Shown: positions 1-64,000, numbered from the stretch's first letter. The stretch is 64,000 nt of DNA from Phycisphaerales bacterium (GCA_003141315.1 PLLP01000024.1:101948-165947), one strand, 5' to 3'. The notes: generated from the sequence alone by a model not told the origin. Translations and numbers: made by a program.

Positions 1-1269
1 CGCGTCATTGCCATTATGGAGATTGGCCAGGGTACCGCTTATATGGTTCAGCAGACCATCGCCTCAATCGGCGGCAGCGTAATACAAATCGACCCGAGCG
101 ATGTTATCAAGGCCGGTGTAAGCACAGGCAGCGGTGGACAGGTGACACTTACACCGGAAGATTGCCAGGCCATCCTCAATGAGTGCAGCGCTGTTAGATA
201 TGGCGCTCCAAGCGTGGACTGCCGTGTGCAGATTGTCTACGGCAATCGCAACTGGTCTCCGATGAATGTACTCGGCACGACGCCGGATTTTTTGGTGGTG
301 CGGAACTGGTCGAACCTCGCAGAGGGTGAGCCGTTCACCGAACAGGACGTTCGCAGCACAGCCCAGGTATGCCTGGTCGGCCAGACAATCGTCCGCGAGC
401 TTTTCGAAGGCCAATCACCCATCGGTAAAGAAATACGCGTCAAAAACATTACATTGAAAGTTGTTGGCGTCCTCAGCGTAAAGGGCGCTAATATGATGGG
501 CAGGGACCAGGACGATATTGTCGTAGCGCCGTGGACTGTGGTTAAGTATCGCCTGTCCGGTTCGAGGGATGCGACGACTTCAGTTGCGGCGGCATCATCT
601 GCCGGGCAGATTAATTCCCTCAGTCAGCTTTACCCGACTCTACAAATGCAGCTTTACCCGCAGAAGTCAGCGGCGCAGATGGCGGACTGGCCGCAAATGA
701 CCAGGTTCACCGACCTCGACGATGTCTGGATTTCCGCTGCCTCGCCCGCCGATGTTCCACAGGCTATCCGCCAGATTACCAGCCTGCTTCGCCAGCGTCA
801 TAACCTGCAGGATGATGCTCCCGACGACTTCAGGATAAGAGACCTGACGGAAATCTCCCTGACCCGCGCCTCGACTCAAAGGCTGATGTCCCGCCTGCTG
901 ATTATTGTGGCGCTTATTTCTCTGGTTGTTGGCGGGGTCGGCATTATGAACATTATGCTTGCTTCAGTGACGGAGAGAACCAGGGAAATCGGGCTGCGGA
1001 TGGCGGTAGGCGCAAGAGCCAAAGATATCCTCCGCCAGTTCCTTATCGAAGCGGTGATTCTTTGTCTGTTCGGAGGAATCACCGGCATTCTGGTGGGGCG
1101 TGGTGCATCACTGGCGGTGACGGCTTTTCTGCACTGGAAGACCTTGTCGTCGCTGCCTGCCATTGTGATAGCCTTCACACTCTCTGTCGCAATAGGGGTT
1201 ATTTTCGGTTTCTATCCCGCCTGGAAGGCTTCACGCCTCGACCCCATCGAGGCCTTGCGATACGAATAA
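1..1269 (+). CDS. ABC transporter permease, MacB/FtsX family, 5' end cut by the window
   Basis: The frame is open from base 1, so the true start lies upstream; the first visible ATG (16) falls within the conserved strand just after the first membrane helix of MacB-type permeases. The first ~280 visible residues form the extracytoplasmic MacB core domain. The last ~125 residues are an FtsX domain with three membrane helices and the loop [14 protein letters not shown], which normally contacts the partner ATPase, and the family tail [12 protein letters not shown]. Such proteins drive efflux or lipoprotein/peptide export with a MacA-like adaptor, or act in mechanotransmission. An ATPase gene, if separate, should lie upstream. 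Substrate unknown. It points the same way as the exopolysaccharide genes but is separated from them by about 350 bp. Confidence 0.9.
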
Positions 1270-1626
1270 CCGGTTTAAACCGCAAACGATTCAGGACGGA
1301 ACCATCTATATTTTGCTTTGCTAAATCATAAATTTTTAAATTATAGATGCCGAAAGTTCATCGCAGGCGGAATGTCCCTGCCCCATTTATCGCTAACCAA
1401 AGTATAATAGTTTTGCCAATCGGGGAATTATCGGACAAAGCATTTATGGTCTTATAACAAAAAGATACGCTGCTATTGTATTTTCTATGGTGAACAAAGT
1501 TAAGGATGTTCGGGTATAAGCCGATAAAAAATATCAGGCCGGTGTAATTTTTCTGTTTTGACTCAGCCGGCGGGTTAAATTTGAAAAAAATTTATCAGAA
1601 GTTCAGAAACAAGAAAGGTGAAGATT
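1270..1626. other. Intergenic stretch before the exopolysaccharide locus
   Basis: No plausible coding frame was seen. It contains a 12-nt palindrome cggtttaaaccg at 1271-1282 straight after the permease stop, with no T run, so it is not a convincing terminator. The 3' end is AT-rich and carries the AAGGTG ribosome site of the next gene at 1615-1620. A promoter for the downstream locus is expected here, but no clear -35/-10 pair could be picked by eye. Confidence 0.5.
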
Positions 1627-3186
1627 GTGCGGAATAAATCGTTTATCAGGGCGACTATTTGCGGCATAATTATTCTTTCGGTGATAGTTCTGTCAGGCTG
1701 CGACAGCAACAACAGAATTCTTGAACCCCATCAGGTCGGACGGTTCAGGCCGGTACCGGCTGTCAACGTCATTTTGGATTCACTCGGAGTCGAGGAAGAA
1801 ACCCCGCCTGCTTACGCTGATGCGGAAGACCCTTTGCCTGAAGACGGTGTTGCTGAAGAGGGGGATTATACATTTGCACCCGGCGATGCCGTGCGTGTCT
1901 CCATCTTTGAATTGTTCACAGAAAATACCCCATACACCGATGACTTCTTTGTTGATGAAAGTGGCAGAATTAACATCGTTCAGGTTGGCGTTGTTGATGT
2001 ATTAGGTCTTACCGAGAGGCAACTCGAAGATGAGATTCGCAGCATCCTTCAGCCTAAAATACTCAAAAATCCCCTCGTGAATGTTACGCTCATGAGATCG
2101 CAGAGGCTGAATTTTTCAATTGCCGGCGCCGGTGTCAAAACTGCCGGCAGATTTGCTATTCCCCGATATGAATTTAGATTGCTTGATGCCCTTGCCCTTG
2201 CAGGCGGCATGTCCCAGTTTAATATGAGTTATATTTACGTAAGCCGTCCGGTCAAGAATGTTCAAACAACATCTTCCGTCGTTTTGCCGCAGGAAGACCA
2301 GGTCGAAAAATCTGATACTGCTGCGCAGCAGATGCTTGAGATGATTACGCCGGCTCAGAAACAACAGCATCAGACAACCGATAAACGCACTATTATTACA
2401 TCTGCTGAAATGGCTACTGAAGCTGAGCAGGCCAAAACTTCCTCATCCGAAAATCTCGACCTGCTTAACCAGATTGTGGGTCTTCAGGAAAAATCGACAG
2501 ACCAAACCGGTAAAGTCGAATGGATTTTCAAAGACGGTAAATATATTGCGGTTCCTGTCGGCGAAAAAGCCAAACCGCAGGAGACTGCTGAACAGCCAAA
2601 AACCTCAATGCCTGAACAGTCTGCCGCGGCATATCGCGGTGAGCAGGCTGCCACTCAAAGCCCGAAGGCAAGGCTGATTAAAATTCCTGCGGATAAACTG
2701 GCTTCAGGAGACCCCAAATATAATATTGTTATCAGGGGAGATGATGTAATACAAGCCCCGATTGACATGATTGGTGAATTTTGTGTCACCGGAAATGTCA
2801 GAAGCGCAGCGGGCTTTTATGCACTGACCGGCAGGCCTTTGACTCTGAAAATGGCTATTGCTGCCGCCGGCGGCCTTACGCCTATGGCCTATCCTAAACA
2901 TTGTGAAATCACCAGGAGAATCGGCAAAGACAGGGAAGAAACCGTTATGGTTGACTTCGACAAGATTTGCAGAGGCGAGCAGCCGGACTTCTTTATCAAG
3001 CCAAATGACCTTATCAATGTCGGTACTCATCCAACCTCTGTGTGGCGTTATCAGCTGCAGAATGCTTTCAGAGCCTCTTATGGTTTTGGTACTGTTTATG
3101 ACCGGAATTTTGCCCAGCAAACCTACGGCACCACCACCGACAGGCATTTCGGTTTGAATGATCCGCTTGGACCTTTGGGCTTTTAA
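1627..3186 (+). CDS. Polysaccharide export lipoprotein with Poly_export and SLBB domains
   Basis: Outer-membrane polysaccharide export protein of the Wza/BexD type. The start is taken as GTG at 1627: AAGGTG (1615-1620) sits 6 nt upstream, whereas the GTG at 1618 lies inside that site. From 1627, residues 6-24 form a lipoprotein signal ending in the lipobox L-S-G-C with Cys25. Residues ~65-150 match the Poly_export region, followed by a first SLBB stretch (IAGAGVKTAGRFAIPRYEF), a ~190-residue Gln/Glu/Thr-rich linker unusual for the family, then a second SLBB repeat (VTGNVRSAAGFYALTG). It should form the outer-membrane channel for polymer made with the Wzc-like protein and exosortase-locus partners downstream. 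Confidence 0.88.
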   Translation: MRNKSFIRATICGIIILSVIVLSGCDSNNRILEPHQVGRFRPVPAVNVILDSLGVEEETPPAYADAEDPLPEDGVAEEGDYTFAPGDAVRVSIFELFTENTPYTDDFFVDESGRINIVQVGVVDVLGLTERQLEDEIRSILQPKILKNPLVNVTLMRSQRLNFSIAGAGVKTAGRFAIPRYEFRLLDALALAGGMSQFNMSYIYVSRPVKNVQTTSSVVLPQEDQVEKSDTAAQQMLEMITPAQKQQHQTTDKRTIITSAEMATEAEQAKTSSSENLDLLNQIVGLQEKSTDQTGKVEWIFKDGKYIAVPVGEKAKPQETAEQPKTSMPEQSAAAYRGEQAATQSPKARLIKIPADKLASGDPKYNIVIRGDDVIQAPIDMIGEFCVTGNVRSAAGFYALTGRPLTLKMAIAAAGGLTPMAYPKHCEITRRIGKDREETVMVDFDKICRGEQPDFFIKPNDLINVGTHPTSVWRYQLQNAFRASYGFGTVYDRNFAQQTYGTTTDRHFGLNDPLGPLGF

Positions 3187-3219
3187 TTTCCTGACCTGTC
3201 TGATATAATAGCTCGCATT

Positions 3220-4224
3220 ATGGATAAAAGGATTGAATCAGTGCAGGGACAAATCGAGCAAACCGCTGAAGTTTCCAGAAGCTGGCTGCAGTTGCCAATT
3301 CACGTCTATATCAAGGCCCTTGTTGTTGGTGTTCTTTTTGTGCTCCTGTTCAATCAGGAAATCGGAAGTCTTATCTATCGCTGGCAGGGCGATTCGAGCT
3401 GGTCACACGGCTTTATCATACCACTGTTCAGTCTTTATTTCCTGCACCACAGAAGAAACCAGATTCTTGCCCTCGAAACCGGTCCTGATTACATCGGGCT
3501 TTTCTTTATGCTCGTAAGTATAGCATTCTACGCCCTCAATCTCTCGGTGCCGAGTCTGCATTTCGGTTATGCCAGTCCTTTGTTAATGCTGTGTGTCCTT
3601 GCCTCGGTCGTCCTTTTCCTCGGAGGCCGGCAGCTGTTAAAACTTACCGCTCTGCCAATCTTTTTCCTGTTTTTTGCAGTGCCTTTGCCTCAAGGGTATT
3701 ACTTTAGTATTACGATGCCGATGCGGGTGCTTGCTGCAAGGGTTTCGGTCGCCCTGCTTAATCTTGTAAGCGGTGTCGATGCAACTGTTAGCGGTGTAAT
3801 TATTGAGGTTGTTTATAAAGGTCAAAAGGTTGAGCCTGCCATCGATGTAGCAGAGGCCTGCAGCGGTATGAGACTCTTGATGGCCTTTGTCGCTCTCGGC
3901 GTCGCTATGGCTTATATATACCAGAGGCCGTTATGGCAGAAACTCGTTCTTATTGCAGCTACTATTCCTATTGCTATCTTTTGCAACGTTGTTCGGGTCG
4001 TGATAACGGGTTTTATCTATGTCTTTATTAACCAGCAGTTAGCACAGGGCGTCTATCATGATTTACTCGGCCTGGCAATGCTGCCGCTGGCCTTTGGATT
4101 ATATGGCCTGCTTGACTGGTTTATGTCGAAATTATTCATTGACGAAGATAATGTTGTTAAAGAAGATGTTATTATTCGTAAACCCCGTTATCCCAATTCA
4201 TCGGGAACGGATAAACAGCAATAA
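3220..4224 (+). CDS. Exosortase (transpeptidase of the PEP-CTERM sorting type)
   Basis: Integral membrane cysteine transpeptidase of 334 residues with about eight hydrophobic helices. The family's catalytic triad is visible: Cys214 in EACSGMRLL, Arg259 in NVVRVV and His280 in YHDLLG. Known exosortases cleave C-terminal PEP-CTERM-like tails of secreted proteins and usually sit in exopolysaccharide loci, as here. It starts 33 nt after the SLBB gene and is followed after 36 nt by an EpsI-like gene, the usual partner. No protein in this window ends with a recognisable PEP-CTERM tail, so its substrates are elsewhere or use another signal. The subtype (XrtA, XrtU and so on) cannot be assigned by eye. 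Confidence 0.92.
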   Translation: MDKRIESVQGQIEQTAEVSRSWLQLPIHVYIKALVVGVLFVLLFNQEIGSLIYRWQGDSSWSHGFIIPLFSLYFLHHRRNQILALETGPDYIGLFFMLVSIAFYALNLSVPSLHFGYASPLLMLCVLASVVLFLGGRQLLKLTALPIFFLFFAVPLPQGYYFSITMPMRVLAARVSVALLNLVSGVDATVSGVIIEVVYKGQKVEPAIDVAEACSGMRLLMAFVALGVAMAYIYQRPLWQKLVLIAATIPIAIFCNVVRVVITGFIYVFINQQLAQGVYHDLLGLAMLPLAFGLYGLLDWFMSKLFIDEDNVVKEDVIIRKPRYPNSSGTDKQQ

Positions 4225-4260
4225 CAGGGTAAATCGTAATTCCTTTTGGGATAATAGGTT

Positions 4261-5013
4261 ATGTTAAATAATTCATTTTTGAAGCCTTATCTGCAGCCGG
4301 CGTTTCTTATATGCGTTGGCATCCTCGCGGCCTTTGCTGCCGGGCAGCCTGCCATCGAACGTATTTTTGGGCTGTATTTAAGAAAAGAGCCTATCCCGCT
4401 TAAAAATCCGCTTGATTCGCTCGACCAGGCACTTTTGGACAATCATTATAAGGTTCAGAAATCAAAGATACAATATGAGGATATTGTTAAGACTCTCGGC
4501 ACCGAAAATTATATACAGTGGCTTATCGAGGACACAAATGTTCCCGTGAATAATCCGGCGAGGTTTTGCTCCCTTTTTATCACCTATTACGACCTGCCTG
4601 ATAAAGTACCACACGTTCCGGAAGAGTGCTATATTGGCGGCGGTAATACAAATTTAGGCGCTGAAGGAATAAATCTGCCTGTTAAAGCCAATGATTTTGA
4701 CAAAACAATACAGGTGGAGTATATTGTTTTTGGCGCAAAACAGGGGCCTCTTATGGCTGATGTTAAGTTTCCTGTCTGCTATGTGATTTATAGCAACGGC
4801 GAATATGCCCACAGCAGGGGGGGGACAAGATATATTCTGATTAAAAACTTTTTTAAGAAATATTCGTACTTCTCAAAAGTCGAATGGCAGTTTTTTAATG
4901 GTAATCAGTTTTCTATGAACGTCTACCCGAACAAAGAAGAAACTATTACTGCAAGCAGGAAATTGTTGGCAGTGATTTTGCCAGCCCTCGAAAAAGACCA
5001 TTGGCCGGAGTAG
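4261..5013 (+). CDS. Exosortase-associated EpsI-like protein
   Basis: 250 residues with one N-terminal membrane segment (about residues 9-28) and an extracytoplasmic domain. The motif P-x-V-P-E-E-C-Y-I-G-G-G (near residues 116-127) is the signature of EpsI-type proteins, which occur fused to or next to exosortases in exopolysaccharide gene clusters; their biochemical role is unclear. A second conserved pair is the basic stretch HSRGGTRYILIKNFF. Its position directly behind the exosortase supports the call. It probably acts with the exosortase at the inner membrane. Confidence 0.85.
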   Translation: MLNNSFLKPYLQPAFLICVGILAAFAAGQPAIERIFGLYLRKEPIPLKNPLDSLDQALLDNHYKVQKSKIQYEDIVKTLGTENYIQWLIEDTNVPVNNPARFCSLFITYYDLPDKVPHVPEECYIGGGNTNLGAEGINLPVKANDFDKTIQVEYIVFGAKQGPLMADVKFPVCYVIYSNGEYAHSRGGTRYILIKNFFKKYSYFSKVEWQFFNGNQFSMNVYPNKEETITASRKLLAVILPALEKDHWPE

Positions 5014-5069
5014 AGGACGTAAACCATCGTTTTTTGACCAAAATATTGCTGAATTCTTAAGGGATTTGT

Positions 5070-8000
5070 ATGGCAAGGAAAAAACTGAATAAAAAAGTTG
5101 CGATTATTGGTGCGATTGTCTTTGTCTTTTTGGCTCTTGCAGTTATGGGTCTGCTCTTTTTGAAGAGTCGAAACCCTAGCCCTTTTATTGCCGACGGCGA
5201 CAAGGCAATGGATGCTAAGGACTATGCGCAGGCCGTCAAATCTTATCTCAAGGCTGCCGACAGGGCAAGGGCTGATTCGCTTAAAATAGTGATTCTTTAT
5301 AAGCTCGCTGATGCCTATTTTGCGACTAATGATTGGCCTCGTGTCGTTGGTTGCTGGGAAAGAATCGTTCAGATTGAACCTGCCAATGTGCAGGCAAGAC
5401 TTGAAAGGCTCAGATACTTTTATGCCCTTGCTGATAGCGGTATTAATACCTTCTGGCAGACCGTTCAAACTCAGGTCGAAGAATTTATCGACCAGGTTGA
5501 TAAAAGCGAGCTTGCCGAGAGCCTCTCTAAATGGAAAACAGCCGATGTCGAAGCGAAATCTGAAGCAAAACGTGTTGACAGCTTCCTTTATTTTGTCCGA
5601 GGCAGGGCTTATCTTGGAGCGGCAGGGAGCAAGCAGGAGGCTGGTACTGAAGATGTTTATGCCAAGGCAATCGAGGACTTTCAGAAAGTCCTCGAAATAG
5701 AGCCTGATAATGTTAATGCTTATTTATACCTGGCTCAGACAACCGTTTTACAGGGGCGTGAGCTTGCTCTCAAAGGCAGCGTCTCCCAAAGAGTGGCGGC
5801 TGAAGAAAAGGCTATCCAGCTTCTTACTAAGTGCACCGAGATAACAAAGGATGACCCTAAAGCATATATGAACCTGCTTGGAATAAAGCTTGTATTGGCT
5901 GACCAGAAAGGTATCGAGGAGGTTAAAAAGCTTGAGCCTGATTACCTCTCAGTTGTACAGAGGTTCAGCAATAATGCAGATGTTTATGCAGGTCTTGCAA
6001 GCCTCTATCTGCTTTTGAGCCCTCAGCAGATTGATAAAGCTGCACAGGCAATTGAAAAGGCGGCAGATATCGATAAAAATGACTTCAAGTATGCTCAGAC
6101 TACTGCGATTGTTTATCTTTACCAGTTTGCTATTCACGGCAGACAATCGCCCGAGATATTTGCCAAATCTGTTGAGACGTCAAAAAAAGCCTCGCTGATG
6201 CCGCAGGCACAGGACACGCCTGGTCCGCATCGCTGGGCGTATATCACCAACAAAATGGCTATCCTCGAATTCATTGCCAATAGAAATCTCGAACAGATAT
6301 TATATCCGTTTGAAACAATTAGTGAGCAGAAAAAACAACAGCTTATAAAAGATACGGAGGATATTCTTTATCAGATTCAGCAGGTCGTGGGCAGCGGTGA
6401 ACATCCCGCGGTTGTCAAATGGAATGGAATGCTCGACCTGGCAAAAGGTAATACCGACGCCGGCGTAAGGAAGCTCAATAGCATTTATGAAAAGTTCGGT
6501 GGAGGTTCCGGCAAAACGGCAGGCCTCGACCCCATAGTTCCTTATGCGTTAGCCAAAGTTTATGAAAATTCCTCTGAACAGGGGGCTGTATTGAATTTTC
6601 TTACAACAGCTATGAATCTGGGTATTGCCAGATTTTCCAGGCCTGAAGCTGTTCTCGAATATTGCCAGACTGCCCTTAAACTTGAAGCATGGCCGACCGT
6701 TGTTTCCAATGTGGATATTTATGAAAAGTATTTCGGACCTAACCAGAGGAGCCATTCCCTGAAAATTCTTGCTAATATCGGCGCGGGTGATTACGAACAG
6801 GCACAGAAACTCCTCGCTGCAGAACCTCAAAATGACCCCAATACCTATGTGCTTAACATTACATTTGTCCAGGGGAAAATCAATCAGATTCGCTCTTTAT
6901 TGGTTCAGGCTCAGATTGAAGACCTCACAAAGTCGGTCTCTCAGAACGAGCCAAACGCCGCAAGAGAAGCCCGTAAAAATTCCCTTAAGAGCGAATTAAC
7001 CGGTCTAATCGACTCACTGGCTCAGTTCATCACGAAATTATCTGTTGCCTCACCATCTTCTGTTAATGAAGGATATGTCGCTGCTGTTTGCGAAGATTTT
7101 CTGGCAGATGGCAGGATAAACCAGGCAAAAGAATTAGTCAATGTCCTCGTAAAAAATGCACCCGACAATCTTGTCGCACGTTTTTATCAGAAACTCCTTT
7201 CGGAGCCTCAGCCGGATAAGCTTACAGTGGAAAGGCGGACACAAATCGAAGAACAAATTTATAAAAGTGTGACAGACCCTCTCGACAGGGCTATGAATCT
7301 GGGCGCATTTTACAAGAGAAACAACGAGTCGGCAAAAGCTGCTGAGCAGTTCAAGATTGCTCTCGGTGATTTTCTGCAGACAGACGCCTCTGCCGACCAA
7401 TCTCTCGACACCAAGACTTTTCAGCAGAAAAAGAACGCTGTTGATAATCTGTTTAATGCGGCTCTTGTGCAGCAGGAATGGCAGTTGGCTATGGATATTC
7501 AAGCAGCGGCAAAGAGGAAAAATCTCGACGGCTGCGAGGGAAATTTCTATGCCGCCAGGCTTGCCGCCGCTAAAAAAGATAAAGCTTCACTTGGTTTGTT
7601 GGATGAATGTCTCAAGGAAAAACCTATTTTCTCCTTCGGCTTCCTGCTCAGAAGCAATGTATGGGCTATAATGGGCAATGAAAAAGAAGCCATAGATGAT
7701 GCTAAAAAGGCTGTTATGCAGAATCCTCAGGACGGCGCTATTGCAAAAAATCTTGCAAGCCTTCTTTTCCTGCGAAATCAAAATCTGGGAAAAACTGTCT
7801 CCAATGACCAGAAAGATGATCTTAAAAGTGCTTTGGATTTGGCAATGAGAGACAACAATGGTGATATGGAATTATTCAGTTTCTATGCTGAATTTATAAG
7901 CGACTCTCAGCCGGATAAGGCTCTTGCAATTCGGCGGTATTTGCTGCAGAAATATCCAAATGTTAGTAATGCAATGCTGCTCGGTCAAATGGCAGTAAGA

Positions 8001-9929
8001 AGAGCCGGCGAAGTTACAGACCAGAAACAAAAGGCTGCCTTGTTTGAAATGGCTAAATCGGCCTTTGAACAGGGGAAAACCATCGAACCAAACAACCGGC
8101 AGCTCATTGCAAGTATTGCCGGTATGTACACTGCTATGGGGCAGCCTCAACTGGCTAATAAGATTATACAGGATTCTAACAATCAAACTCTTCTTTGGGC
8201 AAATTATTACCAGAACGGACAGTATGACCAGGCTCAGAAAATCCTTACCGCTTCATATCAGAGCAATCCAAAGGACACTGCTGTTTTGAGGGGCTTGCTG
8301 GCCGTCTCTGAAAAAACCATGAACAAAGATGATGCGCAGCGATATGGTACGGAGCTTGTTGCTGTCGATGATACTGTCGAAAGCAGGCTGTTGCAGGTAC
8401 AGGTCTACCTCAATACCGGCCTTACAAGCCAGGCAGAAAATCTCCTCCAGGCAATCAAGGAAAAATTCCCTGATGAGCCGAGGGCTTTGTATATTGAAGC
8501 CTTTCTGTTATCCAGGCAGGGTAAACTCGATAATGCTCTCAATATCATTAATCAGTGTATCGAAAAGGATAAAACTTATGCCCCTGCCTGGCAGCTTAGA
8601 GGTAAGATTTATCAGGTTCAGGCTGATTTCACAAAGGCAATTAACGACTTCCAGCAGTGTAAATTGTACTCTGATGACCCTACAACCGGGTTACTTCTGG
8701 CGCAGACGTTTCTCTCACTTGGCAGGGATGAAAGCGCTGTTGTAGAACTCAAAAGTATCATTGATAACCCTCAGGTAGCAACGAATGCTGCAAGTCTTCT
8801 CGAGGGCATTTATCGCAAATCAAAGAAGACTGCCGACCTGATACAGTTATATGCTGACATCCTCAAAAAGAATCCGGATAATATTTTCTGGTTAAATCGT
8901 GCCGCGAAATTTACCCTTTCTATTTCTGACTTTAAATCTGCGGAACAACTCTATACATTGGCTTTCAGCAAAAGTCCTGAGGGTAGCAGGGCCAGCATTG
9001 ACGCCTTTAACGGCTACCTTGAAGCGCTCTTGTTATCACGCCAGTATGATAAACTCTTTCAGGAGGCTAACAAACATCTAAACGACTATTTGACTCCTAT
9101 CGCTCTTCTTGAAATGGCTGATGCTTCAAACAGGCAGGGAAATAAGCAAAACGCCATCAAATATGCCAGAGATGCTGCTGAAAAGGTAAAAAATAATGAT
9201 ACTGTGTTTTATGAGACCTTAACTGCTATGCTTAAGGTTATCGGGCAAAAGCCCCTTGAGGATTACTGTAATGAAATTTTAAGCCAAAATCCGTCTTCAC
9301 TGCCTGCTCTTCGAATGACGTATAATCTAAAATTGCGTGCAGGTGATTACCAAAATGCCATTAATGCAATCGATAAATGCATTGCTGTGGCCAAAAATGA
9401 CCCCAATAAAAAGACAGAATTTGTTGTTCAGAAGGCGGGCGTACTCTATTCTGCTTACCAAAAAACGTCCGATAAGAATTTCCTGAAAAATGCCGCGAAT
9501 GAATACGAAAGCCTCCTTAAGGAATTGCCGAAAAATAGGAGTGCGGACATTATGAATAATCTGGCGTATATATTAGCTGCCGGTGATGAAAGACTTGCTG
9601 ATGCCATGGATTATGCGAAACAGGCTTATCAACTGATGCCGAATAATCCGGAATATCTGGATACTTATGCTTTTACTCTTTATAAAAATGAAAAATATTC
9701 TGAAGCAGAGCAGTATATTCAGGCTGCCATACAACTGTTTGTTGTACAGCAGAAAACGGTTGGCTGGGATGTCTATGACCGTGCAGCTTTGATTTTGGAA
9801 AAACGCGACTCGCGATTGCAGGCAATTGCAGCATATAAGCAGGCTTTGCAGGCCGGGGCAGATGAAATGGCTGATGCCGATAAAACCAGAATTAATGCTG
9901 CTATTGACAGACTTTCAAAAGAACAATAA
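5070..9929 (+). CDS. Giant membrane-anchored TPR protein of the exopolysaccharide locus
   Basis: 1619 residues. One N-terminal membrane helix (about residues 9-30) follows a short basic tail, and the rest is predicted helical with many degenerate tetratricopeptide repeats, for example around residues 40-110, 195-235 and 1500-1600 (A-x3-Y-x-K-A-L-type spacing). PEP-CTERM/exosortase loci of other bacteria often encode a large TPR protein (PrsT type) in this place, believed to scaffold polymer assembly or export. This one is nearly twice the size usually described. It starts 56 nt after the EpsI-like gene. No enzymatic motif was seen, so a scaffold role is inferred from context. Confidence 0.85.
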   Translation: MARKKLNKKVAIIGAIVFVFLALAVMGLLFLKSRNPSPFIADGDKAMDAKDYAQAVKSYLKAADRARADSLKIVILYKLADAYFATNDWPRVVGCWERIVQIEPANVQARLERLRYFYALADSGINTFWQTVQTQVEEFIDQVDKSELAESLSKWKTADVEAKSEAKRVDSFLYFVRGRAYLGAAGSKQEAGTEDVYAKAIEDFQKVLEIEPDNVNAYLYLAQTTVLQGRELALKGSVSQRVAAEEKAIQLLTKCTEITKDDPKAYMNLLGIKLVLADQKGIEEVKKLEPDYLSVVQRFSNNADVYAGLASLYLLLSPQQIDKAAQAIEKAADIDKNDFKYAQTTAIVYLYQFAIHGRQSPEIFAKSVETSKKASLMPQAQDTPGPHRWAYITNKMAILEFIANRNLEQILYPFETISEQKKQQLIKDTEDILYQIQQVVGSGEHPAVVKWNGMLDLAKGNTDAGVRKLNSIYEKFGGGSGKTAGLDPIVPYALAKVYENSSEQGAVLNFLTTAMNLGIARFSRPEAVLEYCQTALKLEAWPTVVSNVDIYEKYFGPNQRSHSLKILANIGAGDYEQAQKLLAAEPQNDPNTYVLNITFVQGKINQIRSLLVQAQIEDLTKSVSQNEPNAAREARKNSLKSELTGLIDSLAQFITKLSVASPSSVNEGYVAAVCEDFLADGRINQAKELVNVLVKNAPDNLVARFYQKLLSEPQPDKLTVERRTQIEEQIYKSVTDPLDRAMNLGAFYKRNNESAKAAEQFKIALGDFLQTDASADQSLDTKTFQQKKNAVDNLFNAALVQQEWQLAMDIQAAAKRKNLDGCEGNFYAARLAAAKKDKASLGLLDECLKEKPIFSFGFLLRSNVWAIMGNEKEAIDDAKKAVMQNPQDGAIAKNLASLLFLRNQNLGKTVSNDQKDDLKSALDLAMRDNNGDMELFSFYAEFISDSQPDKALAIRRYLLQKYPNVSNAMLLGQMAVRRAGEVTDQKQKAALFEMAKSAFEQGKTIEPNNRQLIASIAGMYTAMGQPQLANKIIQDSNNQTLLWANYYQNGQYDQAQKILTASYQSNPKDTAVLRGLLAVSEKTMNKDDAQRYGTELVAVDDTVESRLLQVQVYLNTGLTSQAENLLQAIKEKFPDEPRALYIEAFLLSRQGKLDNALNIINQCIEKDKTYAPAWQLRGKIYQVQADFTKAINDFQQCKLYSDDPTTGLLLAQTFLSLGRDESAVVELKSIIDNPQVATNAASLLEGIYRKSKKTADLIQLYADILKKNPDNIFWLNRAAKFTLSISDFKSAEQLYTLAFSKSPEGSRASIDAFNGYLEALLLSRQYDKLFQEANKHLNDYLTPIALLEMADASNRQGNKQNAIKYARDAAEKVKNNDTVFYETLTAMLKVIGQKPLEDYCNEILSQNPSSLPALRMTYNLKLRAGDYQNAINAIDKCIAVAKNDPNKKTEFVVQKAGVLYSAYQKTSDKNFLKNAANEYESLLKELPKNRSADIMNNLAYILAAGDERLADAMDYAKQAYQLMPNNPEYLDTYAFTLYKNEKYSEAEQYIQAAIQLFVVQQKTVGWDVYDRAALILEKRDSRLQAIAAYKQALQAGADEMADADKTRINAAIDRLSKEQ

Positions 9930-9962
9930 CTGCTCTGTTTGTTATTAGGTCCTTAAATTTGA

Positions 9963-12278
9963 ATGGGACAAAATATGGTTCAACAGCCTCAAATACAAGT
10001 ATCAGCACAAAAACCTGTCGGTCAGGCTGCTTACAGGGCTGCTGCGGATGTCTTAACTTTCAAAGACAGCCTTACTATGATAAGACAGCATATCTGGCTC
10101 ATTGTCATTTTGGCTGTTACGGGGTTTGTTGTTGGCGGCCTTTCATGGTTTTTGTTCCTGACGTGGGATCCTCAATATACCGCTACGGCTTATATCGAGG
10201 TTCTCTCGCCTGTCGAGAAAGATCCGATGAGAATTGGTCAGGAGATGACTAACAAGGACGTCCAGTATGTCTTCAGGACGAGCCTTGCATCACTCATCAC
10301 ACAGCAGGGAACACTCAATGACCTTCTCTCAAGAGATAAGATAAAACAAACAAAATGGTTCGCAGAACTGGGAGGCTCGACCAAAGGCGGGACTACAACC
10401 GGCAGGAGTATAGAAAATGGGCTTAAAGAGCTCCAGAAAGTTCTCAGGGCAAGCGTTGACAGGGACAGTGATTTTATCAGGGTATCGATGACTTGCGGCG
10501 ATACGAAGGAATCAGCACTGATTGCCAATGAAATGGTTGACCTGTTCCTCAAGTCCCGTGGTAATGTAGAGGAGACCAATATCAGGGACAAACGCAAGCT
10601 GCTTAATGACCAACGCGCTTCTGTTGAACGGGATTTATCTACTTATCAGACAACATTAAAAAATATCAGTATCACAACAGGTTTTAGCGACCTCGGGGAG
10701 CATTCCTATCAGGATGTTTTTACTCAGAGCCTTTCCTATCTCGAGCAGCAGAGCAATAGTCTTATGCTCGACATAGGAAATACTATGGCCATGATAAAAA
10801 CTTTTGAAAGACAGGCGACGGGGCCTATGGAGGATCAGACATCGAGATATGTCGAAGCCGACCCCATTGTGGTTATGCTTAACCAGCAGTCTATTTTACT
10901 GGAGTCGGAATTGGCAAGCGCTCTTACGAAATATGGCGAAAATCACAGGTATATTCGTCAGATTCAGGAAAGATTAGCTGAAATCAAAACCAAAAAACAG
11001 AACAGGACAACAGAAATCGGCGAGATAATCCGGCAGTCGAATCTCGGTGGGGGTAAGGATGCTCTCGATAATATGAAAGAAAAACTTGCTCAACTTCAGG
11101 CTGCCAAGAAAACAGCCGAGGAGCAAAAAGCAGCCGTTGATTTCGCAAAGGCTCAATATGAAGAGACTACAACCAAGAGGGATGAGGCTCAAGTCAGGTT
11201 GGCCGAACTTAAAGCCTCCATTGATAAGTATGATATTGCTCTTAATAGCCCGGACACTCCAAAGGTCAAAATTGCTGCAATCGCTGTTGAACCATTGGAT
11301 GTAAGTTTCCCGCGATGGGAGTATTTCTTCCCGATTGGCGCTATCCTCGGCCTTCTGTTTGGTTCAGCCCTGGCTTTCGCAATCGAATGGTTAAACAACC
11401 TTGTCAGAACCGCAAGAGATGTCGCCAAATTCCTGCGAATTCCTCTACTCGGCATTATTCCTGATGCTCGCGAAGACAACCAGCTTGGTGAAATTGACCC
11501 CTCTCTGGCCCTGATTAAAGCGCCATATTCCCTTGTCGGCGAATCCTATAGAAACCTCAGGTCTAATATGAAATTGCATATTTCAAGCACCTCGAAGTCG
11601 CTTCTCGTTACAAGTCCCTCTGCGGGCGAAGGCAAAACTTCCGTTGCCGTTAATCTTGCTGCCAGCCTTGCCGCCCAGGGCGCAAAAATACTTATCATTG
11701 ACGCGAATTTCTGGAAGCCTAAATTGAGTTCGCTTTTCCCGAATCCCAACCATCAGCTCCCCTCTGTTAACAAGCAGGCTAATGGCTCCGAGGAAAACGG
11801 CGAAGCTGTCGAATACGTAGAGCTTGGTTTAAGCACCGTCCTCGCCGGCCTTTGCGGCTATCACGAGGTCATCAGGCCGACAGGGGCGACTAATTGTTCC
11901 AGTTGCGACCTCGTTGATTCCGGTATCCTTGCGCCTAATCCCGCCGAGCTTCTCGGCAGTCAACAGATGGCACAGTTTATTAAGCACCAGACTGAAAAAT
12001 ACGATTATGTTATTATCGACGGCCCGCCGGCTTTGATTGTCGGTGATGTCAAGCTGCTTGCCAGAATTGTCGATGGCACTATCCTCGTTTTCAACGCCAG
12101 TTCCACCCAGCGGGGAACCGCTGAGAGGGTTATCAGCGAACTTCGTCAGGTTAATGCGAATATTCTCGGTTGTGTCCTCTTTGGTGTGCACTCTTTCAAG
12201 GGCGGTTATTTCAAAGAGCAGTTCAAGGCTTATCAGGAATATCAAAAAGTCCAGTTCCCAAAACCCGCTGTCAGTTAG
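9963..12278 (+). CDS. Wzz/Wzc-type polysaccharide chain-length and BY-kinase-like protein
   Basis: 771 residues. The N-terminal part has a Wzz-type membrane helix (about residues 43-63), a long periplasmic coiled-coil region (residues ~120-430) and a second membrane helix near 455-475. The C-terminal ~230 residues form a P-loop domain: Walker A SAGEGKTS with Lys558, Walker B VIIDGPP, and a Tyr-containing tail. The Walker A' strand reads LIIDANFWKP where tyrosine kinases normally have a second Asp and an Arg, so kinase activity may be altered. ATG at 9963 has little upstream Shine-Dalgarno; ATG at 9975 lies 6 nt after GGGA and is a good alternative. It should control polymer length and gate the SLBB export channel. 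Confidence 0.88.
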   Translation: MGQNMVQQPQIQVSAQKPVGQAAYRAAADVLTFKDSLTMIRQHIWLIVILAVTGFVVGGLSWFLFLTWDPQYTATAYIEVLSPVEKDPMRIGQEMTNKDVQYVFRTSLASLITQQGTLNDLLSRDKIKQTKWFAELGGSTKGGTTTGRSIENGLKELQKVLRASVDRDSDFIRVSMTCGDTKESALIANEMVDLFLKSRGNVEETNIRDKRKLLNDQRASVERDLSTYQTTLKNISITTGFSDLGEHSYQDVFTQSLSYLEQQSNSLMLDIGNTMAMIKTFERQATGPMEDQTSRYVEADPIVVMLNQQSILLESELASALTKYGENHRYIRQIQERLAEIKTKKQNRTTEIGEIIRQSNLGGGKDALDNMKEKLAQLQAAKKTAEEQKAAVDFAKAQYEETTTKRDEAQVRLAELKASIDKYDIALNSPDTPKVKIAAIAVEPLDVSFPRWEYFFPIGAILGLLFGSALAFAIEWLNNLVRTARDVAKFLRIPLLGIIPDAREDNQLGEIDPSLALIKAPYSLVGESYRNLRSNMKLHISSTSKSLLVTSPSAGEGKTSVAVNLAASLAAQGAKILIIDANFWKPKLSSLFPNPNHQLPSVNKQANGSEENGEAVEYVELGLSTVLAGLCGYHEVIRPTGATNCSSCDLVDSGILAPNPAELLGSQQMAQFIKHQTEKYDYVIIDGPPALIVGDVKLLARIVDGTILVFNASSTQRGTAERVISELRQVNANILGCVLFGVHSFKGGYFKEQFKAYQEYQKVQFPKPAVS

Positions 12279-12327
12279 GATGCTGATGCGGTTGCTTTCT
12301 TAAATTATTTGACTTCAGGAGTTTTTG

Positions 12328-13266
12328 ATGCAAAGGTTTCTGGTCACCGGCGGAGCCGGTTTCATCGGTTCCAATATCTGCAAAAAACTTGTCCGGCAGA
12401 ATTGCTTCGTTCGCGTTGTCGATAATCTTCTTACCGGAAAAAAAGACAATCTGGCGCCTATCCTCGATAAAATCGAGTTTATCCAGGCTGATATCGGTGA
12501 TGAGGATGTTGCCCGCAGCGCCACCAAAGGTATTGATGTCGTGCTTCATCAGGCTGCTTTGCCCTCTGTTCCGAAAAGCGTCGATAATCCTGCCGCTACT
12601 CACAAGCATTGTGTCGATGCGACGTTTATGGTGCTGCTCGCTGCCCGTGATTCGAAAGTAAAACGTGTCGTTTATGCCGGCAGCTCATCTGCTTACGGCG
12701 ACACCCCGACTTCGCCAAAGATTGAAACTATCAGACCCGAACCTCTTTCTCCTTATGCCGTTGCCAAACTTGTCGGCGAATATTATTGTTCTGTTTTTTA
12801 TTCCGTTTTCGGCCTCGAAACCGTTTCTCTGCGGTATTTTAATGTCTTCGGCCCGAACCAGGACCCGACCAGCCAGTATGCTGCCGCCATCCCCGCCTTT
12901 GTCACCTCTATTCTTAAGGGTCAGCCGCCGACCATTTACGGCGACGGCGAGCAGAGCAGGGATTTTACCTACGTCGATAATGTTGTTGATGCTAATCTTC
13001 TCGCCGCCGGCGCAAAAAAAACGACTGGCGAGGTTGTAAATATCGCTTGTGGAAAGGCCGTCACCGTTAACGAGATTATCCGTATGATTAACAGTATTAC
13101 CGGCAAAAGTGTGAAACCCGAATATGCTCCTGCTCGTCCCGGCGATGTAAAACACTCTCTCGCGGATATTACCGCCGCCAAAAAACTCATCAATTATCAG
13201 CCGAAAGTCTCTTTCGAGCAGGGCCTCAAAATCGCCATCGACTGGTACAAAAATAATCTGCTATAA
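12328..13266 (+). CDS. NAD-dependent epimerase/dehydratase (UDP-sugar 4-epimerase type)
   Basis: 312-residue extended short-chain dehydrogenase. The start is ATG 12328, 6 nt after AGGAG (12317-12321), rather than the TTG just before it. The N-terminus has the NAD-binding motif TGGAGFIGS, the catalytic Ser region GSSSAYGD and Y-x3-K in SPYAVAKLVGEYY. Sequence style resembles WbpP/UDP-N-acetylglucosamine 4-epimerases (LRYFNVFGPNQDP, YGDGEQSRDFTYV). It ends the exopolysaccharide gene run and probably supplies a nucleotide-sugar precursor; the exact substrate cannot be told from sequence alone. Confidence 0.9.
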   Translation: MQRFLVTGGAGFIGSNICKKLVRQNCFVRVVDNLLTGKKDNLAPILDKIEFIQADIGDEDVARSATKGIDVVLHQAALPSVPKSVDNPAATHKHCVDATFMVLLAARDSKVKRVVYAGSSSAYGDTPTSPKIETIRPEPLSPYAVAKLVGEYYCSVFYSVFGLETVSLRYFNVFGPNQDPTSQYAAAIPAFVTSILKGQPPTIYGDGEQSRDFTYVDNVVDANLLAAGAKKTTGEVVNIACGKAVTVNEIIRMINSITGKSVKPEYAPARPGDVKHSLADITAAKKLINYQPKVSFEQGLKIAIDWYKNNLL

Positions 13267-13292
13267 ATTTCTTTTGTCCCGATTCGCAGTTT

Positions 13293-13697
13293 TTATTTCG
13301 ATTGTTCTTTAAGTTTCAGGGCGTCCTGAATAAGCTGGTCTCTGTTGACTTCTTTTTTCGGCTCAAGCTTAAATTCCCATTCGTATTTATCCACCTTCTT
13401 TTCCGTTGGCAGAATCTGTGCGAAAAAATCAAACGGGAAATGGTCATACCACGGTGCCTTTAGCTGCCGATGCGTCTTCAGCGTCTCGTAGCCTTCCTTG
13501 CTGATTCGGACGTTATAATCGCCGTACCAGTTAAAGTTGACCGTCACAGGCGATACGCCGATTTCCTCATCGTTTAGTTCAACCACCGCCGCTGTCGGCT
13601 CTGTCTTTATCGTTAGTTGCCTTTCAAGGCATCCGCTCGAAATCAAACAAGCCAATACCGCTATTGTGTATAAGCAAAATCGAATTTGGCGTTTCAT
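13293..13697 (-). CDS. PEGA-domain lipoprotein
   Basis: 134 residues from ATG at 13697, preceded by AAAGGA with an 8-nt spacer; an upstream in-frame ATG at 13742 lacks this and would hide the signal peptide. MKRQIRFCL... leads to a lipobox ISSGC. A PEGA domain follows (TEPTAAVVELNDEEIGVSPV...VRISKEGYE), a short beta domain found in surface or peptidoglycan-near proteins. The C-terminus is charged. Function unknown; probably an envelope lipoprotein. It is convergent to the epimerase gene with 26 nt between stops. Confidence 0.8.
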   Translation of the reverse strand: MKRQIRFCLYTIAVLACLISSGCLERQLTIKTEPTAAVVELNDEEIGVSPVTVNFNWYGDYNVRISKEGYETLKTHRQLKAPWYDHFPFDFFAQILPTEKKVDKYEWEFKLEPKKEVNRDQLIQDALKLKEQSK

Positions 13698-13872
13698 ATT
13701 TTTAGTCCTTTCACTTCCGCTGGTATTATAATCAGATTCCATCAGAATTAAAGCACATTTTTTCTAAACCCTATCCCCTACTTGTCCGCCGAAGCATTTT
13801 TGTCCTCCGTAATTTTAACTAATAAGGAAGCGAAGGCGGAAACCCTATACCCTAAACCCTATCCCCTGGTTA

Positions 13873-13904
13873 TTGACATCCACTCCATAACCCTGTAATC
13901 TAAT
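13873..13904 (+). promoter_or_regulatory. Possible promoter for pheT
   Basis: TTGACA at 13873-13878 and TCTAAT at 13899-13904 lie about 45 nt before the pheT ATG. The 20-nt spacer is long, so this is weak. The same upstream region carries two copies of aaaccctatcccct (about 13767 and 13855). Confidence 0.3.
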
Positions 13905-13949
13905 GTTCCGTAATCTTGTTTGTTTCAGGTTATTTTTGGTGTGAAATTT

Positions 13950-15965
13950 ATGAAGATTTCCTTAAATTGGCTGGGCGACTATGTCAAAATCGACAAACCC
14001 GCAGACCAGGTTGCTGAAATTTTAAGCAATCTGGGCTTTCCCAATGAAGGCATCGAATATCTCGATGGCGATACCGTTATCGATTTGGAGATTACCAGTA
14101 ATCGCGGCGATTGTCTCGGCCATATCGGTGTCGCAAGGGAACTGGCCGCCGCTACCGGCGCCGAATTAAAACTGCCCGCCGTTGAACTCATCGAGTCGCA
14201 AAAAAATGCCGCAGACCTCGTCGGCGTTGAAATCTTTGCCCCGAATCTTTGCGGCAGATACATCGCACGCGTCATCGAAGGTGTCAAGGTCGGCCCATCG
14301 CCGGATTGGATGGTCAAAAGGCTCGAAGCGGTCGGCCTGCGAAGCATCAACAACGTTGTCGATGCCACAAATTATGCAATGATGGAGACGGGCCAGCCGC
14401 CGCACGCATTCGATTACGATAAAATCGCAGACCATAAAATCATCGTCCGCACCGCAAAGCCTGGCGAGACCCTCGTCAGCATCGACGGCACACGTTGCGA
14501 GCTGACCGCCGATTATCTTGTAATTGCCGACCCCAGGGGCCCCGTTGCCATTGCAGGCGTTATGGGCGGCCTTAATACCGAGGTTGGCAATTCCACAACG
14601 CGAATCCTTCTCGAAGAAGCCCATTTTGCCCCGCTATCTGTCAGAACTACATCGCGAAGGCTGAGCCTGCCTTCGGAGGCTTCTTATCGCTTCGAGAGGA
14701 TTGTGGATATAAATAATGTAGATTGGGCATCGAAAAGAACCGCCCAGCTTATTATCCAGACTTCCGGCGGACATATCGCGAAAGGCGCCGTTGACGTCTT
14801 CCCGAAAAAACCCGCCGTAAAAGAGGTGTCCTTAAGATTGCAAAGACTCAAAAAGCTCCTCGGTATCGACGTTCCCGCTGCCGACGTTCTGCGGATTCTT
14901 TCTGCTCTCCGGTTTCAGCCGAGACAGCAGCAGGGCGACAGTATCCTTTGCACAGTTCCATCCTGGCGAAGCGACATCTACAGGGAAGCCGACCTGATTG
15001 AGGAGGTCGCACGGGTCTATGGATATAACAAAGTGCCGACCGAAAAGAAAATCAGCATAGAGGTAAAAGCTACCGACAATCGCCAGAAAATTACAAATCT
15101 TATACGGGCATACCTTAACGGCTGCGGCTTATTTGAGACTATTACGGTAAGCTTTGTCGATAGTTCCACTGCCGGCCTATTCGGAGATATTTCCGGTGAT
15201 TCTCATTTGTCCGTCAGCGAAAATCTTCGACCGGGCCAGAATCTGCTGCGTCAGACGCTTTTAGGCTCACTGCTTGAGGTTTTGAAAACGAACCTGAATG
15301 TGAAGAATCGGCCCTGCAGAATTTACGAGATTGCTGACACTTTTCTTCCTGCAAAGCAGGGGAGCCTGCCGGATGAAAAAACAAAACTCACAATCGTTTA
15401 TGATGGCCCATTTCGGGAATTGAAGGGCGTAATAGAAAGTCTTGTAAAATCTCTTAACAGCAGTCTGAAAACAGAATTTCTGCCGCAAAATCTCGTCTGG
15501 GCTTATGCCTCTGCCTCTGTTATGGCCGGTGAGGTAGAAGTTGGGCTTACGGGTATTATCTCAAAGAAACTGATGGAAAAATTTGATTTTCCCCAGACGG
15601 AAATCTGTGCGGCTGAACTCGACCTCGAAAAACTTTTCAATCTTTACAGCCGAACAGCAAAATATCAGCCCGTTTCCCGGTTTCCTGCCGTCGAACGGGA
15701 TTTGTCGATAATCGTTGACGAAAATATACAGTGGTCAAAAATCGAGGATTCCGTCTGCAAAAAGGCTCCTGCCCAGCTTGAAACTGTTCGTTTCGTTGAG
15801 GTTTATCGCGGCAAAAACATCCCGCAGGGCAAAAAGAGTATTATGCTTTCGCTCCTCTTCAGGGATGATGATGGCACACTCACCCACGATACGGTTGACC
15901 GCTTCCAGGCAGATATTGTCGGTGAATTAAGCAGGGCGGTCGGCGCACAACTGCGAACCGCCTGA
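13950..15965 (+). CDS. pheT: Phenylalanine--tRNA ligase beta subunit, short form
   Basis: 671 residues from ATG 13950 (MKISLNWLGDYV, the family N-terminus). It forms the alpha2-beta2 enzyme that charges tRNA-Phe. Visible parts are the B1 start, B3/B4 editing region (VVDATNYAMMETGQPPHAFD), B5 (residues ~295-370, VPSWRSDIYREADLIEEVARVYGY) and the C-terminal anticodon-binding FDX-ACB domain (VSRFPAVERDLSIIV). Typical bacterial PheT is about 790-800 residues and carries an OB-fold tRNA-binding domain near residues 40-150. Here the chain passes from GFPNEGIEYLDGD directly to VIDLEITSNRGDCLG, so that domain is absent. pheS is not adjacent. The reading frame is intact, so this is a short architecture and not a broken gene. 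Confidence 0.95.
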   Translation: MKISLNWLGDYVKIDKPADQVAEILSNLGFPNEGIEYLDGDTVIDLEITSNRGDCLGHIGVARELAAATGAELKLPAVELIESQKNAADLVGVEIFAPNLCGRYIARVIEGVKVGPSPDWMVKRLEAVGLRSINNVVDATNYAMMETGQPPHAFDYDKIADHKIIVRTAKPGETLVSIDGTRCELTADYLVIADPRGPVAIAGVMGGLNTEVGNSTTRILLEEAHFAPLSVRTTSRRLSLPSEASYRFERIVDINNVDWASKRTAQLIIQTSGGHIAKGAVDVFPKKPAVKEVSLRLQRLKKLLGIDVPAADVLRILSALRFQPRQQQGDSILCTVPSWRSDIYREADLIEEVARVYGYNKVPTEKKISIEVKATDNRQKITNLIRAYLNGCGLFETITVSFVDSSTAGLFGDISGDSHLSVSENLRPGQNLLRQTLLGSLLEVLKTNLNVKNRPCRIYEIADTFLPAKQGSLPDEKTKLTIVYDGPFRELKGVIESLVKSLNSSLKTEFLPQNLVWAYASASVMAGEVEVGLTGIISKKLMEKFDFPQTEICAAELDLEKLFNLYSRTAKYQPVSRFPAVERDLSIIVDENIQWSKIEDSVCKKAPAQLETVRFVEVYRGKNIPQGKKSIMLSLLFRDDDGTLTHDTVDRFQADIVGELSRAVGAQLRTA

Positions 15966-16092
15966 AATTAAAAAGATATAAACCACGAAGGTCAGAAGAC
16001 ACACGAAGAGAAGAATGATAAAAAGGCAGTTAGGCGAAAAATAAGATTTCCGGGCAAAGAAACCGCATTTTAGATGAATAGGAAACCTAAGT

Positions 16093-16109
16093 TCCGCATC
16101 TTATGCGGA
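16093..16109. repeat. Perfect hairpin upstream of the HNH gene
   Basis: Inverted repeat tccgcat-ctt-atgcgga with a 7-bp stem and 3-nt loop, 44 nt before the HNH-like ATG. No T run follows, so a terminator is unlikely. Confidence 0.5.
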
Positions 16110-16152
16110 TCAATCTAATTATTGTTGGGCTAAATAAGAAAGGAAAAGGCAC

Positions 16153-16498
16153 ATGCCAAAGATGACTCCTGGATATGCCAAAAACACGATGCGGCGTACA
16201 TTACAGGCAGTTGTAGATACCGAACCTACCAATAAAGAGATTTCTATCTTATGGGAGTATTTTGGTTCAGCCTGTGCCTATTGTGGGCTGCCGTTAAAAA
16301 AAGAAAATCGCGAAGGACACATAGACCATCTTGTTTCCACAACAAAAAACGGTGTAAATCATATTTCCAATAGAGTCTTAATCTTGTTCAATCTGCAATG
16401 GCGACGAAAAAGGAGAAAGTCCTTGGCTTGAGTTTTTGACGCGCAAAGTAAAAGATACGTCATTGTTTGAATCCCGGAAAAAAAGAATCGAAAAATAG
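16153..16498 (+). pseudogene. HNH endonuclease, split by a +1 frameshift
   Basis: ATG 16153 follows AGGAAAAGG. Frame one gives CAYCGLPL, then GHIDHLVS, the first zinc pair and the HNH-like core. It then runs into SNRVL and a run-on (stop at 16429-16431) that does not fit the family. In the frame one base forward, from about 16382, the sequence continues CSICNGDEKGEK and PWLEFLTRKV and ends at TAG 16496-16498, exactly the second zinc CxxC and tail expected of small HNH nucleases. One extra base within 16378-16384 explains this. It is either a pseudogene, a sequencing error, or less likely programmed frameshifting. Length when repaired is about 114 residues. Confidence 0.8.
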
Positions 16499-16618
16499 AT
16501 TTCACTAACGTCCCCCTCCAACAGAAATATTATTAATCATGGATTACTCGAACAAGTAACCAATTTAACGCTAGCGGGACGCAAACGGCTGTTTTTAAGG
16601 GTTCTTTACTCAAGAGGC

Positions 16619-16648
16619 TTGACAATAATCGCATCAAGGGATTATATT
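16619..16648 (+). promoter_or_regulatory. Promoter of the tRNA-Arg gene
   Basis: TTGACA at 16619-16624, an 18-nt spacer and TATATT at 16643-16648, 20 nt before the first base of the tRNA. Confidence 0.6.
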
Positions 16649-16668
16649 ACAACAACTTAGATTTTGAA

Positions 16669-16742
16669 GCGCCCGTAGCTCAGCTGGATAGAGCAACGGA
16701 TTTCTAATCCGTAGGTCAGAGGTTCGAATCCCCTCGGGCGTA
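16669..16742 (+). tRNA. tRNA-Arg (anticodon TCT)
   Basis: Cloverleaf: acceptor GCGCCCG with CGGGCGT, D stem GCTC/GAGC, anticodon stem ACGGA/TCCGT with loop TTTCTAA (anticodon 16703-16705), T loop TTCGAAT. The T stem AGAGG/CCCCT has one A-C mismatch. CCA is not encoded. It reads AGA (and AGG by wobble). The 3' half from 16695 is repeated at 24616, showing that this gene is an integration site. Confidence 0.93.
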
Positions 16743-16866
16743 TTTTGTAACATCCTGCTACTTAGGCAGTTACGGTAATCGGACATTTTTCACTGTCAGC
16801 AGAAACAGGGGTGCGCAGCAAATGCGCAACAAAATCAGGATTAAGAGTCTGCGAAGAAACCTCTCG
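16695..16866. repeat. Direct repeat copy 1 (att-like, tRNA 3' half plus integrase end)
   Basis: Matches 24616-24787 over about 172 bp with roughly eight mismatches and no gaps. It starts inside the tRNA just before the anticodon stem and ends within the integrase C-terminal codons. Confidence 0.85.
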
Positions 16867-17013
16867 TGCTCGATCTAACAAATCATGCGAAATTGCCACA
16901 TAGAACTTGTGCGTTGTTTCAAAACTCGAGTGGCCAGCCAGAGCCATTTCCGCTGACGTCAGATAATTCTCCATCAAAACCCGTGAAAAAACACGCTCGC
17001 CTGCGGTCGTCAT
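16762..17013 (-). pseudogene. Tyrosine recombinase (integrase) C-terminal remnant fused to an excisionase-like start
   Basis: 83 codons on the minus strand. The segment LAGHSSFETTHKFYVAI followed by a helix matches the end of phage/ICE tyrosine recombinases around the catalytic His/Tyr (GH-x-S, then a Y about nine residues on). The preceding MENYLTSAEMA looks like the N-terminus of a MerR/HTH_17 excisionase, the gene that often precedes int, so a deletion seems to have joined the xis start to the int end. The Arg-x-x-Arg catalytic part is missing, so it cannot be active. Its 3' end abuts the tRNA, as in tRNA-targeting elements. Confidence 0.7.
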
Positions 17014-17124
17014 TCGTTAGTTTTACAGAGATTTTACCCTCAATCCTCGAAGAAACTCTATAAAAGTATCCACTAATAGGAGAGAGTAATCACGTGGGAA
17101 AAGGGGGCTTTTCCCTAAAACCTG

Positions 17125-17152
17125 TTGACTTAGATTGTATTATGGATATAAT
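17125..17152 (+). promoter_or_regulatory. Promoter of the WYL regulator
   Basis: TTGACT at 17125-17130, 16-nt spacer, TATAAT at 17147-17152, 36 nt before the ATG at 17189. A near-consensus sigma-70 promoter. Confidence 0.65.
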
Positions 17153-17188
17153 TTACTATGGATACCGATTTTATAGCAAAGGTATATT

Positions 17189-18169
17189 ATGAATACTATT
17201 AGGGTCAGCAGAATAATACAAATCCTTAGGACATTACAATCGGTACAACGATATAAGGCTGATGACCTGGCGAAGTTCCTTAAGACAAGCAGGAGAACAA
17301 TTTTTCGAGACTTGAAAATCCTGCAAAAATCAGGTATTCCCTGCCATTTCGATCGGGAAAATTGTTGTTATACTTTAGATCCGCAATTCTGCTTGTCAGC
17401 ATCAGAACTAAGCGAACAAGAAGCGCTGGGCTTGCTCTTACTTGTCTACAAAGCACAAGAAAATGTCCACTTCCCATTGAAAGATTCAGCAGTCAAAGCA
17501 GCAATAAAAATCGAAACCAATCTTCCAGGCAGGACAAAACGTTATTGTAACGCAGCCCTCCGGCATATTTCCATAAAGCCCAGCAACCAGGAAAGATTTG
17601 ATTCGCTCAATCTGATATTCCCCAAACTTCTGACAGCAATCTTGCGAAAACAAATTGTAACAGTTAATTATTATCTGCCGTGTGAGCATAAATACATAGT
17701 AACCGACTTAAGTCCTTATCATCTTATGTATAATGACCAAACATGGTATGTGCTGGGTATGTCCAGTTATCATAAAGGTATCAGCAGTTTTAGGCTTAAA
17801 CATATCAAAGAGTTAAAAATATTAGACAAATGTTTTGTTGAGGATAAAAATTTTAATGTGTCTGATTATCTCGGACGGGCATGGTCAATGATGCCTGAAG
17901 GAAGATTATATAATGTCAAGCTCAGATTTTTGCCGGAAGTTGCTTTTAGCGTGGCTGAAACCCAATGGCACAGCACACAAACAGTTACGTTTGAAGAAGA
18001 TGGTTCCGCAATAGTTGAGTTCCGTGTTGATGGGCTTAATGAGATAATCTGGTGGATTCTTGGTTATGGTGACCAAGTACAGGTTCTTACACCAAGGGTT
18101 TTAAGGCAGAGAATACTTGAAATTGCCAAAAATACTGTCCAAAAGAATGAAAAATCATTAGTTCCTTGA
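17189..18169 (+). CDS. WYL-domain transcriptional regulator (YafY/PafC type)
   Basis: 326 residues; ATG preceded by AAAGG with a 6-nt spacer. Residues ~5-60 form an HTH (VSRIIQILRTLQS...KTSRRTIFRDLKILQKSG), matching the HTH_11/DeoR type. Residues ~140-220 form a WYL-like domain (VNYYLPCEHKYIVTDLSPYHLMYNDQTWYVLG...FRLKHIKEL), followed by a C-terminal extension (WCX-like). WYL proteins sense ligands, often nucleic acids or nucleotides, and are common regulators in mobile elements and defence islands. It has its own strong promoter and lies at the left end of the island, so it may control the element or its cargo. Confidence 0.88.
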   Translation: MNTIRVSRIIQILRTLQSVQRYKADDLAKFLKTSRRTIFRDLKILQKSGIPCHFDRENCCYTLDPQFCLSASELSEQEALGLLLLVYKAQENVHFPLKDSAVKAAIKIETNLPGRTKRYCNAALRHISIKPSNQERFDSLNLIFPKLLTAILRKQIVTVNYYLPCEHKYIVTDLSPYHLMYNDQTWYVLGMSSYHKGISSFRLKHIKELKILDKCFVEDKNFNVSDYLGRAWSMMPEGRLYNVKLRFLPEVAFSVAETQWHSTQTVTFEEDGSAIVEFRVDGLNEIIWWILGYGDQVQVLTPRVLRQRILEIAKNTVQKNEKSLVP

Positions 18170-18302
18170 ATGGTTCCGGATATTTTATAATAAAGTGATG
18201 GTTTTTCGAGAATTAAATAATAACCTTCCATAGACAGCGGTTACTCTGTTATTCTCGCTATTATGCCAACAATTTTAGATATGGCTTCGGAGCAGGTACT
18301 GA

Positions 18303-18842
18303 TTGAAAACATCAAGAGCAAATACTGATGAACAAACGCAGAATGTAAAAGCAGCGGCTAAGGCGTTCGATGAATATGGGGATTTCATATATACAATTAT
18401 CTGTTGCAAAGTTAAGGACAAGGCCCAGGCGGATGATTTGTTTCAGGATTTTTTCCTTTCGCTTGTTTCCAATCCCCTTCCATCTGATAACCGGAACATC
18501 AAAGGTTACCTTTATAGGGCAATAATAAACGATATTTTTGATAGTGTTCGCCGGATAGAGAGGTATCAGGCTCAATTGCATAGATACTCCGAACATTCCA
18601 GGCGTTCTTCAGTAGAAGAAAGCCCGGAAAATGGCTTGATTGAAACAGAGGAAATGGATAAGATATTATCAGTTATAGAGAGACGGTTGCAAAACAGTGA
18701 GGCTCGCGCTGTTACTTTAAGGTATGTGAGAGACTACAAAATCAAAGATATTGCGTCTGAAATGAGCATTAATAACACGGCAGCCTGGAGATATATCTCT
18801 AGAGGATTGAAGAAAATGCGGTTTTTTTTAAGAATCGGGTAA
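18303..18842 (+). CDS. ECF-type RNA polymerase sigma factor
   Basis: 179 residues from TTG 18303, with GGAG about 10 nt upstream; no earlier or nearby in-frame ATG fits. Residues ~20-95 look like sigma region 2 (AQADDLFQDFFLSLV...NIKGYLYRAIINDIFDSVRR) and residues ~120-175 like region 4 with an HTH (VTLRYVRDYKIKDIASEMSI...AWRYISRGLKKMR). There is no region 3, as expected for the ECF group. The next gene starts 5 nt later and encodes a zinc-motif membrane protein, the usual anti-sigma arrangement. Target promoters are probably its own operon and the secreted genes next door, which is inference. Confidence 0.87.
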   Translation: MKTSRANTDEQTQNVKAAAKAFDEYGDFIYTIICCKVKDKAQADDLFQDFFLSLVSNPLPSDNRNIKGYLYRAIINDIFDSVRRIERYQAQLHRYSEHSRRSSVEESPENGLIETEEMDKILSVIERRLQNSEARAVTLRYVRDYKIKDIASEMSINNTAAWRYISRGLKKMRFFLRIG

Positions 18843-18847
18843 TTAAA

Positions 18848-20539
18848 ATGGTTGCCGACAATTCCAGTGCATCGTGTAAGCAGGCTGAGCCGTATTATTA
18901 TGACTTTCTTATTAATGAGAGCCGCAGCACTATTCCGGTCTCCATAGCTAACCATATTACCGATTGTCAATACTGCCAAGAACACATAAAGCGATTTAAA
19001 GACCTGCTGGTGCTATCCGAAAACCAGCCGGATCTGAAAGAAAAGCAGGTTCGCTCGGCCAAAAGTATTTTCATGGAACTACATTTTGCCTATATCGGGC
19101 AAGCCGTAACTTGTCAAGCCGTAAAGCCCTTTCTTCCAAGCCTGTTAGACCCTGCTTTAGAAATCAAAATCCCGACACCCATAACCGTACATTTAGATAA
19201 ATGCCAACGATGCTCTGATGATTTAGAGACCATTCGAAAATTAGGCCTTAATTCCAAGCAGTTGAGCAGATTAAGTCAACTATTTGCAGAAACACCCTCG
19301 TCAAACGAAATGAGATGTTCAGAAACTCAAAACGCCATTTCCGCAGTTGTGTCAATGGATTTTGACAACACCAATGAGAATGTTTTGAAACATATATGTA
19401 TCTGTCCCGAATGCAGAAATAAGTTATACCAGCGTAGGGATTCAGCCATTAAGGAAAATTTATATAACAACACAGGACAGGAACAATTTTGTTATCAGGA
19501 TCTGCCCCAGGCCGATATTTTTGATTATGTTGTCCCCTATGGGCTTGACCCTGCTACCGACCAGTATGCGAAATTTCGCCGCTCACTTACTTCTCATTTG
19601 CGAGAATGCCCAATTTGTCTTGCTAAAATGCAAAAGTTGCACGATACCGTATATGCTATTGCCGAACGGAGTGAATCCGATGTTGTTACTATGTATCACA
19701 TCGATAAAACAGCTAAAACAAAAACTGTTGATGAATTTGATGACCTTTACTCCGGTTTTCCTATAAGAGTAGAAGTAGCTAAATATGGGGATACAATAGA
19801 GGCTGAACAGCAAACTTCAACGGTTAACTTTGACACCGCACTCAAAAAGAAGGCCTCTGGAAGAAACATAAAGCCGTTATTTAAGGCTGCCATAGCTGCT
19901 GCTGCCATACTAATTGGATTTGCGTTTCTTTTCAATATATCAACTGCAAAAGCAGTTACAATAGAAGAAATATGTAAGGCCATCGGCAGGATTAAGAATG
20001 TCCATATTTCAAATTTTATTGCTGGCAGGAAAGGGCCTGTACAGGAACTCTGGGTGTCTCGAACGTTTAACATCTTTATGACAAAAACCAACAGCGAATC
20101 GGTTTTGTCAGACGTATCGAAAGGCATAAGAAGAAGCAAGCAAGCTGGTGCAGATATAGTAGAAACAACCAATCTGCCCGATGACGTTGCCGCAAATATC
20201 CGGAAAACAATAAATAGTTTTTTAGGCTTAGTTCCTTTTAATGATATGTCTGAGATTCCCCCCAATGCCAAATGGGAACACGAAGCCAGAGAAAGCCCGG
20301 GAACAGCAAAAGAGGATACCGACATTTACAATCTGGTATGGGTTGACAAGTCAAGAAGCGGCAAAGAGATATCTTTTAAATGGCGGGTATTTGTGAACCC
20401 AGAAACAATGCTTCCTCAAAAGACAGAGTCTTATCAAAAAACATCTTTTGATAAAGATTATATTCTAACATCAATTAAGGCGGTTGAATATTTAGGCGAA
20501 AACGAAATAAAAACTTCTATTGAAAAGCTGTCTTTTTAG
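18848..20539 (+). CDS. Membrane anti-sigma-like protein with four zinc-binding (ZAS-type) motifs
   Basis: 563 residues, starting 5 nt after the sigma gene. The cytoplasmic part holds four Cys-x(n)-His-x3-Cys-x2-Cys units. The first is Cys10, His36, Cys40, Cys43; the others end in HLDKCQRC, HICICPEC (with an upstream MRCSE) and HLRECPIC. One such unit is the zinc anti-sigma (zf-HC2) fold that holds an ECF sigma factor. A single membrane helix follows (about residues 347-364), then a ~195-residue outer domain without a recognised family. The likely role is binding and release of the upstream sigma factor in response to an envelope signal. Four complete units in one protein are unusual. The gene converges on the prepilin-like gene, with 14 nt between the stops. 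Confidence 0.82.
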   Translation: MVADNSSASCKQAEPYYYDFLINESRSTIPVSIANHITDCQYCQEHIKRFKDLLVLSENQPDLKEKQVRSAKSIFMELHFAYIGQAVTCQAVKPFLPSLLDPALEIKIPTPITVHLDKCQRCSDDLETIRKLGLNSKQLSRLSQLFAETPSSNEMRCSETQNAISAVVSMDFDNTNENVLKHICICPECRNKLYQRRDSAIKENLYNNTGQEQFCYQDLPQADIFDYVVPYGLDPATDQYAKFRRSLTSHLRECPICLAKMQKLHDTVYAIAERSESDVVTMYHIDKTAKTKTVDEFDDLYSGFPIRVEVAKYGDTIEAEQQTSTVNFDTALKKKASGRNIKPLFKAAIAAAAILIGFAFLFNISTAKAVTIEEICKAIGRIKNVHISNFIAGRKGPVQELWVSRTFNIFMTKTNSESVLSDVSKGIRRSKQAGADIVETTNLPDDVAANIRKTINSFLGLVPFNDMSEIPPNAKWEHEARESPGTAKEDTDIYNLVWVDKSRSGKEISFKWRVFVNPETMLPQKTESYQKTSFDKDYILTSIKAVEYLGENEIKTSIEKLSF

Positions 20540-20553
20540 AGCAAATCTTTATC

Positions 20554-21360
20554 TTACTTTGGCTGCCAAAGCGGAGACTTATTTCTGTAACTGTTGGCTG
20601 TTTTTTCCACAAAAAGCTCATCAGCTTTTATTATATCAGTATGTCCATCTGCGTACCCAACGTTGGCTGTTTTATTCGGGTGACGCCCGTATATGGCATC
20701 TCCTTCTTGGCCAGGCCATAGTTGCCTTTCTTTATTAATCTTCAGCCCAGGAACATAAGCTGCGTCTTCAATTATTTTATTACCCAATGTTACAGGAGGG
20801 ACATTCGTTGCGTGCCACCAGCTGATTAAACTGTAGCCGCTGTCAGTTATCAACAGGGTTTGTCCAGGATGTGGAATAGAGGCACTGCTTAAAGGCTTTC
20901 CAACAAATTCTTCCCTTAGTGGTGACATATCGTCGTAGCTTTTGCACACGGAACGATTTACACCGTAATTACACCAAAGGATATTCGAGCCAATAGAAAT
21001 GTCATCCATTGGTTTAGAGGGGCATTGAAGAACTGTCCTTATGTTTCGAGACTTTTGATAAAGACCTTCTATAAAATTGAACCACCACCGGCCAATTTTG
21101 TCATATTTGTTTCCAGCGTAACTGCCCGGCGGTAGAGGGTTTGTTTTATTGCTTATATCTTCAAAACCGAAAGGGAAGGTCTTGTTTTCGGATTCATATT
21201 CTGAAAGACCGAGCTGCAATTGTCTTATATTTGAACTACAAATGACAGTCCTTACCTGTAGTCTTGAACTTCGTAATACAGGAACTAATATCGCCATAAG
21301 GAGAGCTATTATGGCAATAACTACAATTACTTCTATTATAGTAAAACACTCTCGTTTCAT
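20554..21360 (-). CDS. Type II secretion/prepilin-like secreted protein
   Basis: 268 residues. It begins MKRECFTIIEVIVVIAIIALL, a class III (prepilin) signal with the key Glu at +5, but Cys replaces the Gly normally found just before the cleavage site. A hydrophobic helix and a globular domain follow. The tail has the motif GRHPNKTANVGYADGHTD, the H-x9-DG type seen in the prepilin-like proteins that are very numerous in Planctomycetota. Such proteins are thought to be pseudopilins or surface proteins; no specific function is known. It lies ~105 nt downstream of the C39 peptidase gene on the same strand. Confidence 0.8.
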   Translation of the reverse strand: MKRECFTIIEVIVVIAIIALLMAILVPVLRSSRLQVRTVICSSNIRQLQLGLSEYESENKTFPFGFEDISNKTNPLPPGSYAGNKYDKIGRWWFNFIEGLYQKSRNIRTVLQCPSKPMDDISIGSNILWCNYGVNRSVCKSYDDMSPLREEFVGKPLSSASIPHPGQTLLITDSGYSLISWWHATNVPPVTLGNKIIEDAAYVPGLKINKERQLWPGQEGDAIYGRHPNKTANVGYADGHTDIIKADELFVEKTANSYRNKSPLWQPK

Positions 21361-21466
21361 AAAATCTCATTTTATAATTTCTCCCCTTCAAAATCAACAC
21401 AGAGTGTTGATTTATAAAGAAAGAACAGACTTTTTTGTTGTCTGGGCGTTTATTTTAATAGTTTAA

Positions 21467-23266
21467 TTAGCCACATGCCCGCATATAGTAGCAGGTCCAC
21501 ACGCCTGTAACTGTACAATCAGAAGGGTCATAAGGGTTATTTATGCAGGGACTTGTTTGGAATCTAATCATTAATAAACTGGGACAACTGCCGCTTGCGG
21601 CAGCTTCGCAGCCGAATCTTGTATAAAACACTGTATATAGGCCATCACAAACGCCACCTAATTGATTACAATAAATTACATCGTAGGTCTGTATAAGTTT
21701 CGTGCAGGAATAACCAGCTGCTCCAACTATACCCGTTAACTGTCCGTCATCGATTTCAATAAAGTTATCATCTGATTGGAACGGCTGATTTGAAATCAGA
21801 AGGGCCTGCCCCTCACACCAGTCCATCCCAAAGAAATTTATATCTGTATGATAGAAAAACTTATTACTTGTCAGGTCGATAGTCCAGACATACTTATCAT
21901 CAATTCTGTCAAGAACAACAAAATGCTTTTTGGCCGGGATGTACAATATTACCTCACAGTTGCTCAAGCTCTTAAGAGTCTGAATGTCGGTCTTAACAGC
22001 TCGACAATTAAGTCCTAAGCTGCTGACCAATTGTTTCATTTGATAAAGACTCGTATCTCCATTTGGGTTATTTACTATTTGAGCAAGCTGTTGGTTCGTG
22101 ACATTTTTACCTAATTTCGAGGCACTATATTTTATCGCTGCTGTCGCGCAGTTTTTAGGTTGTTGAGTTTCAGACAGGAACGCCAGTCTATCGGCTAATA
22201 GCATATCTGTATTAGTCATGTAGGAATAATGATATGCCTGCGGTTGATTACTAATAGGGGAAAAATACTCTATCATTGCACCATCCCTATAGGCAACTTC
22301 GACATCATCCGGAGTATTCGTGTCAATATTCGTAATATTCCACACATCACGCGATATTAACCTGTTTGTTGATGACTCATAATTTTCCAGCAAAATCAAA
22401 GTAGGCATCCATTTACCTGATATTAATTGATAATTTGAGTAGTGGTTAGAAACAAGAACATTGCCAAGCCCCATTTTTGAGCAGGATAATATTGAATAAT
22501 CTTTTTCCGCATCTAACACAAAAAACATCTGTGAACCATTTAAGTTTTGAAGTGTAACATGTACTTGTTTGTGCCCATCAACATCTTTCTCTACAGCAGA
22601 ACAATCCGCGGTAGCAAGGGTTTCATACTTGTAATAACCATATCCCCAGGGAATAATACCAGCAGTCAGGGGCCCGTTTATAACATGTGGCGTATTGCCT
22701 GTTGCATCAATTATTGCATGATTACCCGGCAGAAAATATGTGGTATATTTCTCCCCATCCCAGGCGAATATCCGTTTGGCATTCCAGTCCAGATCAAACT
22801 TTTTAGACATAAAATTGCCTTCTATGTCCTGGGCAGGTTTTATTGAGTCTGTTCGGGAGTTGACTTCTATTTCCCAATAAAACCTTTCTCCATCAAATTT
22901 TACAACCACAGAGGAATTCATCGTATATTCGTTAGACAATTCGTAACGGACGTTAAAAGGTATTGCGTCAAGCTCCATTTTTTGCAGACTCTCTGTCAGC
23001 TCTCTTTTGTTTGAACTGTTTTGATATTCGGCAACCTTTTCTTTAATCCGATTCCTAATCTCGTTGGCATCTGTTGTTTTGGCGGCCTTATATTCTTCGT
23101 GTGTTGCCTTAATCATACCTGCCGATAGCCAGGTTTTTCTTGGTTGACTTGTTAGTTTTTGAAACACTTGTAAAATTTCAGCTTTCTCTAAAGGCCTGTC
23201 CGCAAAAGCAACAGAACCGGCAAAGAAAATTAAGAAAGTTGCTAATATGGCATGGATAGCTCTCAT
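21467..23266 (-). CDS. Secreted C39-type cysteine peptidase with Cys-rich tail
   Basis: 599 residues; ATG preceded by GGAG with a 6-nt spacer. A signal peptide (residues 1-22, ending VAFA-D) is followed by a ~330-residue beta-rich domain of unknown family. A C39 double-glycine-peptidase domain (about residues 365-490) follows: Cys373 in KNCATAAIKY with Gln just before, His448 in KHFVVLDRI and Asp464 in WTIDLTS fit the triad and spacing. Residues ~510-599 hold about ten cysteines, suggesting disulfides outside the cell. C39 domains normally sit cytoplasmically on bacteriocin ABC exporters and trim GG leaders; a signal peptide and no transporter here imply an extracytoplasmic role. Neighbours are prepilin-like and dockerin-like secreted proteins. 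Confidence 0.8.
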   Translation of the reverse strand: MRAIHAILATFLIFFAGSVAFADRPLEKAEILQVFQKLTSQPRKTWLSAGMIKATHEEYKAAKTTDANEIRNRIKEKVAEYQNSSNKRELTESLQKMELDAIPFNVRYELSNEYTMNSSVVVKFDGERFYWEIEVNSRTDSIKPAQDIEGNFMSKKFDLDWNAKRIFAWDGEKYTTYFLPGNHAIIDATGNTPHVINGPLTAGIIPWGYGYYKYETLATADCSAVEKDVDGHKQVHVTLQNLNGSQMFFVLDAEKDYSILSCSKMGLGNVLVSNHYSNYQLISGKWMPTLILLENYESSTNRLISRDVWNITNIDTNTPDDVEVAYRDGAMIEYFSPISNQPQAYHYSYMTNTDMLLADRLAFLSETQQPKNCATAAIKYSASKLGKNVTNQQLAQIVNNPNGDTSLYQMKQLVSSLGLNCRAVKTDIQTLKSLSNCEVILYIPAKKHFVVLDRIDDKYVWTIDLTSNKFFYHTDINFFGMDWCEGQALLISNQPFQSDDNFIEIDDGQLTGIVGAAGYSCTKLIQTYDVIYCNQLGGVCDGLYTVFYTRFGCEAAASGSCPSLLMIRFQTSPCINNPYDPSDCTVTGVWTCYYMRACG

Positions 23267-23472
23267 AACTTACTCCTTCATTGAATAAAGAAAGAACTTA
23301 TTCCTAACCTTTTGACTTATTACCAATCAACAATACATATACCTTCCTGCTGTTAGTAATAGCGTTTGCGGATTGGCATATTTTCAATTTTTTTGAAAAT
23401 TTTGAGGAAATGCTGATAAAAAGTCGAAGAGTGATATTTTATTGAAGAATATATAAGCCGGGCTCGTTATTG

Positions 23473-24165
23473 TTATTTCGTTCTTTCAAGCCAATAATCG
23501 CAAAAAAGCATTAAATCATTAGCATCGACTTTTCCATTGATATCAAGGTCGGTACCTTCACACCAGCCCGGTCCGTTACATCCTGTTTGTTGCCAATAAG
23601 AGGCAAATAAAGCAAGGTCTGCAAAATTAACAACACCATCCCCATTAAAATCCCGTGTTCTAATCTGGTGGAAAGAAATCTCGTAAACTGGTAATTCCAG
23701 ACTTACGTTATCATCAAAAACCCCCACGTTGCAGTCGCCGATATTTGTGGCAAGATAGTCGATAATAAACCAGTCGCCGGCAATGGCATCGTTGGTAGTA
23801 TTCATTATGTAGCCGTTGAGGTAATCGTTTTCCCAACTCAATACACCTGCTCCTTCGCCTGCAGCTGGAAATAGAGAACATCCGCATTCAATACCATTAC
23901 AATCTCTGCACGAAAGGTCTCCATAATTATGGTTCATATCTACGAGGAATAAACCTCCGCTCCAGTATCCACCTGTGTCTGAACTGACAATAATTGAAAG
24001 CCTTGTTCCAACCATAATATCTTGATAAATATGTGGAATACACGGATCGGCCAGTTTAAGAGGTATGTTGCTATCTCTTAGGTATACTCTTGTCGAAACT
24101 TCACCACAAGCTGCCGAGGCAACAATTATAATTATCACTGATTCCAACAGCCCCATTGCTTTCAT
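23473..24165 (-). CDS. Secreted protein with dockerin-like C-terminus
   Basis: 230 residues with an N-terminal signal segment (about residues 4-21, IIIIVASAACG). The middle part (residues ~25-165) is a beta-rich domain with a Cys cluster (SCRDCNGIECGCS) and no family recognised. The C-terminal ~65 residues carry two Ca-binding dockerin-type loops, DFNGDGVVNFADLALFASYW and DLDINGKVDANDLMLFCDYW. In Sedimentisphaerales-like genomes such tails are common on secreted proteins; whether they bind cohesins is unproven. Start could be residue 1 or the ATG at residue 4. It lies upstream of, and in the same direction as, the C39 peptidase gene. Confidence 0.78.
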   Translation of the reverse strand: MKAMGLLESVIIIIVASAACGEVSTRVYLRDSNIPLKLADPCIPHIYQDIMVGTRLSIIVSSDTGGYWSGGLFLVDMNHNYGDLSCRDCNGIECGCSLFPAAGEGAGVLSWENDYLNGYIMNTTNDAIAGDWFIIDYLATNIGDCNVGVFDDNVSLELPVYEISFHQIRTRDFNGDGVVNFADLALFASYWQQTGCNGPGWCEGTDLDINGKVDANDLMLFCDYWLERTK

Positions 24166-24358
24166 AGCTAATTTCTCCGAGAAAAGCAGTTATGAAATAG
24201 TAAAATATCAATCTATCAATCCTTTGAATCCAAAAAACTCGGCTTCCCTTCCCCGAACTATTAATTTAAGCAAGTTTTCTGATGTTATCAAATTTTGCCA
24301 TTCCAGTCAAGAAAGAATCCACCCACGCATGGGATAGACATGATGACCTGACCCCCAA

Positions 24359-24388
24359 AAACTGAGCCATTTCCGCTGACATCAAACA
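24359..24388 (-). pseudogene. Excisionase-like N-terminal fragment
   Basis: On the minus strand this encodes LMSAEMAQF followed by LGV, which resembles the first helix of HTH_17/MerR excisionases. 20 of 21 bases (24364-24384) match the fragment at 16941-16961. It sits in a 78-codon open frame (24266-24502) that is otherwise unrecognisable. Confidence 0.45.
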
Positions 24389-24615
24389 TTTGTAAGTATG
24401 TAGGGTGTCATGAATAATTCTGAGTTTACAAGCCGTCTTCGGATATAATGGACGTAATAAGATATATCCTAAAAGTGGGTCACTGAGTGGGTCAGTCGCC
24501 ACATGATAGCAGCTTGTTAATAACTTCTCAGTGACTTGTTATTCACTTGTAAGCCTCATTTGTGAGCAAAAAACGTGTTATAACTACTTATCCAACAATC
24601 AGTTATAAGCTACCG

Positions 24616-24787
24616 AACGGATTTCTAATCCGTAGGTCAAAGGTTCGAATCCCCTCGGGCGTACTTTGTAACATCCTGCCACTTAGGCAGTTACGGTAAT
24701 CGGGCAATTTTCACTTTCAGCAGAAACAGGGGTGCGCAACAGATGCGCAACAAAATCAGGATTAAGAGTCTGCGAAGAAACCTCTTG
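24616..24787. repeat. Direct repeat copy 2 (tRNA-Arg 3' half plus integrase end)
   Basis: Partner of 16695-16866. The 5' half of the tRNA is absent and its T stem has decayed further (AAAGG/CCCCT), so it is not a functional tRNA. Confidence 0.85.
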
Positions 24788-24840
24788 AATCTCTCTCTTA
24801 ACCATATATCTCAAACTGTGCCACTTCCGCTGACGTCAAA
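24683..24840 (-). pseudogene. Second integrase C-terminal remnant
   Basis: Minus-strand codons ending at 24683 give EVSSQTLNPDFVAHLLRTPVS and a tail ITVTA, nearly identical to the integrase remnant at 16762-17013. Upstream the frame departs into unrelated residues next to an LTSAEVAQF excisionase-like fragment in another frame, so a deletion has joined two genes here too. Confidence 0.65.
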
Positions 24841-24868
24841 CAGCAAGCGTTCCTAACAATCGCATCTT

Positions 24869-26656
24869 CTACTTACTAAGTGAATATGAACTGATATTTC
24901 CTTTGCTCATAGTTACTAATGCACCACCATTTAAACCCGAACAAATCGAGAAGCCCTCAATGCCTTTTTGCGATGGCAGGAATGCAAGTTTGGTTCCATC
25001 CGACGTTGCTATGATCAGGTCGCCATTTGCTTCAAGAAACGCCCAGTCCTTCCGGCCGTCCCCATCCATGTCCCCACAGGCGAAGTTACTTGTCCTCCAT
25101 GAACTCTGTTTCAAGCTGCTGGTTGTCCAGGCTATTTGCCCTGTAGGATTGAATGCAACAACAGTTCCATCAGCTCCTATTGCAACCACTTGAATATCGT
25201 CATTGGCATCAATCAGTGATGCCGTCATTTGAGCATAGTATTTCTCGAGCGGTTGCAAAGTCCTTACTATTTGTCCATTACTGTCGTAAACTCGTACTGT
25301 GCCGCCGGCTTCGGTTGCAAATACAAGAGTATTTTTAGGGTCACGCCCTGCAACAACTGCCTGGTTCCAAACATTGCCTATTGCAGTGACCTTCCACCTT
25401 TGCTTTCCATCACAGGAAACTGCATGAAGTCCGCCAGACCCATTCATACCAACTATCAGTTCGTCGGTGTTATCTCCATCCAAGTCTCCAAAATGTGCAC
25501 CATCAACACCCATCCTTGCTTTGTATTCCCACAATTTCATTCCATTCGTATCAACTACAGTTACTTTACGTCCCCAATTTGAATAACCTAAAAGCCTGTA
25601 ACCATTCTGTTTATACTTGCCTATTTCCGTTTGCAAGAATAACTCAGGTATTTTGATACTGCTCTGAATTTGACCTTCTAAACCAGTAATGTGAAGATTT
25701 CTATTACGATCCTCAACCAGGATTTTCTCTTTTCCATCATTACCCCAATTACCGGCACAAATTGAAACTGCACCTGGAATATTCAAAGTCCACTGGAGTT
25801 TCAGCGTGTACTTTATTTCACTATCCTTAAGTCCTGTCTGCGGCTGAATCGGTGCGGTTTTTTGTTCACCTTTATAGTTTTCCGCCACTGCGTTCGCTTT
25901 TAAGGTATCGTAATCATTATATCCAACCAGTACATTCTGGATTATTCCGTTGCAGTCAATAAAAAATGTTGTGGGAATAACAGAAATCTGGTCAAACGGA
26001 AAAGGCAGATTGTCAGCAGATACAATCGGGTAGTTTATACCAATTTTTTTGATAAAGGCTTTAAGGGTACTCTTATCCTCAGAACTTATTCCAACAATAA
26101 CAAGAGTGTCACTTTTTACCTCATTGTGCAGCATTATGAAGTGTGGGATTTCCTCCTTACAAGGCGGACACCATGTTGCCCAGAAGTCCAAAACAACACG
26201 CTTGCCCTTTAGTTGAGATAATATAATCTCATTGCCATCCATGTCGGTTAGCTTAATATCAGGGGCAGCTATACCAATATAATCTTCCGCCTGTGGTTGT
26301 ATTTCTTCCATTTCCGAAAAGACTTGATGAATCTTTATTCCATAAAACACACCAAAGCTGATGCCTGCCAGGCTTCCTATTGCTGAAAGCACAACACCCC
26401 AGACAGCCATGGCTTTAAAGAAAGGCAGCCTCTTACTAAGATGAACAATACCAAACACCAAGCCTACGATGCCGAATATAAATCCAATTACAAAGAGAGA
26501 TAAAAGCAGCGATACCAGCCCTAAAACAAAACTTGCCACAGCAATACCTACGCCTGCATGCGAACCCAGCGGCAATTTTTTCGGCGAACCTCCGGCTTGG
26601 GAACTCAAGCCATGAATCGGGACCTCATCATGATTCGACTCTTGATTATTCATCAT
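24869..26656 (-). CDS. Membrane-anchored thioredoxin-like (TlpA/ResA) protein with FG-GAP-type repeats
   Basis: 595 residues; ATG ATG start with GGGAG upstream. Residues ~30-115 contain about three membrane helices resembling DUF4190-type anchors. Residues ~130-270 form a TlpA/ResA thioredoxin domain (APDIKLTDMDGNEI, active site WCPPC, cis-Pro region VIPTTFFID), so it should exchange disulfides outside the inner membrane. The last ~300 residues contain FG-GAP/VCBS-like Ca-binding repeats (GDLDGDNTDELIVG, DANDDIQVVAIG, GDMDGDGRKDWAF), predicted to fold as a propeller. Joining a thiol oxidoreductase to a propeller is unusual. It may help fold Cys-rich secreted proteins such as the C39 peptidase encoded nearby, which is inference. 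Confidence 0.82.
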   Translation of the reverse strand: MMNNQESNHDEVPIHGLSSQAGGSPKKLPLGSHAGVGIAVASFVLGLVSLLLSLFVIGFIFGIVGLVFGIVHLSKRLPFFKAMAVWGVVLSAIGSLAGISFGVFYGIKIHQVFSEMEEIQPQAEDYIGIAAPDIKLTDMDGNEIILSQLKGKRVVLDFWATWCPPCKEEIPHFIMLHNEVKSDTLVIVGISSEDKSTLKAFIKKIGINYPIVSADNLPFPFDQISVIPTTFFIDCNGIIQNVLVGYNDYDTLKANAVAENYKGEQKTAPIQPQTGLKDSEIKYTLKLQWTLNIPGAVSICAGNWGNDGKEKILVEDRNRNLHITGLEGQIQSSIKIPELFLQTEIGKYKQNGYRLLGYSNWGRKVTVVDTNGMKLWEYKARMGVDGAHFGDLDGDNTDELIVGMNGSGGLHAVSCDGKQRWKVTAIGNVWNQAVVAGRDPKNTLVFATEAGGTVRVYDSNGQIVRTLQPLEKYYAQMTASLIDANDDIQVVAIGADGTVVAFNPTGQIAWTTSSLKQSSWRTSNFACGDMDGDGRKDWAFLEANGDLIIATSDGTKLAFLPSQKGIEGFSICSGLNGGALVTMSKGNISSYSLSK

Positions 26657-26770
26657 TTGGTTTTCTCCCTATGCTTTTTGCAAGCAGATGTACGTCGTCA
26701 GCAAAAATGAGACATATTTGCCTTTGAATCCGGAGACGGTTTAGGCTCCTGATATGGCAATTCTATTGGT

Positions 26771-26803
26771 CTCAAACTGTGCCGCTTCCACAGACGTCAA
26801 ACA
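26771..26803 (-). pseudogene. Excisionase-like N-terminal fragment
   Basis: Matches 24810-24842 at about 30 of 33 bases. It reads LTSVEAAQFE on the minus strand; the differences between copies are silent or conservative, as expected of former coding sequence. Confidence 0.45.
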
Positions 26804-26898
26804 CTGATCACCCTATGCCCAGCTTACTATGAGACAGTCAGGCTGGGCATAATCGAAGCCGGGAAACCAGTACTTTTAAAAATAATTCCGGCAAATGG

Positions 26899-28281
26899 TT
26901 AAGGTTTTTTTATAACCGAGTCATCAAGGGTGGTTCCGGTTAATTTAATCTGGTAAGGCCACTGCTCTACACCGCTGCCGCCGGCTCTGGCTCTTCGTCT
27001 CATCATCGAACTAGCCCGGTGCTCTGTCGGCGCACCCATCACGACCAGCCACAAATATTCGGTATTTTCCGGTACTTTAAATGTTGCCGTGCCTTCCTTA
27101 TCTTTGCATACATCTCCGTAAACTCGGCTGCCATCTTTCAATGAAGCGAGAAATCCGTAACGCCAGCCGGCTTTTTTAACGGCATTAACGTCTTCAGCAG
27201 CAACAATACCTTTAAAATTCAGGACAACATTAGTTCCTGCAGCAGGCACTTTGAGCTTGATACCATTGTAGCCGTAGTTCTGAGGACATTTCGATTTCGC
27301 TATCCGGTACCAGCCGTCATTGACATCATTAAGATCAGTATGGTGCTGGTTGGCATATTGATGGGCCACCTTTTCTATTCTCGGCAGATCCCAGGTAATG
27401 AATCTGCGGCAGGCATCGAACATTTCGTCATTGAACTGTTCCTGGGTTAAGTTGTACATTTTTTTATAGAGTGTCACTGCGTCCCCTTGCTCTTTGGAAC
27501 GAAGCATATCGCCGTAAAACTCTTTTCCATGCTTAAACGACCAGTATTCCAAAACCTGTGCCGAGTGATACATATTGTCCGGGTGCCCAAACGCCAGATG
27601 GGTTTGATTCATAAAAGCAACCAGGTGATAGTTTTCGAAAGTCATCCATTCCGGTAAAACCTGCCACAGCCCGTATTGGGCAGCCATTTCAGGATTGACA
27701 CCGCCGCCCCGCGCGCCGTCGATACCACTAATAAACTGAAAACAATGAATCATCTCATGAGCCAGGACGCCGTAAGGCGTCTTGTTCACTCGCACTGCAG
27801 GTGTCCACAAAGCCGGGATTTTATCATCGATTCCGCCGCCATATGCCGTTCCATCATTGCCTCCGAATACAAAGACAAGCAGCTTGTATTTATCACTTAC
27901 TGATTTGCCTTTCTGTACCAATTTCAGATCATTGACATAATAGTTATAAAACCGTTCGCACTCCTTAAGCATATTATTGACATCAAAACGCTTTTTCACA
28001 TTCGGGTCAGTCATAGGATTATCGCCATATTCCTTGTCCCAGAAGATGGCAACGTTGTCACTCTGAACCATGTGTTTAAAATTATATACGCTGTTAACGT
28101 CGTTATAGTCATTGTTCTTTGGAACGCGGTCGATTTCTTTCGGCAGATACAGTTTCTTCTCAGTTGAGTTTATTTTCAGTGTTGATTCCTGTGCTGCAGC
28201 AGCCTGATTGACAAAGGGCAGAGAGATAATAGCCAGCATTGCTATGGTTGATAATTTTGTGAAACTGGAAGATGTCATCAT
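26899..28281 (-). CDS. Secreted DUF6055-like putative zinc metallopeptidase
   Basis: 460 residues with a signal peptide (about residues 1-29, cleaved after QAAAA) and AAAGGAG upstream of the start. The core (residues ~70-310) resembles DUF6055: DNVAIFWDKEYG near the start, GVLAHEMIHCFQ carrying an HExxH zinc motif, then PEWMTFENYHLVAF and HSAQVLEYWSFKHG. The HExxH plus downstream Glu suggests a metallopeptidase, but activity is not shown for the family as far as known to the annotator. The C-terminal ~130 residues form a beta-rich domain. It lies 243 bp upstream of the thioredoxin/FG-GAP gene on the same strand. Confidence 0.7.
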   Translation of the reverse strand: MMTSSSFTKLSTIAMLAIISLPFVNQAAAAQESTLKINSTEKKLYLPKEIDRVPKNNDYNDVNSVYNFKHMVQSDNVAIFWDKEYGDNPMTDPNVKKRFDVNNMLKECERFYNYYVNDLKLVQKGKSVSDKYKLLVFVFGGNDGTAYGGGIDDKIPALWTPAVRVNKTPYGVLAHEMIHCFQFISGIDGARGGGVNPEMAAQYGLWQVLPEWMTFENYHLVAFMNQTHLAFGHPDNMYHSAQVLEYWSFKHGKEFYGDMLRSKEQGDAVTLYKKMYNLTQEQFNDEMFDACRRFITWDLPRIEKVAHQYANQHHTDLNDVNDGWYRIAKSKCPQNYGYNGIKLKVPAAGTNVVLNFKGIVAAEDVNAVKKAGWRYGFLASLKDGSRVYGDVCKDKEGTATFKVPENTEYLWLVVMGAPTEHRASSMMRRRARAGGSGVEQWPYQIKLTGTTLDDSVIKKP

Positions 28282-28918
28282 TTAACTTCTCCTTTAACAT
28301 TGTTTATTTGTGAAAAAATGTCCTGCAAACCATTCTATGTTAGTATATATCCCTGCCTATTGTCAAAACATAAAACTGGAGTTTCTAAGGCAGGCTCATC
28401 GCCGTGTATTAAAGCAGTTGGAACGGAATGATCTCGAAGGGCTACGGAAGTGCCAACTGCCGCGCCATACACTTCGGTCGGAGTATTGTAGCCCAATGCC
28501 TGCGAAGAAAATGATATTTCCTGCATTTTTGAAGGTTTATTTTGGAATAAACCAATTAATTATCGGGATAGCGATAATAATTTGTGTTGACAATTTAGTA
28601 ATTTTGTCGATATAGCCTTATTGGGTGCTTAGTTGGTAAAGTGTGTTGGCCTTGGGGCGGCACTACTTGAGGTAGTGAAGTTGCTTAAGGTTGTTGCCGA
28701 AGTTGCCTTTGCTGAACCGTTAGAAGCGGTATTTGTAAGAGGGATGGTTCAGCACGCCGAGGATATTTCGTAGGCGGTGAGATTTAGTCCGCTGCGACCT
28801 GACGGGTCTGGTTGCGGATTGAGCGTGAGGGTTTTGTATTAAGGGGATAGTAATCATCACAGCAGGTTATACACTAAAGTCTATATCAGCATACAAAAAA
28901 GCGAATCCGCAGATTATC
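28282..28918. other. Non-coding stretch with a transposase-like scrap
   Basis: No intact gene. The minus strand near 28450-28500 reads SSQALGYNTPTEVYG, typical of the C-terminal end of IS3-type transposases. From about 28620 to 28850 the DNA is G-rich on the + strand. A minus-strand frame there reads ILGVLNHPSYKYRF between stops, suggesting a decayed gene, but no family is recognised. Confidence 0.45.
28440..28526 (-). pseudogene. Possible IS3-type transposase C-terminal scrap
   Basis: ALGYNTPTEVYG matches the consensus end (ALGY-x-TP-x-EVY) of IS3-family orfB transposases. Only about 15 codons are convincing; no IS ends were seen. Confidence 0.35.
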
Positions 28919-29584
28919 TCATTTGGCTTTGCGGAGTTTTCCGAGAAGGTCTAATGATATTTTGCTTTCTGTCCCAGTGAAGAGTCTTTTAATGTTGGGG
29001 CGGTGACGGATAATCACAATCAAAGGTATGGCGACTGCCATAATCAGCAGCGGCCAAAGACGAACCAAACCCCACTCTGAATTTATAATCATCTCTGCGA
29101 TTAGAAATACTGGAAAAGCAACAGCGGCGATGATTGACGCCAGCGAGATATAGCGTGAAAACACAACCACGATTAGCCAGACGACAAGCGATGCACCTGC
29201 ACAGATTGTATAGTAAGGCCAGAAGCCGAGCGCCGCGCCGAAACTTGTGGCTACGCCTTTACCGCCCCTGAATTTCAGCCAGACGGGAAATATGTGTCCT
29301 GAAACGGCGGCGACTGCGACCAAAAGTGCGGCAAAGAGATTCCACACGGATGGATTGGATGGCAACATCAGCGAAGCGGCCAGCGTCGGCAGAAAACCTT
29401 TGAGCATGTCGAGGACGAAGCACAGATAACCCCATTTTTTGCCGAGAGCTCGCGACAGATTCGTTGCGCCGATATTGCCGGAACCGATACTGCGTATATC
29501 GATACCCTTGGCACGGGCGAAGATATATGCGAATGGTATCGAGCCGACAAAATACGCCGGTATAATCAGTAAAAGGAAAACCAT
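28919..29584 (-). CDS. plsY: Acyl-phosphate:glycerol-3-phosphate acyltransferase PlsY
   Basis: 221 residues from ATG 29584, with AGAGGTG upstream; a GTG at 29590 overlaps the previous stop (GTGA) and is an alternative. It adds the first acyl chain to glycerol 3-phosphate in phospholipid synthesis, using acyl-phosphate from PlsX. Five membrane helices and the three PlsY motifs are visible: motif 1 GSIPFAYIFARAKGIDIRSI-GSGNIGATNLSR, motif 2 (GHIFPVWLKFRGGKGVATS) and motif 3 (near residues 170-185). It is the last gene of the envelope operon. Confidence 0.95.
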   Translation of the reverse strand: MVFLLLIIPAYFVGSIPFAYIFARAKGIDIRSIGSGNIGATNLSRALGKKWGYLCFVLDMLKGFLPTLAASLMLPSNPSVWNLFAALLVAVAAVSGHIFPVWLKFRGGKGVATSFGAALGFWPYYTICAGASLVVWLIVVVFSRYISLASIIAAVAFPVFLIAEMIINSEWGLVRLWPLLIMAVAIPLIVIIRHRPNIKRLFTGTESKISLDLLGKLRKAK

Positions 29585-29586
29585 TG

Positions 29587-30828
29587 TCACCTCTTTTTCT
29601 TTTCGAGTATTGTTTCGTAAAGGCTTATAAGTGATTTCGCGACGCGGCTTATCGAGACGCTCTGCGGAATGTTATCGGCGACAATCGCATTGGCCGCCTT
29701 TTGAGAATTTTCTTTATCCGCAAAATAAACAATTGCTTTCGCCAGGGCTTCGATGTCGCCCGGTTCATCGATTATTCTGCCGTGAACGTTATTTGTGAAC
29801 TGTTCTGCGGCGCCGTTGTATCTTGTGGTTATAACGGGTTTCCCCATAGACAGCATTTCGAGAATAAATCTGCTCGACGGGTCATAAAATGTCGGTAAGA
29901 CGGCTGCATCGGCGGCAGCGGAAATTATTCGCAAGTCGCCGGGCGCCTCAATGAAAGCAATTTTTCTTTCGATACCTAATTGCCTTGCCCTGGCGAGATA
30001 TTTTTGCCTGTTTCCTCTGCCGGCAACTATTAAAAATGAGGGATTAGCGTTTTGCTTCGTTGCCAGGTAAAACGCTTCGAGCAGGACGGCCAGTCCTTTC
30101 AGCCTGAAATTATTTGCAGCGAATAAAAATACGGAGGTCGAAGATCCGCCGTCCTTTTGGCGGGTCGAAGATCCGCCGTCCTTTTGGCGGGCTGTTTCGG
30201 AATCTTTTATTCCAAATTCGTTCAGGATTTTTGAACGCGTTTGTAAAACAGCCCGCCCGTGGCGGGCATCCGGCATAGCGTGAATCTTTACTCCGTTCAG
30301 AATGACAACAACCCGTTCCCCGCCGACTCCGTAATATTTTTTGAACTGCTCCGCCACGTAATTGGAAAGAGCGGCAATAACCGGGCCATCCTGCCGTCGG
30401 CAAAGTTTTCTCTCCGCCCGCAGCAGTACCGTCCGCCGGAAATTTGCATAAGCGGTTAGTCTCTTGAAACCATCGACAAATTTATTCTGAAAACTGGCGG
30501 CGTTTCGTATTATCGCCTCAGGGTAAGCGCCGCCTCGCGGCTGATAAACGTCTGCAAAATCAAACGGCAGAAAACTGTGTATAATATCATAGCGATTTTG
30601 AGGTATGATTTTTTGCAGGGCTTTGCCGAAGGCATAAAAACCGGCTCTGCGTGTCTCCCTGTTTGCAAAAAGGATTTTTATGTTTTCTGTTTCTTTGCCT
30701 GTAGCGGCTAACAGGTCAACGTTGATTCCCTCCTGCTTCAGAGCCTCGACAAGCTCGAAGGCGGAACGCTCCGCCCCTCCGAGGCTTGCGTCTGCACGTT
30801 CGTTAATTATCGCTACCTTAATTTTCAT
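29587..30828 (-). CDS. Glycosyltransferase family 4 (WaaG-like), with in-frame tandem insert
   Basis: 413 residues with a GT-B fold. The N-terminal donor/acceptor half starts MKIKVAIINERADASLGGAE, with the Gly-Gly-x-E loop of GT4 enzymes. The C-terminal half has LLEAFYLATK, VAGRGNRQKYL, and the nucleotide-sugar site around PTFYDPSSRFILEMLSMGKPVITT. Similar enzymes (WaaG) add hexose to the lipopolysaccharide inner core, which fits the neighbouring heptose genes. Residues ~214-232 contain two exact copies of RQKDGGSST, encoded by a 27-nt tandem repeat, in a surface loop; this is not part of the family. The gene stop overlaps the plsY start region. Confidence 0.88.
   Translation of the reverse strand: MKIKVAIINERADASLGGAERSAFELVEALKQEGINVDLLAATGKETENIKILFANRETRRAGFYAFGKALQKIIPQNRYDIIHSFLPFDFADVYQPRGGAYPEAIIRNAASFQNKFVDGFKRLTAYANFRRTVLLRAERKLCRRQDGPVIAALSNYVAEQFKKYYGVGGERVVVILNGVKIHAMPDARHGRAVLQTRSKILNEFGIKDSETARQKDGGSSTRQKDGGSSTSVFLFAANNFRLKGLAVLLEAFYLATKQNANPSFLIVAGRGNRQKYLARARQLGIERKIAFIEAPGDLRIISAAADAAVLPTFYDPSSRFILEMLSMGKPVITTRYNGAAEQFTNNVHGRIIDEPGDIEALAKAIVYFADKENSQKAANAIVADNIPQSVSISRVAKSLISLYETILEKKKR
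30136..30189. repeat. 27-nt exact tandem repeat inside a coding region
   Basis: Two perfect copies (30136-30162, 30163-30189), each holding an inverted pair ccgcc...ggcgg, in frame within the GT4 gene. Confidence 0.9.
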
Positions 30829-30858
30829 TATGGCTATGACCTTTTAATTTTTACCGGC

Positions 30859-31689
30859 TCACCTGTTGTGCTTTTTATCGTGCCGGGCAATCCGGCTTAC
30901 CTTTTTTATTACTTTCATTATGAATCGTTTGTCTTTTCCGGTTAACGACCGGCGGCCTGTATAAGCGAAATAAAAGCGAAGCCTGTCGGTATTTGAGAAA
31001 GATTTTGCCGGCGCCGAGTAGAATAACTGGGCAATATCTTTTACTAAATAATACTGCTTCAGAAACAGCGGTCTGAAAACCCTCGATAAATCTATCAGAA
31101 AAAACCTGCCTGTGCCGTCGTAAAATATGTGCGAAAAATAGAGGTCGCGGTGCCGAAAGCCTGTTTCGTGGAATTTTTTGATAAAAGCAGCAGCATCTTC
31201 AATAAATTTTTTCTTTTCGGATTTATTTATTTGCAGTTCGTAAAAGCAGAGGGGTAATTTTCTTTCGATTGCATCGGCATCAGGAATGTTTTCAGCGATA
31301 AAGAAACTTCTTTTTTCAAAAAGCAGGCCTTTCTGCTCGCCGAAGGCGATGACTTTCGGCGTATTTATGCCGAGCCTGTCAATTTCGAGTGATGTTTCAA
31401 AATCGGTGCGGCCGCAGCTTTTAGCTGCTCGCTGTGCAAACCAGTTTTTAAGCTGGAGCAAAACTGGAGGTGTGTCATATCGCTTAAGATATAAAACTTG
31501 TTTAGGGGAATTTGTTTCAAATTTGATTCTGCTTCTGTATGCAGCGAGGTTTTTCTTGCTGATGGTTTCGCCCGCGGAAAAAGAGAATACATCGTCGATG
31601 GAATTAAGACCCAGTTTTGTAAACGCATCCCTGTAGTCCTGGTCAACGATAAATGAATCTTCAATTTTTATGAATTTCTGATTTCTCAT
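30859..31689 (-). CDS. Lipopolysaccharide core kinase, WaaP/Kdo-kinase family
   Basis: 276 residues, protein-kinase-like fold. The catalytic loop reads HRDLYFSHIFYD (near residues 177-190) and the metal-binding FFLIDLSRVF follows, both typical of WaaP/InaA lipopolysaccharide kinases. An N-terminal strand carries the expected Lys in VLYLKRYD. It should phosphorylate a heptose (or Kdo) of the lipopolysaccharide inner core, in the cytoplasm before export. It starts 8 nt after the heptosyltransferase stop, so they are co-transcribed. The exact acceptor is unknown. Confidence 0.87.
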   Translation of the reverse strand: MRNQKFIKIEDSFIVDQDYRDAFTKLGLNSIDDVFSFSAGETISKKNLAAYRSRIKFETNSPKQVLYLKRYDTPPVLLQLKNWFAQRAAKSCGRTDFETSLEIDRLGINTPKVIAFGEQKGLLFEKRSFFIAENIPDADAIERKLPLCFYELQINKSEKKKFIEDAAAFIKKFHETGFRHRDLYFSHIFYDGTGRFFLIDLSRVFRPLFLKQYYLVKDIAQLFYSAPAKSFSNTDRLRFYFAYTGRRSLTGKDKRFIMKVIKKVSRIARHDKKHNR

Positions 31690-31696
31690 ATTTTTC

Positions 31697-32740
31697 TTAA
31701 AGCAGCCTTTTTGCCGCGTCGCATACCATATCTACGGTAATCGCTTCCATACATTTATGCTGCTTTGCCCTGCATATTTTGTTTGCGCAGGGTGCGCAGT
31801 CAGCCTGTCCGACAATCTTTATTTCCTTTTGCCAGCCCGTATCTGTCCAGGCGGGGTCATTCGGGCCGAAGAGCGTGATGACGTTTCGCCGCAGGGCAAT
31901 GGCGATATGCCGGGGCCCGGTGTCGTTGGTGATAACCAGTTCCGCAATGGAGAAGAGAGCCTTCAATTCGCCGATTGTTAACGGATTTTCTGACAGGCCA
32001 ATCAATTTATTTTTACTCTGCCGGCAGACATCTTTTGCGATTTGGCGTTCCGCTGTTGCGGGCGAGACCGAAACAAAAACTATTGCGTTGAATTCCGAAA
32101 TAAGCCTGTCCGCCGTCTGTGCGAATCTTTGTGCGGGCCAGCACTTGCTCGGCCCGAATGCGCCGCCGGGGACCAGTATAACGACAGAGCCGGCCGGTTT
32201 CTTTAATTGCGGGAATTTGGAGTATATTTGATTCCTATCTTCCGGGCTAACCTTTAGTTCGGGGAATTTTTCTTCCGGCGGGCAGCCGGCTGCCGACGCG
32301 ATTGCAAGATAATAGTCAATCATAGAGCCGGGCTTGAATCTGCCATCCGGCATTTTTTGCGGCGAGAGTCTTTCCGTGAGCAGAAAGCTGCGGCAGTCTC
32401 TGGCGTATCCTGTTCGTTTGGGAATCGATGCCAAAAAACAGGCGATGGCGGATGAGAATGAATTTTTAAAAAGAATTGCCTGCGAGAATTTGTTTTTCCT
32501 GACGGCCATAATAGTTTCAAGGGGATTGCCGGTGTTTTTGATGAGCCAGTCGTCATTGAAATCGCAGGGCGACAAAATCCGGCGGACCGTTTCGCTGCCG
32601 AGAAAAGTTATTTTCGAATTCTTAAATTGTTTCCTTAAGGCTCGCAGGGCGGGGGTGCAGAGAATCGCATCGCCCATCGGGGAGGGAAGCCAGACTAATA
32701 TTTTATCAGCGGCCTGTTCCATTTTGTCTTCACTGTTCAA
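31697..32740 (-). CDS. Glycosyltransferase family 9 (ADP-heptose:LPS heptosyltransferase)
   Basis: 347 residues from TTG 32740, with AGGAA close by; ATG 32722 is an alternative that would shorten it by six residues. The family's N-terminus ILVWLPSPMGDAILCTPALRAL is clear, and the C-terminal donor site includes VPGGAFGPSKCWP, ELVITNDTGPRHIAIAL and TLFGPNDPAWTDT. It transfers L-glycero-D-manno-heptose from ADP-heptose to lipid A-Kdo or to the first heptose (WaaC/WaaF type). The heptose-synthesis genes just upstream support this. Which of the two heptosyltransferase steps it does cannot be told. Confidence 0.92.
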   Translation of the reverse strand: MNSEDKMEQAADKILVWLPSPMGDAILCTPALRALRKQFKNSKITFLGSETVRRILSPCDFNDDWLIKNTGNPLETIMAVRKNKFSQAILFKNSFSSAIACFLASIPKRTGYARDCRSFLLTERLSPQKMPDGRFKPGSMIDYYLAIASAAGCPPEEKFPELKVSPEDRNQIYSKFPQLKKPAGSVVILVPGGAFGPSKCWPAQRFAQTADRLISEFNAIVFVSVSPATAERQIAKDVCRQSKNKLIGLSENPLTIGELKALFSIAELVITNDTGPRHIAIALRRNVITLFGPNDPAWTDTGWQKEIKIVGQADCAPCANKICRAKQHKCMEAITVDMVCDAAKRLL

Positions 32741-32778
32741 TTTCCTGTTTTGGCAGAGGGCGAGTCCAGCCGGACAAT

Positions 32779-33969
32779 TTATTTCCGGTTCTGCATCAAG
32801 TATAAGGTAAGCGCCATTAACTGCAGGACGGTTGCGAAACCGAGAGTAATCAAAATCAGGTCGGACCTTCTTGTTGTTTGCATCGTAAGCAAGATACCCA
32901 CCAGCAGGCAGAAGAAGACCACGACCTGCAGGAGTCCCGCAAGCAGTCTTGCGATGGAGAATTCGCTTCTTGTTTCCAGTCTTCGTATGTTTTGCAGCTC
33001 CCGCAGGATGCTCGCCAGCAGCTGCTGCGGACTTTGCTCCTCTTGCTCTTCTTCGATATTACGCCGGGCCTGAACTGTTTCTTCCGTCTTATAAGTTTCT
33101 GTCTTATGAGTTTCTATTTTAGGAGTTTCTGTTTTAGGGGTTTCTGCCGCAGATGGTTCGACGGAAACGATTCTGCTTCTTCTCGAAGTCCTGGCCGGCA
33201 TCGGGATGTCGCTTTCGGCGGTTTGCGATTGCATCACAGCAGGCGCCAGTGCAGGCGCCGGTGCGGATACCTGTGCGGGCGGAGACGCAGGCGCAGGCAT
33301 CGGCGGCGGGGGGGTGGTGCGCAATCTTGGCCTTTCGAGCCGTGCGGTGTTTTCGATTTTCCGCTGTATTTCAATCTGTCTGTAGTGTCTTTTGACGATA
33401 TTTACGGCCTCTTTCATATTGACCGCACGGAAATCTGCTTCAGGCTGCTCCTCTTTGAATGTCAAAAGCGGTGCGGTGCGGCTCTTTGTTTCGATAAGGA
33501 TTGTTTTGCATCCTGCGCGTTTGCCGGCATCGATATCGCGGGAATCATTGCCGATAGTCCAGGACTGGCTTAAATCGATGTTGTGCTCCTGGGATGCGGT
33601 GATAATCATTCCTGGGTTTGGTTTCCGGCTTTCGCTTTCCCGGCGATACTGCGGCACGATGCCTTCGGGATGAAACGGGCAATAGTAAAATCCGTCGAGG
33701 ATAACGCCTTTCTCCGACAGAAGGATGTTGATTCGCTCGTGTATCTCGCCGAGAGTTTTTTCCGTCAGGATTCCCCTCGCTATGCCCGACTGATTGGTGA
33801 CGACTATGAGCTTGAAGCCCATCTCCCTGAATTCGAGGAGAGATTTTGCGACGCCGCTTATCAGTTTTACCTGGTCGGGGTTATTGATATAGCCTGAGTC
33901 TTCGATTATGGTATCGTCACGGTCGAGAAAAATCGCCTTGTTCTTGTTTTCTACATTTTCCATATCCAC
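32779..33969 (-). CDS. gmhB: D-glycero-D-manno-heptose 1,7-bisphosphate 7-phosphatase (GmhB) fused to a membrane tail
   Basis: 396 residues; GTG 33969 or ATG 33963 can start it. Residues ~12-175 are a HAD phosphatase of the GmhB/HisB-N type: nucleophile DRDDT (Asp16, Asp18), VVTNQSGIARG, the zinc loop FYYCPFHPEG with GIVPQYRRESESRKP, and GNDSRDIDAGKRAG. It removes the 7-phosphate in ADP-heptose synthesis. GmhB normally ends near residue 185. Here about 210 extra residues follow: a Pro/Ala-rich linker, four E-T-x-K-[TI] repeats (15-nt DNA repeats near 33085-33145), a Glu/Gln helix and two membrane helices (about 335-357, 366-388). No stop or second start is visible between the parts. Confidence 0.85.
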   Translation of the reverse strand: MDMENVENKNKAIFLDRDDTIIEDSGYINNPDQVKLISGVAKSLLEFREMGFKLIVVTNQSGIARGILTEKTLGEIHERINILLSEKGVILDGFYYCPFHPEGIVPQYRRESESRKPNPGMIITASQEHNIDLSQSWTIGNDSRDIDAGKRAGCKTILIETKSRTAPLLTFKEEQPEADFRAVNMKEAVNIVKRHYRQIEIQRKIENTARLERPRLRTTPPPPMPAPASPPAQVSAPAPALAPAVMQSQTAESDIPMPARTSRRSRIVSVEPSAAETPKTETPKIETHKTETYKTEETVQARRNIEEEQEEQSPQQLLASILRELQNIRRLETRSEFSIARLLAGLLQVVVFFCLLVGILLTMQTTRRSDLILITLGFATVLQLMALTLYLMQNRK

Positions 33970-33975
33970 AATATC

Positions 33976-34551
33976 CTATTTATAAAAGTCATCCTCAACG
34001 AGACCGCATATTATATGATAAGCCAGCTGGTGAATCTCCTGGTTCCGGGCGGCACAGTCTCCGCCTGCGCAAAAGCAGATGTTCGCAGTTTTTTCGAGCA
34101 GACTGTTTTTCTCTCCCGTGAACGCCACAACCACGGCCCCTTTTTTCTTTCCTTTTTTTGCTGCTGCCAGGATGTTAGGGGATTTTCCGCTTGTCGAAAT
34201 ACACCACAATATATCGCCTTTATTTACGAACGCATCGACCTGCCTGTGAAAAATATCCTCGAAACTGTAATCGTTTGCGACGGATGTTAAAAGCGAAGTG
34301 TCGGTGGTGAGAGCGACTGCGGGCAAAGGCTTGCGGTGGCATTCGAACCTGCCGACCAGCTCCGCTGCGATGTGCTGTGCGTCGGCAGCAGACCCGCCGT
34401 TCCCGCAGATATATACCGTCCCGCCCCTCTTGAACGCCTTTGTTATTGCATTCGCGATAGTGACAATTATATCGACAGAATTTTTTTCGAATTCCGCAAC
34501 CAGTTTCTTGTGCGATGCGACTATATTCTCAATTTTTTTATTCTTTTTCAT
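33976..34551 (-). CDS. gmhA: Phosphoheptose isomerase
   Basis: 191 residues, SIS-domain sugar isomerase. It converts sedoheptulose 7-phosphate to D-glycero-D-manno-heptose 7-phosphate, the first step of ADP-heptose synthesis. Landmarks: GGTVYICGNGGSAADAQHIA, ELVGRFECHRKPLPAVAL, WCISTSGKSPNI and the C-terminal HQLAYHIICGLVE with the catalytic His. The start codon overlaps the hldE stop by four bases (ATGA), indicating coupled translation. Confidence 0.95.
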   Translation of the reverse strand: MKKNKKIENIVASHKKLVAEFEKNSVDIIVTIANAITKAFKRGGTVYICGNGGSAADAQHIAAELVGRFECHRKPLPAVALTTDTSLLTSVANDYSFEDIFHRQVDAFVNKGDILWCISTSGKSPNILAAAKKGKKKGAVVVAFTGEKNSLLEKTANICFCAGGDCAARNQEIHQLAYHIICGLVEDDFYK

Positions 34552-36032
34552 CCCTGCTTTTTTAGCGATTTAACCTTTTCAATTATTCCCGTCGTGCTTT
34601 TGCCCTCGACAAGCGGCGCAAAGAGAATTTGCCCGCCGTGCTGCTTGACAAAATCTGCGCCGATTATCCCTTTTTTCTCCCAGTCTTTTCCTTTTATCAG
34701 TATATCGGGCTTTACCTGCTTAATAAGATTAAGCGGGTCCGGCTCATCGAATATTATTATATAATCTACCGCCTCCATCGCAGCCAGCACAGCGGCCCTG
34801 TCGAGCTGATTATTTACCGGCCGGTCGGGGCCTTTTATAGCTTTGACGCTCGCATCAGAATTGAGCCCGACCACAAGGATGTCCCCTGCATCTTTGCAGA
34901 ATTTCAGATATTCAATATGACCTCTGTGCAGGACGTCGAAGCAGCCGTTGGTAAAAACAATTTTTTCGTTCTGGCTCCGGTGCCAGTTCAGTTCTGTAAG
35001 GAAAGTTTCGACCGTGCGGATTTTGCCGCTTTTGCCGCGGTTCTGGCTGACGATTTCATTGATGATTTCCTCACGGCTTACGGTGGCGGTGCCGAATTTT
35101 TCAACCTCGATGCCGCCTGCGATGTTGGCAAGCTGCACGGCGGATTTGTAATCGACGCCTGCCGCAAGAGCCGCCGCCAGTGTCGCAAGCACCATATCGC
35201 CTGCCCCCGTGACATCGTAGACGTTTCGCGGACGGGTCGGCACAAGCTCGCTGATGGAATCCGTTTTGAGATATGCCCCTTCCTTGTCGAGGGTGATGAC
35301 GACCGCGTCGAGCCGCAGTCTTTTTTTGAGTTCACCGGCTGCATCAGGATAGTTCTCAGCCGTCTTAATTTCAAAGCCGACCGCTATCGACGCCTCTGTC
35401 CGGTTTGGGGTTATCAGCGTGGCGGATGTGTATTTGGAATAATCAGCCCTCGGCGACGGGTCTATCAGGACTTTTTTGCCGGCCTGCTTTGCCAGCCGAA
35501 TCATTTCACCGCACACCGATGCCGAAAGCAATCCCTTGTTGTAATCCTGGAGACAAACAATATCTGCTTGGGGCAGTTTCTCCCGGTAGGTTTGCAGGAT
35601 TTTTTTATTCTGCTCATCAGGCAAAGGGTCTGTGATTTCTTCATCTATTCTGAACAGCTGCTGCTGATGGCGATGCTGAGCAAGTCCGATTAGCCTCTGT
35701 TTTGTGATGGTGGGGCGGTCGTTTACCATTATGATGCCCGATACGTCAACTCCCGCCTTGATAAGTTTATCCTTCAATATCCCGCCGTTTGGGTCGCTGC
35801 CGATGACGCCGACGCATAAGGCCTTCGCCTGCAGTTCCGCCAAATCCATAGCTACTGCCCCCGCGCCGCCGCAGCGATACTGCGTATCCCTCACCTTCAG
35901 GACCGGCACAGGCGCCTCCGGGCTTATCCGATCGGCATCGCCAAAGGTATATACGTCGAGCATAAAATCGCCCGCAAGCAGCACTTTCGGCGAACCCAAA
36001 CTCGTAACGATTTTTAATAATTTGTCGTACAA
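34548..36032 (-). CDS. hldE: Bifunctional heptose 7-phosphate kinase / heptose 1-phosphate adenylyltransferase
   Basis: 494 residues from TTG 36032, with AGGA and a 5-nt spacer; no ATG fits. Residues ~1-320 are a PfkB/ribokinase domain (GDFMLDVYTFGDADRISPE, and DVTGAGDMVLA with the catalytic Asp). Residues ~350-494 are a cytidylyltransferase-fold domain (FTNGCFDVLHRGHIEYLK with HxGH, and the SSTTGII-like tail KSTTGIIEKV). Together they make the bisphosphate and, after GmhB, attach AMP to give ADP-heptose. The epimerase HldD that finishes the pathway is not in the window. It lies 25 nt after lpxK. Confidence 0.96.
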   Translation of the reverse strand: MYDKLLKIVTSLGSPKVLLAGDFMLDVYTFGDADRISPEAPVPVLKVRDTQYRCGGAGAVAMDLAELQAKALCVGVIGSDPNGGILKDKLIKAGVDVSGIIMVNDRPTITKQRLIGLAQHRHQQQLFRIDEEITDPLPDEQNKKILQTYREKLPQADIVCLQDYNKGLLSASVCGEMIRLAKQAGKKVLIDPSPRADYSKYTSATLITPNRTEASIAVGFEIKTAENYPDAAGELKKRLRLDAVVITLDKEGAYLKTDSISELVPTRPRNVYDVTGAGDMVLATLAAALAAGVDYKSAVQLANIAGGIEVEKFGTATVSREEIINEIVSQNRGKSGKIRTVETFLTELNWHRSQNEKIVFTNGCFDVLHRGHIEYLKFCKDAGDILVVGLNSDASVKAIKGPDRPVNNQLDRAAVLAAMEAVDYIIIFDEPDPLNLIKQVKPDILIKGKDWEKKGIIGADFVKQHGGQILFAPLVEGKSTTGIIEKVKSLKKQG

Positions 36033-36057
36033 TTCCGTCCTTTTTATTTTTAACCTG

Positions 36058-37173
36058 TTATTGCTTGAAGATTTTACCAGCAGTTGCCTCCGTAATCAAC
36101 CTTCTTAATTCATCTTCGCCGCCGGTAATTTTAATCGCAATCTCCAGATAAGCAAAAGGCATATCATTCTTATCGCCGGAGACTGCCTGAAAATCCTTAA
36201 TCTTTGTCCAGTCCTTGCCTGTGGTAATGATGACGTCGGCCTTTAGCTGTTTTGCCTTTTCCCGCAGGCTGGCAACATCATCCTCCGCATAATGATAATG
36301 GTCATCGTAAATTTCACTTCCCGTGATAGCCGCACCACACGCCTTGAGCGTCCGCAAAAATGAATCAGGGCTGCCTATCCCGCAAAATGCAAAGACCTTT
36401 TTTCCTTTAAGATTTTCCGGTTCGGCAGACTTCCCATCTGAAAAAACGATTTTGGTCGGCTGATGTATCGCCTTTGCGATTACAAGCTGCGGATTTACAT
36501 TCAGCATCCTTTGCTCAATCACCTCAAGTGCAGAATTGCTTATCAAATCGCTATGTGTAATTACAATGGCATCGGCTCTTTTGAGCGAGCGAACCTGCTC
36601 CCGCAGCAGTCCCGCTGGTATAAGTCTCTCGAAGCCGAATGGCTCAACTGCGTCAATCGTCACGATATCGAGATTGCGGGAAAGCCTCCTGTGCTGGAAG
36701 CCGTCATCGAGGATTAAAACCTTTGCGTTGAATTTTTCAATCGCTTCTTTTGCGCCTGCTATGCGGTCGGGATTTATAATTACCGCTGCATCAGGGCAGC
36801 TTTTCGCAATCACCGCCGGCTCGTCGCTCGTGGCTTGTGGTTGTTGACCCCCAACATGAAGTTGGGGGCTTTTGGTTGCTGACTTATATCCCCTTGTAAT
36901 GATAGCGCAACTTATATTTTGCTGATGCAGGTAATTGCACAGCCAGATTACTAATGGCGTCTTGCCTGTGCCGCCAGCGGTGATATTGCCGACGCTGATT
37001 ACTACCGCATTTACCTTATGCGTCTTGAATACGCCTGTATCGTAGAAGAAATTGCGGAGCCTAATTACCGCTGCGTAGAAAAATGATGCAATGTATAGCA
37101 GCAGCCGTAAAAGCCCTGCGGCAAATCCCTTGCCTTGTCCGGATATAATTTTTCTGTAGTTTTCCTGGTTCAT
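36058..37173 (-). CDS. lpxK: Tetraacyldisaccharide 4'-kinase LpxK
   Basis: 371 residues. An N-terminal membrane-associated helix (about residues 18-40) precedes the P-loop SVGNITAGGTGKTPLVIWL. Conserved ILDDGFQHRRLSRNLDIV and the later FCGIGSPDSF and VIITTGKDWTK support the call. It phosphorylates the lipid A precursor at the 4' position. Residues ~100-115 encode an extra stretch (PQLHVGGQQPQA) just after the conserved ITRGYKS; its DNA contains a perfect hairpin (36848-36868), so it looks like an inserted palindromic element tolerated in frame. It is the first gene of the heptose/envelope run. Confidence 0.95.
   Translation of the reverse strand: MNQENYRKIISGQGKGFAAGLLRLLLYIASFFYAAVIRLRNFFYDTGVFKTHKVNAVVISVGNITAGGTGKTPLVIWLCNYLHQQNISCAIITRGYKSATKSPQLHVGGQQPQATSDEPAVIAKSCPDAAVIINPDRIAGAKEAIEKFNAKVLILDDGFQHRRLSRNLDIVTIDAVEPFGFERLIPAGLLREQVRSLKRADAIVITHSDLISNSALEVIEQRMLNVNPQLVIAKAIHQPTKIVFSDGKSAEPENLKGKKVFAFCGIGSPDSFLRTLKACGAAITGSEIYDDHYHYAEDDVASLREKAKQLKADVIITTGKDWTKIKDFQAVSGDKNDMPFAYLEIAIKITGGEDELRRLITEATAGKIFKQ
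36848..36868. repeat. Perfect hairpin inside lpxK
   Basis: cccccaac-atgaa-gttggggg, an 8-bp stem with a 5-nt loop, in frame within lpxK. Confidence 0.85.
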
Positions 37174-37309
37174 AAATTCGATATTCCGAATTGCTATATA
37201 TTATTTATTTATGTGTGATTCGTAAATAGCAAATGATAAAAAGTATGTATATTTCGCTATATCGGAGTAATGCTCCCCATTAAGCAAACAAAAAATTAGG
37301 GAATTTTTG

Positions 37310-38071
37310 CTAGGTGCAATTCCTCAAATTCACAACGTGTTTTTTAGTATTACCCAACATAAAGAAATACTTGTCGAGAATTCTTAAGATTTTGTTTTGT
37401 CTCTTTAGATTTGTAGGTTGCTGAGTTCTGTAATCGAACTTGAGCAGGTCGTTGACTTGATTATTTTTGAAGGAATTCAGGATATCGCTGTAGAAATGAA
37501 TAATTCTGCAGTAATCATTGAGCCTATTTTCTATGTTATCGCCTGTGGGCATTGTCTTGGGAATTCGCATACCTTTTTGTGTTTTTCGATTATTCTGGAA
37601 AATTGATATGCCTTTTCGTGACCATTTGTCAACAATTGGGAAATGCTCCGGCATATACCAGTGAAACAACTTGGTTGCAAAGGAGTAATTCTTATTCTCT
37701 GTTGCATCTAATACAATTGGGAATATTTGTTCAGAAGCTTTTTGGATGGCTTCAGGATTACCTGTAATAGTAATGTTATTTAACTTATTGAAACAATATA
37801 AAATAGTATTCCAATTCTTCTTTAGCTCTTTGATTATCTGTTTTATAGCACAGTAATCTTTTTTTTGTCGATATAACTGTGTTTGCCAAAGACTATCTAT
37901 AAGAATGACCGAAGCGGCCGTTAATCCGGCGTTTTTAATATCTGGTGTTCTAAAATGTTGCGCCGTCAGATAATCTCCAGCCAAATATATTAGGCTCTTG
38001 TTGAATTTTTCGATTTTGCTTTTAATGTCGTCGAGATTTAACTCGTAAGGTTTGTCTCTCATTTGTCCCAT
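37310..38071 (-). CDS. Hypothetical protein, AT-rich
   Basis: 253 residues; ATG 38071 with AGGGAG and a 6-nt spacer. It is rich in Lys, Asn and Ile, and its DNA is clearly more AT-rich than the flanking lpxK and ispH, suggesting recent acquisition. The stretch SFATKLFHWYMPEHFPIVD resembles the SKxLH...P..PIxD motif of a family of HhH/OGG-like or DUF6308-type proteins, but this is only a resemblance. No signal peptide or membrane helix was seen. It stands alone, divergent from ispH. Function unknown. Confidence 0.7.
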   Translation of the reverse strand: MGQMRDKPYELNLDDIKSKIEKFNKSLIYLAGDYLTAQHFRTPDIKNAGLTAASVILIDSLWQTQLYRQKKDYCAIKQIIKELKKNWNTILYCFNKLNNITITGNPEAIQKASEQIFPIVLDATENKNYSFATKLFHWYMPEHFPIVDKWSRKGISIFQNNRKTQKGMRIPKTMPTGDNIENRLNDYCRIIHFYSDILNSFKNNQVNDLLKFDYRTQQPTNLKRQNKILRILDKYFFMLGNTKKHVVNLRNCT

Positions 38072-38127
38072 TTGATTCTCCCTTCATATGAGCTATTTGC
38101 TATTTCAACGATACCGCTGTTCGCTGA

Positions 38128-38155
38128 TTGAATAAATGATAAGAATATATATAAT
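38128..38155 (+). promoter_or_regulatory. Promoter for ispH
   Basis: TTGAAT at 38128-38133, 16-nt spacer, TATAAT at 38150-38155, 35 nt before the ispH ATG. Confidence 0.5.
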
Positions 38156-38190
38156 GATTTTCAATTTAAAAAATGATTTAATGATATTTT

Positions 38191-39042
38191 ATGAAGGTAA
38201 AAGTTGCGGAAAAATGTGGTTTTTGTCACGGCGTTGAAAACGCCATAAGCCTTGCGGAAAAGGTCCTCGCCAAAGGAATGCCCGTCTATAGCCTCGGCCC
38301 GATTATCCATAATAAGGATATTGTGCGAAAATTGGCGAGAAAAGGCCTTAAAACCGTCAGCCGTATCGACCAGATTGGCGAGGGAACTGTCCTTGTTCGC
38401 TCGCACGGCCTCGCCCCAAGGCAGATTGCGGAGATTAAGAAAAAAGGCCTGTCTATCGTTGATGCCACCTGCGTTCTCGTAAAAAGGCTGCAAAAAATCG
38501 CAAAACAGCTCGAAAAAGCGGGCTACGAGGTCGTGATTATTGGTGATAAAAACCACCCCGAGGTGCAGTCAGTGGTGGGCTGTTTGAAGAACTCATCGGT
38601 GGTTGCCAGCGGGGAAGATTTGCGCAAGTTGCCTAAAAATAAGAAGTTAGGAATTGTATGCCAGACAACACAGTCGGCTGAACACTTCGGCCAGGTCGTG
38701 GGCAGCATTGTCCGGGAAGGCTTCAGCGAAATCAGGGTTATCAATACGTTATGCAGGGAGGCACAAAAAAGGCAGGCGTCCGCTGTGCAGCTTTGCAAAA
38801 ATGTGGATGTGATGTTTGTTCTTGGCGGCCTGGACAGCGCAAATACCAGGAAACTGGCGGAATTGTGCAAAAAATATAATTGGCAAACTTACCATTTGCA
38901 AAATTGGAAGGAATTTGATAAAAAGAAGGTTTCGGGCAAAAAGGTGGTTGGCGTGACAGCCGGCGCATCGACGCCGAAATGGGTGATTGACGAGTTTGTA
39001 AGCACCCTCGAAGCGGTGAACAGAAAAAAAATTAGAAAATAA
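38191..39042 (+). CDS. ispH: 4-hydroxy-3-methylbut-2-enyl diphosphate reductase
   Basis: 283 residues. The last enzyme of the MEP isoprenoid pathway, an Fe-S protein making isopentenyl and dimethylallyl diphosphate. Cluster cysteines are visible in CGFCHGV at the N-terminus, VDATC near residue 95 and INTLC near residue 190. Active-site stretches LGPIIHNKDIV, RSHGLAPRQI and GVTAGASTPKWVIDEF are conserved. The isoprenoid pathway here is therefore the MEP type. rpsA follows after about 105 bp, an ispH-rpsA neighbourhood known from other bacteria. Confidence 0.96.
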   Translation: MKVKVAEKCGFCHGVENAISLAEKVLAKGMPVYSLGPIIHNKDIVRKLARKGLKTVSRIDQIGEGTVLVRSHGLAPRQIAEIKKKGLSIVDATCVLVKRLQKIAKQLEKAGYEVVIIGDKNHPEVQSVVGCLKNSSVVASGEDLRKLPKNKKLGIVCQTTQSAEHFGQVVGSIVREGFSEIRVINTLCREAQKRQASAVQLCKNVDVMFVLGGLDSANTRKLAELCKKYNWQTYHLQNWKEFDKKKVSGKKVVGVTAGASTPKWVIDEFVSTLEAVNRKKIRK

Positions 39043-39148
39043 ATTTGTTGTCTTTAAGCGTTTTGTTGGAAATTTTTTCGGTAAGGGCCTGTCGGCGTAA
39101 TTGTGGGGCGTCGCCAGGCGAAAACAAACTCCACAGAGGATTGGGTTT

Positions 39149-40930
39149 ATGGCAGATAAAAATATTGTTAACAAGTTAGGTCTTTCACAGGAAGAGCTCG
39201 ACAGGCAGGTCGCCGAGATGTTCACACAGACCGACAGTGAGTATCTCGAAAAAGTTCTTCAGACAAAAATCGATTCGCGGCTGCCGGGAACAATTTTGAA
39301 GGGTACGATTGTTTCACTTGTCGGAAACGATGTAATTGTTGAAATCGGTCTCAAAAGCGAAGGCGTCGTCAACGTAAATGAATTCGACAATCCCGAAGAG
39401 ATTCAAACTGGTGCAGAGATTGAAGTCCTGCTGGAGGATACCGATACCGAAGGCGGGCTTATTCCGCTCAGCAAGCGCAAGGCCGACCGCATCAGGGGAT
39501 GGGAAAGAATCATCAATACCAAAAAAGAAGGCGATGTCGTTGTCGGCACCGTCATCAGGCGCATCAAGGGCGGTCTGCTTGTCGATATAGGCGTGCCGGT
39601 TTTCCTGCCTGCCTCGCAGGTCGATATCAGAAAGCCGGGCGATATAAGCAGGTTCATCGGAAAGAAAATTGAAAGCAAAGTCCTCAAAATTGATATTGAG
39701 GGCAGAAATATAGTTATTTCAAGAAGGAAACTTATAGAGGAGCAAAGGGAAGAAAGCAAACGGAAGGTCCTTGCGGAAATCGAAGTCGGGCAGAGGCGCA
39801 AAGGCATTGTTAAAAACATCGCTGATTTCGGCGTCTTCGTTGACCTCGGCGGCGTTGATGGTTTGCTCCACATCTCGGATTTGAGCTGGGGCAGGATTTC
39901 ACATCCGTCGGAAGTCCTTCAGCTCGACCAGGAAATCGAATGCGTGGTAATCGGCGTTGACAAGGAAAAGGAAAAGATTTCGCTCGGCCTCAAGCAGAAA
40001 AGCGAAAGCCCGTGGAATACTGTCGAGCAGCGTTATCCTGTCGGCACCCGCATAAAAGGCAAAGTTGTCAACGTGATGAATTACGGCGTATTTGTCAGGC
40101 TCGAAGACGGCATCGAGGGGCTTGTTCATATCAGCGAGATGAGCTGGACAAAAAGGCTCAATCACCCAAGCGAGATGCTCAATCTCGGCGATGAAATAGA
40201 AGTGATGGTTCTCAGCGTCAACAAGGAAAAACAGGAAATATCTCTCGGCCTCAAGCAGACCGAAACTAATCCCTGGACAGTTGCCACGCAAAAATATCCG
40301 CAGGGAACAATTGTCAACTCTACCGTTAAGAGCATTACGAATTTCGGCGTCTTCGCGGAGATCGAAGAAGGCATCAATGGAATGATTCATATTTCGGATT
40401 TGAGCTGGACACGCAAATACAATCACCCGAGCGAGGCGTTCTCGAAGGGCGACCAGATAAAATGTGTCGTTCTTGAAGTCGATGCGGAGAAGCAGAGAAT
40501 ATCGCTTGGCGTCAAACAGATAAGCGAAGACCCGTGGGTTCGCGCAATTCCGGAAAAATATATACCGGGCCAGATAGTTAAGGGAAAGGTGACGAAGATT
40601 ACCAACTTTGGCGCCTTTGTTGAGCTTGAGCCGGAACTCGAAGGTCTGCTTCATATCTCAGAGCTTGCCGACCATAAAATCGACAAGCCGCAGGATATCG
40701 TAAAGGAAAACGAAGAAATTGAAGTTAAAATATTAAAAGTCGAGCCCGAAAGTCGTAAAATTGGTCTTAGCCTGCGACGGGCGCAGTGGGCCGCTGAAAA
40801 ACTTTCAGATTCGGCGACGGGCGGCCCTGAGACCGTCCTTTCCAATGACCACCCGGGTGCAGCTGATGCGCCGGATAAATCCGGAGAAGTTAAAACGGAC
40901 GACCATGTTTCCGAGAAAGCGGCGGAATAG
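39149..40930 (+). CDS. rpsA: 30S ribosomal protein S1
   Basis: 593 residues from ATG 39149, with AGAGGA and an 8-nt spacer. Six S1 RNA-binding domains can be counted, at about residues 37-105, 120-190, 205-275, 292-362, 379-450 and 465-535. Repeats 3 to 5 share the pattern GVF-x-L...G-x-HISDLSW...HPSE. The acidic tail (about residues 545-593) is low complexity. It binds mRNA leaders on the 30S subunit to help initiation. A strong terminator follows. Confidence 0.95.
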   Translation: MADKNIVNKLGLSQEELDRQVAEMFTQTDSEYLEKVLQTKIDSRLPGTILKGTIVSLVGNDVIVEIGLKSEGVVNVNEFDNPEEIQTGAEIEVLLEDTDTEGGLIPLSKRKADRIRGWERIINTKKEGDVVVGTVIRRIKGGLLVDIGVPVFLPASQVDIRKPGDISRFIGKKIESKVLKIDIEGRNIVISRRKLIEEQREESKRKVLAEIEVGQRRKGIVKNIADFGVFVDLGGVDGLLHISDLSWGRISHPSEVLQLDQEIECVVIGVDKEKEKISLGLKQKSESPWNTVEQRYPVGTRIKGKVVNVMNYGVFVRLEDGIEGLVHISEMSWTKRLNHPSEMLNLGDEIEVMVLSVNKEKQEISLGLKQTETNPWTVATQKYPQGTIVNSTVKSITNFGVFAEIEEGINGMIHISDLSWTRKYNHPSEAFSKGDQIKCVVLEVDAEKQRISLGVKQISEDPWVRAIPEKYIPGQIVKGKVTKITNFGAFVELEPELEGLLHISELADHKIDKPQDIVKENEEIEVKILKVEPESRKIGLSLRRAQWAAEKLSDSATGGPETVLSNDHPGAADAPDKSGEVKTDDHVSEKAAE

Positions 40931-40974
40931 CCGGGCCGGGAATAAAAAAGTCCGCTAAAAATGAATACGCAAAA

Positions 40975-41022
40975 GTCGTCCCCGCACCTGTCTACCACAG
41001 GAAGACGCGGGGGCGGCTTTTT
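40975..41022 (+). terminator. Rho-independent terminator after rpsA
   Basis: gtcgtccccgc pairs with gcgggggcggc across a loop that can itself form cctgt/acagg, followed by a T run at 41018-41022. It ends the ispH-rpsA unit 44 nt after the stop. Confidence 0.8.
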
Positions 41023-41123
41023 ACCTTTTAAAGCCCCGCAAAATCAGGATTGCAGCTGTTTCCTCAAAACGTTTTGATTACTAAAGGTCTGTTTTTATTA
41101 AGCCGATAGCATCTTGTAGTAAT

Positions 41124-41138
41124 CGCAGTCTGACTGCG
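41124..41138 (+). promoter_or_regulatory. Hairpin just before the sigma factor start
   Basis: cgcagt-ctg-actgcg, 7 nt before ATG 41146, in a leader with no ribosome-binding motif. A translational control element is possible but unproven. Confidence 0.35.
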
Positions 41139-41145
41139 AACAATA

Positions 41146-42048
41146 ATGGGGTGTAAATCGTCCCATAAAAAACTTATTACAGTTGAATCCGCCGCCGGCG
41201 GGCAGCAAGGAGATGACACTATCGCTTTCGATATCAGCTTAAAAGAATATTTGCACGACATCGACAGGGCACATTTGCTAACCGCAGAGCAGGAACACAA
41301 GCTGGCAAAGCGTGTTGTTGACGACAACGACCCTGCGGCCCGCGACCTGCTTGTGAGGAGCAACCTGAGGCTTGTCGTCAATATCGCCAAGAAATATTCC
41401 GAGCGCGGGATGCCTTTCGGCGACCTGATTGAGGAAGGTAATCTTGGGCTGATTCGAGCGGTCGATTATTTCGACCCGGAACGCGGAACAAGGTTCAGCA
41501 CCTACGCCGCCTGGTGGATAAAGCAGAGCATCAAACGTTCGCTCCTGATGAATATCCAGCCGCTTCACGTTCCGACGTATATGGTTGCGCTGATAAATCA
41601 GTGGCGATACACCTACAACGAGGTTGAGAACAGGTTCGGCAGAGAACCCGAGCTCGAGGAAATGGCGGAGATTATGCAAATGCCTGTTCACAAGGCAAAG
41701 ATAATTCACCAGATAGTAAAATCGCTCGGCTCTTTTAAGGATTTTGCCTCGACAGGCGACGAGCCGGACGATGAGCAAAAAGAAGAACCCATCAGCGGAC
41801 TCGATGACGGGTATGCAAACAATCCGGAAAATGATATGGTCGCGAGCGAAGAGAAGAAAAAGGCCATTCGGCTGCTCGACAGGATAGAGCCGCGTGAGGC
41901 CGCCATTTTGAGACTGCATTACGGCCTTGACGGCCATAAGCCTATGTCCTTAAAGCAAATCAGCGAGAAGCTTGACCTCACCCGCGAGAGAATCCGTCAG
42001 CTTCAGCGCGAATCACTCACAAAACTTTACGAATTTATGAATGAATAA
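41146..42048 (+). CDS. RNA polymerase sigma-70 factor, RpoD/SigA-like, short
   Basis: 300 residues with regions 1.2 (SLKEYLHDIDRAHLLTAEQE), 2 (LRLVVNIAKKYSERGMPFGD...GNLGLIRAVDYFD...FSTYAAWWIKQSI), 3 and 4 (LRLHYGLDGHKPMSLKQI...TRERIRQLQRESL). This is a group 1 or 2 sigma factor; it lacks the long acidic 1.1 region and may be a secondary housekeeping-like factor. The start ATG 41146 has no Shine-Dalgarno, and a 6-bp hairpin (41124-41138) ends 7 nt before it. Monocistronic, with its own upstream region after the rpsA terminator. Confidence 0.92.
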   Translation: MGCKSSHKKLITVESAAGGQQGDDTIAFDISLKEYLHDIDRAHLLTAEQEHKLAKRVVDDNDPAARDLLVRSNLRLVVNIAKKYSERGMPFGDLIEEGNLGLIRAVDYFDPERGTRFSTYAAWWIKQSIKRSLLMNIQPLHVPTYMVALINQWRYTYNEVENRFGREPELEEMAEIMQMPVHKAKIIHQIVKSLGSFKDFASTGDEPDDEQKEEPISGLDDGYANNPENDMVASEEKKKAIRLLDRIEPREAAILRLHYGLDGHKPMSLKQISEKLDLTRERIRQLQRESLTKLYEFMNE

Positions 42049-42220
42049 CTCCAAATTGCGCGAGTATTTTGGCCCGCCGATAGAGAAAATCCATCAAAAT
42101 TTTTCTTGATTTTTCAGAATACCCCTGTTAAACTGCTATATAAAGAATCCGGTATCCGGAATTCAATAGTCTTGTGTCCTTAGTCTTATGACTTGAGTCT
42201 TTTTTGAGGAGATGGAGGTT

Positions 42221-44257
42221 ATGAAGGAACTAACAGCCTCTGCGATAATAGCAGTAGTCTTATTGGCTGCGCCCGTTTTCGCGACGTATTCCGGCGGCTC
42301 AGGAGAGCCTAACGACCCCTGGCAAATCTCCTGCCCAAACGACTTATTGTATCTTGGAAGTCATCCGGCTGATTACAATTCCTCTTTTATCCTAACAGCA
42401 GATATTAACCTTGCTGGCTACACCTTCACCACTGCCGTCATTGCTCCGGATATAGATAATTCGACCTGGGAGTTTGAAGGAACATCATTTAAGGGGAAAT
42501 TTGACGGCAACAACTTTGTGATACGAAATCTTACCATAGATACGAACGGTACATGCAAATACAATCTCGGGTTATTTGGACAAACTGATTCCGGCTGCGA
42601 AATAAAGAACCTCGGTATTGAACATGTTAATATCAAAGCAGGAAATTATTCTGGTAGTCTCGGCGGCCTGGTGGGATGTAATGGCAGCACTATCAGCAAC
42701 TGCTATGCGACGGCCACTGTCACCGGCGGAGATAATTCATGGTCACTCGGTGGGCTGGTGGGAGAGAATTATGGCGGCACTGTCAGCAACTGCTATTCGA
42801 CGGCCACTGTCACCGGCGGAGATAAATCAAGGTCACTCGGTGGGCTGGTGGGTAGGAATTCTTATGGCGGCACTGTCAACTGCTATTCGACGGCCACTGT
42901 CACCGGCGGAGATAAATCAAACGGACTCGGTGGGCTGGTGGGAAGTAATTATGTGGGCAAAACTATCAGCGGCTGCTATTCCACTGCGACGGTGATCGGC
43001 GGTGATGATTCGTCTTATCTCGGCGGACTGACTGGAGTTGGTGATTGTAGAAATTGCTTTGCAAAAGGTGCGGTCACAGGCGGGAATGATTCAAACTATA
43101 TAGGTGGGTTGGTCGGGCGTGGTAATTGTACCTACTGCTTTGCGACAGGTGCGGTCAACGGTGGGAATAGTTCACAGTATCTCGGTGGACTGGTGGGATA
43201 TGGTTCTAACAACCTCAGCAACTGCTATGCGACAGGTGCGGTCAACGGTGGGAATAGTTCACAGTGTCTCGGTGGACTGGTAGGATATGCAGGATATGGT
43301 TCTAACAACCTCAGCAACTGCTACGCCACAGGCTTCGTCAGCGGAACCGATAAGGTCGGCGGCCTAATCGGAAAAATTGGTTCTGGCAGCGTGACCAACT
43401 GTTACGCCACAGGTGCCGTCAATGGAACTGGAGATCGTATCGGCGGTTTCATAGGGGGTAATGGTAGCAGCGTGACTAACTGTTATGCCACCGGCTCCGT
43501 CAGCGGAAATTCTTATGTCGGCGGACTCATAGGGCATAATATTGGCCGCGTGACCAACTGTTTCGCTGCTGGTTCTGTCAGCGGATATGGTGAGGTCGGC
43601 GGCCTTGTGGGGGAGAATTTTAATGACAGCATGACCAACTGCTATGCCACCGGCTCCGTCAGTGGAACCGGGGATAGGGTCGGCGGACTCATAGGGGTGA
43701 ATTATAGCAACGTGACCAACTGCTATGCTAAAGGTGCTGTCAGTGGAACTAATTATGTCGGTGGACTTGTAGGGTATAATTCCGTCAGCATAGCCTATTC
43801 CTACGCTACTGGTTTCGTTACCGGAACCCAGACTTATGTCGGCGGACTCGTGGGGTATAACTACTACTTAGGTAGTGTTTTGGGCAGTTTCTGGGATATA
43901 GAAACTTCCAGCCAGAGCACAAGTTATGGTGGTACAGGGAAGACCGCAGCCGAAATGCAAACGCAAAGCACATTTACCGATGCAGGCTGGGATTTTATTG
44001 ATACCGACGGCGACCCAGCGGATTGGGTGATGCTAAGGCTTGGGAAAGGTTATCCACGGTTGGCATGGCAGCCAGTTATTGCAGGCGATATCGCCGGTTT
44101 GTATGGCGTCAATTTAGTTGATTATGCATCCTTTGCCAACGCATGGCTGTCAACGCCTGCCGATGCAAACTGGAATCCACTTTGTGACCTTTACCCTGAT
44201 AATATAATTGACGCCCTCGATTTGCAGATACTTGTTGAGCATTGGCTGGTAGATTGA
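42221..44257 (+). CDS. Secreted GLUG-repeat protein with dockerin-like C-terminus
   Basis: 678 residues from ATG 42221, 9 nt after GAGGAG (the in-frame ATG at 42212 touches that site). A signal peptide (about residues 1-21) is followed by a ~110-residue lead-in and about 15 GLUG repeats (residues ~145-560), each of the form GGLVG-x-N...NCYATG-x-V-x-G. Repeats 1-4 are almost identical at the DNA level, a sign of recent expansion. The last ~60 residues carry two degenerate dockerin-like loops (NLVDYASFANAWL, NIIDALDLQILVEHWL). GLUG proteins are surface or extracellular and sometimes adhesive. Function unknown. Confidence 0.85.
   Translation: MKELTASAIIAVVLLAAPVFATYSGGSGEPNDPWQISCPNDLLYLGSHPADYNSSFILTADINLAGYTFTTAVIAPDIDNSTWEFEGTSFKGKFDGNNFVIRNLTIDTNGTCKYNLGLFGQTDSGCEIKNLGIEHVNIKAGNYSGSLGGLVGCNGSTISNCYATATVTGGDNSWSLGGLVGENYGGTVSNCYSTATVTGGDKSRSLGGLVGRNSYGGTVNCYSTATVTGGDKSNGLGGLVGSNYVGKTISGCYSTATVIGGDDSSYLGGLTGVGDCRNCFAKGAVTGGNDSNYIGGLVGRGNCTYCFATGAVNGGNSSQYLGGLVGYGSNNLSNCYATGAVNGGNSSQCLGGLVGYAGYGSNNLSNCYATGFVSGTDKVGGLIGKIGSGSVTNCYATGAVNGTGDRIGGFIGGNGSSVTNCYATGSVSGNSYVGGLIGHNIGRVTNCFAAGSVSGYGEVGGLVGENFNDSMTNCYATGSVSGTGDRVGGLIGVNYSNVTNCYAKGAVSGTNYVGGLVGYNSVSIAYSYATGFVTGTQTYVGGLVGYNYYLGSVLGSFWDIETSSQSTSYGGTGKTAAEMQTQSTFTDAGWDFIDTDGDPADWVMLRLGKGYPRLAWQPVIAGDIAGLYGVNLVDYASFANAWLSTPADANWNPLCDLYPDNIIDALDLQILVEHWLVD
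42645..43010 (+). repeat. Recently expanded GLUG-encoding DNA repeats
   Basis: Four successive ~80-nt units share long identical blocks such as cactgtcaccggcggagata and ctcggtgggctggtggg. Confidence 0.8.
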
Positions 44258-44374
44258 TTGATAATTGATTATTGGTAATTGTAATTGGGGGGTTGATTTT
44301 TTTATTTGCGTTTTGGTGTCCTCGTGGTTTAAAATAAGTCTTGTCTAAATTATTGTTTTCAGGTATGGGTATAT

Positions 44375-44926
44375 ATGGCTGGAAAAAACAAAAAAATAGA
44401 TAGGTTCGACAAGCTCACTATAAAGAATTACATCCGCGATATACCCGATTGGCCTAAAAAAGGAATTATGTTCAGGGATATCACGCCGCTGCTTTCGGAT
44501 GCGAAGGCGTTTTCCAGAACAGTCAGCCGGATATGCAGAAGTTTTGCCGGCTGCAAAATCGATTATGTAGCAGCCGTCGAGGCGAGGGGCTTTATATTCG
44601 GCGCAGCGGTTGCGCTGAAACTCGGCACAGGTTTTATCCCCATTCGCAAAAAAGGCAAATTGCCGTTCAAGACAGAGCGGATTACTTACGGCCTTGAATA
44701 CGGCAAGGATACCATCGAGGTTCACCGTGATGCGGTTAAAAAAGGTTCGAAAGTCCTGATGGTGGACGACCTGCTCGCGACCGGCGGAACAATGGCTGCT
44801 GCCTGTAAACTAATCGAGAGAATCGGCGGAAAAATTGTCGGTATCGCTTTTCTGGTCGAATTAGGAGACCTCGCAGGCAGGTCAAAGCTCGGCAAATACA
44901 ATATCAAAACTATCATTTCCTTTTGA
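44375..44926 (+). CDS. apt: Adenine phosphoribosyltransferase
   Basis: 183 residues. Salvages adenine with PRPP to AMP. The family N-terminus IRDIPDWPKKGIMFRDITPLL, AVEARGFIFGAAVALKLGTGFIPIRKKGKLP and the PRPP site VLMVDDLLATGGTM are all present. It stands alone between the GLUG gene and the convergent prmC gene. Confidence 0.96.
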   Translation: MAGKNKKIDRFDKLTIKNYIRDIPDWPKKGIMFRDITPLLSDAKAFSRTVSRICRSFAGCKIDYVAAVEARGFIFGAAVALKLGTGFIPIRKKGKLPFKTERITYGLEYGKDTIEVHRDAVKKGSKVLMVDDLLATGGTMAAACKLIERIGGKIVGIAFLVELGDLAGRSKLGKYNIKTIISF

Positions 44927-44985
44927 GAAAATACGCAGGCGGGATTTTTTCTCAGGAATCTTAAAGGCAGCTAAATCACGGATTA

Positions 44986-45864
44986 CTATGGCTGCAATTT
45001 TTCTGCTATTACAACCCTGTCGTTGTTGTGGAAATCTTTTTCGATTTTGATTTCAGCAAAACAGCCCGTTTTTTCGAGCAAATCTTTTACCGCCTGCCCC
45101 TGGCTGTATCCGACTTCGAGCATCAGGGCGGCGCCGGGTTTTAAAAATTCATCGACTTTTTTCGCTATCCTGCGGTATATGTCCAGCCCGTCAATGCCGC
45201 CGCAAAGAGCCTCTTTTGGCTCGAAATCTTTCACGTTTTTATCGAGATTCTCTAATTCGCCTGCGCTTATGTAAGGGGGGTTGCAGATAATTAGGTCGAA
45301 ACCGGACTTGTCTATTTGCGGAATCAGCGGGTCGAATAAATCGCCGCATAAAAGTTTTATCCTGTGCTGCAGACCGTATTTCTCGACGTTTCTTTCGGCT
45401 GTTTTCAGTGCCGCATCCGATATGTCGGTTGCGATTATGTCGGCATCGGGAAAGTTTCTCGCGATTGCGACCGCGATGCTGCCGCAGCCTGTGCAGATAT
45501 CGCAGACTAATTGTTTTCCGCTTCGTTTCCTGAGAAAATCGATGCCCCGCTCGACGAGCAGCTCCGTTTCCGGCCGCGGAATAAGGCAATTGTTTGTTAT
45601 TTCAAGTTCGATTGAATAAAACTCCGTTTTGCCGATTAAGTACGCAACCGGCTCATTTCCAGATGCCCGTTTTACAAGCTCGTGCAGCCTGTCCAGTTTG
45701 TCCTTCGGGACAGGTTTGTCAAATTGAGTGTATAATTCAATACGCGACATCGACAGAACGGAAGCAATAATCAATTCCGCCGACAGTCGCGGCGAGTCAA
45801 TCTTTTTATCGATAAAATACTGCGTCGTCCACGTCAGAAGTTTCTGTATCGTCCAGTCCGGCAT
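44986..45864 (-). CDS. prmC: Peptide chain release factor N5-glutamine methyltransferase
   Basis: 292 residues. It methylates the GGQ glutamine of release factors 1 and 2. The N-terminal helical domain carries PVAYLIGKTEFY, the SAM site is VCDICTGCGSIAVAIA, and the catalytic NPPYIS motif sits near residue 195. It starts 3 nt after the flavin reductase-rubredoxin stop, so it is probably the last gene of the oxygen-defence operon, an unusual place for it. Confidence 0.94.
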   Translation of the reverse strand: MPDWTIQKLLTWTTQYFIDKKIDSPRLSAELIIASVLSMSRIELYTQFDKPVPKDKLDRLHELVKRASGNEPVAYLIGKTEFYSIELEITNNCLIPRPETELLVERGIDFLRKRSGKQLVCDICTGCGSIAVAIARNFPDADIIATDISDAALKTAERNVEKYGLQHRIKLLCGDLFDPLIPQIDKSGFDLIICNPPYISAGELENLDKNVKDFEPKEALCGGIDGLDIYRRIAKKVDEFLKPGAALMLEVGYSQGQAVKDLLEKTGCFAEIKIEKDFHNNDRVVIAEKLQP

Positions 45865-45867
45865 TTT

Positions 45868-46587
45868 TTAGTCTAACGGCTCGAATTCGTCTTTGCCCGC
45901 TCCGCAATCAGGACAAGTCCAGTCCTCGGGAAGCTTTTCAAAACTTGTTCCCGGCTCGATACCGTTTGACGGGTCCCCGATTGCGGGGTCGTAAATGTAG
46001 CCGCAGAGAAGGCATTTGTATTTTTTCATACTGGTTTCTTCCTTTGTTTTGGTTTGTTCTGTTTCCTTGTGATAAGTGGCGGCAGTCCTCGGTGTCCTGC
46101 CGCACTTGACGCAGCGATAATAGTCGTAATTAAGCGGAGGTTTGGATCCATCGAGCGTCTCGCAGGCGGTAACTTTTGCGATAAACAGCGTATGTGAAAT
46201 TACGTCGATGGTTTGCAAAACCTCTGCTTCGATAAAGGCGATTGTGTTATCGAGGATTATCGGGCAGCCGCTTTGTCCTGTTTTGTATTTTACGCCCTCG
46301 AATTTATTAAAATCTCTGCCCGTCCTAAACCCGAATCTGCCGATAAACGGCATCGGTGCATCTTCTGCAAGTATTGATACCGTAAATACTTTGCTTGCCG
46401 AGATATATTCCCACGTCAGGTTTTGCCTGTTGACGCTGATTACAATCACCGGCGGTTCGGGAGTAATCTGAAAAACGGTGTTGACGATACAGCCGTTGAT
46501 ATTGCCGTCCTTTTTCGAGCTAACAATGCACATCCCGTAGCTTAATTGGAAGAGCGTATCGAAATCTATCATTATTTTTGCTTCCAT
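45868..46587 (-). CDS. Flavin reductase-rubredoxin fusion (high-molecular-weight rubredoxin, Hrb-like)
   Basis: 239 residues. Residues ~5-160 are an FMN-binding flavin reductase domain ([20 protein letters not shown]). A linker follows, then a rubredoxin domain (about 187-239) with CLLCGYIY and WTCPDCGA holding one iron. In acetogens and related anaerobes this type takes electrons from NAD(P)H and gives them to FprA, whose gene lies two genes upstream in the operon. The start is ATG 46587 or the ATG five codons on, which has GGAAG before it. Confidence 0.9.
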
Positions 46588-46678
46588 GCCGGCGAGGTTG
46601 CCGATATTTTTTTGTATTGTTTTAAATGTTGATATAAGGCAAAAATATGCCCTCTTTCCTCAAAGGTTATGCTCATAT

Positions 46679-47053
46679 CTATCCCTTCCATAAGCCGTGT
46701 AGGTTGCAGTGCTCGCGTGCGATAATCTTTTCAGCCTTTATGCAGAATACCGCCTCCGGCGCAGCTGCCGGCTTCAGGAACTGGCGATAGAGTTTGCCGT
46801 CCGCAATTATCTCAATCCATTCGATATAGTGCTTGTCTTCCATCGGGTGCGGGACTGAACCGACCTTGACTTTTACGCCGTCAGCCGTTCTTTCAATTAC
46901 CGGCACATGTTTTTCTCTGCCCTGGTCGGCGGTCTTCTCTGTAAGTTTTTCCATCGGTTTGCCGCAGCATACCAACTCTCCCTTGTTGCCGTCCAGCACC
47001 TCGACGATATTGCCGCATATCAGGCATTTATAGATTTCGAGTCTTTCTGCCAT
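46679..47053 (-). CDS. dfx: Desulfoferrodoxin-type superoxide reductase
   Basis: 124 residues. The N-terminal desulforedoxin domain has Cys in CLICG and VCCGKP (centre I). The catalytic centre II is marked by [20 protein letters not shown] and EHCNLHGLW (four His, one Cys, plus the Glu-Lys pair). It reduces superoxide to peroxide without making oxygen, as strict anaerobes do. It sits between fprA (27 nt upstream) and the hrb-like gene (91 nt downstream). Confidence 0.95.
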
Positions 47054-47080
47054 AAATCTGCTCTCCTTTCGGAAAATTTT

Positions 47081-48262
47081 CTAACCTGTAATCTTCAGCT
47101 CTTTATGTTTTGCCAGAATTTTATCGGCCAGCTCCTCGATAGCGGTAAAATCCTTGTCCTTCGGGTATCCCTTTGCGATTACCGGCTCAAGAATTTCAAC
47201 CTTCAGGTTCGGCAACAATCCTGTCAACTGCTCGACCATTTTCCCGCCCCAGCTGTATGAGCCGATGATTGATGCGAATCTCGTTTTTGGCCGAAGCGCA
47301 TTTGCCAGTATCGCCGCATAAGCCGCCAGCGGGTGTGCTCCGGCGAGCACCGTTGGCGAGCCTAAAACGATTGTCGCCGCATCGACCATCGAGATAGCCA
47401 GTTTCCCGACGTCGCCTGTCACCAAATCGAACTGTTTTACGCTGATGCCTCTTTCTATAAGGCAATCGACGAAATGCTCTGTCATTTTCGCCGTGCTTTT
47501 GTGCATCGAAACATAAGCGATAACAACTTCGTTTTTGACGTTATCGCTTATCCAGTCCTTATATGCGTCGATTATGAATTTCGGCTTGTTATAGACCTGC
47601 CCGTGGCTCGGGGCGATAATCTCGATATTATAATTCGACAATTTTTCGATATTCTTTTTTATATTGCTCCGGAAGGGCATCATAATCTCGGCGTAATATC
47701 TTTTGGCCGCTTCATAAACCACCACTTCGTCATCGACAAACAGGTTTCCTGTCGCCAGGTGCGAGCCGAAAAAATCGCAGGAAAAAAATATCCTGTCCTC
47801 CTTAAGGTATGTTCCGAACGTTTCCGGCCAGTGCACCCACGGGATATAGACGAACTTCAGATTTTTATCGCCGAGCGACAGCTCTTCTCCGTCATCCACG
47901 GTGATGAATTTTTCCGTCTCGAGGCACAATAAATCCATCAGCATTTCTTTGCACTTCGGGTTTGTCACGACCTTTGCTTCCGGGAATATCGTGAGAATTT
48001 CAGGGATTGACCCGGAATGGTCCTGCTCCGCGTGGTGCGAGATTACGTAATCGATTTTTTCAACGCCTGCCTTTACGATGTTATCTATCAGCACTTCTGT
48101 TTTTGCCGGGTCAACCGTATCGAGAAGGGCGGTCTTTTCGCTGCCCTTTATCAGGTATGCGTTGTAGCTTGTCCCGTCCGGCAGGGGGATGATTTCGTCA
48201 AAGAGCCGCCTGTCAAAATCAAGCGCCCCGACTTCGTATATTCCGGGTTTTAATTCTCTCAT
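47081..48262 (-). CDS. fprA: FprA-family diiron flavoprotein (rubredoxin:oxygen/NO oxidoreductase)
   Basis: 393 residues. The N-terminal metallo-beta-lactamase-like domain binds two irons (HHAEQDHSGS, VHWPETFGTYL, SCDFFGSH, APSHGQVY). A flavodoxin domain follows (from ~residue 255, VIAYVSMHKSTAKMTEH and GSYSWGG). It reduces oxygen to water or NO to N2O with electrons from rubredoxin. Its start overlaps the tpx stop by four bases. Confidence 0.94.
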   Translation of the reverse strand: MRELKPGIYEVGALDFDRRLFDEIIPLPDGTSYNAYLIKGSEKTALLDTVDPAKTEVLIDNIVKAGVEKIDYVISHHAEQDHSGSIPEILTIFPEAKVVTNPKCKEMLMDLLCLETEKFITVDDGEELSLGDKNLKFVYIPWVHWPETFGTYLKEDRIFFSCDFFGSHLATGNLFVDDEVVVYEAAKRYYAEIMMPFRSNIKKNIEKLSNYNIEIIAPSHGQVYNKPKFIIDAYKDWISDNVKNEVVIAYVSMHKSTAKMTEHFVDCLIERGISVKQFDLVTGDVGKLAISMVDAATIVLGSPTVLAGAHPLAAYAAILANALRPKTRFASIIGSYSWGGKMVEQLTGLLPNLKVEILEPVIAKGYPKDKDFTAIEELADKILAKHKELKITG

Positions 48263-48783
48263 TTTACAAGTCCCTTTACTGCATTTATTACCGCCTCGTA
48301 ATCAGGTTCGCTCGATAGTTCCGGCACAACTTGTTTATACCGGACGACGCCTGTCGCATCTATCACAAAAACCGCACGAGCCAGAATCCGCAGGTCCTTA
48401 ATCAGCACGCCGTAAGCGGTGCCGAACGATGCCTCGCGATGGTCTGAAAGCGTCTGAACATTTTTTATTCCCGCTGCCCCGCACCAGCGTTTTTGTGCGA
48501 AAGGCAGGTCCATACTTATCGTAAGCACTTTTACTTTGTCGCCAAGCCCTGCAGCCTTTTCGTTGAATTTGCGGGTCTCGATGTCGCAAACAGGCGTATC
48601 GAGCGACGGCACCGAACTCAAAACGACAATCTTACCTTTAAATGAAGAAAGCTTTACAGGTTTGAGGTCATTATCGACTGCCTCAAAATCCGGCCCGGCT
48701 TTTCCGACCTTGACTTCATCGCCGAACAGTGTTATCGGCTTTCCCTTTAGTGTCACCAGCCCTTTGAATTCCTGCATTGTCAA
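48259..48783 (-). CDS. tpx: Thiol peroxidase Tpx (atypical 2-Cys peroxiredoxin)
   Basis: 174 residues. The peroxidatic Cys lies in SLDTPVCDIETRKF and the resolving Cys in KRWCGAAG, the pattern of Tpx. It reduces alkyl and hydrogen peroxides with thioredoxin. It lies 23 nt after the rubrerythrin stop and is translationally coupled to fprA. Confidence 0.95.
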   Translation of the reverse strand: MTMQEFKGLVTLKGKPITLFGDEVKVGKAGPDFEAVDNDLKPVKLSSFKGKIVVLSSVPSLDTPVCDIETRKFNEKAAGLGDKVKVLTISMDLPFAQKRWCGAAGIKNVQTLSDHREASFGTAYGVLIKDLRILARAVFVIDATGVVRYKQVVPELSSEPDYEAVINAVKGLVK

Positions 48784-48806
48784 AACCCTTCAATGAAATT
48801 TTTTAC

Positions 48807-49379
48807 TTAATAATTTATTTTTTCCAATTCGTAATAATTCTTCGGATGTCCGCAGGCAGGGCAGGACTCCGGCGCTTCCTCGCCTTCATAGACGTAGCCG
48901 CAATTCCTGCAGACCCATTTAACCTTGTGTTCGCGTTTGAAGACCTTGCCTTTCGCAATATTTTTTGCCAGCTCGCGGTATCTTTCTTCGTGCCGTCTTT
49001 CCGCAATCGCTATATTTCTGAATACCTTTGCTATTTCAGCGAAGCCCTCCTTGTCGGCTGTATCCGCAAATTCAGGATACATCTTTGTGTTTTCGTAATG
49101 CTCACCTTCAGCAGCGGCCTGAAGATTATCGAAGGTATTACCGATAACTCCTGCCGGGAATGACGCCCGTATCTCTGCCTCTCCGCCCTCGAAAAACTTA
49201 AATTCCCTCTTGGCGTGTTCTTTCTCCTGGTTGGCGGTCTCGTCAAAAATCGCCGCTATCTGCTCGTAGCCTTCCTTTTTGGCCTGGCTGGCAAAATATG
49301 TGTATCTGTTCCTCGCCTGCGATTCGCCCGCGAATGCCGTCATCAGATTTTTTTCCGTTTGGCTTCCCTTGAGCTTCAT
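48807..49379 (-). CDS. rbr: Rubrerythrin
   Basis: 190 residues from ATG 49379, with GGAG and a 7-nt spacer (a TTG two codons earlier is less likely). The ferritin-like diiron domain (Glu in FAGESQARNRY and NQEKEHAKREF, then EGEHYENTKMY and AIAERRHEERY) is followed by a rubredoxin-like zinc/iron ribbon (CRNCGYVYEG, CPACGHP). It reduces hydrogen peroxide using rubredoxin and leads the oxygen-defence operon. Confidence 0.96.
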   Translation of the reverse strand: MKLKGSQTEKNLMTAFAGESQARNRYTYFASQAKKEGYEQIAAIFDETANQEKEHAKREFKFFEGGEAEIRASFPAGVIGNTFDNLQAAAEGEHYENTKMYPEFADTADKEGFAEIAKVFRNIAIAERRHEERYRELAKNIAKGKVFKREHKVKWVCRNCGYVYEGEEAPESCPACGHPKNYYELEKINY

Positions 49380-49761
49380 TGACAATCTCCATTGTGTTTA
49401 TTCATAAATTCTTTTGTTCAAATGCATTAGGCAACCGTATTTTCGATTGGCCTGCACAAAAAGTCAATAAGTCTTTTCTTAATTTATACTTCTAAAATCC
49501 TTATATCGAACGCCTCGCTATGCGTAAATACTCCATCCCCAATATAAGGTTGTTATTCGAAAACGACCTCCGCTTCCTCCGGCAATTTTAAACCGCAAAG
49601 CCCGCAGAGTCCGCCGAGAAAAAACAATCTTTTATTTCGGTGAAATCTGTGGTTACAAAATACAAATATCTGCTGTGAAACGGCAAGCTAAATATTTTTA
49701 AAATCTCTGCGTCCTTGGCGAGCTTTGCGGTGAGATTTGTCTTTGGTCTTGAGTCTGGTGT
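49380..49761. other. Intergenic stretch between lpxI and rubrerythrin
   Basis: No gene. It must hold the rubrerythrin promoter, but no clear one was seen. It contains two facing copies of an 'accgcaaagc-cgc-agag' element (about 49591-49620 and, inverted, 49705-49733), part of the family of short intergenic repeats noted elsewhere in the window. Confidence 0.5.
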
Positions 49762-50604
49762 CTATTGTCTGCCGACGATGGCGATGCCGAGTTTGTCGGC
49801 AAGGGCTAAAGTTTCGGGTTTGTCGATGATTATTACCTTGCCGGCCTCGACGACAAGGCACCGGCAGCCGTTTTCGGATAAGGCTTTTATCGTATCTGTG
49901 CCGACGCACGGCACATCAAATCGCATATCCTGATTTCGCTTCGCCACCTTCACGAGCGTCCAGTTGCCTCTTTTGCAAAGCGTACCCGCCCGCTTAATCA
50001 TCTCTGCTGTCCCCTCAATCGCCTCAATCGCAATCACGTCTCTTTCCTTTACCGCAACCGCCTGGCCAATATCCAATTCCGCTACCTTTTTCGCAATCTG
50101 CCAGCCGAACTCACAATCATCCTCAACGCCTTTGTCCGGCCTGTTGTTTGTCATCGGCCCCGAACTTGCCAGATGCTCTTTGCAGTATTTTGTGGAATCT
50201 TCGAGTATTATTCCTCCTTTTTCCAATTCATTTGCAAGGGCTGTAAGAAGTGTCTGGTTTTGTTTATTGTTTTTTCGCAGCGTCCAGTACCAGATTTTCA
50301 GTGCGTACCAATCCGGCAGGTACCGCAGTATCCGCCAGGGCGTAAATATTTGCGACTTGGCAACGCGCCCGACCATCACGGCATTTGTCACGCCGTTGCT
50401 TTTTAATTTCCGAATCCAGCTTCCCGGCCTTGCAATCGCCACCGTATAAAACTTATCGACGCAATCGGCCAGTGCCGGCTCGGCGTTGTCGGCGAGACTA
50501 ACGCAGATGACTTGCAGGCCGGCTTTGTGTGCGCCGTTGGCGATGATAAAAGGCAATCTTCCCTGACCCGCAATCAAACCAACCACGTTTTGTTCATTTG
50601 CCAT
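49762..50604 (-). CDS. lpxI: UDP-2,3-diacylglucosamine pyrophosphatase LpxI
   Basis: 280 residues (DUF1009). It hydrolyses UDP-2,3-diacylglucosamine to lipid X, replacing LpxH. Features: VGLIAGQGRLPFIIANGA at the N-terminus, NAVMVGRVAKSQIF, and the C-terminal RFDVPCVGTDTIKAL and CLVVEAGKVIIID. It lies 24 nt after lpxD, so both are in one lipid A operon. Confidence 0.95.
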   Translation of the reverse strand: MANEQNVVGLIAGQGRLPFIIANGAHKAGLQVICVSLADNAEPALADCVDKFYTVAIARPGSWIRKLKSNGVTNAVMVGRVAKSQIFTPWRILRYLPDWYALKIWYWTLRKNNKQNQTLLTALANELEKGGIILEDSTKYCKEHLASSGPMTNNRPDKGVEDDCEFGWQIAKKVAELDIGQAVAVKERDVIAIEAIEGTAEMIKRAGTLCKRGNWTLVKVAKRNQDMRFDVPCVGTDTIKALSENGCRCLVVEAGKVIIIDKPETLALADKLGIAIVGRQ

Positions 50605-50628
50605 ATTTATAGGCCCGCGGCTTATTCT

Positions 50629-51687
50629 TTATTTGGTTTTATCTTTCGCTTCTTCGAGCGATTTCTGCAGGCTTTCAACTTCTTTTTCGAGCCTGCGAAT
50701 TGTCTTTCGCATATCGGGCAGGTATTTGTGCATACTGTAGGCCCTTCTTGCGATGTTGGCGTCAATCGCGGGCGCGCCGAGAACTATCTTGCCGTCGCTT
50801 ATATTGTTTATAACGCCCGATTGCGCACCAATCATAACCCCGTTGCCTATGTTTATATGTCCGATTATTCCCACCTGGCCTCCGACAATACAGTGATGGC
50901 CGAGCGTCGTCGAGCCGGAAATTCCCACCTGTGCCACGAGAAGACAATGCTGCCCGACCCTTGTGCCATGACCGATTGCTATAAGGTCGCCAAGTTTGCT
51001 CCCTTTTTCAATTACTGTGTCGCCGAGTGTTCCTCTCTCTATCCCGCAGCACGCACCAATCTCAACGTCGTCCTCCAAAATCGCGATTCCAATCTGCGGT
51101 ATCTTATGATGCTCTCCTTTGTGACTTGCAAAGCCGAACCCGTCTTCGCCGACGGCAGCATTCGAGTGTATGATAACCCTGTTTCCGATTTTGCATCCGT
51201 TGTATATGCTCACGTTCGGGTAGATGATGCAGTCATTTCCGATTTCGACACCTTCTCCGACATAAACCCCGGGATAAATAGTGCACCGGTCTCCTACTTT
51301 TGCATCGTCGGCTACGGTCGCGAAATTATGAATATCGCAGTCAACGCCGATTTTTGCGGTGTCTGCGATAAAGGCCAATTTGCTGACCCCTATCTTCTTA
51401 TGCCTGCGATGCCCGTGAAGCAGAACCATAATCTGCATAAAAGCATAGTAGGGGTCGTCTGCCACCAACAGAGGCACTTTAGCCTCGGCTGTCACGTCTT
51501 TGCCTGCGATTACCGCGCTTGCCTTGGTTGTTTCGAGCTGCTTTTCGTACCTTACATTTGCAAGAAAACTGATTTCGCCTTCGCTTGCCTTGCTTAATGT
51601 CGCTGCCGACCTTATTTTTATATTCGGGTCGCCGCGAACCGAACCGCCTACGAATTGTGCGAGTTCGCCGAGAGTCCTGGTTTCCAT
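50629..51687 (-). CDS. lpxD: UDP-3-O-acylglucosamine N-acyltransferase LpxD
   Basis: 352 residues. An N-terminal uridine-binding domain (residues ~1-100) precedes a left-handed beta-helix of hexapeptide repeats (~105-300, for example ICGIERGTLGDTVIEKG-type turns with the catalytic His in IGHGTRVGQHC). The C-terminal helix is ~50 residues (RRLEKEVESLQKSLEEAK). It adds the second acyl chain, N-linked, in lipid A synthesis. Confidence 0.95.
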   Translation of the reverse strand: METRTLGELAQFVGGSVRGDPNIKIRSAATLSKASEGEISFLANVRYEKQLETTKASAVIAGKDVTAEAKVPLLVADDPYYAFMQIMVLLHGHRRHKKIGVSKLAFIADTAKIGVDCDIHNFATVADDAKVGDRCTIYPGVYVGEGVEIGNDCIIYPNVSIYNGCKIGNRVIIHSNAAVGEDGFGFASHKGEHHKIPQIGIAILEDDVEIGACCGIERGTLGDTVIEKGSKLGDLIAIGHGTRVGQHCLLVAQVGISGSTTLGHHCIVGGQVGIIGHINIGNGVMIGAQSGVINNISDGKIVLGAPAIDANIARRAYSMHKYLPDMRKTIRRLEKEVESLQKSLEEAKDKTK

Positions 51688-51915
51688 AAATTACCCTTAT
51701 AGAACTTTGAGATATTCACTCCGTTATCCTGATGAATCGGAACCGGCAAAATCGGGATAACAGGGTTCCACTCAATAGCGAAAGATTATACCAGAACATT
51801 CCATCCGGTCAATCTTTACAGGAAAATCCGCCGCAGGCGGACTGCGGATAGAAAATACATCAGCCCCCCGCAAAATCCTGCCCGGGGCTGGTTGGGAAAC
51901 CGAAAATGGAAATTT

Positions 51916-54351
51916 CTAATCCTGCGGGTAAATGATTATTCTGTCGTGGATTACCGTCACCAAATCCGGCTTACCATCGCCCGTCACGTCCGAGACCTCC
52001 ATCTCCCTTGGCTCAACGCCGGCACGACCGGCCTGCTCACGGTAGCCTTTCTCCTCGAATATCTTGAATTTCGTCGCTGACACAGGATTTTGTTTGGCAT
52101 CGGATGTAAGGATTTCGATATTGTTGTTTTTGTAATCGACCAATATTATATCCACAACGCCATCCGAATTGATGTCGCCTGCGGTTAAATTGCCGTATAA
52201 GCCGTCCTTTATCTTTGTCTCATAAGTGAATACCTGTTCGAGATTCGCAAAGCCATTCGAATCTGCTGACGGCGTAATAATTGCGAACTTCTTTCCATCA
52301 AATAAAACTATCCCTTTTCCGGCATTGCCTGTAAGGGATTCGTTGAGTATCTTTAAATGGTCGCAATCTTCCCATTTGCCGACGTTTATTTCTTTATATA
52401 ACCGGTATGTTTTGTCTTCGCCGTATCGCAGAATCTGAAGCTGTCCTTTTTGTCCGTCGAGTAGCAGCACATCAGGCCTTTCTGATTTGGTTTTCTGGTC
52501 GATATAAAAAGCGGCCGTTGCCGAAATGTGATTGTCCGTGCTTTTGGCGTTATACTGGTCTAAAACCGTCCAGTTTTTACCGCCGGAAAAAACCAGGCTT
52601 CTCGCAAAATTTCTCTGCGCAATGAGCAACTCATTGCCGTCTTTGCCGTTCACATTGCTTACCGCTGTAGATGTAAGCGTTGCCTCCTTAATCAGACTCG
52701 CCTGCGCCGTCGGCCAGTCAACAACCTCGAATTTTCTCTTTTGCGTCTGGCGAAGCAGAATCGGCGATTCGTATTTGACAAAAATCAGCACGTCTTCCAG
52801 GCCGTCCTGGTCGACATCGATAATCTTTATACCATCGGGATTGGAAGTAAGTTTTTTAATTTCGACGGCGGGTTCGAACTTGTCTATCTCACCTGCCCCC
52901 GCAGGTCCGCCGCCTGTCTTGCCAACATCATAAATCACCTGTAAAAACATCGCGTTGTCGTTGTTCTTCGATATATAAATGCAGTCCATCTTCCCGTCTT
53001 TGTCCACGTCCGCCAGCTCCATCGCCACAGGCGCTCCCGCCATATCCAATGGTTTCGGGAAAGACAGCCTGTTATCCTCGAATTTGGATATGCCTATTAT
53101 TTTTTCCTTAACGCTTAAAACCGCAAGCTCGCTTTTGCCGTCGCCGTTAATGTCGGCTGCCGACAAACTCGTAATATCCGCCAGTGATGGAAACGATACC
53201 GGCTCAGTAAGGCCGTATTGTGCCTGCTGCTTGTAAAGGATAATCTCTGCCGCCGCCGGGTTGCTTATCGCCGCATCGGTTAGCCCGTCGCCGTTGAAAT
53301 CACCCGTTACAATGTCGCGCTGATTGTCCGAATCGCCGCTTATAAGCGGGTAAAAATATACAGGCCACTCAGCCGCCGGTTTGGCCTGCTTATTGATTTT
53401 GTAGCAGATAAGCCGACCGCTTTTGGCATCGATTACAAGGATTTCCTCTCCAGGTTTTTTATCTATATTGAACGTCTTTAATGTCCATGGTCTCTCTATG
53501 GAAAATTGTCTTAATGGCCCGAGCTGGCCGGTCTTTAATCCGAATCGGATTTGCAGCGGCTTTTCGCTGTCCGTTGTCACCATAATAAGGTCATTTATCC
53601 CGTCTCCGTCCACATCCGCCACGTCGATTCCAATAATCTGTCCCAAAGCCGGAAACTTTACCGGCTCTGCCAGTGTCCCGTCCTTCTTCTGCTCTATCAG
53701 GTACACTTTATCAGCTGCGGCGACAACCAAATCCATCTTCCCGTCGTTAGTCAAATCCGCGCATATAAGGCTGCGCAAGCCCGGCAGGGCGTCTTCAATT
53801 TTAATCTTCTTTTTTGGCTGCCAGCTTAATTTTGCCTTCCCGTCGTTAACGTCCGGCCTCTTTTGCAGCACTACATACAGTCCTTTCGGGTCGCCCAGAT
53901 ACGCCAAATCGGGCAGTCCGTCCGAATTGAGGTCTCCGCAGACAAGGCTGTAAATGTTTTCCGAAACCGCCAGTGACTCTTTTTTGAACCTGCTCGGCTG
54001 ATTATCAATCAGGGTGTTGATGTCCGCATCCTGTAAGTCTGCCGCCGTCAAAGCATCGTTCGAATCGATTCCCGGCTTCTGTATCAAAATCTCTATTCTG
54101 GATTTTCTGTTATTGGCTATTATAATATCATTTCGACCGTCGCCATTTAAATCGCATATCCGCAGATTCCGGATTTCCCAGTCTAATTTTATTGTCTCTA
54201 TATCCCCAAATCCGAAATACGAGGAAATGCTGCTGTTAGTGGCGGGATTCGAAAGGGCAGGGGAGCCGGTGTTATCTTCTCCCCTTACAACGCAAAAAAT
54301 CGCTGCGATAATTATCAAAGCCGCTATTTTGCTGACTAACTTCATCGACAA
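51916..54351 (-). CDS. Secreted FG-GAP/VCBS-repeat protein
   Basis: 811 residues with a signal peptide (about residues 1-24, ending VRG or a nearby site). At least ten FG-GAP/VCBS-type calcium-binding repeats are spread along it (LNGDGRNDIIIA, LNSDGLPDLAYLG, LTNDGKMDLVVA, VDGDGINDLIMV, FNGDGLTDAAIS, INGDGKSELAVL and so on), predicted to fold as one or two beta-propellers. No catalytic domain was seen. Such proteins are common in Planctomycetota and probably surface-bound or extracellular; ligand unknown. The next gene upstream, 127 bp away, encodes the TPR/transglutaminase-like protein. Confidence 0.85.
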   Translation of the reverse strand: MSMKLVSKIAALIIIAAIFCVVRGEDNTGSPALSNPATNSSISSYFGFGDIETIKLDWEIRNLRICDLNGDGRNDIIIANNRKSRIEILIQKPGIDSNDALTAADLQDADINTLIDNQPSRFKKESLAVSENIYSLVCGDLNSDGLPDLAYLGDPKGLYVVLQKRPDVNDGKAKLSWQPKKKIKIEDALPGLRSLICADLTNDGKMDLVVAAADKVYLIEQKKDGTLAEPVKFPALGQIIGIDVADVDGDGINDLIMVTTDSEKPLQIRFGLKTGQLGPLRQFSIERPWTLKTFNIDKKPGEEILVIDAKSGRLICYKINKQAKPAAEWPVYFYPLISGDSDNQRDIVTGDFNGDGLTDAAISNPAAAEIILYKQQAQYGLTEPVSFPSLADITSLSAADINGDGKSELAVLSVKEKIIGISKFEDNRLSFPKPLDMAGAPVAMELADVDKDGKMDCIYISKNNDNAMFLQVIYDVGKTGGGPAGAGEIDKFEPAVEIKKLTSNPDGIKIIDVDQDGLEDVLIFVKYESPILLRQTQKRKFEVVDWPTAQASLIKEATLTSTAVSNVNGKDGNELLIAQRNFARSLVFSGGKNWTVLDQYNAKSTDNHISATAAFYIDQKTKSERPDVLLLDGQKGQLQILRYGEDKTYRLYKEINVGKWEDCDHLKILNESLTGNAGKGIVLFDGKKFAIITPSADSNGFANLEQVFTYETKIKDGLYGNLTAGDINSDGVVDIILVDYKNNNIEILTSDAKQNPVSATKFKIFEEKGYREQAGRAGVEPREMEVSDVTGDGKPDLVTVIHDRIIIYPQD

Positions 54352-54478
54352 ACCTCCATCATTTTATAATGAGACCACCAAACTATTCAAAACTTTATGA
54401 AAAACTTCAGTATACAGCTTTGCCTCTTAAAAATCAACCTTTTCGCCTTTTTCACCCGTCATATCTTTCACAGTCGAG

Positions 54479-56086
54479 CTATTTCAGCATTTTTTTTATC
54501 GCAGAAGCCAGTTCCGCATCAATCTTTACCCCCAGCGCTCGTGCCGTTTCGAGGTGCTTTAAGGCTGCCCCGTAATCCCCGAGGCTGTAATAGCTGAATG
54601 CGAGACTGTAATGTGCGTCCCCGTATTTCGGGTCGATTTCAACAGACTTAAGATAAGCCTCCACCGCCTTTCTTTGTTCCCCTTTGTTTGAGTATGCCGC
54701 ACCGATATTATAATATACGGTCGATTCGTTTGGTCTTAACTGAATCGCATTCTGGTACAGGTCGATTGCCTTGTCGTATTGCTTTTTGCCGAAATAAATA
54801 TTCCCGAGGTTTATCATCGCCTCCGCCATATCCGGCTTGATTGAAAGCGCATTCCTGTATGATTCAATTTCATTTTCCGGCTGCCCCAGCTCCTTAAAAC
54901 AGAGAGCCAGATTAAAATATGCCTCGGCAAAATTGGGCTTGAAGTTCAGCGCATTCTTCAGTTCTTCAATCGCTCTTTCGGATTGCCCTGTTTCCCTGTA
55001 GACCTGCCCCATCTGCAGATAGAGACCGGCGTTTTTAGGTTCTATCTTAATTGCTGTTCGCAGTTTTTGCTCTGCTCTGCCGTACTGCTTCTGCTCGCAG
55101 TAAATTATCGCCGCATTCTTGTATGCATCAACGAGATTCGGGTCGAACGTTGCCGCACGCTCGTATTCTGCGGCGGCGTCGTTCAGCCATCCCTTTTTAG
55201 AATAGGCATTGCCCATATTATTCCGCACCTTCGCGTCATCAGGGCTTATCTGCATGGCAACGCGGTATTGCCGGATGGCCTCATCGACTTTTCCAGCCTG
55301 AAGATAAATATTGCCTAAATTGGTTCTCGATTCCGGCAAAGCGGGGTTGATTTCGACCGCCTTTTCGAGCGACGCCTGTGCCTGCTTTTTATTGTTCACC
55401 GCATAATAGCTGTTGCCGAGATTATTAAAAAAGCAGCCGAGCGTTTGCATCGCATTCAGATTTTTCATATAAATGCTGTCTGTGTTTTCAGAGGGAACCT
55501 TGAATCTTTTTATGTAGCTTTCATCCGTTGCGTGTCCTCCCTTGCTGGTTGTCTCTATGTTGAATCGGGTCTGGCCATCGTCGTATCTTACGAAAAAATG
55601 CCCCGGCACAACGACTCCATGCAAAGGCAATCCTAATCTCTCGCCAATCGCCAGGTAAAGAACCGAAAGGCTCAGGCAATATCCCTTTTTGTTTTTCAGC
55701 ACGGTGTGAAGAAACAAATCGTTGGGGTCGTCAGCCTCCTTCACCGATGAGAATCCCTGCTCCTCGAATAAATATTGATTGATAACCTCTATCGCTCTCG
55801 CGTCCGCCTTTATCTTTTTCTCCCGCATCCTGTCGCGTATTTCGTGTGCCATTTCATCGAGCTGTTTCTGGCATTGCCTGCCCGCCACTGCATCGCTCCA
55901 CTGCTCGGAAACGATTAAAACTGCTATTCCAATGTCAATCTGGTCCGGCTCTAATCGCAGAACCTGCTCAATCGACTTCGCATACAAGCCGCTCTTATTC
56001 TCATTGGCCAAAGACGAATTGTCGCCGGCGCAAACGACCGCCGACAGCAGCACGATACAAACCGTAATTAAAAATCTTTTTTCCAT
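54479..56086 (-). CDS. Secreted transglutaminase-like (SirB1-type) and TPR protein
   Basis: 535 residues with a signal peptide (about residues 1-20). Residues ~40-200 form a transglutaminase-like SirB1 domain: KKGYCLSLSVLYLAIGERLG with the Cys, PGHFFVRYDDG with the His. The rest (about 215-530) is a run of ~9 regular tetratricopeptide repeats of 34 residues (for example AIELYQNAIQLRPNEST-type turns). SirB1 proteins are often catalytically inactive scaffolds; here Cys and His are both present. A periplasmic assembly role is possible. Function otherwise unknown. Confidence 0.85.
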   Translation of the reverse strand: MEKRFLITVCIVLLSAVVCAGDNSSLANENKSGLYAKSIEQVLRLEPDQIDIGIAVLIVSEQWSDAVAGRQCQKQLDEMAHEIRDRMREKKIKADARAIEVINQYLFEEQGFSSVKEADDPNDLFLHTVLKNKKGYCLSLSVLYLAIGERLGLPLHGVVVPGHFFVRYDDGQTRFNIETTSKGGHATDESYIKRFKVPSENTDSIYMKNLNAMQTLGCFFNNLGNSYYAVNNKKQAQASLEKAVEINPALPESRTNLGNIYLQAGKVDEAIRQYRVAMQISPDDAKVRNNMGNAYSKKGWLNDAAAEYERAATFDPNLVDAYKNAAIIYCEQKQYGRAEQKLRTAIKIEPKNAGLYLQMGQVYRETGQSERAIEELKNALNFKPNFAEAYFNLALCFKELGQPENEIESYRNALSIKPDMAEAMINLGNIYFGKKQYDKAIDLYQNAIQLRPNESTVYYNIGAAYSNKGEQRKAVEAYLKSVEIDPKYGDAHYSLAFSYYSLGDYGAALKHLETARALGVKIDAELASAIKKMLK

Positions 56087-56143
56087 AGCCCCTTGCGGCC
56101 TTCGACTTTCTTTATGCCTCTGCCCCTTTGTGCCTCTGTGCCT

Positions 56144-56458
56144 TTATGATTTATCATATTCTTCCAATCTGCTCAAAAGTTGTTTGCCGGTGATGCCGTC
56201 AATCTGTATCCGTTTGACAGGATTGGTTTGTCCCGAGATGATTCGCACGTCATTTTTCCTGACTGTCGTTATCTCTGCCAGAAGATGAACCAGGCATTGG
56301 TTTGCCTTTCCCTTTTCCGCCGGTGCGGCAATTTTTACCTTTAGCATTCCGCCAAGTTCGCCTGCTATGCACGTCCTGCTGCTGCCCGCAACCACTTTCA
56401 CGGTAAAAATCACCCCGTCCTCAATGTTCTCTATTTTCAAAATCTTATCTGTCGCCAT
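56144..56458 (-). CDS. DUF167/YggU family protein
   Basis: 104 residues. The family core VKVVAGSSRTCIAGELGGMLKV, PAEKGKANQCLVHLLAE and VRIISGQTNPVKRIQI is clear. YggU proteins are small and conserved, of unknown function, often near cell division or pyrroline-reductase genes in other bacteria. It starts about 70 nt after the small hypothetical gene upstream. Confidence 0.85.
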   Translation of the reverse strand: MATDKILKIENIEDGVIFTVKVVAGSSRTCIAGELGGMLKVKIAAPAEKGKANQCLVHLLAEITTVRKNDVRIISGQTNPVKRIQIDGITGKQLLSRLEEYDKS

Positions 56459-56482
56459 TTACTGTATTCTGTGTTTCGGAGA

Positions 56483-56517
56483 TCCGCTCCGCCTAGGTCC
56501 GCCGGAGGCGGAGCGGA
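56483..56517. repeat. Long perfect palindromic element
   Basis: tccgctccgcc (56483-56493) and ggcggagcgga (56507-56517) give an 11-bp perfect stem. A T run at 56522-56527 would let it act as a plus-strand terminator, but the genes here run on the minus strand, so it is better seen as an intergenic palindromic repeat. Confidence 0.75.
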
Positions 56518-56526
56518 CTGCTTTTT

Positions 56527-56823
56527 TCACATTTCCTTCAGGTTTCTGCCGACCGCCATTTGCACGTATTTTTCAACCTGCTCCGCCAATTCGCCCAGCG
56601 ATTCAATCTGAAAATCCTCGTAGTAGCTCGGTATCAGTTCGCCGTTAATCGCCCGCTTGGCAATCCGCACCCTTATTACCGGCGACTGGCTGGCTTGTTT
56701 ACTGAAATCGTTTTCCTTATGCTCCGTCAATTCCACCCGCCAGTCCTCGCTCACAAAAACGAGGCACTTGCCTGTATAGACTGCCATCGGAAAATAATCG
56801 CACAATAATTTCAAGGTATCCAT
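56527..56823 (-). CDS. Small hypothetical protein
   Basis: 98 residues, MDTLKLLCDYFPMAVYTG.... No family was recognised. It is rich in charged residues, without signal peptide or membrane helix. The coding look (no rare stops, sensible composition) and its place between pyrD and the DUF167 gene on the same strand support it as real. Function unknown. Confidence 0.6.
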   Translation of the reverse strand: MDTLKLLCDYFPMAVYTGKCLVFVSEDWRVELTEHKENDFSKQASQSPVIRVRIAKRAINGELIPSYYEDFQIESLGELAEQVEKYVQMAVGRNLKEM

Positions 56824-56864
56824 TTTTATTCCGTATTCTGTCGTCTGTTCTCTGTCTTATATCT

Positions 56865-57806
56865 TTATTTTAGAGAACCGACCAGTTCACTGATTTTTAT
56901 TAATTTTTTGCGAACGCAGTATTTTCCAATTCCGTCGGCGATTTTTTCCGCGCAATCCGGCTCTAAAAAATTGCCTGTTCCGACCGCAACTGCCGTCGCG
57001 CCGGCTATCATAAATTCAATCGCGTCACTCGCTGTTCGTATCCCGCCCATGCCCAGTATCGGTATGTTCGCCTTTTGGGCGGCCTCGCGATAAACCTTGT
57101 TCACCAGATAAACTGCTATCGGCTTTATCGCGGGTCCCGACAAGCCTCCTGTCCTGTTCGCAAGGGCAGGGCGGGCAGTCTCGATATCTATAACCATAGC
57201 TGTAAATGTGTTTATCAGGCTCAGTGCGTCTGCTCCGCCGTCAATCGCCGCCCGTGCGATTGCGCTTATATCCGTCACCGCCGGCGCCAATTTTACCATT
57301 AGTATTTTTTCGCCGGCTGCCTTTTTTGCAGTCTCAGTTATCTCCTCGACTGTTGCAGGCTCCGTTCCGAAACTGATGCCGCCCATCTTCACGTTCGGGC
57401 AGCTGATATTCAATTCGAATCCCGCTATTGCCTTTTCTTCCGACAGCCTCTCGATTATCGCTGCGTATTCCTCTATTGTCTCGCCTGCCGCGCTTACGAA
57501 AACCGCTGTGCCGGAGGCGGACATTTTTCTGAGGATTGGTAATTTCTCTTTTGTGAATCTTTCCAGCCCGATATTTGCCAAGCCGATTGCATTTAGCATT
57601 CCGGCATCCGTCTCGACAATCCGCGGGTCAGGATTGCCCTTTCTCGGCTTTAGCGTAATACTTTTTGTAATAAATCCGCCGAGCCTGTTCAAATCCATAA
57701 AATCAGCCAGCTCATCGGCGTATCCGCACGTCCCCGACGCCAAAAACACCGGATTCGCCAATTTCAATCCCGCAAACTCAACCGATATGTCAACTTTGTT
57801 ATTCAT
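56865..57806 (-). CDS. pyrD: Dihydroorotate dehydrogenase B, catalytic subunit
   Basis: 313 residues, TIM-barrel FMN enzyme of pyrimidine synthesis. Class 1B marks: FLASGTCGYADEL, KSITLKPRKGNPDPR, NAIGLANIGLERF, ELNISCPNVKMGG with the catalytic Cys, and the FMN phosphate site ILGMGGIRTASDA and VAVGTGNFL. It works with PyrK, encoded just upstream on the same strand (67 nt apart), passing electrons to NAD. Confidence 0.95.
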   Translation of the reverse strand: MNNKVDISVEFAGLKLANPVFLASGTCGYADELADFMDLNRLGGFITKSITLKPRKGNPDPRIVETDAGMLNAIGLANIGLERFTKEKLPILRKMSASGTAVFVSAAGETIEEYAAIIERLSEEKAIAGFELNISCPNVKMGGISFGTEPATVEEITETAKKAAGEKILMVKLAPAVTDISAIARAAIDGGADALSLINTFTAMVIDIETARPALANRTGGLSGPAIKPIAVYLVNKVYREAAQKANIPILGMGGIRTASDAIEFMIAGATAVAVGTGNFLEPDCAEKIADGIGKYCVRKKLIKISELVGSLK

Positions 57807-57873
57807 AGTCTATTATTTTTTCTCTGTGTTCTCTGTGCCCTCTGTGGCCTAAAAAATCTTTTTAACTCTGCGG

Positions 57874-58776
57874 CTAAAACACCACTTCTTTCGCATCGAA
57901 TACCGGCCCGTCGGTGCAGCACATCTTATATACTGTTTCGCTTGAGCCTTCTAATCTGCATTCTACCGCACAGCCCTGACAGACGCCAATGCCGCAGGCC
58001 ATTCGCCGCTCCATACTAATCTGGCACTCGATATTGCTGCTGTTGGCAATCTCAGCCACTCTTGCCAGCATCGCTTCCGGCCCGCAGGCGTATATTATCA
58101 TTTCAGATTCTTTTTGTCCGCTTTTCTCTATCCACCTCTCCAAATGCTCGCTTACAAATCCCTTTAATCCGGCTGACCCGTCATCAGTCGTTATAATTGT
58201 CTCGATTTTCTGTTTTGTGAACCGTTTCGGGTTAAAAGGAAAATGCTCTTTTGTTCTTGCCCCTGCGAAAGTAAGTACGTTTATTTTAGGATTATTTTTA
58301 ACCAGATAATCTGCCAGGTGCTGCAATGGCGGGCTGCCCATACCACCCGACACAAGCAGGGCGGTTTTCTTGTCCTTAGGGATACTGAATCCGTTTCCTA
58401 ATGGCCCGATTATATTTACCGTATCGCCTGCCTTCAACGTCGTCATTCGCAGGCTTGCAGGCCCGACAACGCAATACAAAATCTCAACAATGGTCTTGTT
58501 GCCTTTGGTTGTAATATCGCAAAAACTGAACGGCCTTCGCAGGATTATATCGCGTTTGCAGGCGTCTTTCAGTCCTTCCGGTATCTTCTCTGCCGCAGGG
58601 AGGCTGGTTTTGCTCAAATCAATTTCCGCGAACTGTCCGGGCACAGCCTTTGCGAAAGCCTTTGCCGCCTGCCCTTCGAATTCGAGCGTAATCTTGTAAA
58701 AGCATTGCCCTTTGCCCGTGGCGGACTTGTTCCCGCAGACCCGTCCCCAAAATTGTCCTTTGTTTGCCTTCTTCAT
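57874..58776 (-). CDS. pyrK: Dihydroorotate dehydrogenase B, electron-transfer subunit
   Basis: 300 residues. A ferredoxin-reductase-like FAD domain (FILRRPFSFCD-type flavin motif near residue 85) and an NAD domain (LLVSGGMGSPPLQHLA) precede the 2Fe-2S ligands CGIGVCQGCAVEC near residues 262-275, with a fourth Cys in YKMCCTDGPVF. It passes electrons from PyrD to NAD. The pair makes dihydroorotate oxidation independent of quinones, in keeping with an anaerobe. Confidence 0.94.
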   Translation of the reverse strand: MKKANKGQFWGRVCGNKSATGKGQCFYKITLEFEGQAAKAFAKAVPGQFAEIDLSKTSLPAAEKIPEGLKDACKRDIILRRPFSFCDITTKGNKTIVEILYCVVGPASLRMTTLKAGDTVNIIGPLGNGFSIPKDKKTALLVSGGMGSPPLQHLADYLVKNNPKINVLTFAGARTKEHFPFNPKRFTKQKIETIITTDDGSAGLKGFVSEHLERWIEKSGQKESEMIIYACGPEAMLARVAEIANSSNIECQISMERRMACGIGVCQGCAVECRLEGSSETVYKMCCTDGPVFDAKEVVF

Positions 58777-58814
58777 TATTCTGTATTCTGTGTCCTGTAT
58801 TCTGTGTTCTTATT

Positions 58815-60089
58815 TTATTTCGGCCATTCAAAAACCTTTACGCCATCGACAACCTTGCAGATATGCACAGCGAATTTTTCTGCGTATTCAGGATAGCTTC
58901 TCCGGTAGCCGGTTTCAACTGCTTTCTTGAGTGCGCTCACGCTTGCCGTCTTAACTAATGCTCCCGACGCGCCCTTGTCGCCGCCGCCGAGCATCCTCTC
59001 GCCGAGGCAGCCCGGCACCGACCGTGCTATATCGCACATCGTTTCGAGTTCAGGCCCGCTAATCTTATAATCGTCCCGCAGCCCGATACCGTCCTCGCGA
59101 AAAACTGTGCCGACCTTTTCGATATTGCCCGCCTTCCACGCATCCAGCATCTCATAAAATCTTTTTTGTGCGCTATAAATATATTTCAGCCGGTCGCACA
59201 AATCAGGGTACCGGCCTGCAAATTCCGTCATAATTCTTTTATAAAGCTTTTCATCTTTAATATCCGCAAGGCAGTTTATTTTGAAACCGGCTTTTTGCAA
59301 AATGGCAACCAATTCTTCGCACTCCGCACGCCTGATTTTATACGTTGATTTTTCCAGCCCCGGCCTTACCGTTCCCGTATCGAGGCCTACGATTCTGAAA
59401 TCAGCCGCCTTCTGGTGGTGAGCGGAGTCGAACCATTTTCCCAGCGGCACGTATGTTATCGACCGGTCCTTCGGTTTATAATGCGTTCCCATCCCTTCTT
59501 TTGCAAAGTAAATCATAATCTGGTCGAGTTTGCCGCAGGGTGAGCCTATATAATCATTTTCCACTGCCTGCGCCATATCGACAATCTTCATACCGTCTTT
59601 TATCTCGATATTGTTGACGTCCAGCATCGACAAAATAAGATTTAGCGACAGCGATGCGCTCCTGCTCATCCCGCCGCCGGGAATATTGCCGTATATTACC
59701 GCATTAAAGCCCTGACTTGCACGCAAACCTTCCCTGTGCAGAATGTAGTCGACTCCATAGGGGAATCTCGCCCATGTATCGGCAATCTCCGGCGATTTCG
59801 GCTTCGGGATATTTCCCAGTTCGAATTCGATTACGCCGTCATCCGGGAAATTGCCGCTGAATAATTTAACCCTGTTGTTTCCGCTCGGATTATACGCTGT
59901 CCATATAAATCTGTCGGTGCCGACGCCGAAAAGTTCCGTCCCGTTGTAGTCGCCGTGTTCCACGCCTAAGCAAAACCGCGACGACGTCCTGCGGATTTTG
60001 GCTCCGGCAATATCAATGCCGTTTTCTTTCGCCAGGCGTTTGAGTATCGTTAATGCCTGTTTATCTTCTTTTGTAAGTTTCATTCGCAT
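58815..60089 (-). CDS. Galactokinase-like GHMP kinase
   Basis: 424 residues; ATG 60089 or two codons on. GHMP fold: the N-terminal sugar motif reads SSRFCLGVEHGDYNGTELFG where galactokinases have GRxxLxGEHxDYxGG. The ATP motif is PGGGMSRSASLSL where the family has P-x-G-x-GLSSSA, and the C-terminal GGGDKGASGALVKT corresponds to motif 3. It therefore probably phosphorylates galactose or a related sugar; the changed motifs make the substrate uncertain. Its first 29 bases overlap the small membrane protein gene, and the sugar symporter lies upstream in the same operon. Confidence 0.82.
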   Translation of the reverse strand: MRMKLTKEDKQALTILKRLAKENGIDIAGAKIRRTSSRFCLGVEHGDYNGTELFGVGTDRFIWTAYNPSGNNRVKLFSGNFPDDGVIEFELGNIPKPKSPEIADTWARFPYGVDYILHREGLRASQGFNAVIYGNIPGGGMSRSASLSLNLILSMLDVNNIEIKDGMKIVDMAQAVENDYIGSPCGKLDQIMIYFAKEGMGTHYKPKDRSITYVPLGKWFDSAHHQKAADFRIVGLDTGTVRPGLEKSTYKIRRAECEELVAILQKAGFKINCLADIKDEKLYKRIMTEFAGRYPDLCDRLKYIYSAQKRFYEMLDAWKAGNIEKVGTVFREDGIGLRDDYKISGPELETMCDIARSVPGCLGERMLGGGDKGASGALVKTASVSALKKAVETGYRRSYPEYAEKFAVHICKVVDGVKVFEWPK

Positions 60090-60318
60090 CAGGTTTCGCC
60101 TTATTTTTCGCCGCTCGCAGAGAGCGCCACGCCATTATCAGCATAAAACCTCCGAAGGCGAGCATAACCAGCCCCCACCAAAAGTTTATGTTGATGTCTA
60201 AAGAGCGTTCGTAAATTTTCTTGTCGGACACCAGCCCAAAGACGGTCAAAATACCACCGAATATGGTGAACATCATTCCAATGGGTATTCTTACATCGAG
60301 TCTCATTTCGCTGCTCAT
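60061..60318 (-). CDS. Small two-helix membrane protein
   Basis: 85 residues with two membrane helices (about 14-29 and 45-64) and a basic tail KNKAKPDANETYKRR. It lies 11 nt after the symporter stop and overlaps the GHMP kinase start by 29 nt, so it belongs to that operon. Small membrane partners next to sodium:solute symporters are known, but this one matches no family by eye. Confidence 0.65.
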   Translation of the reverse strand: MSSEMRLDVRIPIGMMFTIFGGILTVFGLVSDKKIYERSLDININFWWGLVMLAFGGFMLIMAWRSLRAAKNKAKPDANETYKRR

Positions 60319-60329
60319 ATTTGTTCCCG

Positions 60330-62063
60330 CTACCAGAAAATAATGTTAAGGATTATTGCCGCCGCCAGCACCACAATCGCCAGCACTTTCGGCCGTTTAT
60401 ACCACTGAGGCTCTTCCTCTTTTATACGCGGCGTAAGCGAATACACCAGTCCCCGCAATTCGTCATCCGTCTTTTTTCTTGTCGTCAAAAGCGAGATAAC
60501 GATTGTCACAACAAAGCACGTTGTCCACGCATAGATAGCCGCCCAGAAATTTTGTGCCATATCAACCGGATAGGTATGCAGCACATGTCCGCCGCAAAGC
60601 CACCCGCCTTTGACACCGACCGCGGCGCCGACAGGCAGCGTAAGCCCGTGATGAAGCGCTGCCGCAAGTGTCCCTGAAAGCAGCCCGAAGAACGCCCCGT
60701 GGCCCGTTGACCGCCGCCAGAACATTCCCAGAAGAAACGTCGCGAACAGCGGCGCATTTACAAACCCGAACACAAGCTGAAGCATATCCATAATATTATT
60801 GAACGAACGTGCAACATAAGCACAGGCGATGCTGAGCAGAATCCCCACGACCGTAATGATATGACCCATTCGCAGATAATGCCGGTCGGATTGGCCAGGT
60901 TTGATGTAGCTTTGATAGAGGTCATAAGTCCAGACGGTGTTAAACGCCGTCACATTACCAGCCATTCCCGACATAAACGATGCCATAAGCGCCGTGATGC
61001 CAACCCCGAGCAGGCCCGTCGGCAGAAATTTCGCAAGCATCATCGGCACCGTCATATTATAGTCTATAGTTCCGTCGGCGCCTTTGGGAAGAAAATTGCC
61101 TGTCTGCTGGTGCAGGGCTATCGCTATCATACCCGGCAGAATCACAAGCGCAGGAAACAGCATTTTCGGAAAAGCGGCAATCAGCGGTGTTCGTCTCGCT
61201 GCGGACATTGAGTTCGCTGCCATTGCCCGCTGCACAACCAGAAAATCCGTGCACCAGTAACCGAATGAAAGAACGAATCCTAATCCCATTACCATGCCGA
61301 ACCATTCAACGCCCATCGGGTTGGCACTCGGCGAATTCATATGCGACCAGGATTGTGTCCAGGCGCCTGAGTCGAGGGCTCTGCCGGCAGGGTTGGTCGG
61401 GCTGACCGCCACCGCATTAAGTTTGGCTGCCAGCGAATCCCATCCGCCCACGCTTTTGAGGCCTAAAAATACTAAAGGCAGAAAACCCAGTACTATCAGG
61501 AAGAACTGAAGCACCTCGTTGTAAATTGCGGAAGTAAGCCCGCCCAGGAAAATATAGACAAGCACTATTGATGCTGAAACCAATATGCAGAGATGGTAAT
61601 TGAAACCCAGAATCTGTTCCAGCAGTTTCGCAAGAACGTGCATGGATATGCCGGAAGAGAAAACGGTCATTATGGCAAATGAGACAGCGTTGAACGCACG
61701 GGTTTTTTCATCGAACCGCAGCTTGAGATATTCCGGAACCGACCGCGCCTTCGAGCCGTAATAAAACGGCATCATGAAAATTCCCACGAACACCATCGCT
61801 GGTATCGCGCCTATCCAGTAAAAATGGCTTGTCATAATCCCGTATTTTGCGCCGGATGCCCCCATCCCTATCACTTCCTGGGCGCCGAGATTGGCTGATA
61901 TGAATGCTAACCCGGTAATCCACGCAGGTATCGAACGGCCTGACAAAAAAAAATCGCTGCTTGTCCGCGTTGAACGCCTCAGCGCATACCCTATGCCAAG
62001 TACGAAAACAAAATAAATGCCCAGCAGGATATAGTCGATAACGCCTAACTGAATTCCCTGCAT
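60330..62063 (-). CDS. Sodium:solute symporter (SSS family, sugar type)
   Basis: 577 residues with about 13-14 membrane helices. Family marks: DFFLSGRSIPAWITGLAFISANLGAQE near residues 35-62 (split across the first two helices), FAIMTVFSSGISM, FLGGLTSAIYNEVLQFFLIVLG and AALMASFMSGMAGNVTAFNTVW. The closest style is SGLT/galactose-type transporters, and the GHMP sugar kinase in the same operon supports a sugar substrate. It imports its substrate with sodium. Confidence 0.9.
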   Translation of the reverse strand: MQGIQLGVIDYILLGIYFVFVLGIGYALRRSTRTSSDFFLSGRSIPAWITGLAFISANLGAQEVIGMGASGAKYGIMTSHFYWIGAIPAMVFVGIFMMPFYYGSKARSVPEYLKLRFDEKTRAFNAVSFAIMTVFSSGISMHVLAKLLEQILGFNYHLCILVSASIVLVYIFLGGLTSAIYNEVLQFFLIVLGFLPLVFLGLKSVGGWDSLAAKLNAVAVSPTNPAGRALDSGAWTQSWSHMNSPSANPMGVEWFGMVMGLGFVLSFGYWCTDFLVVQRAMAANSMSAARRTPLIAAFPKMLFPALVILPGMIAIALHQQTGNFLPKGADGTIDYNMTVPMMLAKFLPTGLLGVGITALMASFMSGMAGNVTAFNTVWTYDLYQSYIKPGQSDRHYLRMGHIITVVGILLSIACAYVARSFNNIMDMLQLVFGFVNAPLFATFLLGMFWRRSTGHGAFFGLLSGTLAAALHHGLTLPVGAAVGVKGGWLCGGHVLHTYPVDMAQNFWAAIYAWTTCFVVTIVISLLTTRKKTDDELRGLVYSLTPRIKEEEPQWYKRPKVLAIVVLAAAIILNIIFW

Positions 62064-62272
62064 ATTCTATGCCTCTCAATTTGGCAGACAAAAAATTCCC
62101 AAATGAATACGCGAATCGTCCGAAATTTGGATAATTATAACCTCTTGCAGGCTTACCGCAATGGTAAAAAATCGCAATTGGGATAGTCTGCCTCTTTGAA
62201 TGGTTGACAATTTCCTGTCGTTATAGATAATCTGGCATAGTGCGGATTACAAAGTCTTGGCAGGATGCGGAT

Positions 62273-63301
62273 ATGACAAAACGTCAGATTATCAAATTGA
62301 TTCTCGAGGGCAAAGAGCCGCCTTATGTCCCCTGGTCGTTTCGTTTCACACAGAAAGCCGAAGCCGCTCTTGTCGCTCACTACTTTACAAACGATATCCG
62401 CTCCGTCATCGGTAATCACATCATCGAGCTCGGCAGCGACTTCGGAATTTTTACGCAGCTCGATGAAAATCATTTCCAGGACGCCTTCGGCGTCATCTGG
62501 GACCGTTCCGTCGGCAAAGACATCGGAAGCGTAAGCAACTGTGTTCTCCAAACCTCCAGCCTCAAAGGCTTCGAATTCCCTGACCCGTTAGACAAACGTT
62601 ATTTCGAAGATATTCTTCCCAAAATACAAAAATACGGCGATTGTTTCAGGCTTTTTTGTATCGGCTTTTCTCTCTTTGAGAGGGCCTGGACACTCCGCGG
62701 CGGTATGGAAAACCTCCTTACAGATTTTTACGATGCCCCGGAGTTTGTCCACGAGCTTTTCGAAGCTATTGCCGACTTCAACATCGCACAGATTAAGCAG
62801 GCCCTCAAATATGATATTGACGCCGTCTTTTTCAGCGATGACTGGGGCCAGCAAAAAGGCCTGCTTATGGGCTATGAAGCCTGGAAGGAATTTATTTACC
62901 CGGCGGTTATGCGAATGTATAAAGCTGTTCGCGACGACGGCAAATACGTCTTTATTCACTCCTGCGGCGACGTCGATGAATTATTCGATGACCTCATCGG
63001 TATCGGCGTTCACTGCTTTAATCCTTTTGAGCCGGGGGTTATGGATGTCGATGTGATTATGAATAATTACCGCAGCCGGCTTGCATTTTGGGGAGGCCTG
63101 TCTATGAACACAACCGCTTCCCTCGGCTCTTATCATAAGCTCATCGACCAGGCCAGGCATTTAATCGAGATGGGCAGGCAGGGGGGCTATATCTTATCTC
63201 CCTCTCATTTTATTGAAGCCGACACCCCAATTGAGAATACCCTTGCACTTATCGAAGTCTGCAAATCGCAGAAAAACTACAAAAAAAGATTATATTTTTG
63301 A
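62273..63301 (+). CDS. Uroporphyrinogen decarboxylase (URO-D/MtaA) family protein
   Basis: 342 residues from ATG 62273, with AGGA and a 7-nt spacer; the open frame upstream to 62240 is not needed. It has a TIM barrel of the URO-D superfamily: PPYVPWSFRFTQ near the start, FFSDDWGQQKGLLM, then YVFIHSCGDVDELFDDLI, whose His-x-Cys-Gly fits the zinc site of MtaA/CmuA-type methyltransferases rather than heme-pathway HemE. The true reaction is unknown; corrinoid methyl transfer or a sugar-pathway role are options. It stands alone, divergent from the symporter operon. Confidence 0.85.
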   Translation: MTKRQIIKLILEGKEPPYVPWSFRFTQKAEAALVAHYFTNDIRSVIGNHIIELGSDFGIFTQLDENHFQDAFGVIWDRSVGKDIGSVSNCVLQTSSLKGFEFPDPLDKRYFEDILPKIQKYGDCFRLFCIGFSLFERAWTLRGGMENLLTDFYDAPEFVHELFEAIADFNIAQIKQALKYDIDAVFFSDDWGQQKGLLMGYEAWKEFIYPAVMRMYKAVRDDGKYVFIHSCGDVDELFDDLIGIGVHCFNPFEPGVMDVDVIMNNYRSRLAFWGGLSMNTTASLGSYHKLIDQARHLIEMGRQGGYILSPSHFIEADTPIENTLALIEVCKSQKNYKKRLYF

Positions 63302-63349
63302 TAAATTTCCGATTCACGTTTTGAGCCGGATATTTTCGCAGCATACTCG

Positions 63350-63814
63350 CTAACTTGTTTGAACGAGGCTCCCGGTTATTTTTTTATATTCTTTCTCAAT
63401 CCAAAGTTTGTGTCTTGCTTCTTCCTGGGCAAGCCGCACAAAAATATCCAGCGTCTCGTAAGTCATAGCCTCTACCGCAAGTTCAATATAAAGTCTGTAA
63501 GAGACTTGCTCTCTTTTAATAGCGATTGTCAGCGCCTCTTCGATTGTCATATCCCCTTTTACTTCTGCTTCCTTGATTATTTTCGTAATCACCGGATTAT
63601 GGATACTTTCGTCCTTCAATTGAGCCTTTCCACTTTTTACTTCTTCGAGGAGTCTTTTATGCTTAAGTTCAGCCTCTGCGAAACCCTCGAATGCTTTTTT
63701 TACCTCTTCGGATAGCGGCCTTTTTGCCAAGTCGGCATAAAATTTAGCAGCCTCTTCTTCTTTTTCAATCGCATAATCAAGAACTTCATCTACTGAGTCA
63801 AATTTGCTGTTCAT
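63350..63814 (-). CDS. Ferritin-like (rubrerythrin-type) diiron protein
   Basis: 154 residues from ATG 63814, with GAGGG upstream; the frame reaches back to a TTG at 63829. Four-helix bundle with two Glu-x(n)-Glu-x2-His iron-binding sets: EKEEEAAKFY with AEAELKHKRLLEE, and AIKREQVSYRLY with AQEEARHKLWIE. It lacks a rubredoxin tail. Similar proteins deal with iron or peroxide in anaerobes. It is the second ferritin-like protein of the window, after rbr. Confidence 0.88.
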   Translation of the reverse strand: MNSKFDSVDEVLDYAIEKEEEAAKFYADLAKRPLSEEVKKAFEGFAEAELKHKRLLEEVKSGKAQLKDESIHNPVITKIIKEAEVKGDMTIEEALTIAIKREQVSYRLYIELAVEAMTYETLDIFVRLAQEEARHKLWIEKEYKKITGSLVQTS

Positions 63815-64000
63815 AATTTTAACCCTCAAAAAACAGGTGAAAAATCTGCCTTATACCTCTAATATCGGCTGATTATGTGAACCGGTTGAGAGGGTTTTGG
63901 GTTTATTGTCCTGAAAATTTGTGTTAATCTGCAACTAATCCGCCGCAAGCGAACCGAACAGCGTAAGCGGGCTTGACCTTGCAATTTTCACCTTCACAAA

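Follow-up and report, generated by a model that had tools for sequence, protein, structure and literature searches.

A conserved sigma/anti-sigma cassette of Phycisphaerae with an exported C39 protein that carries its own double-glycine leader and cysteine-rich tail

A five-gene cassette encoding an ECF-like sigma factor, a membrane anti-sigma factor, a prepilin-like protein, an exported C39 peptidase, and a dockerin protein is conserved, and recurs in one order, in Sedimentisphaerales-type Phycisphaerae. Within the C39 protein, a double-glycine-type leader is located between the peptidase domain and a cysteine-rich tail, and it is probable that the cassette as a whole represents a sigma-controlled preproprotein system, in which the exported C39 protein would release a disulfide-rich peptide from itself after an envelope signal. 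This paper describes the cassette in the window, i.e., the complete 64,000-nucleotide stretch of Phycisphaerales DNA that was analyzed, and in related genomes. Literature searches retrieved no papers on the cassette, and neither the N-terminal domain nor the tail of the C39 protein is covered by a Pfam or NCBIfam family.

All five predicted genes were confirmed at positions 18303-24165, in the order sigma> anti-sigma> <prepilin <C39 <dockerin (Table 1). Pfam and NCBIfam matches, motifs, and coordinates thereby support the preliminary description of this DNA, which had listed a sigma factor, a membrane protein with four zinc motifs, and convergent prepilin, C39, and dockerin genes; the leader and the cysteine-rich tail within the C39 protein were not mentioned there. 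The sigma gene encodes regions 2 and 4 only and is adjoined by an anti-sigma gene, as in ECF sigma factors. WYL regulators are encountered near about one third of the related loci. The dockerin was rejected as a special trait of the cassette, and is ordinary here because the genome contains 10 dockerin and 2 cohesin matches. An outer-membrane export route is not encoded in the cassette.

Table 1. Features of the cassette and the surrounding island, in window positions.
Feature	Position	Strand	Basis or remark
tRNA-Arg (TCT), island insertion site	16669..16742	+	ARAGORN
Left direct repeat, att-like (tRNA 3' part and flank)	16695..16864		170-nt repeat, 95% identical
WYL/WCX-domain regulator, optional neighbor	17189..18169	+	WYL, WCX, and HTH_11 above cut-off
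ECF-like sigma factor	18303..18842	+	Sigma70_r2 and Sigma70 r4_2 above Pfam cut-offs
Membrane anti-sigma	18848..20539	+	Four HxxxCxxC zinc motifs, one TM segment, C-terminal LolA-superfamily (ependymin-like) fold
Prepilin-like protein	20554..21360	-	DUF1559/GspG-like N-terminus, below curated cut-offs; no double-glycine leader
Exported C39 preproprotein, 599 aa	21467..23266	-	Peptidase_C39 (PF03412) 57.9 bits (cut-off 22); Sec-type signal
Cys-rich tail, residues 517-599	21470..21718	-	8 conserved Cys; predicted all-beta; proposed released peptide
Double-glycine-type leader FIEIDDGQLTGIVGA, residues 502-516	21719..21763	-	41-homologue alignment, strict rule
C39 peptidase domain	21782..22189	-	Triad C373, H448, D464
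N-terminal LolA/LolB/RseB-like fold domain, residues 24-345	22232..23197	-	Foldseek
Sec-type signal peptide of C39 protein, residues 1-23	23198..23266	-	Read from sequence
ECF-like promoter copy ATTGAAAATATGCCAATCCGCAAACGCTAT	23359..23388	-	PWM, 19.7 bits; 92 nt before C39 start
Secreted protein, conserved N-terminal domain and dockerin type I	23473..24165	-	Dockerin_1 above Pfam cut-off
Right direct repeat, att-like	24616..24785		Partner of left 170-nt repeat, 95% identical

Among the 148 relatives searched, the C39 protein was detected in 85 genomes and the anti-sigma protein in 87. Direct comparison of 40 fetched related loci revealed the same layout in most of them, whereas their flanking genes differ between genomes, and a second, independent search of named genomes yielded 54 loci, all of which originate from planctomycete, Phycisphaerae, or Sedimentisphaerales assemblies or from unnamed bins. 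By strict distance rules, the C39 gene is accompanied by the prepilin gene in 34/40 loci, the anti-sigma gene in 34/40, the sigma gene in 33/39, and the dockerin gene in 26/33, and most of the loci that failed these rules are rearranged variants or contain inserted genes. Moreover, pairwise divergence is correlated between the five families (r 0.69-0.92; 0/500 permutations for every pair), as would be expected of a unit that is inherited together, with a further contribution from the species history that the families share. The layout is far beyond chance. Both the association of the sigma/anti-sigma pair with a secreted C39 set and its co-occurrence beyond the source genome, proposed on basis of the window, were therefore borne out, since the layout recurs and the families diverge together.

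The C39 protein contains no ABC transporter domains in its 599 residues. Its Cys-His-Asp triad is invariant in 41/41 homologues, and their alignment shows no conserved Gln at about position -6 relative to the catalytic Cys. An AlphaFold2 model based on 36 sequences (pLDDT 90.1, pTM 0.88) matched, in Foldseek searches, LolA3, LolB, LolA, and RseB as well as double-glycine proteases of the PCAT/ComA type. The C39 domain resembles 6mpz, PCAT1, and ComA with TMt values up to 0.77, including 0.74-0.76 for 6mpz and 3k8u, the former being a double-glycine protease structure that was solved with a leader. Residues 24-345 were assigned to the LolA/RseB-like matches (9tp6, 1.1e-8; 9tpm, 6.7e-6; RseB 2p4b, 9.3e-4; all with low global TM-scores) on basis of domain order and alignment length, and the model predicts a LolA-type half-barrel fold for this N-terminal domain.

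The anti-sigma protein belongs to no Pfam family, and its RsrA-like NCBIfam match stays below the cut-off. Its HxxxCxxC motifs are positioned at residues 36, 115, 182, and 250, and the corresponding Hx3Cx2C (ASDI zinc anti-sigma) motifs number 4-5 in 28/37 homologues and 2 in the other 9/37. The predicted structure has a weak Foldseek match to ependymin-related proteins (E 6e-5), presumably via its periplasmic part, and the ependymin-type fold (EPDR1) has been described as related to LolA (PMC6363788). Homology of this LolA-type domain with the N-terminal domain of the C39 protein was rejected (hhalign probability 0.3%).

Unsupervised EM on the 40 upstream regions of C39 genes yielded the motif.aTCaACATtT.c...tTca.AA.CGCctt, with a log-likelihood of 296 versus 93-104 in shuffles; its short form, TCaACATtT-N-AA.CGCc, is located 77-107 nt before the C39 start in most family-level loci. 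An AAC-type -35 element, as present in this motif, is expected of ECF sigma factors. A word-pair search of the upstream regions gave no usable motif. Scanning 1.48 Mb of fetched loci with the PWM detected 56 matches, as compared to 1 in shuffled DNA; 28/56 precede the C39 gene, a share that is partly circular because the same loci built the matrix, several lie within the sigma gene and are probably conserved coding sequence, and in L089, L092, and L100, which are distant loci, a match precedes the dockerin gene. No copies were found ahead of the sigma gene or the prepilin gene. In the window, the copy before the C39 gene is a weaker, diverged form, and none was detected before 18303, 21360, or 24165; hence the prediction of a promoter shared by all four genes stood for the C39 gene and failed as a whole.

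Genome-wide counts, which are free of the matrix circularity, revealed 62 sites of the exact motif in 27/148 genomes, versus 3 sites when the spacer was shifted by 1 nt and 2 when the pattern was reversed. Outside the cassette, 44 sites were found in cassette-bearing and 6 in cassette-free genomes of the family, but the proportions of genomes with such sites (16/56 versus 5/33) do not differ significantly (Fisher p = 0.20). Because some cassette-free genomes also carry sites, another sigma factor may use the motif.

Several further occurrences of the motif were observed. One genome, G053 (L239, L244-L254, L264-L292), contains about 30 copies, many of them within a longer, dispersed upstream module composed of a T-tract, the motif, TTTATTAGTAGAAGGGCAAAAT, and a second TATAAT-like box, in that order. 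Copies are also located 99-644 nt before defence-type genes at L247, L250, L261, L263, L246, L249, and L248, an observation made without a baseline; these genes encode GajA, HsdM, an anti-phage dCTP deaminase, a CAP12-type TIR protein, a KAP NTPase, a HEPN protein, and an HD-domain protein. With loci oriented such that C39 is on the minus strand, copies that lie left of the sigma gene and point away from it are present at L069:5977-6006, L065:2315-2344, and L070:5673-5702, and a small Cys-containing ORF follows such a copy in L065 and L078.

The following switch is proposed. The membrane anti-sigma factor, with zinc motifs in the cytoplasm and a LolA/ependymin-fold domain in the periplasm, would hold the ECF-like sigma factor until a signal from the envelope, presumably a hydrophobic ligand, reaches the periplasmic domain and the sigma factor is released. 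The freed sigma factor would then transcribe the C39 gene from the TCaACATtT-N-AA.CGCc promoter, probably together with the downstream prepilin gene.

Alternatively, the released peptide could itself be the ligand of the LolA-like domain in the anti-sigma factor and tune sigma release, as in a peptide-feedback or quorum circuit. It would suit such a circuit that the sensor part of the anti-sigma factor and the N-terminal domain of the C39 protein each have a LolA-superfamily fold, and that sigma, anti-sigma, and C39 diverge together. However, profile comparison finds the two LolA-type domains unrelated in sequence, the ligands of LolA folds are lipids or acylated proteins and not Cys-rich peptides, and no autoregulatory loop is visible because the promoter motif is missing before the sigma gene. 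Feedback by the peptide is considered unlikely.

Part of the evidence for the proteolytic step of the mechanism comes from the leader, which lies between the peptidase domain and the Cys-rich tail within one protein. In 41 homologues, glycine occupies position -2 without exception (41/41) and aliphatic residues predominate at -4 (98%), -7 (88%), and -12 (98%), while position -15 is mostly F/Y/L and position -1 mostly A, G, or S. These positions and endings agree with those described for C39 leaders, which have hydrophobic residues at -4, -7, and -12 and end in GG, GA, or GS (PMC10885120). A strict leader rule matched 27/41 C39 proteins at exactly this site in front of the tail and gave 3 matches elsewhere, as compared to about 2 matches in total in shuffled C39 proteins. 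The tail that follows comprises 80-97 residues among homologues, stops at or near the C-terminus, and, in a phylum sample of 343, was matched only in genomes of the same order.

The tail profile also detected a split variant at L182:609-3203 (G076:C198), in which two tandem Sec-type propeptides, which share the eight tail cysteines and have FAVIPDDEAAQVTGG and FTAVPESEAALIVGG as leaders, precede a peptidase gene. The peptidase is a tail-less LolA-C39 homologue of 466 aa, ending directly behind the peptidase domain; its Asp region aligns poorly, and it has no Pfam match. There is no sigma gene near this variant, and further split systems were encountered neither among 161 genomes of the order, where G076 is the only one, nor in the phylum sample of 343. 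Although a single case, the variant gives the best indication that the tail is a substrate and not a structural domain, since here it is encoded separately, as a propeptide with its own leader.

Most likely, judging from these sequence comparisons, the protease cuts off its own tail outside the cytoplasm. Following export by Sec, the protease domain would recognize its C-terminal double-glycine leader, either in cis or between molecules, and release a disulfide-rich peptide of about 80 residues with 8 cysteines. Export, display, or anchoring of this peptide is the probable task of the prepilin-like and dockerin proteins.

The preliminary description had instead proposed that the exported C39 peptidase processes the prepilin and dockerin proteins in trans, in which case its own tail would be a permanent substrate-binding or anchoring domain. 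The constant gene neighborhood is consistent with such a role, and there is a parallel in FapD, a periplasmic C39 protease presumed to cleave a partner encoded in its own operon (PMC5557850). The strict leader rule, however, found 0 matches among 34 dockerin proteins, and the 3 matches in 2/40 prepilins are confined to N-terminal hydrophobic segments, two of them overlapping, whereas a canonical leader precedes the C39 tail, which in L182 constitutes a propeptide of its own. Partner processing was therefore rejected as it had been formulated, and the trans-cutting scheme as a whole is regarded as quite improbable.

Equally doubtful is a bacteriocin-like system, in which the sigma factor would induce an exported antagonistic peptide that is matured by the fused protease. 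Bacteriocin and pheromone systems typically have double-glycine leaders, C39 proteases, and small products (PMC7595303), and the split form contains two tandem propeptides. Against this, the conserved set includes no recognizable immunity gene or ABC exporter, there is as a rule one copy per locus, and the tail is not diversified: its mean identity of 0.41 is close to that of the C39 protease (0.46), unlike what would be expected of a rapidly diversifying bacteriocin or pheromone. Given that the tail varies little more than the protease, the peptide that self-cleavage would release is seen as a conserved component of the surface or the extracellular space in preference to a bacteriocin. A more far-reaching version of the self-cleavage mechanism is likewise judged improbable; it would combine control by a sigma/anti-sigma pair with a lipid-sensing-type periplasmic domain, a self-cutting protease whose fused arrangement either arose from or gave rise to separate Sec-exported double-glycine propeptides, and a wider sigma regulon with anti-phage genes such as gajA, hsdM, and that of the anti-phage dCTP deaminase.

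In the source genome, the cassette appears to reside within one inserted element, as had been suggested. The direct repeat starts within the tRNA-Arg gene, and the GC content of the island (0.394) is below that of the remaining window (0.470), which together fit an integrated island. Beside the left repeat, an 83-aa ORF at 16762-17013 without a Pfam match reads like the end of a tyrosine integrase, possibly a remnant. Linkage of mobility to tRNAs was rejected as a general rule; few tRNAs are located near the other loci, and the island context is therefore particular to the source genome. Chance gene assembly on a mobile island, without joint function, would account for the att-like repeats, the low GC content, and the varying flanks, but it is extremely improbable and already contradicted by the identical order and orientation in most of the 40 loci despite divergent flanks and by the correlated divergence. 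Other genes around the island include an HNH-endonuclease-like small ORF (16153-16431; below the Pfam cut-off) located 5' of the tRNA-Arg gene, a membrane protein that combines a TlpA/ResA-like thioredoxin domain with FG-GAP/beta-propeller repeats (24869-26656), and, just beyond the island, a DUF6055 protein (26899-28281; 433 bits) with weak similarity to the Svx/AvrXca family.

The proposed system shares features with several known ones. As in the C39 proteases of PCAT/AMS transporters (ComA, PCAT1, LahT), there is a C39 fold with a Cys-His-Asp triad and a leader with the -4/-7/-12 pattern and a GG/GA/GS ending (PMC10885120). Unlike these, the cassette C39 protein lacks an ABC transporter and the usual conserved Gln at -6, is Sec-exported, has a LolA/RseB-like domain at its N-terminus, and unites protease, leader, and cargo in one polypeptide. 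The closest precedent, and the one exported C39 enzyme treated in the literature retrieved, is FapD of the Pseudomonas Fap amyloid system, which also is a Sec-exported C39 protease acting outside the cytoplasm, is needed for amyloid secretion, and belongs to a system for which the absence of canonical C39 sequences has been reported (PMC5557850). FapD was the best NCBIfam C39 match of the cassette protein, at a score far below the cut-off. Whereas FapD is small and its target has been reported as unclear, the cassette C39 domain is fused to a canonical leader and cargo and has a sigma/anti-sigma pair attached; its neighbors are the sigma, anti-sigma, prepilin, and dockerin genes rather than the FapA-F genes. 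The ECF-like sigma factor, membrane anti-sigma factor, and predicted periplasmic LolA/RseB-like fold recall the RseA/RseB-sigmaE system of envelope stress control, but the RseB-like fold, a likeness in predicted structure, is here part of the protease preproprotein, and the anti-sigma factor itself carries an additional, different LolA-type domain. Double-glycine bacteriocins and pheromones have the leader type and the predicted small Cys-rich product in common with the cassette, which differs from the bacteriocins in its Sec route, cis fusion, conserved cargo, and lack of an immunity gene.

C39 processing at double-glycine sites is known mainly from the cytoplasmic side of ABC transporters. 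What stands out in the present cassette is the combination of an exported protease, a canonical leader, and a Cys-rich cargo in one protein, of which a natural split version exists, and the cassette brings its own sigma/anti-sigma switch and promoter. Owing to these properties, the proposed cleavage, the specificity of the sigma factor, and the putative sensor role of LolA-type domains are directly testable. The analysis thereby provides a lead to the function of a conserved cassette that is mostly unnamed in Pfam and NCBIfam.
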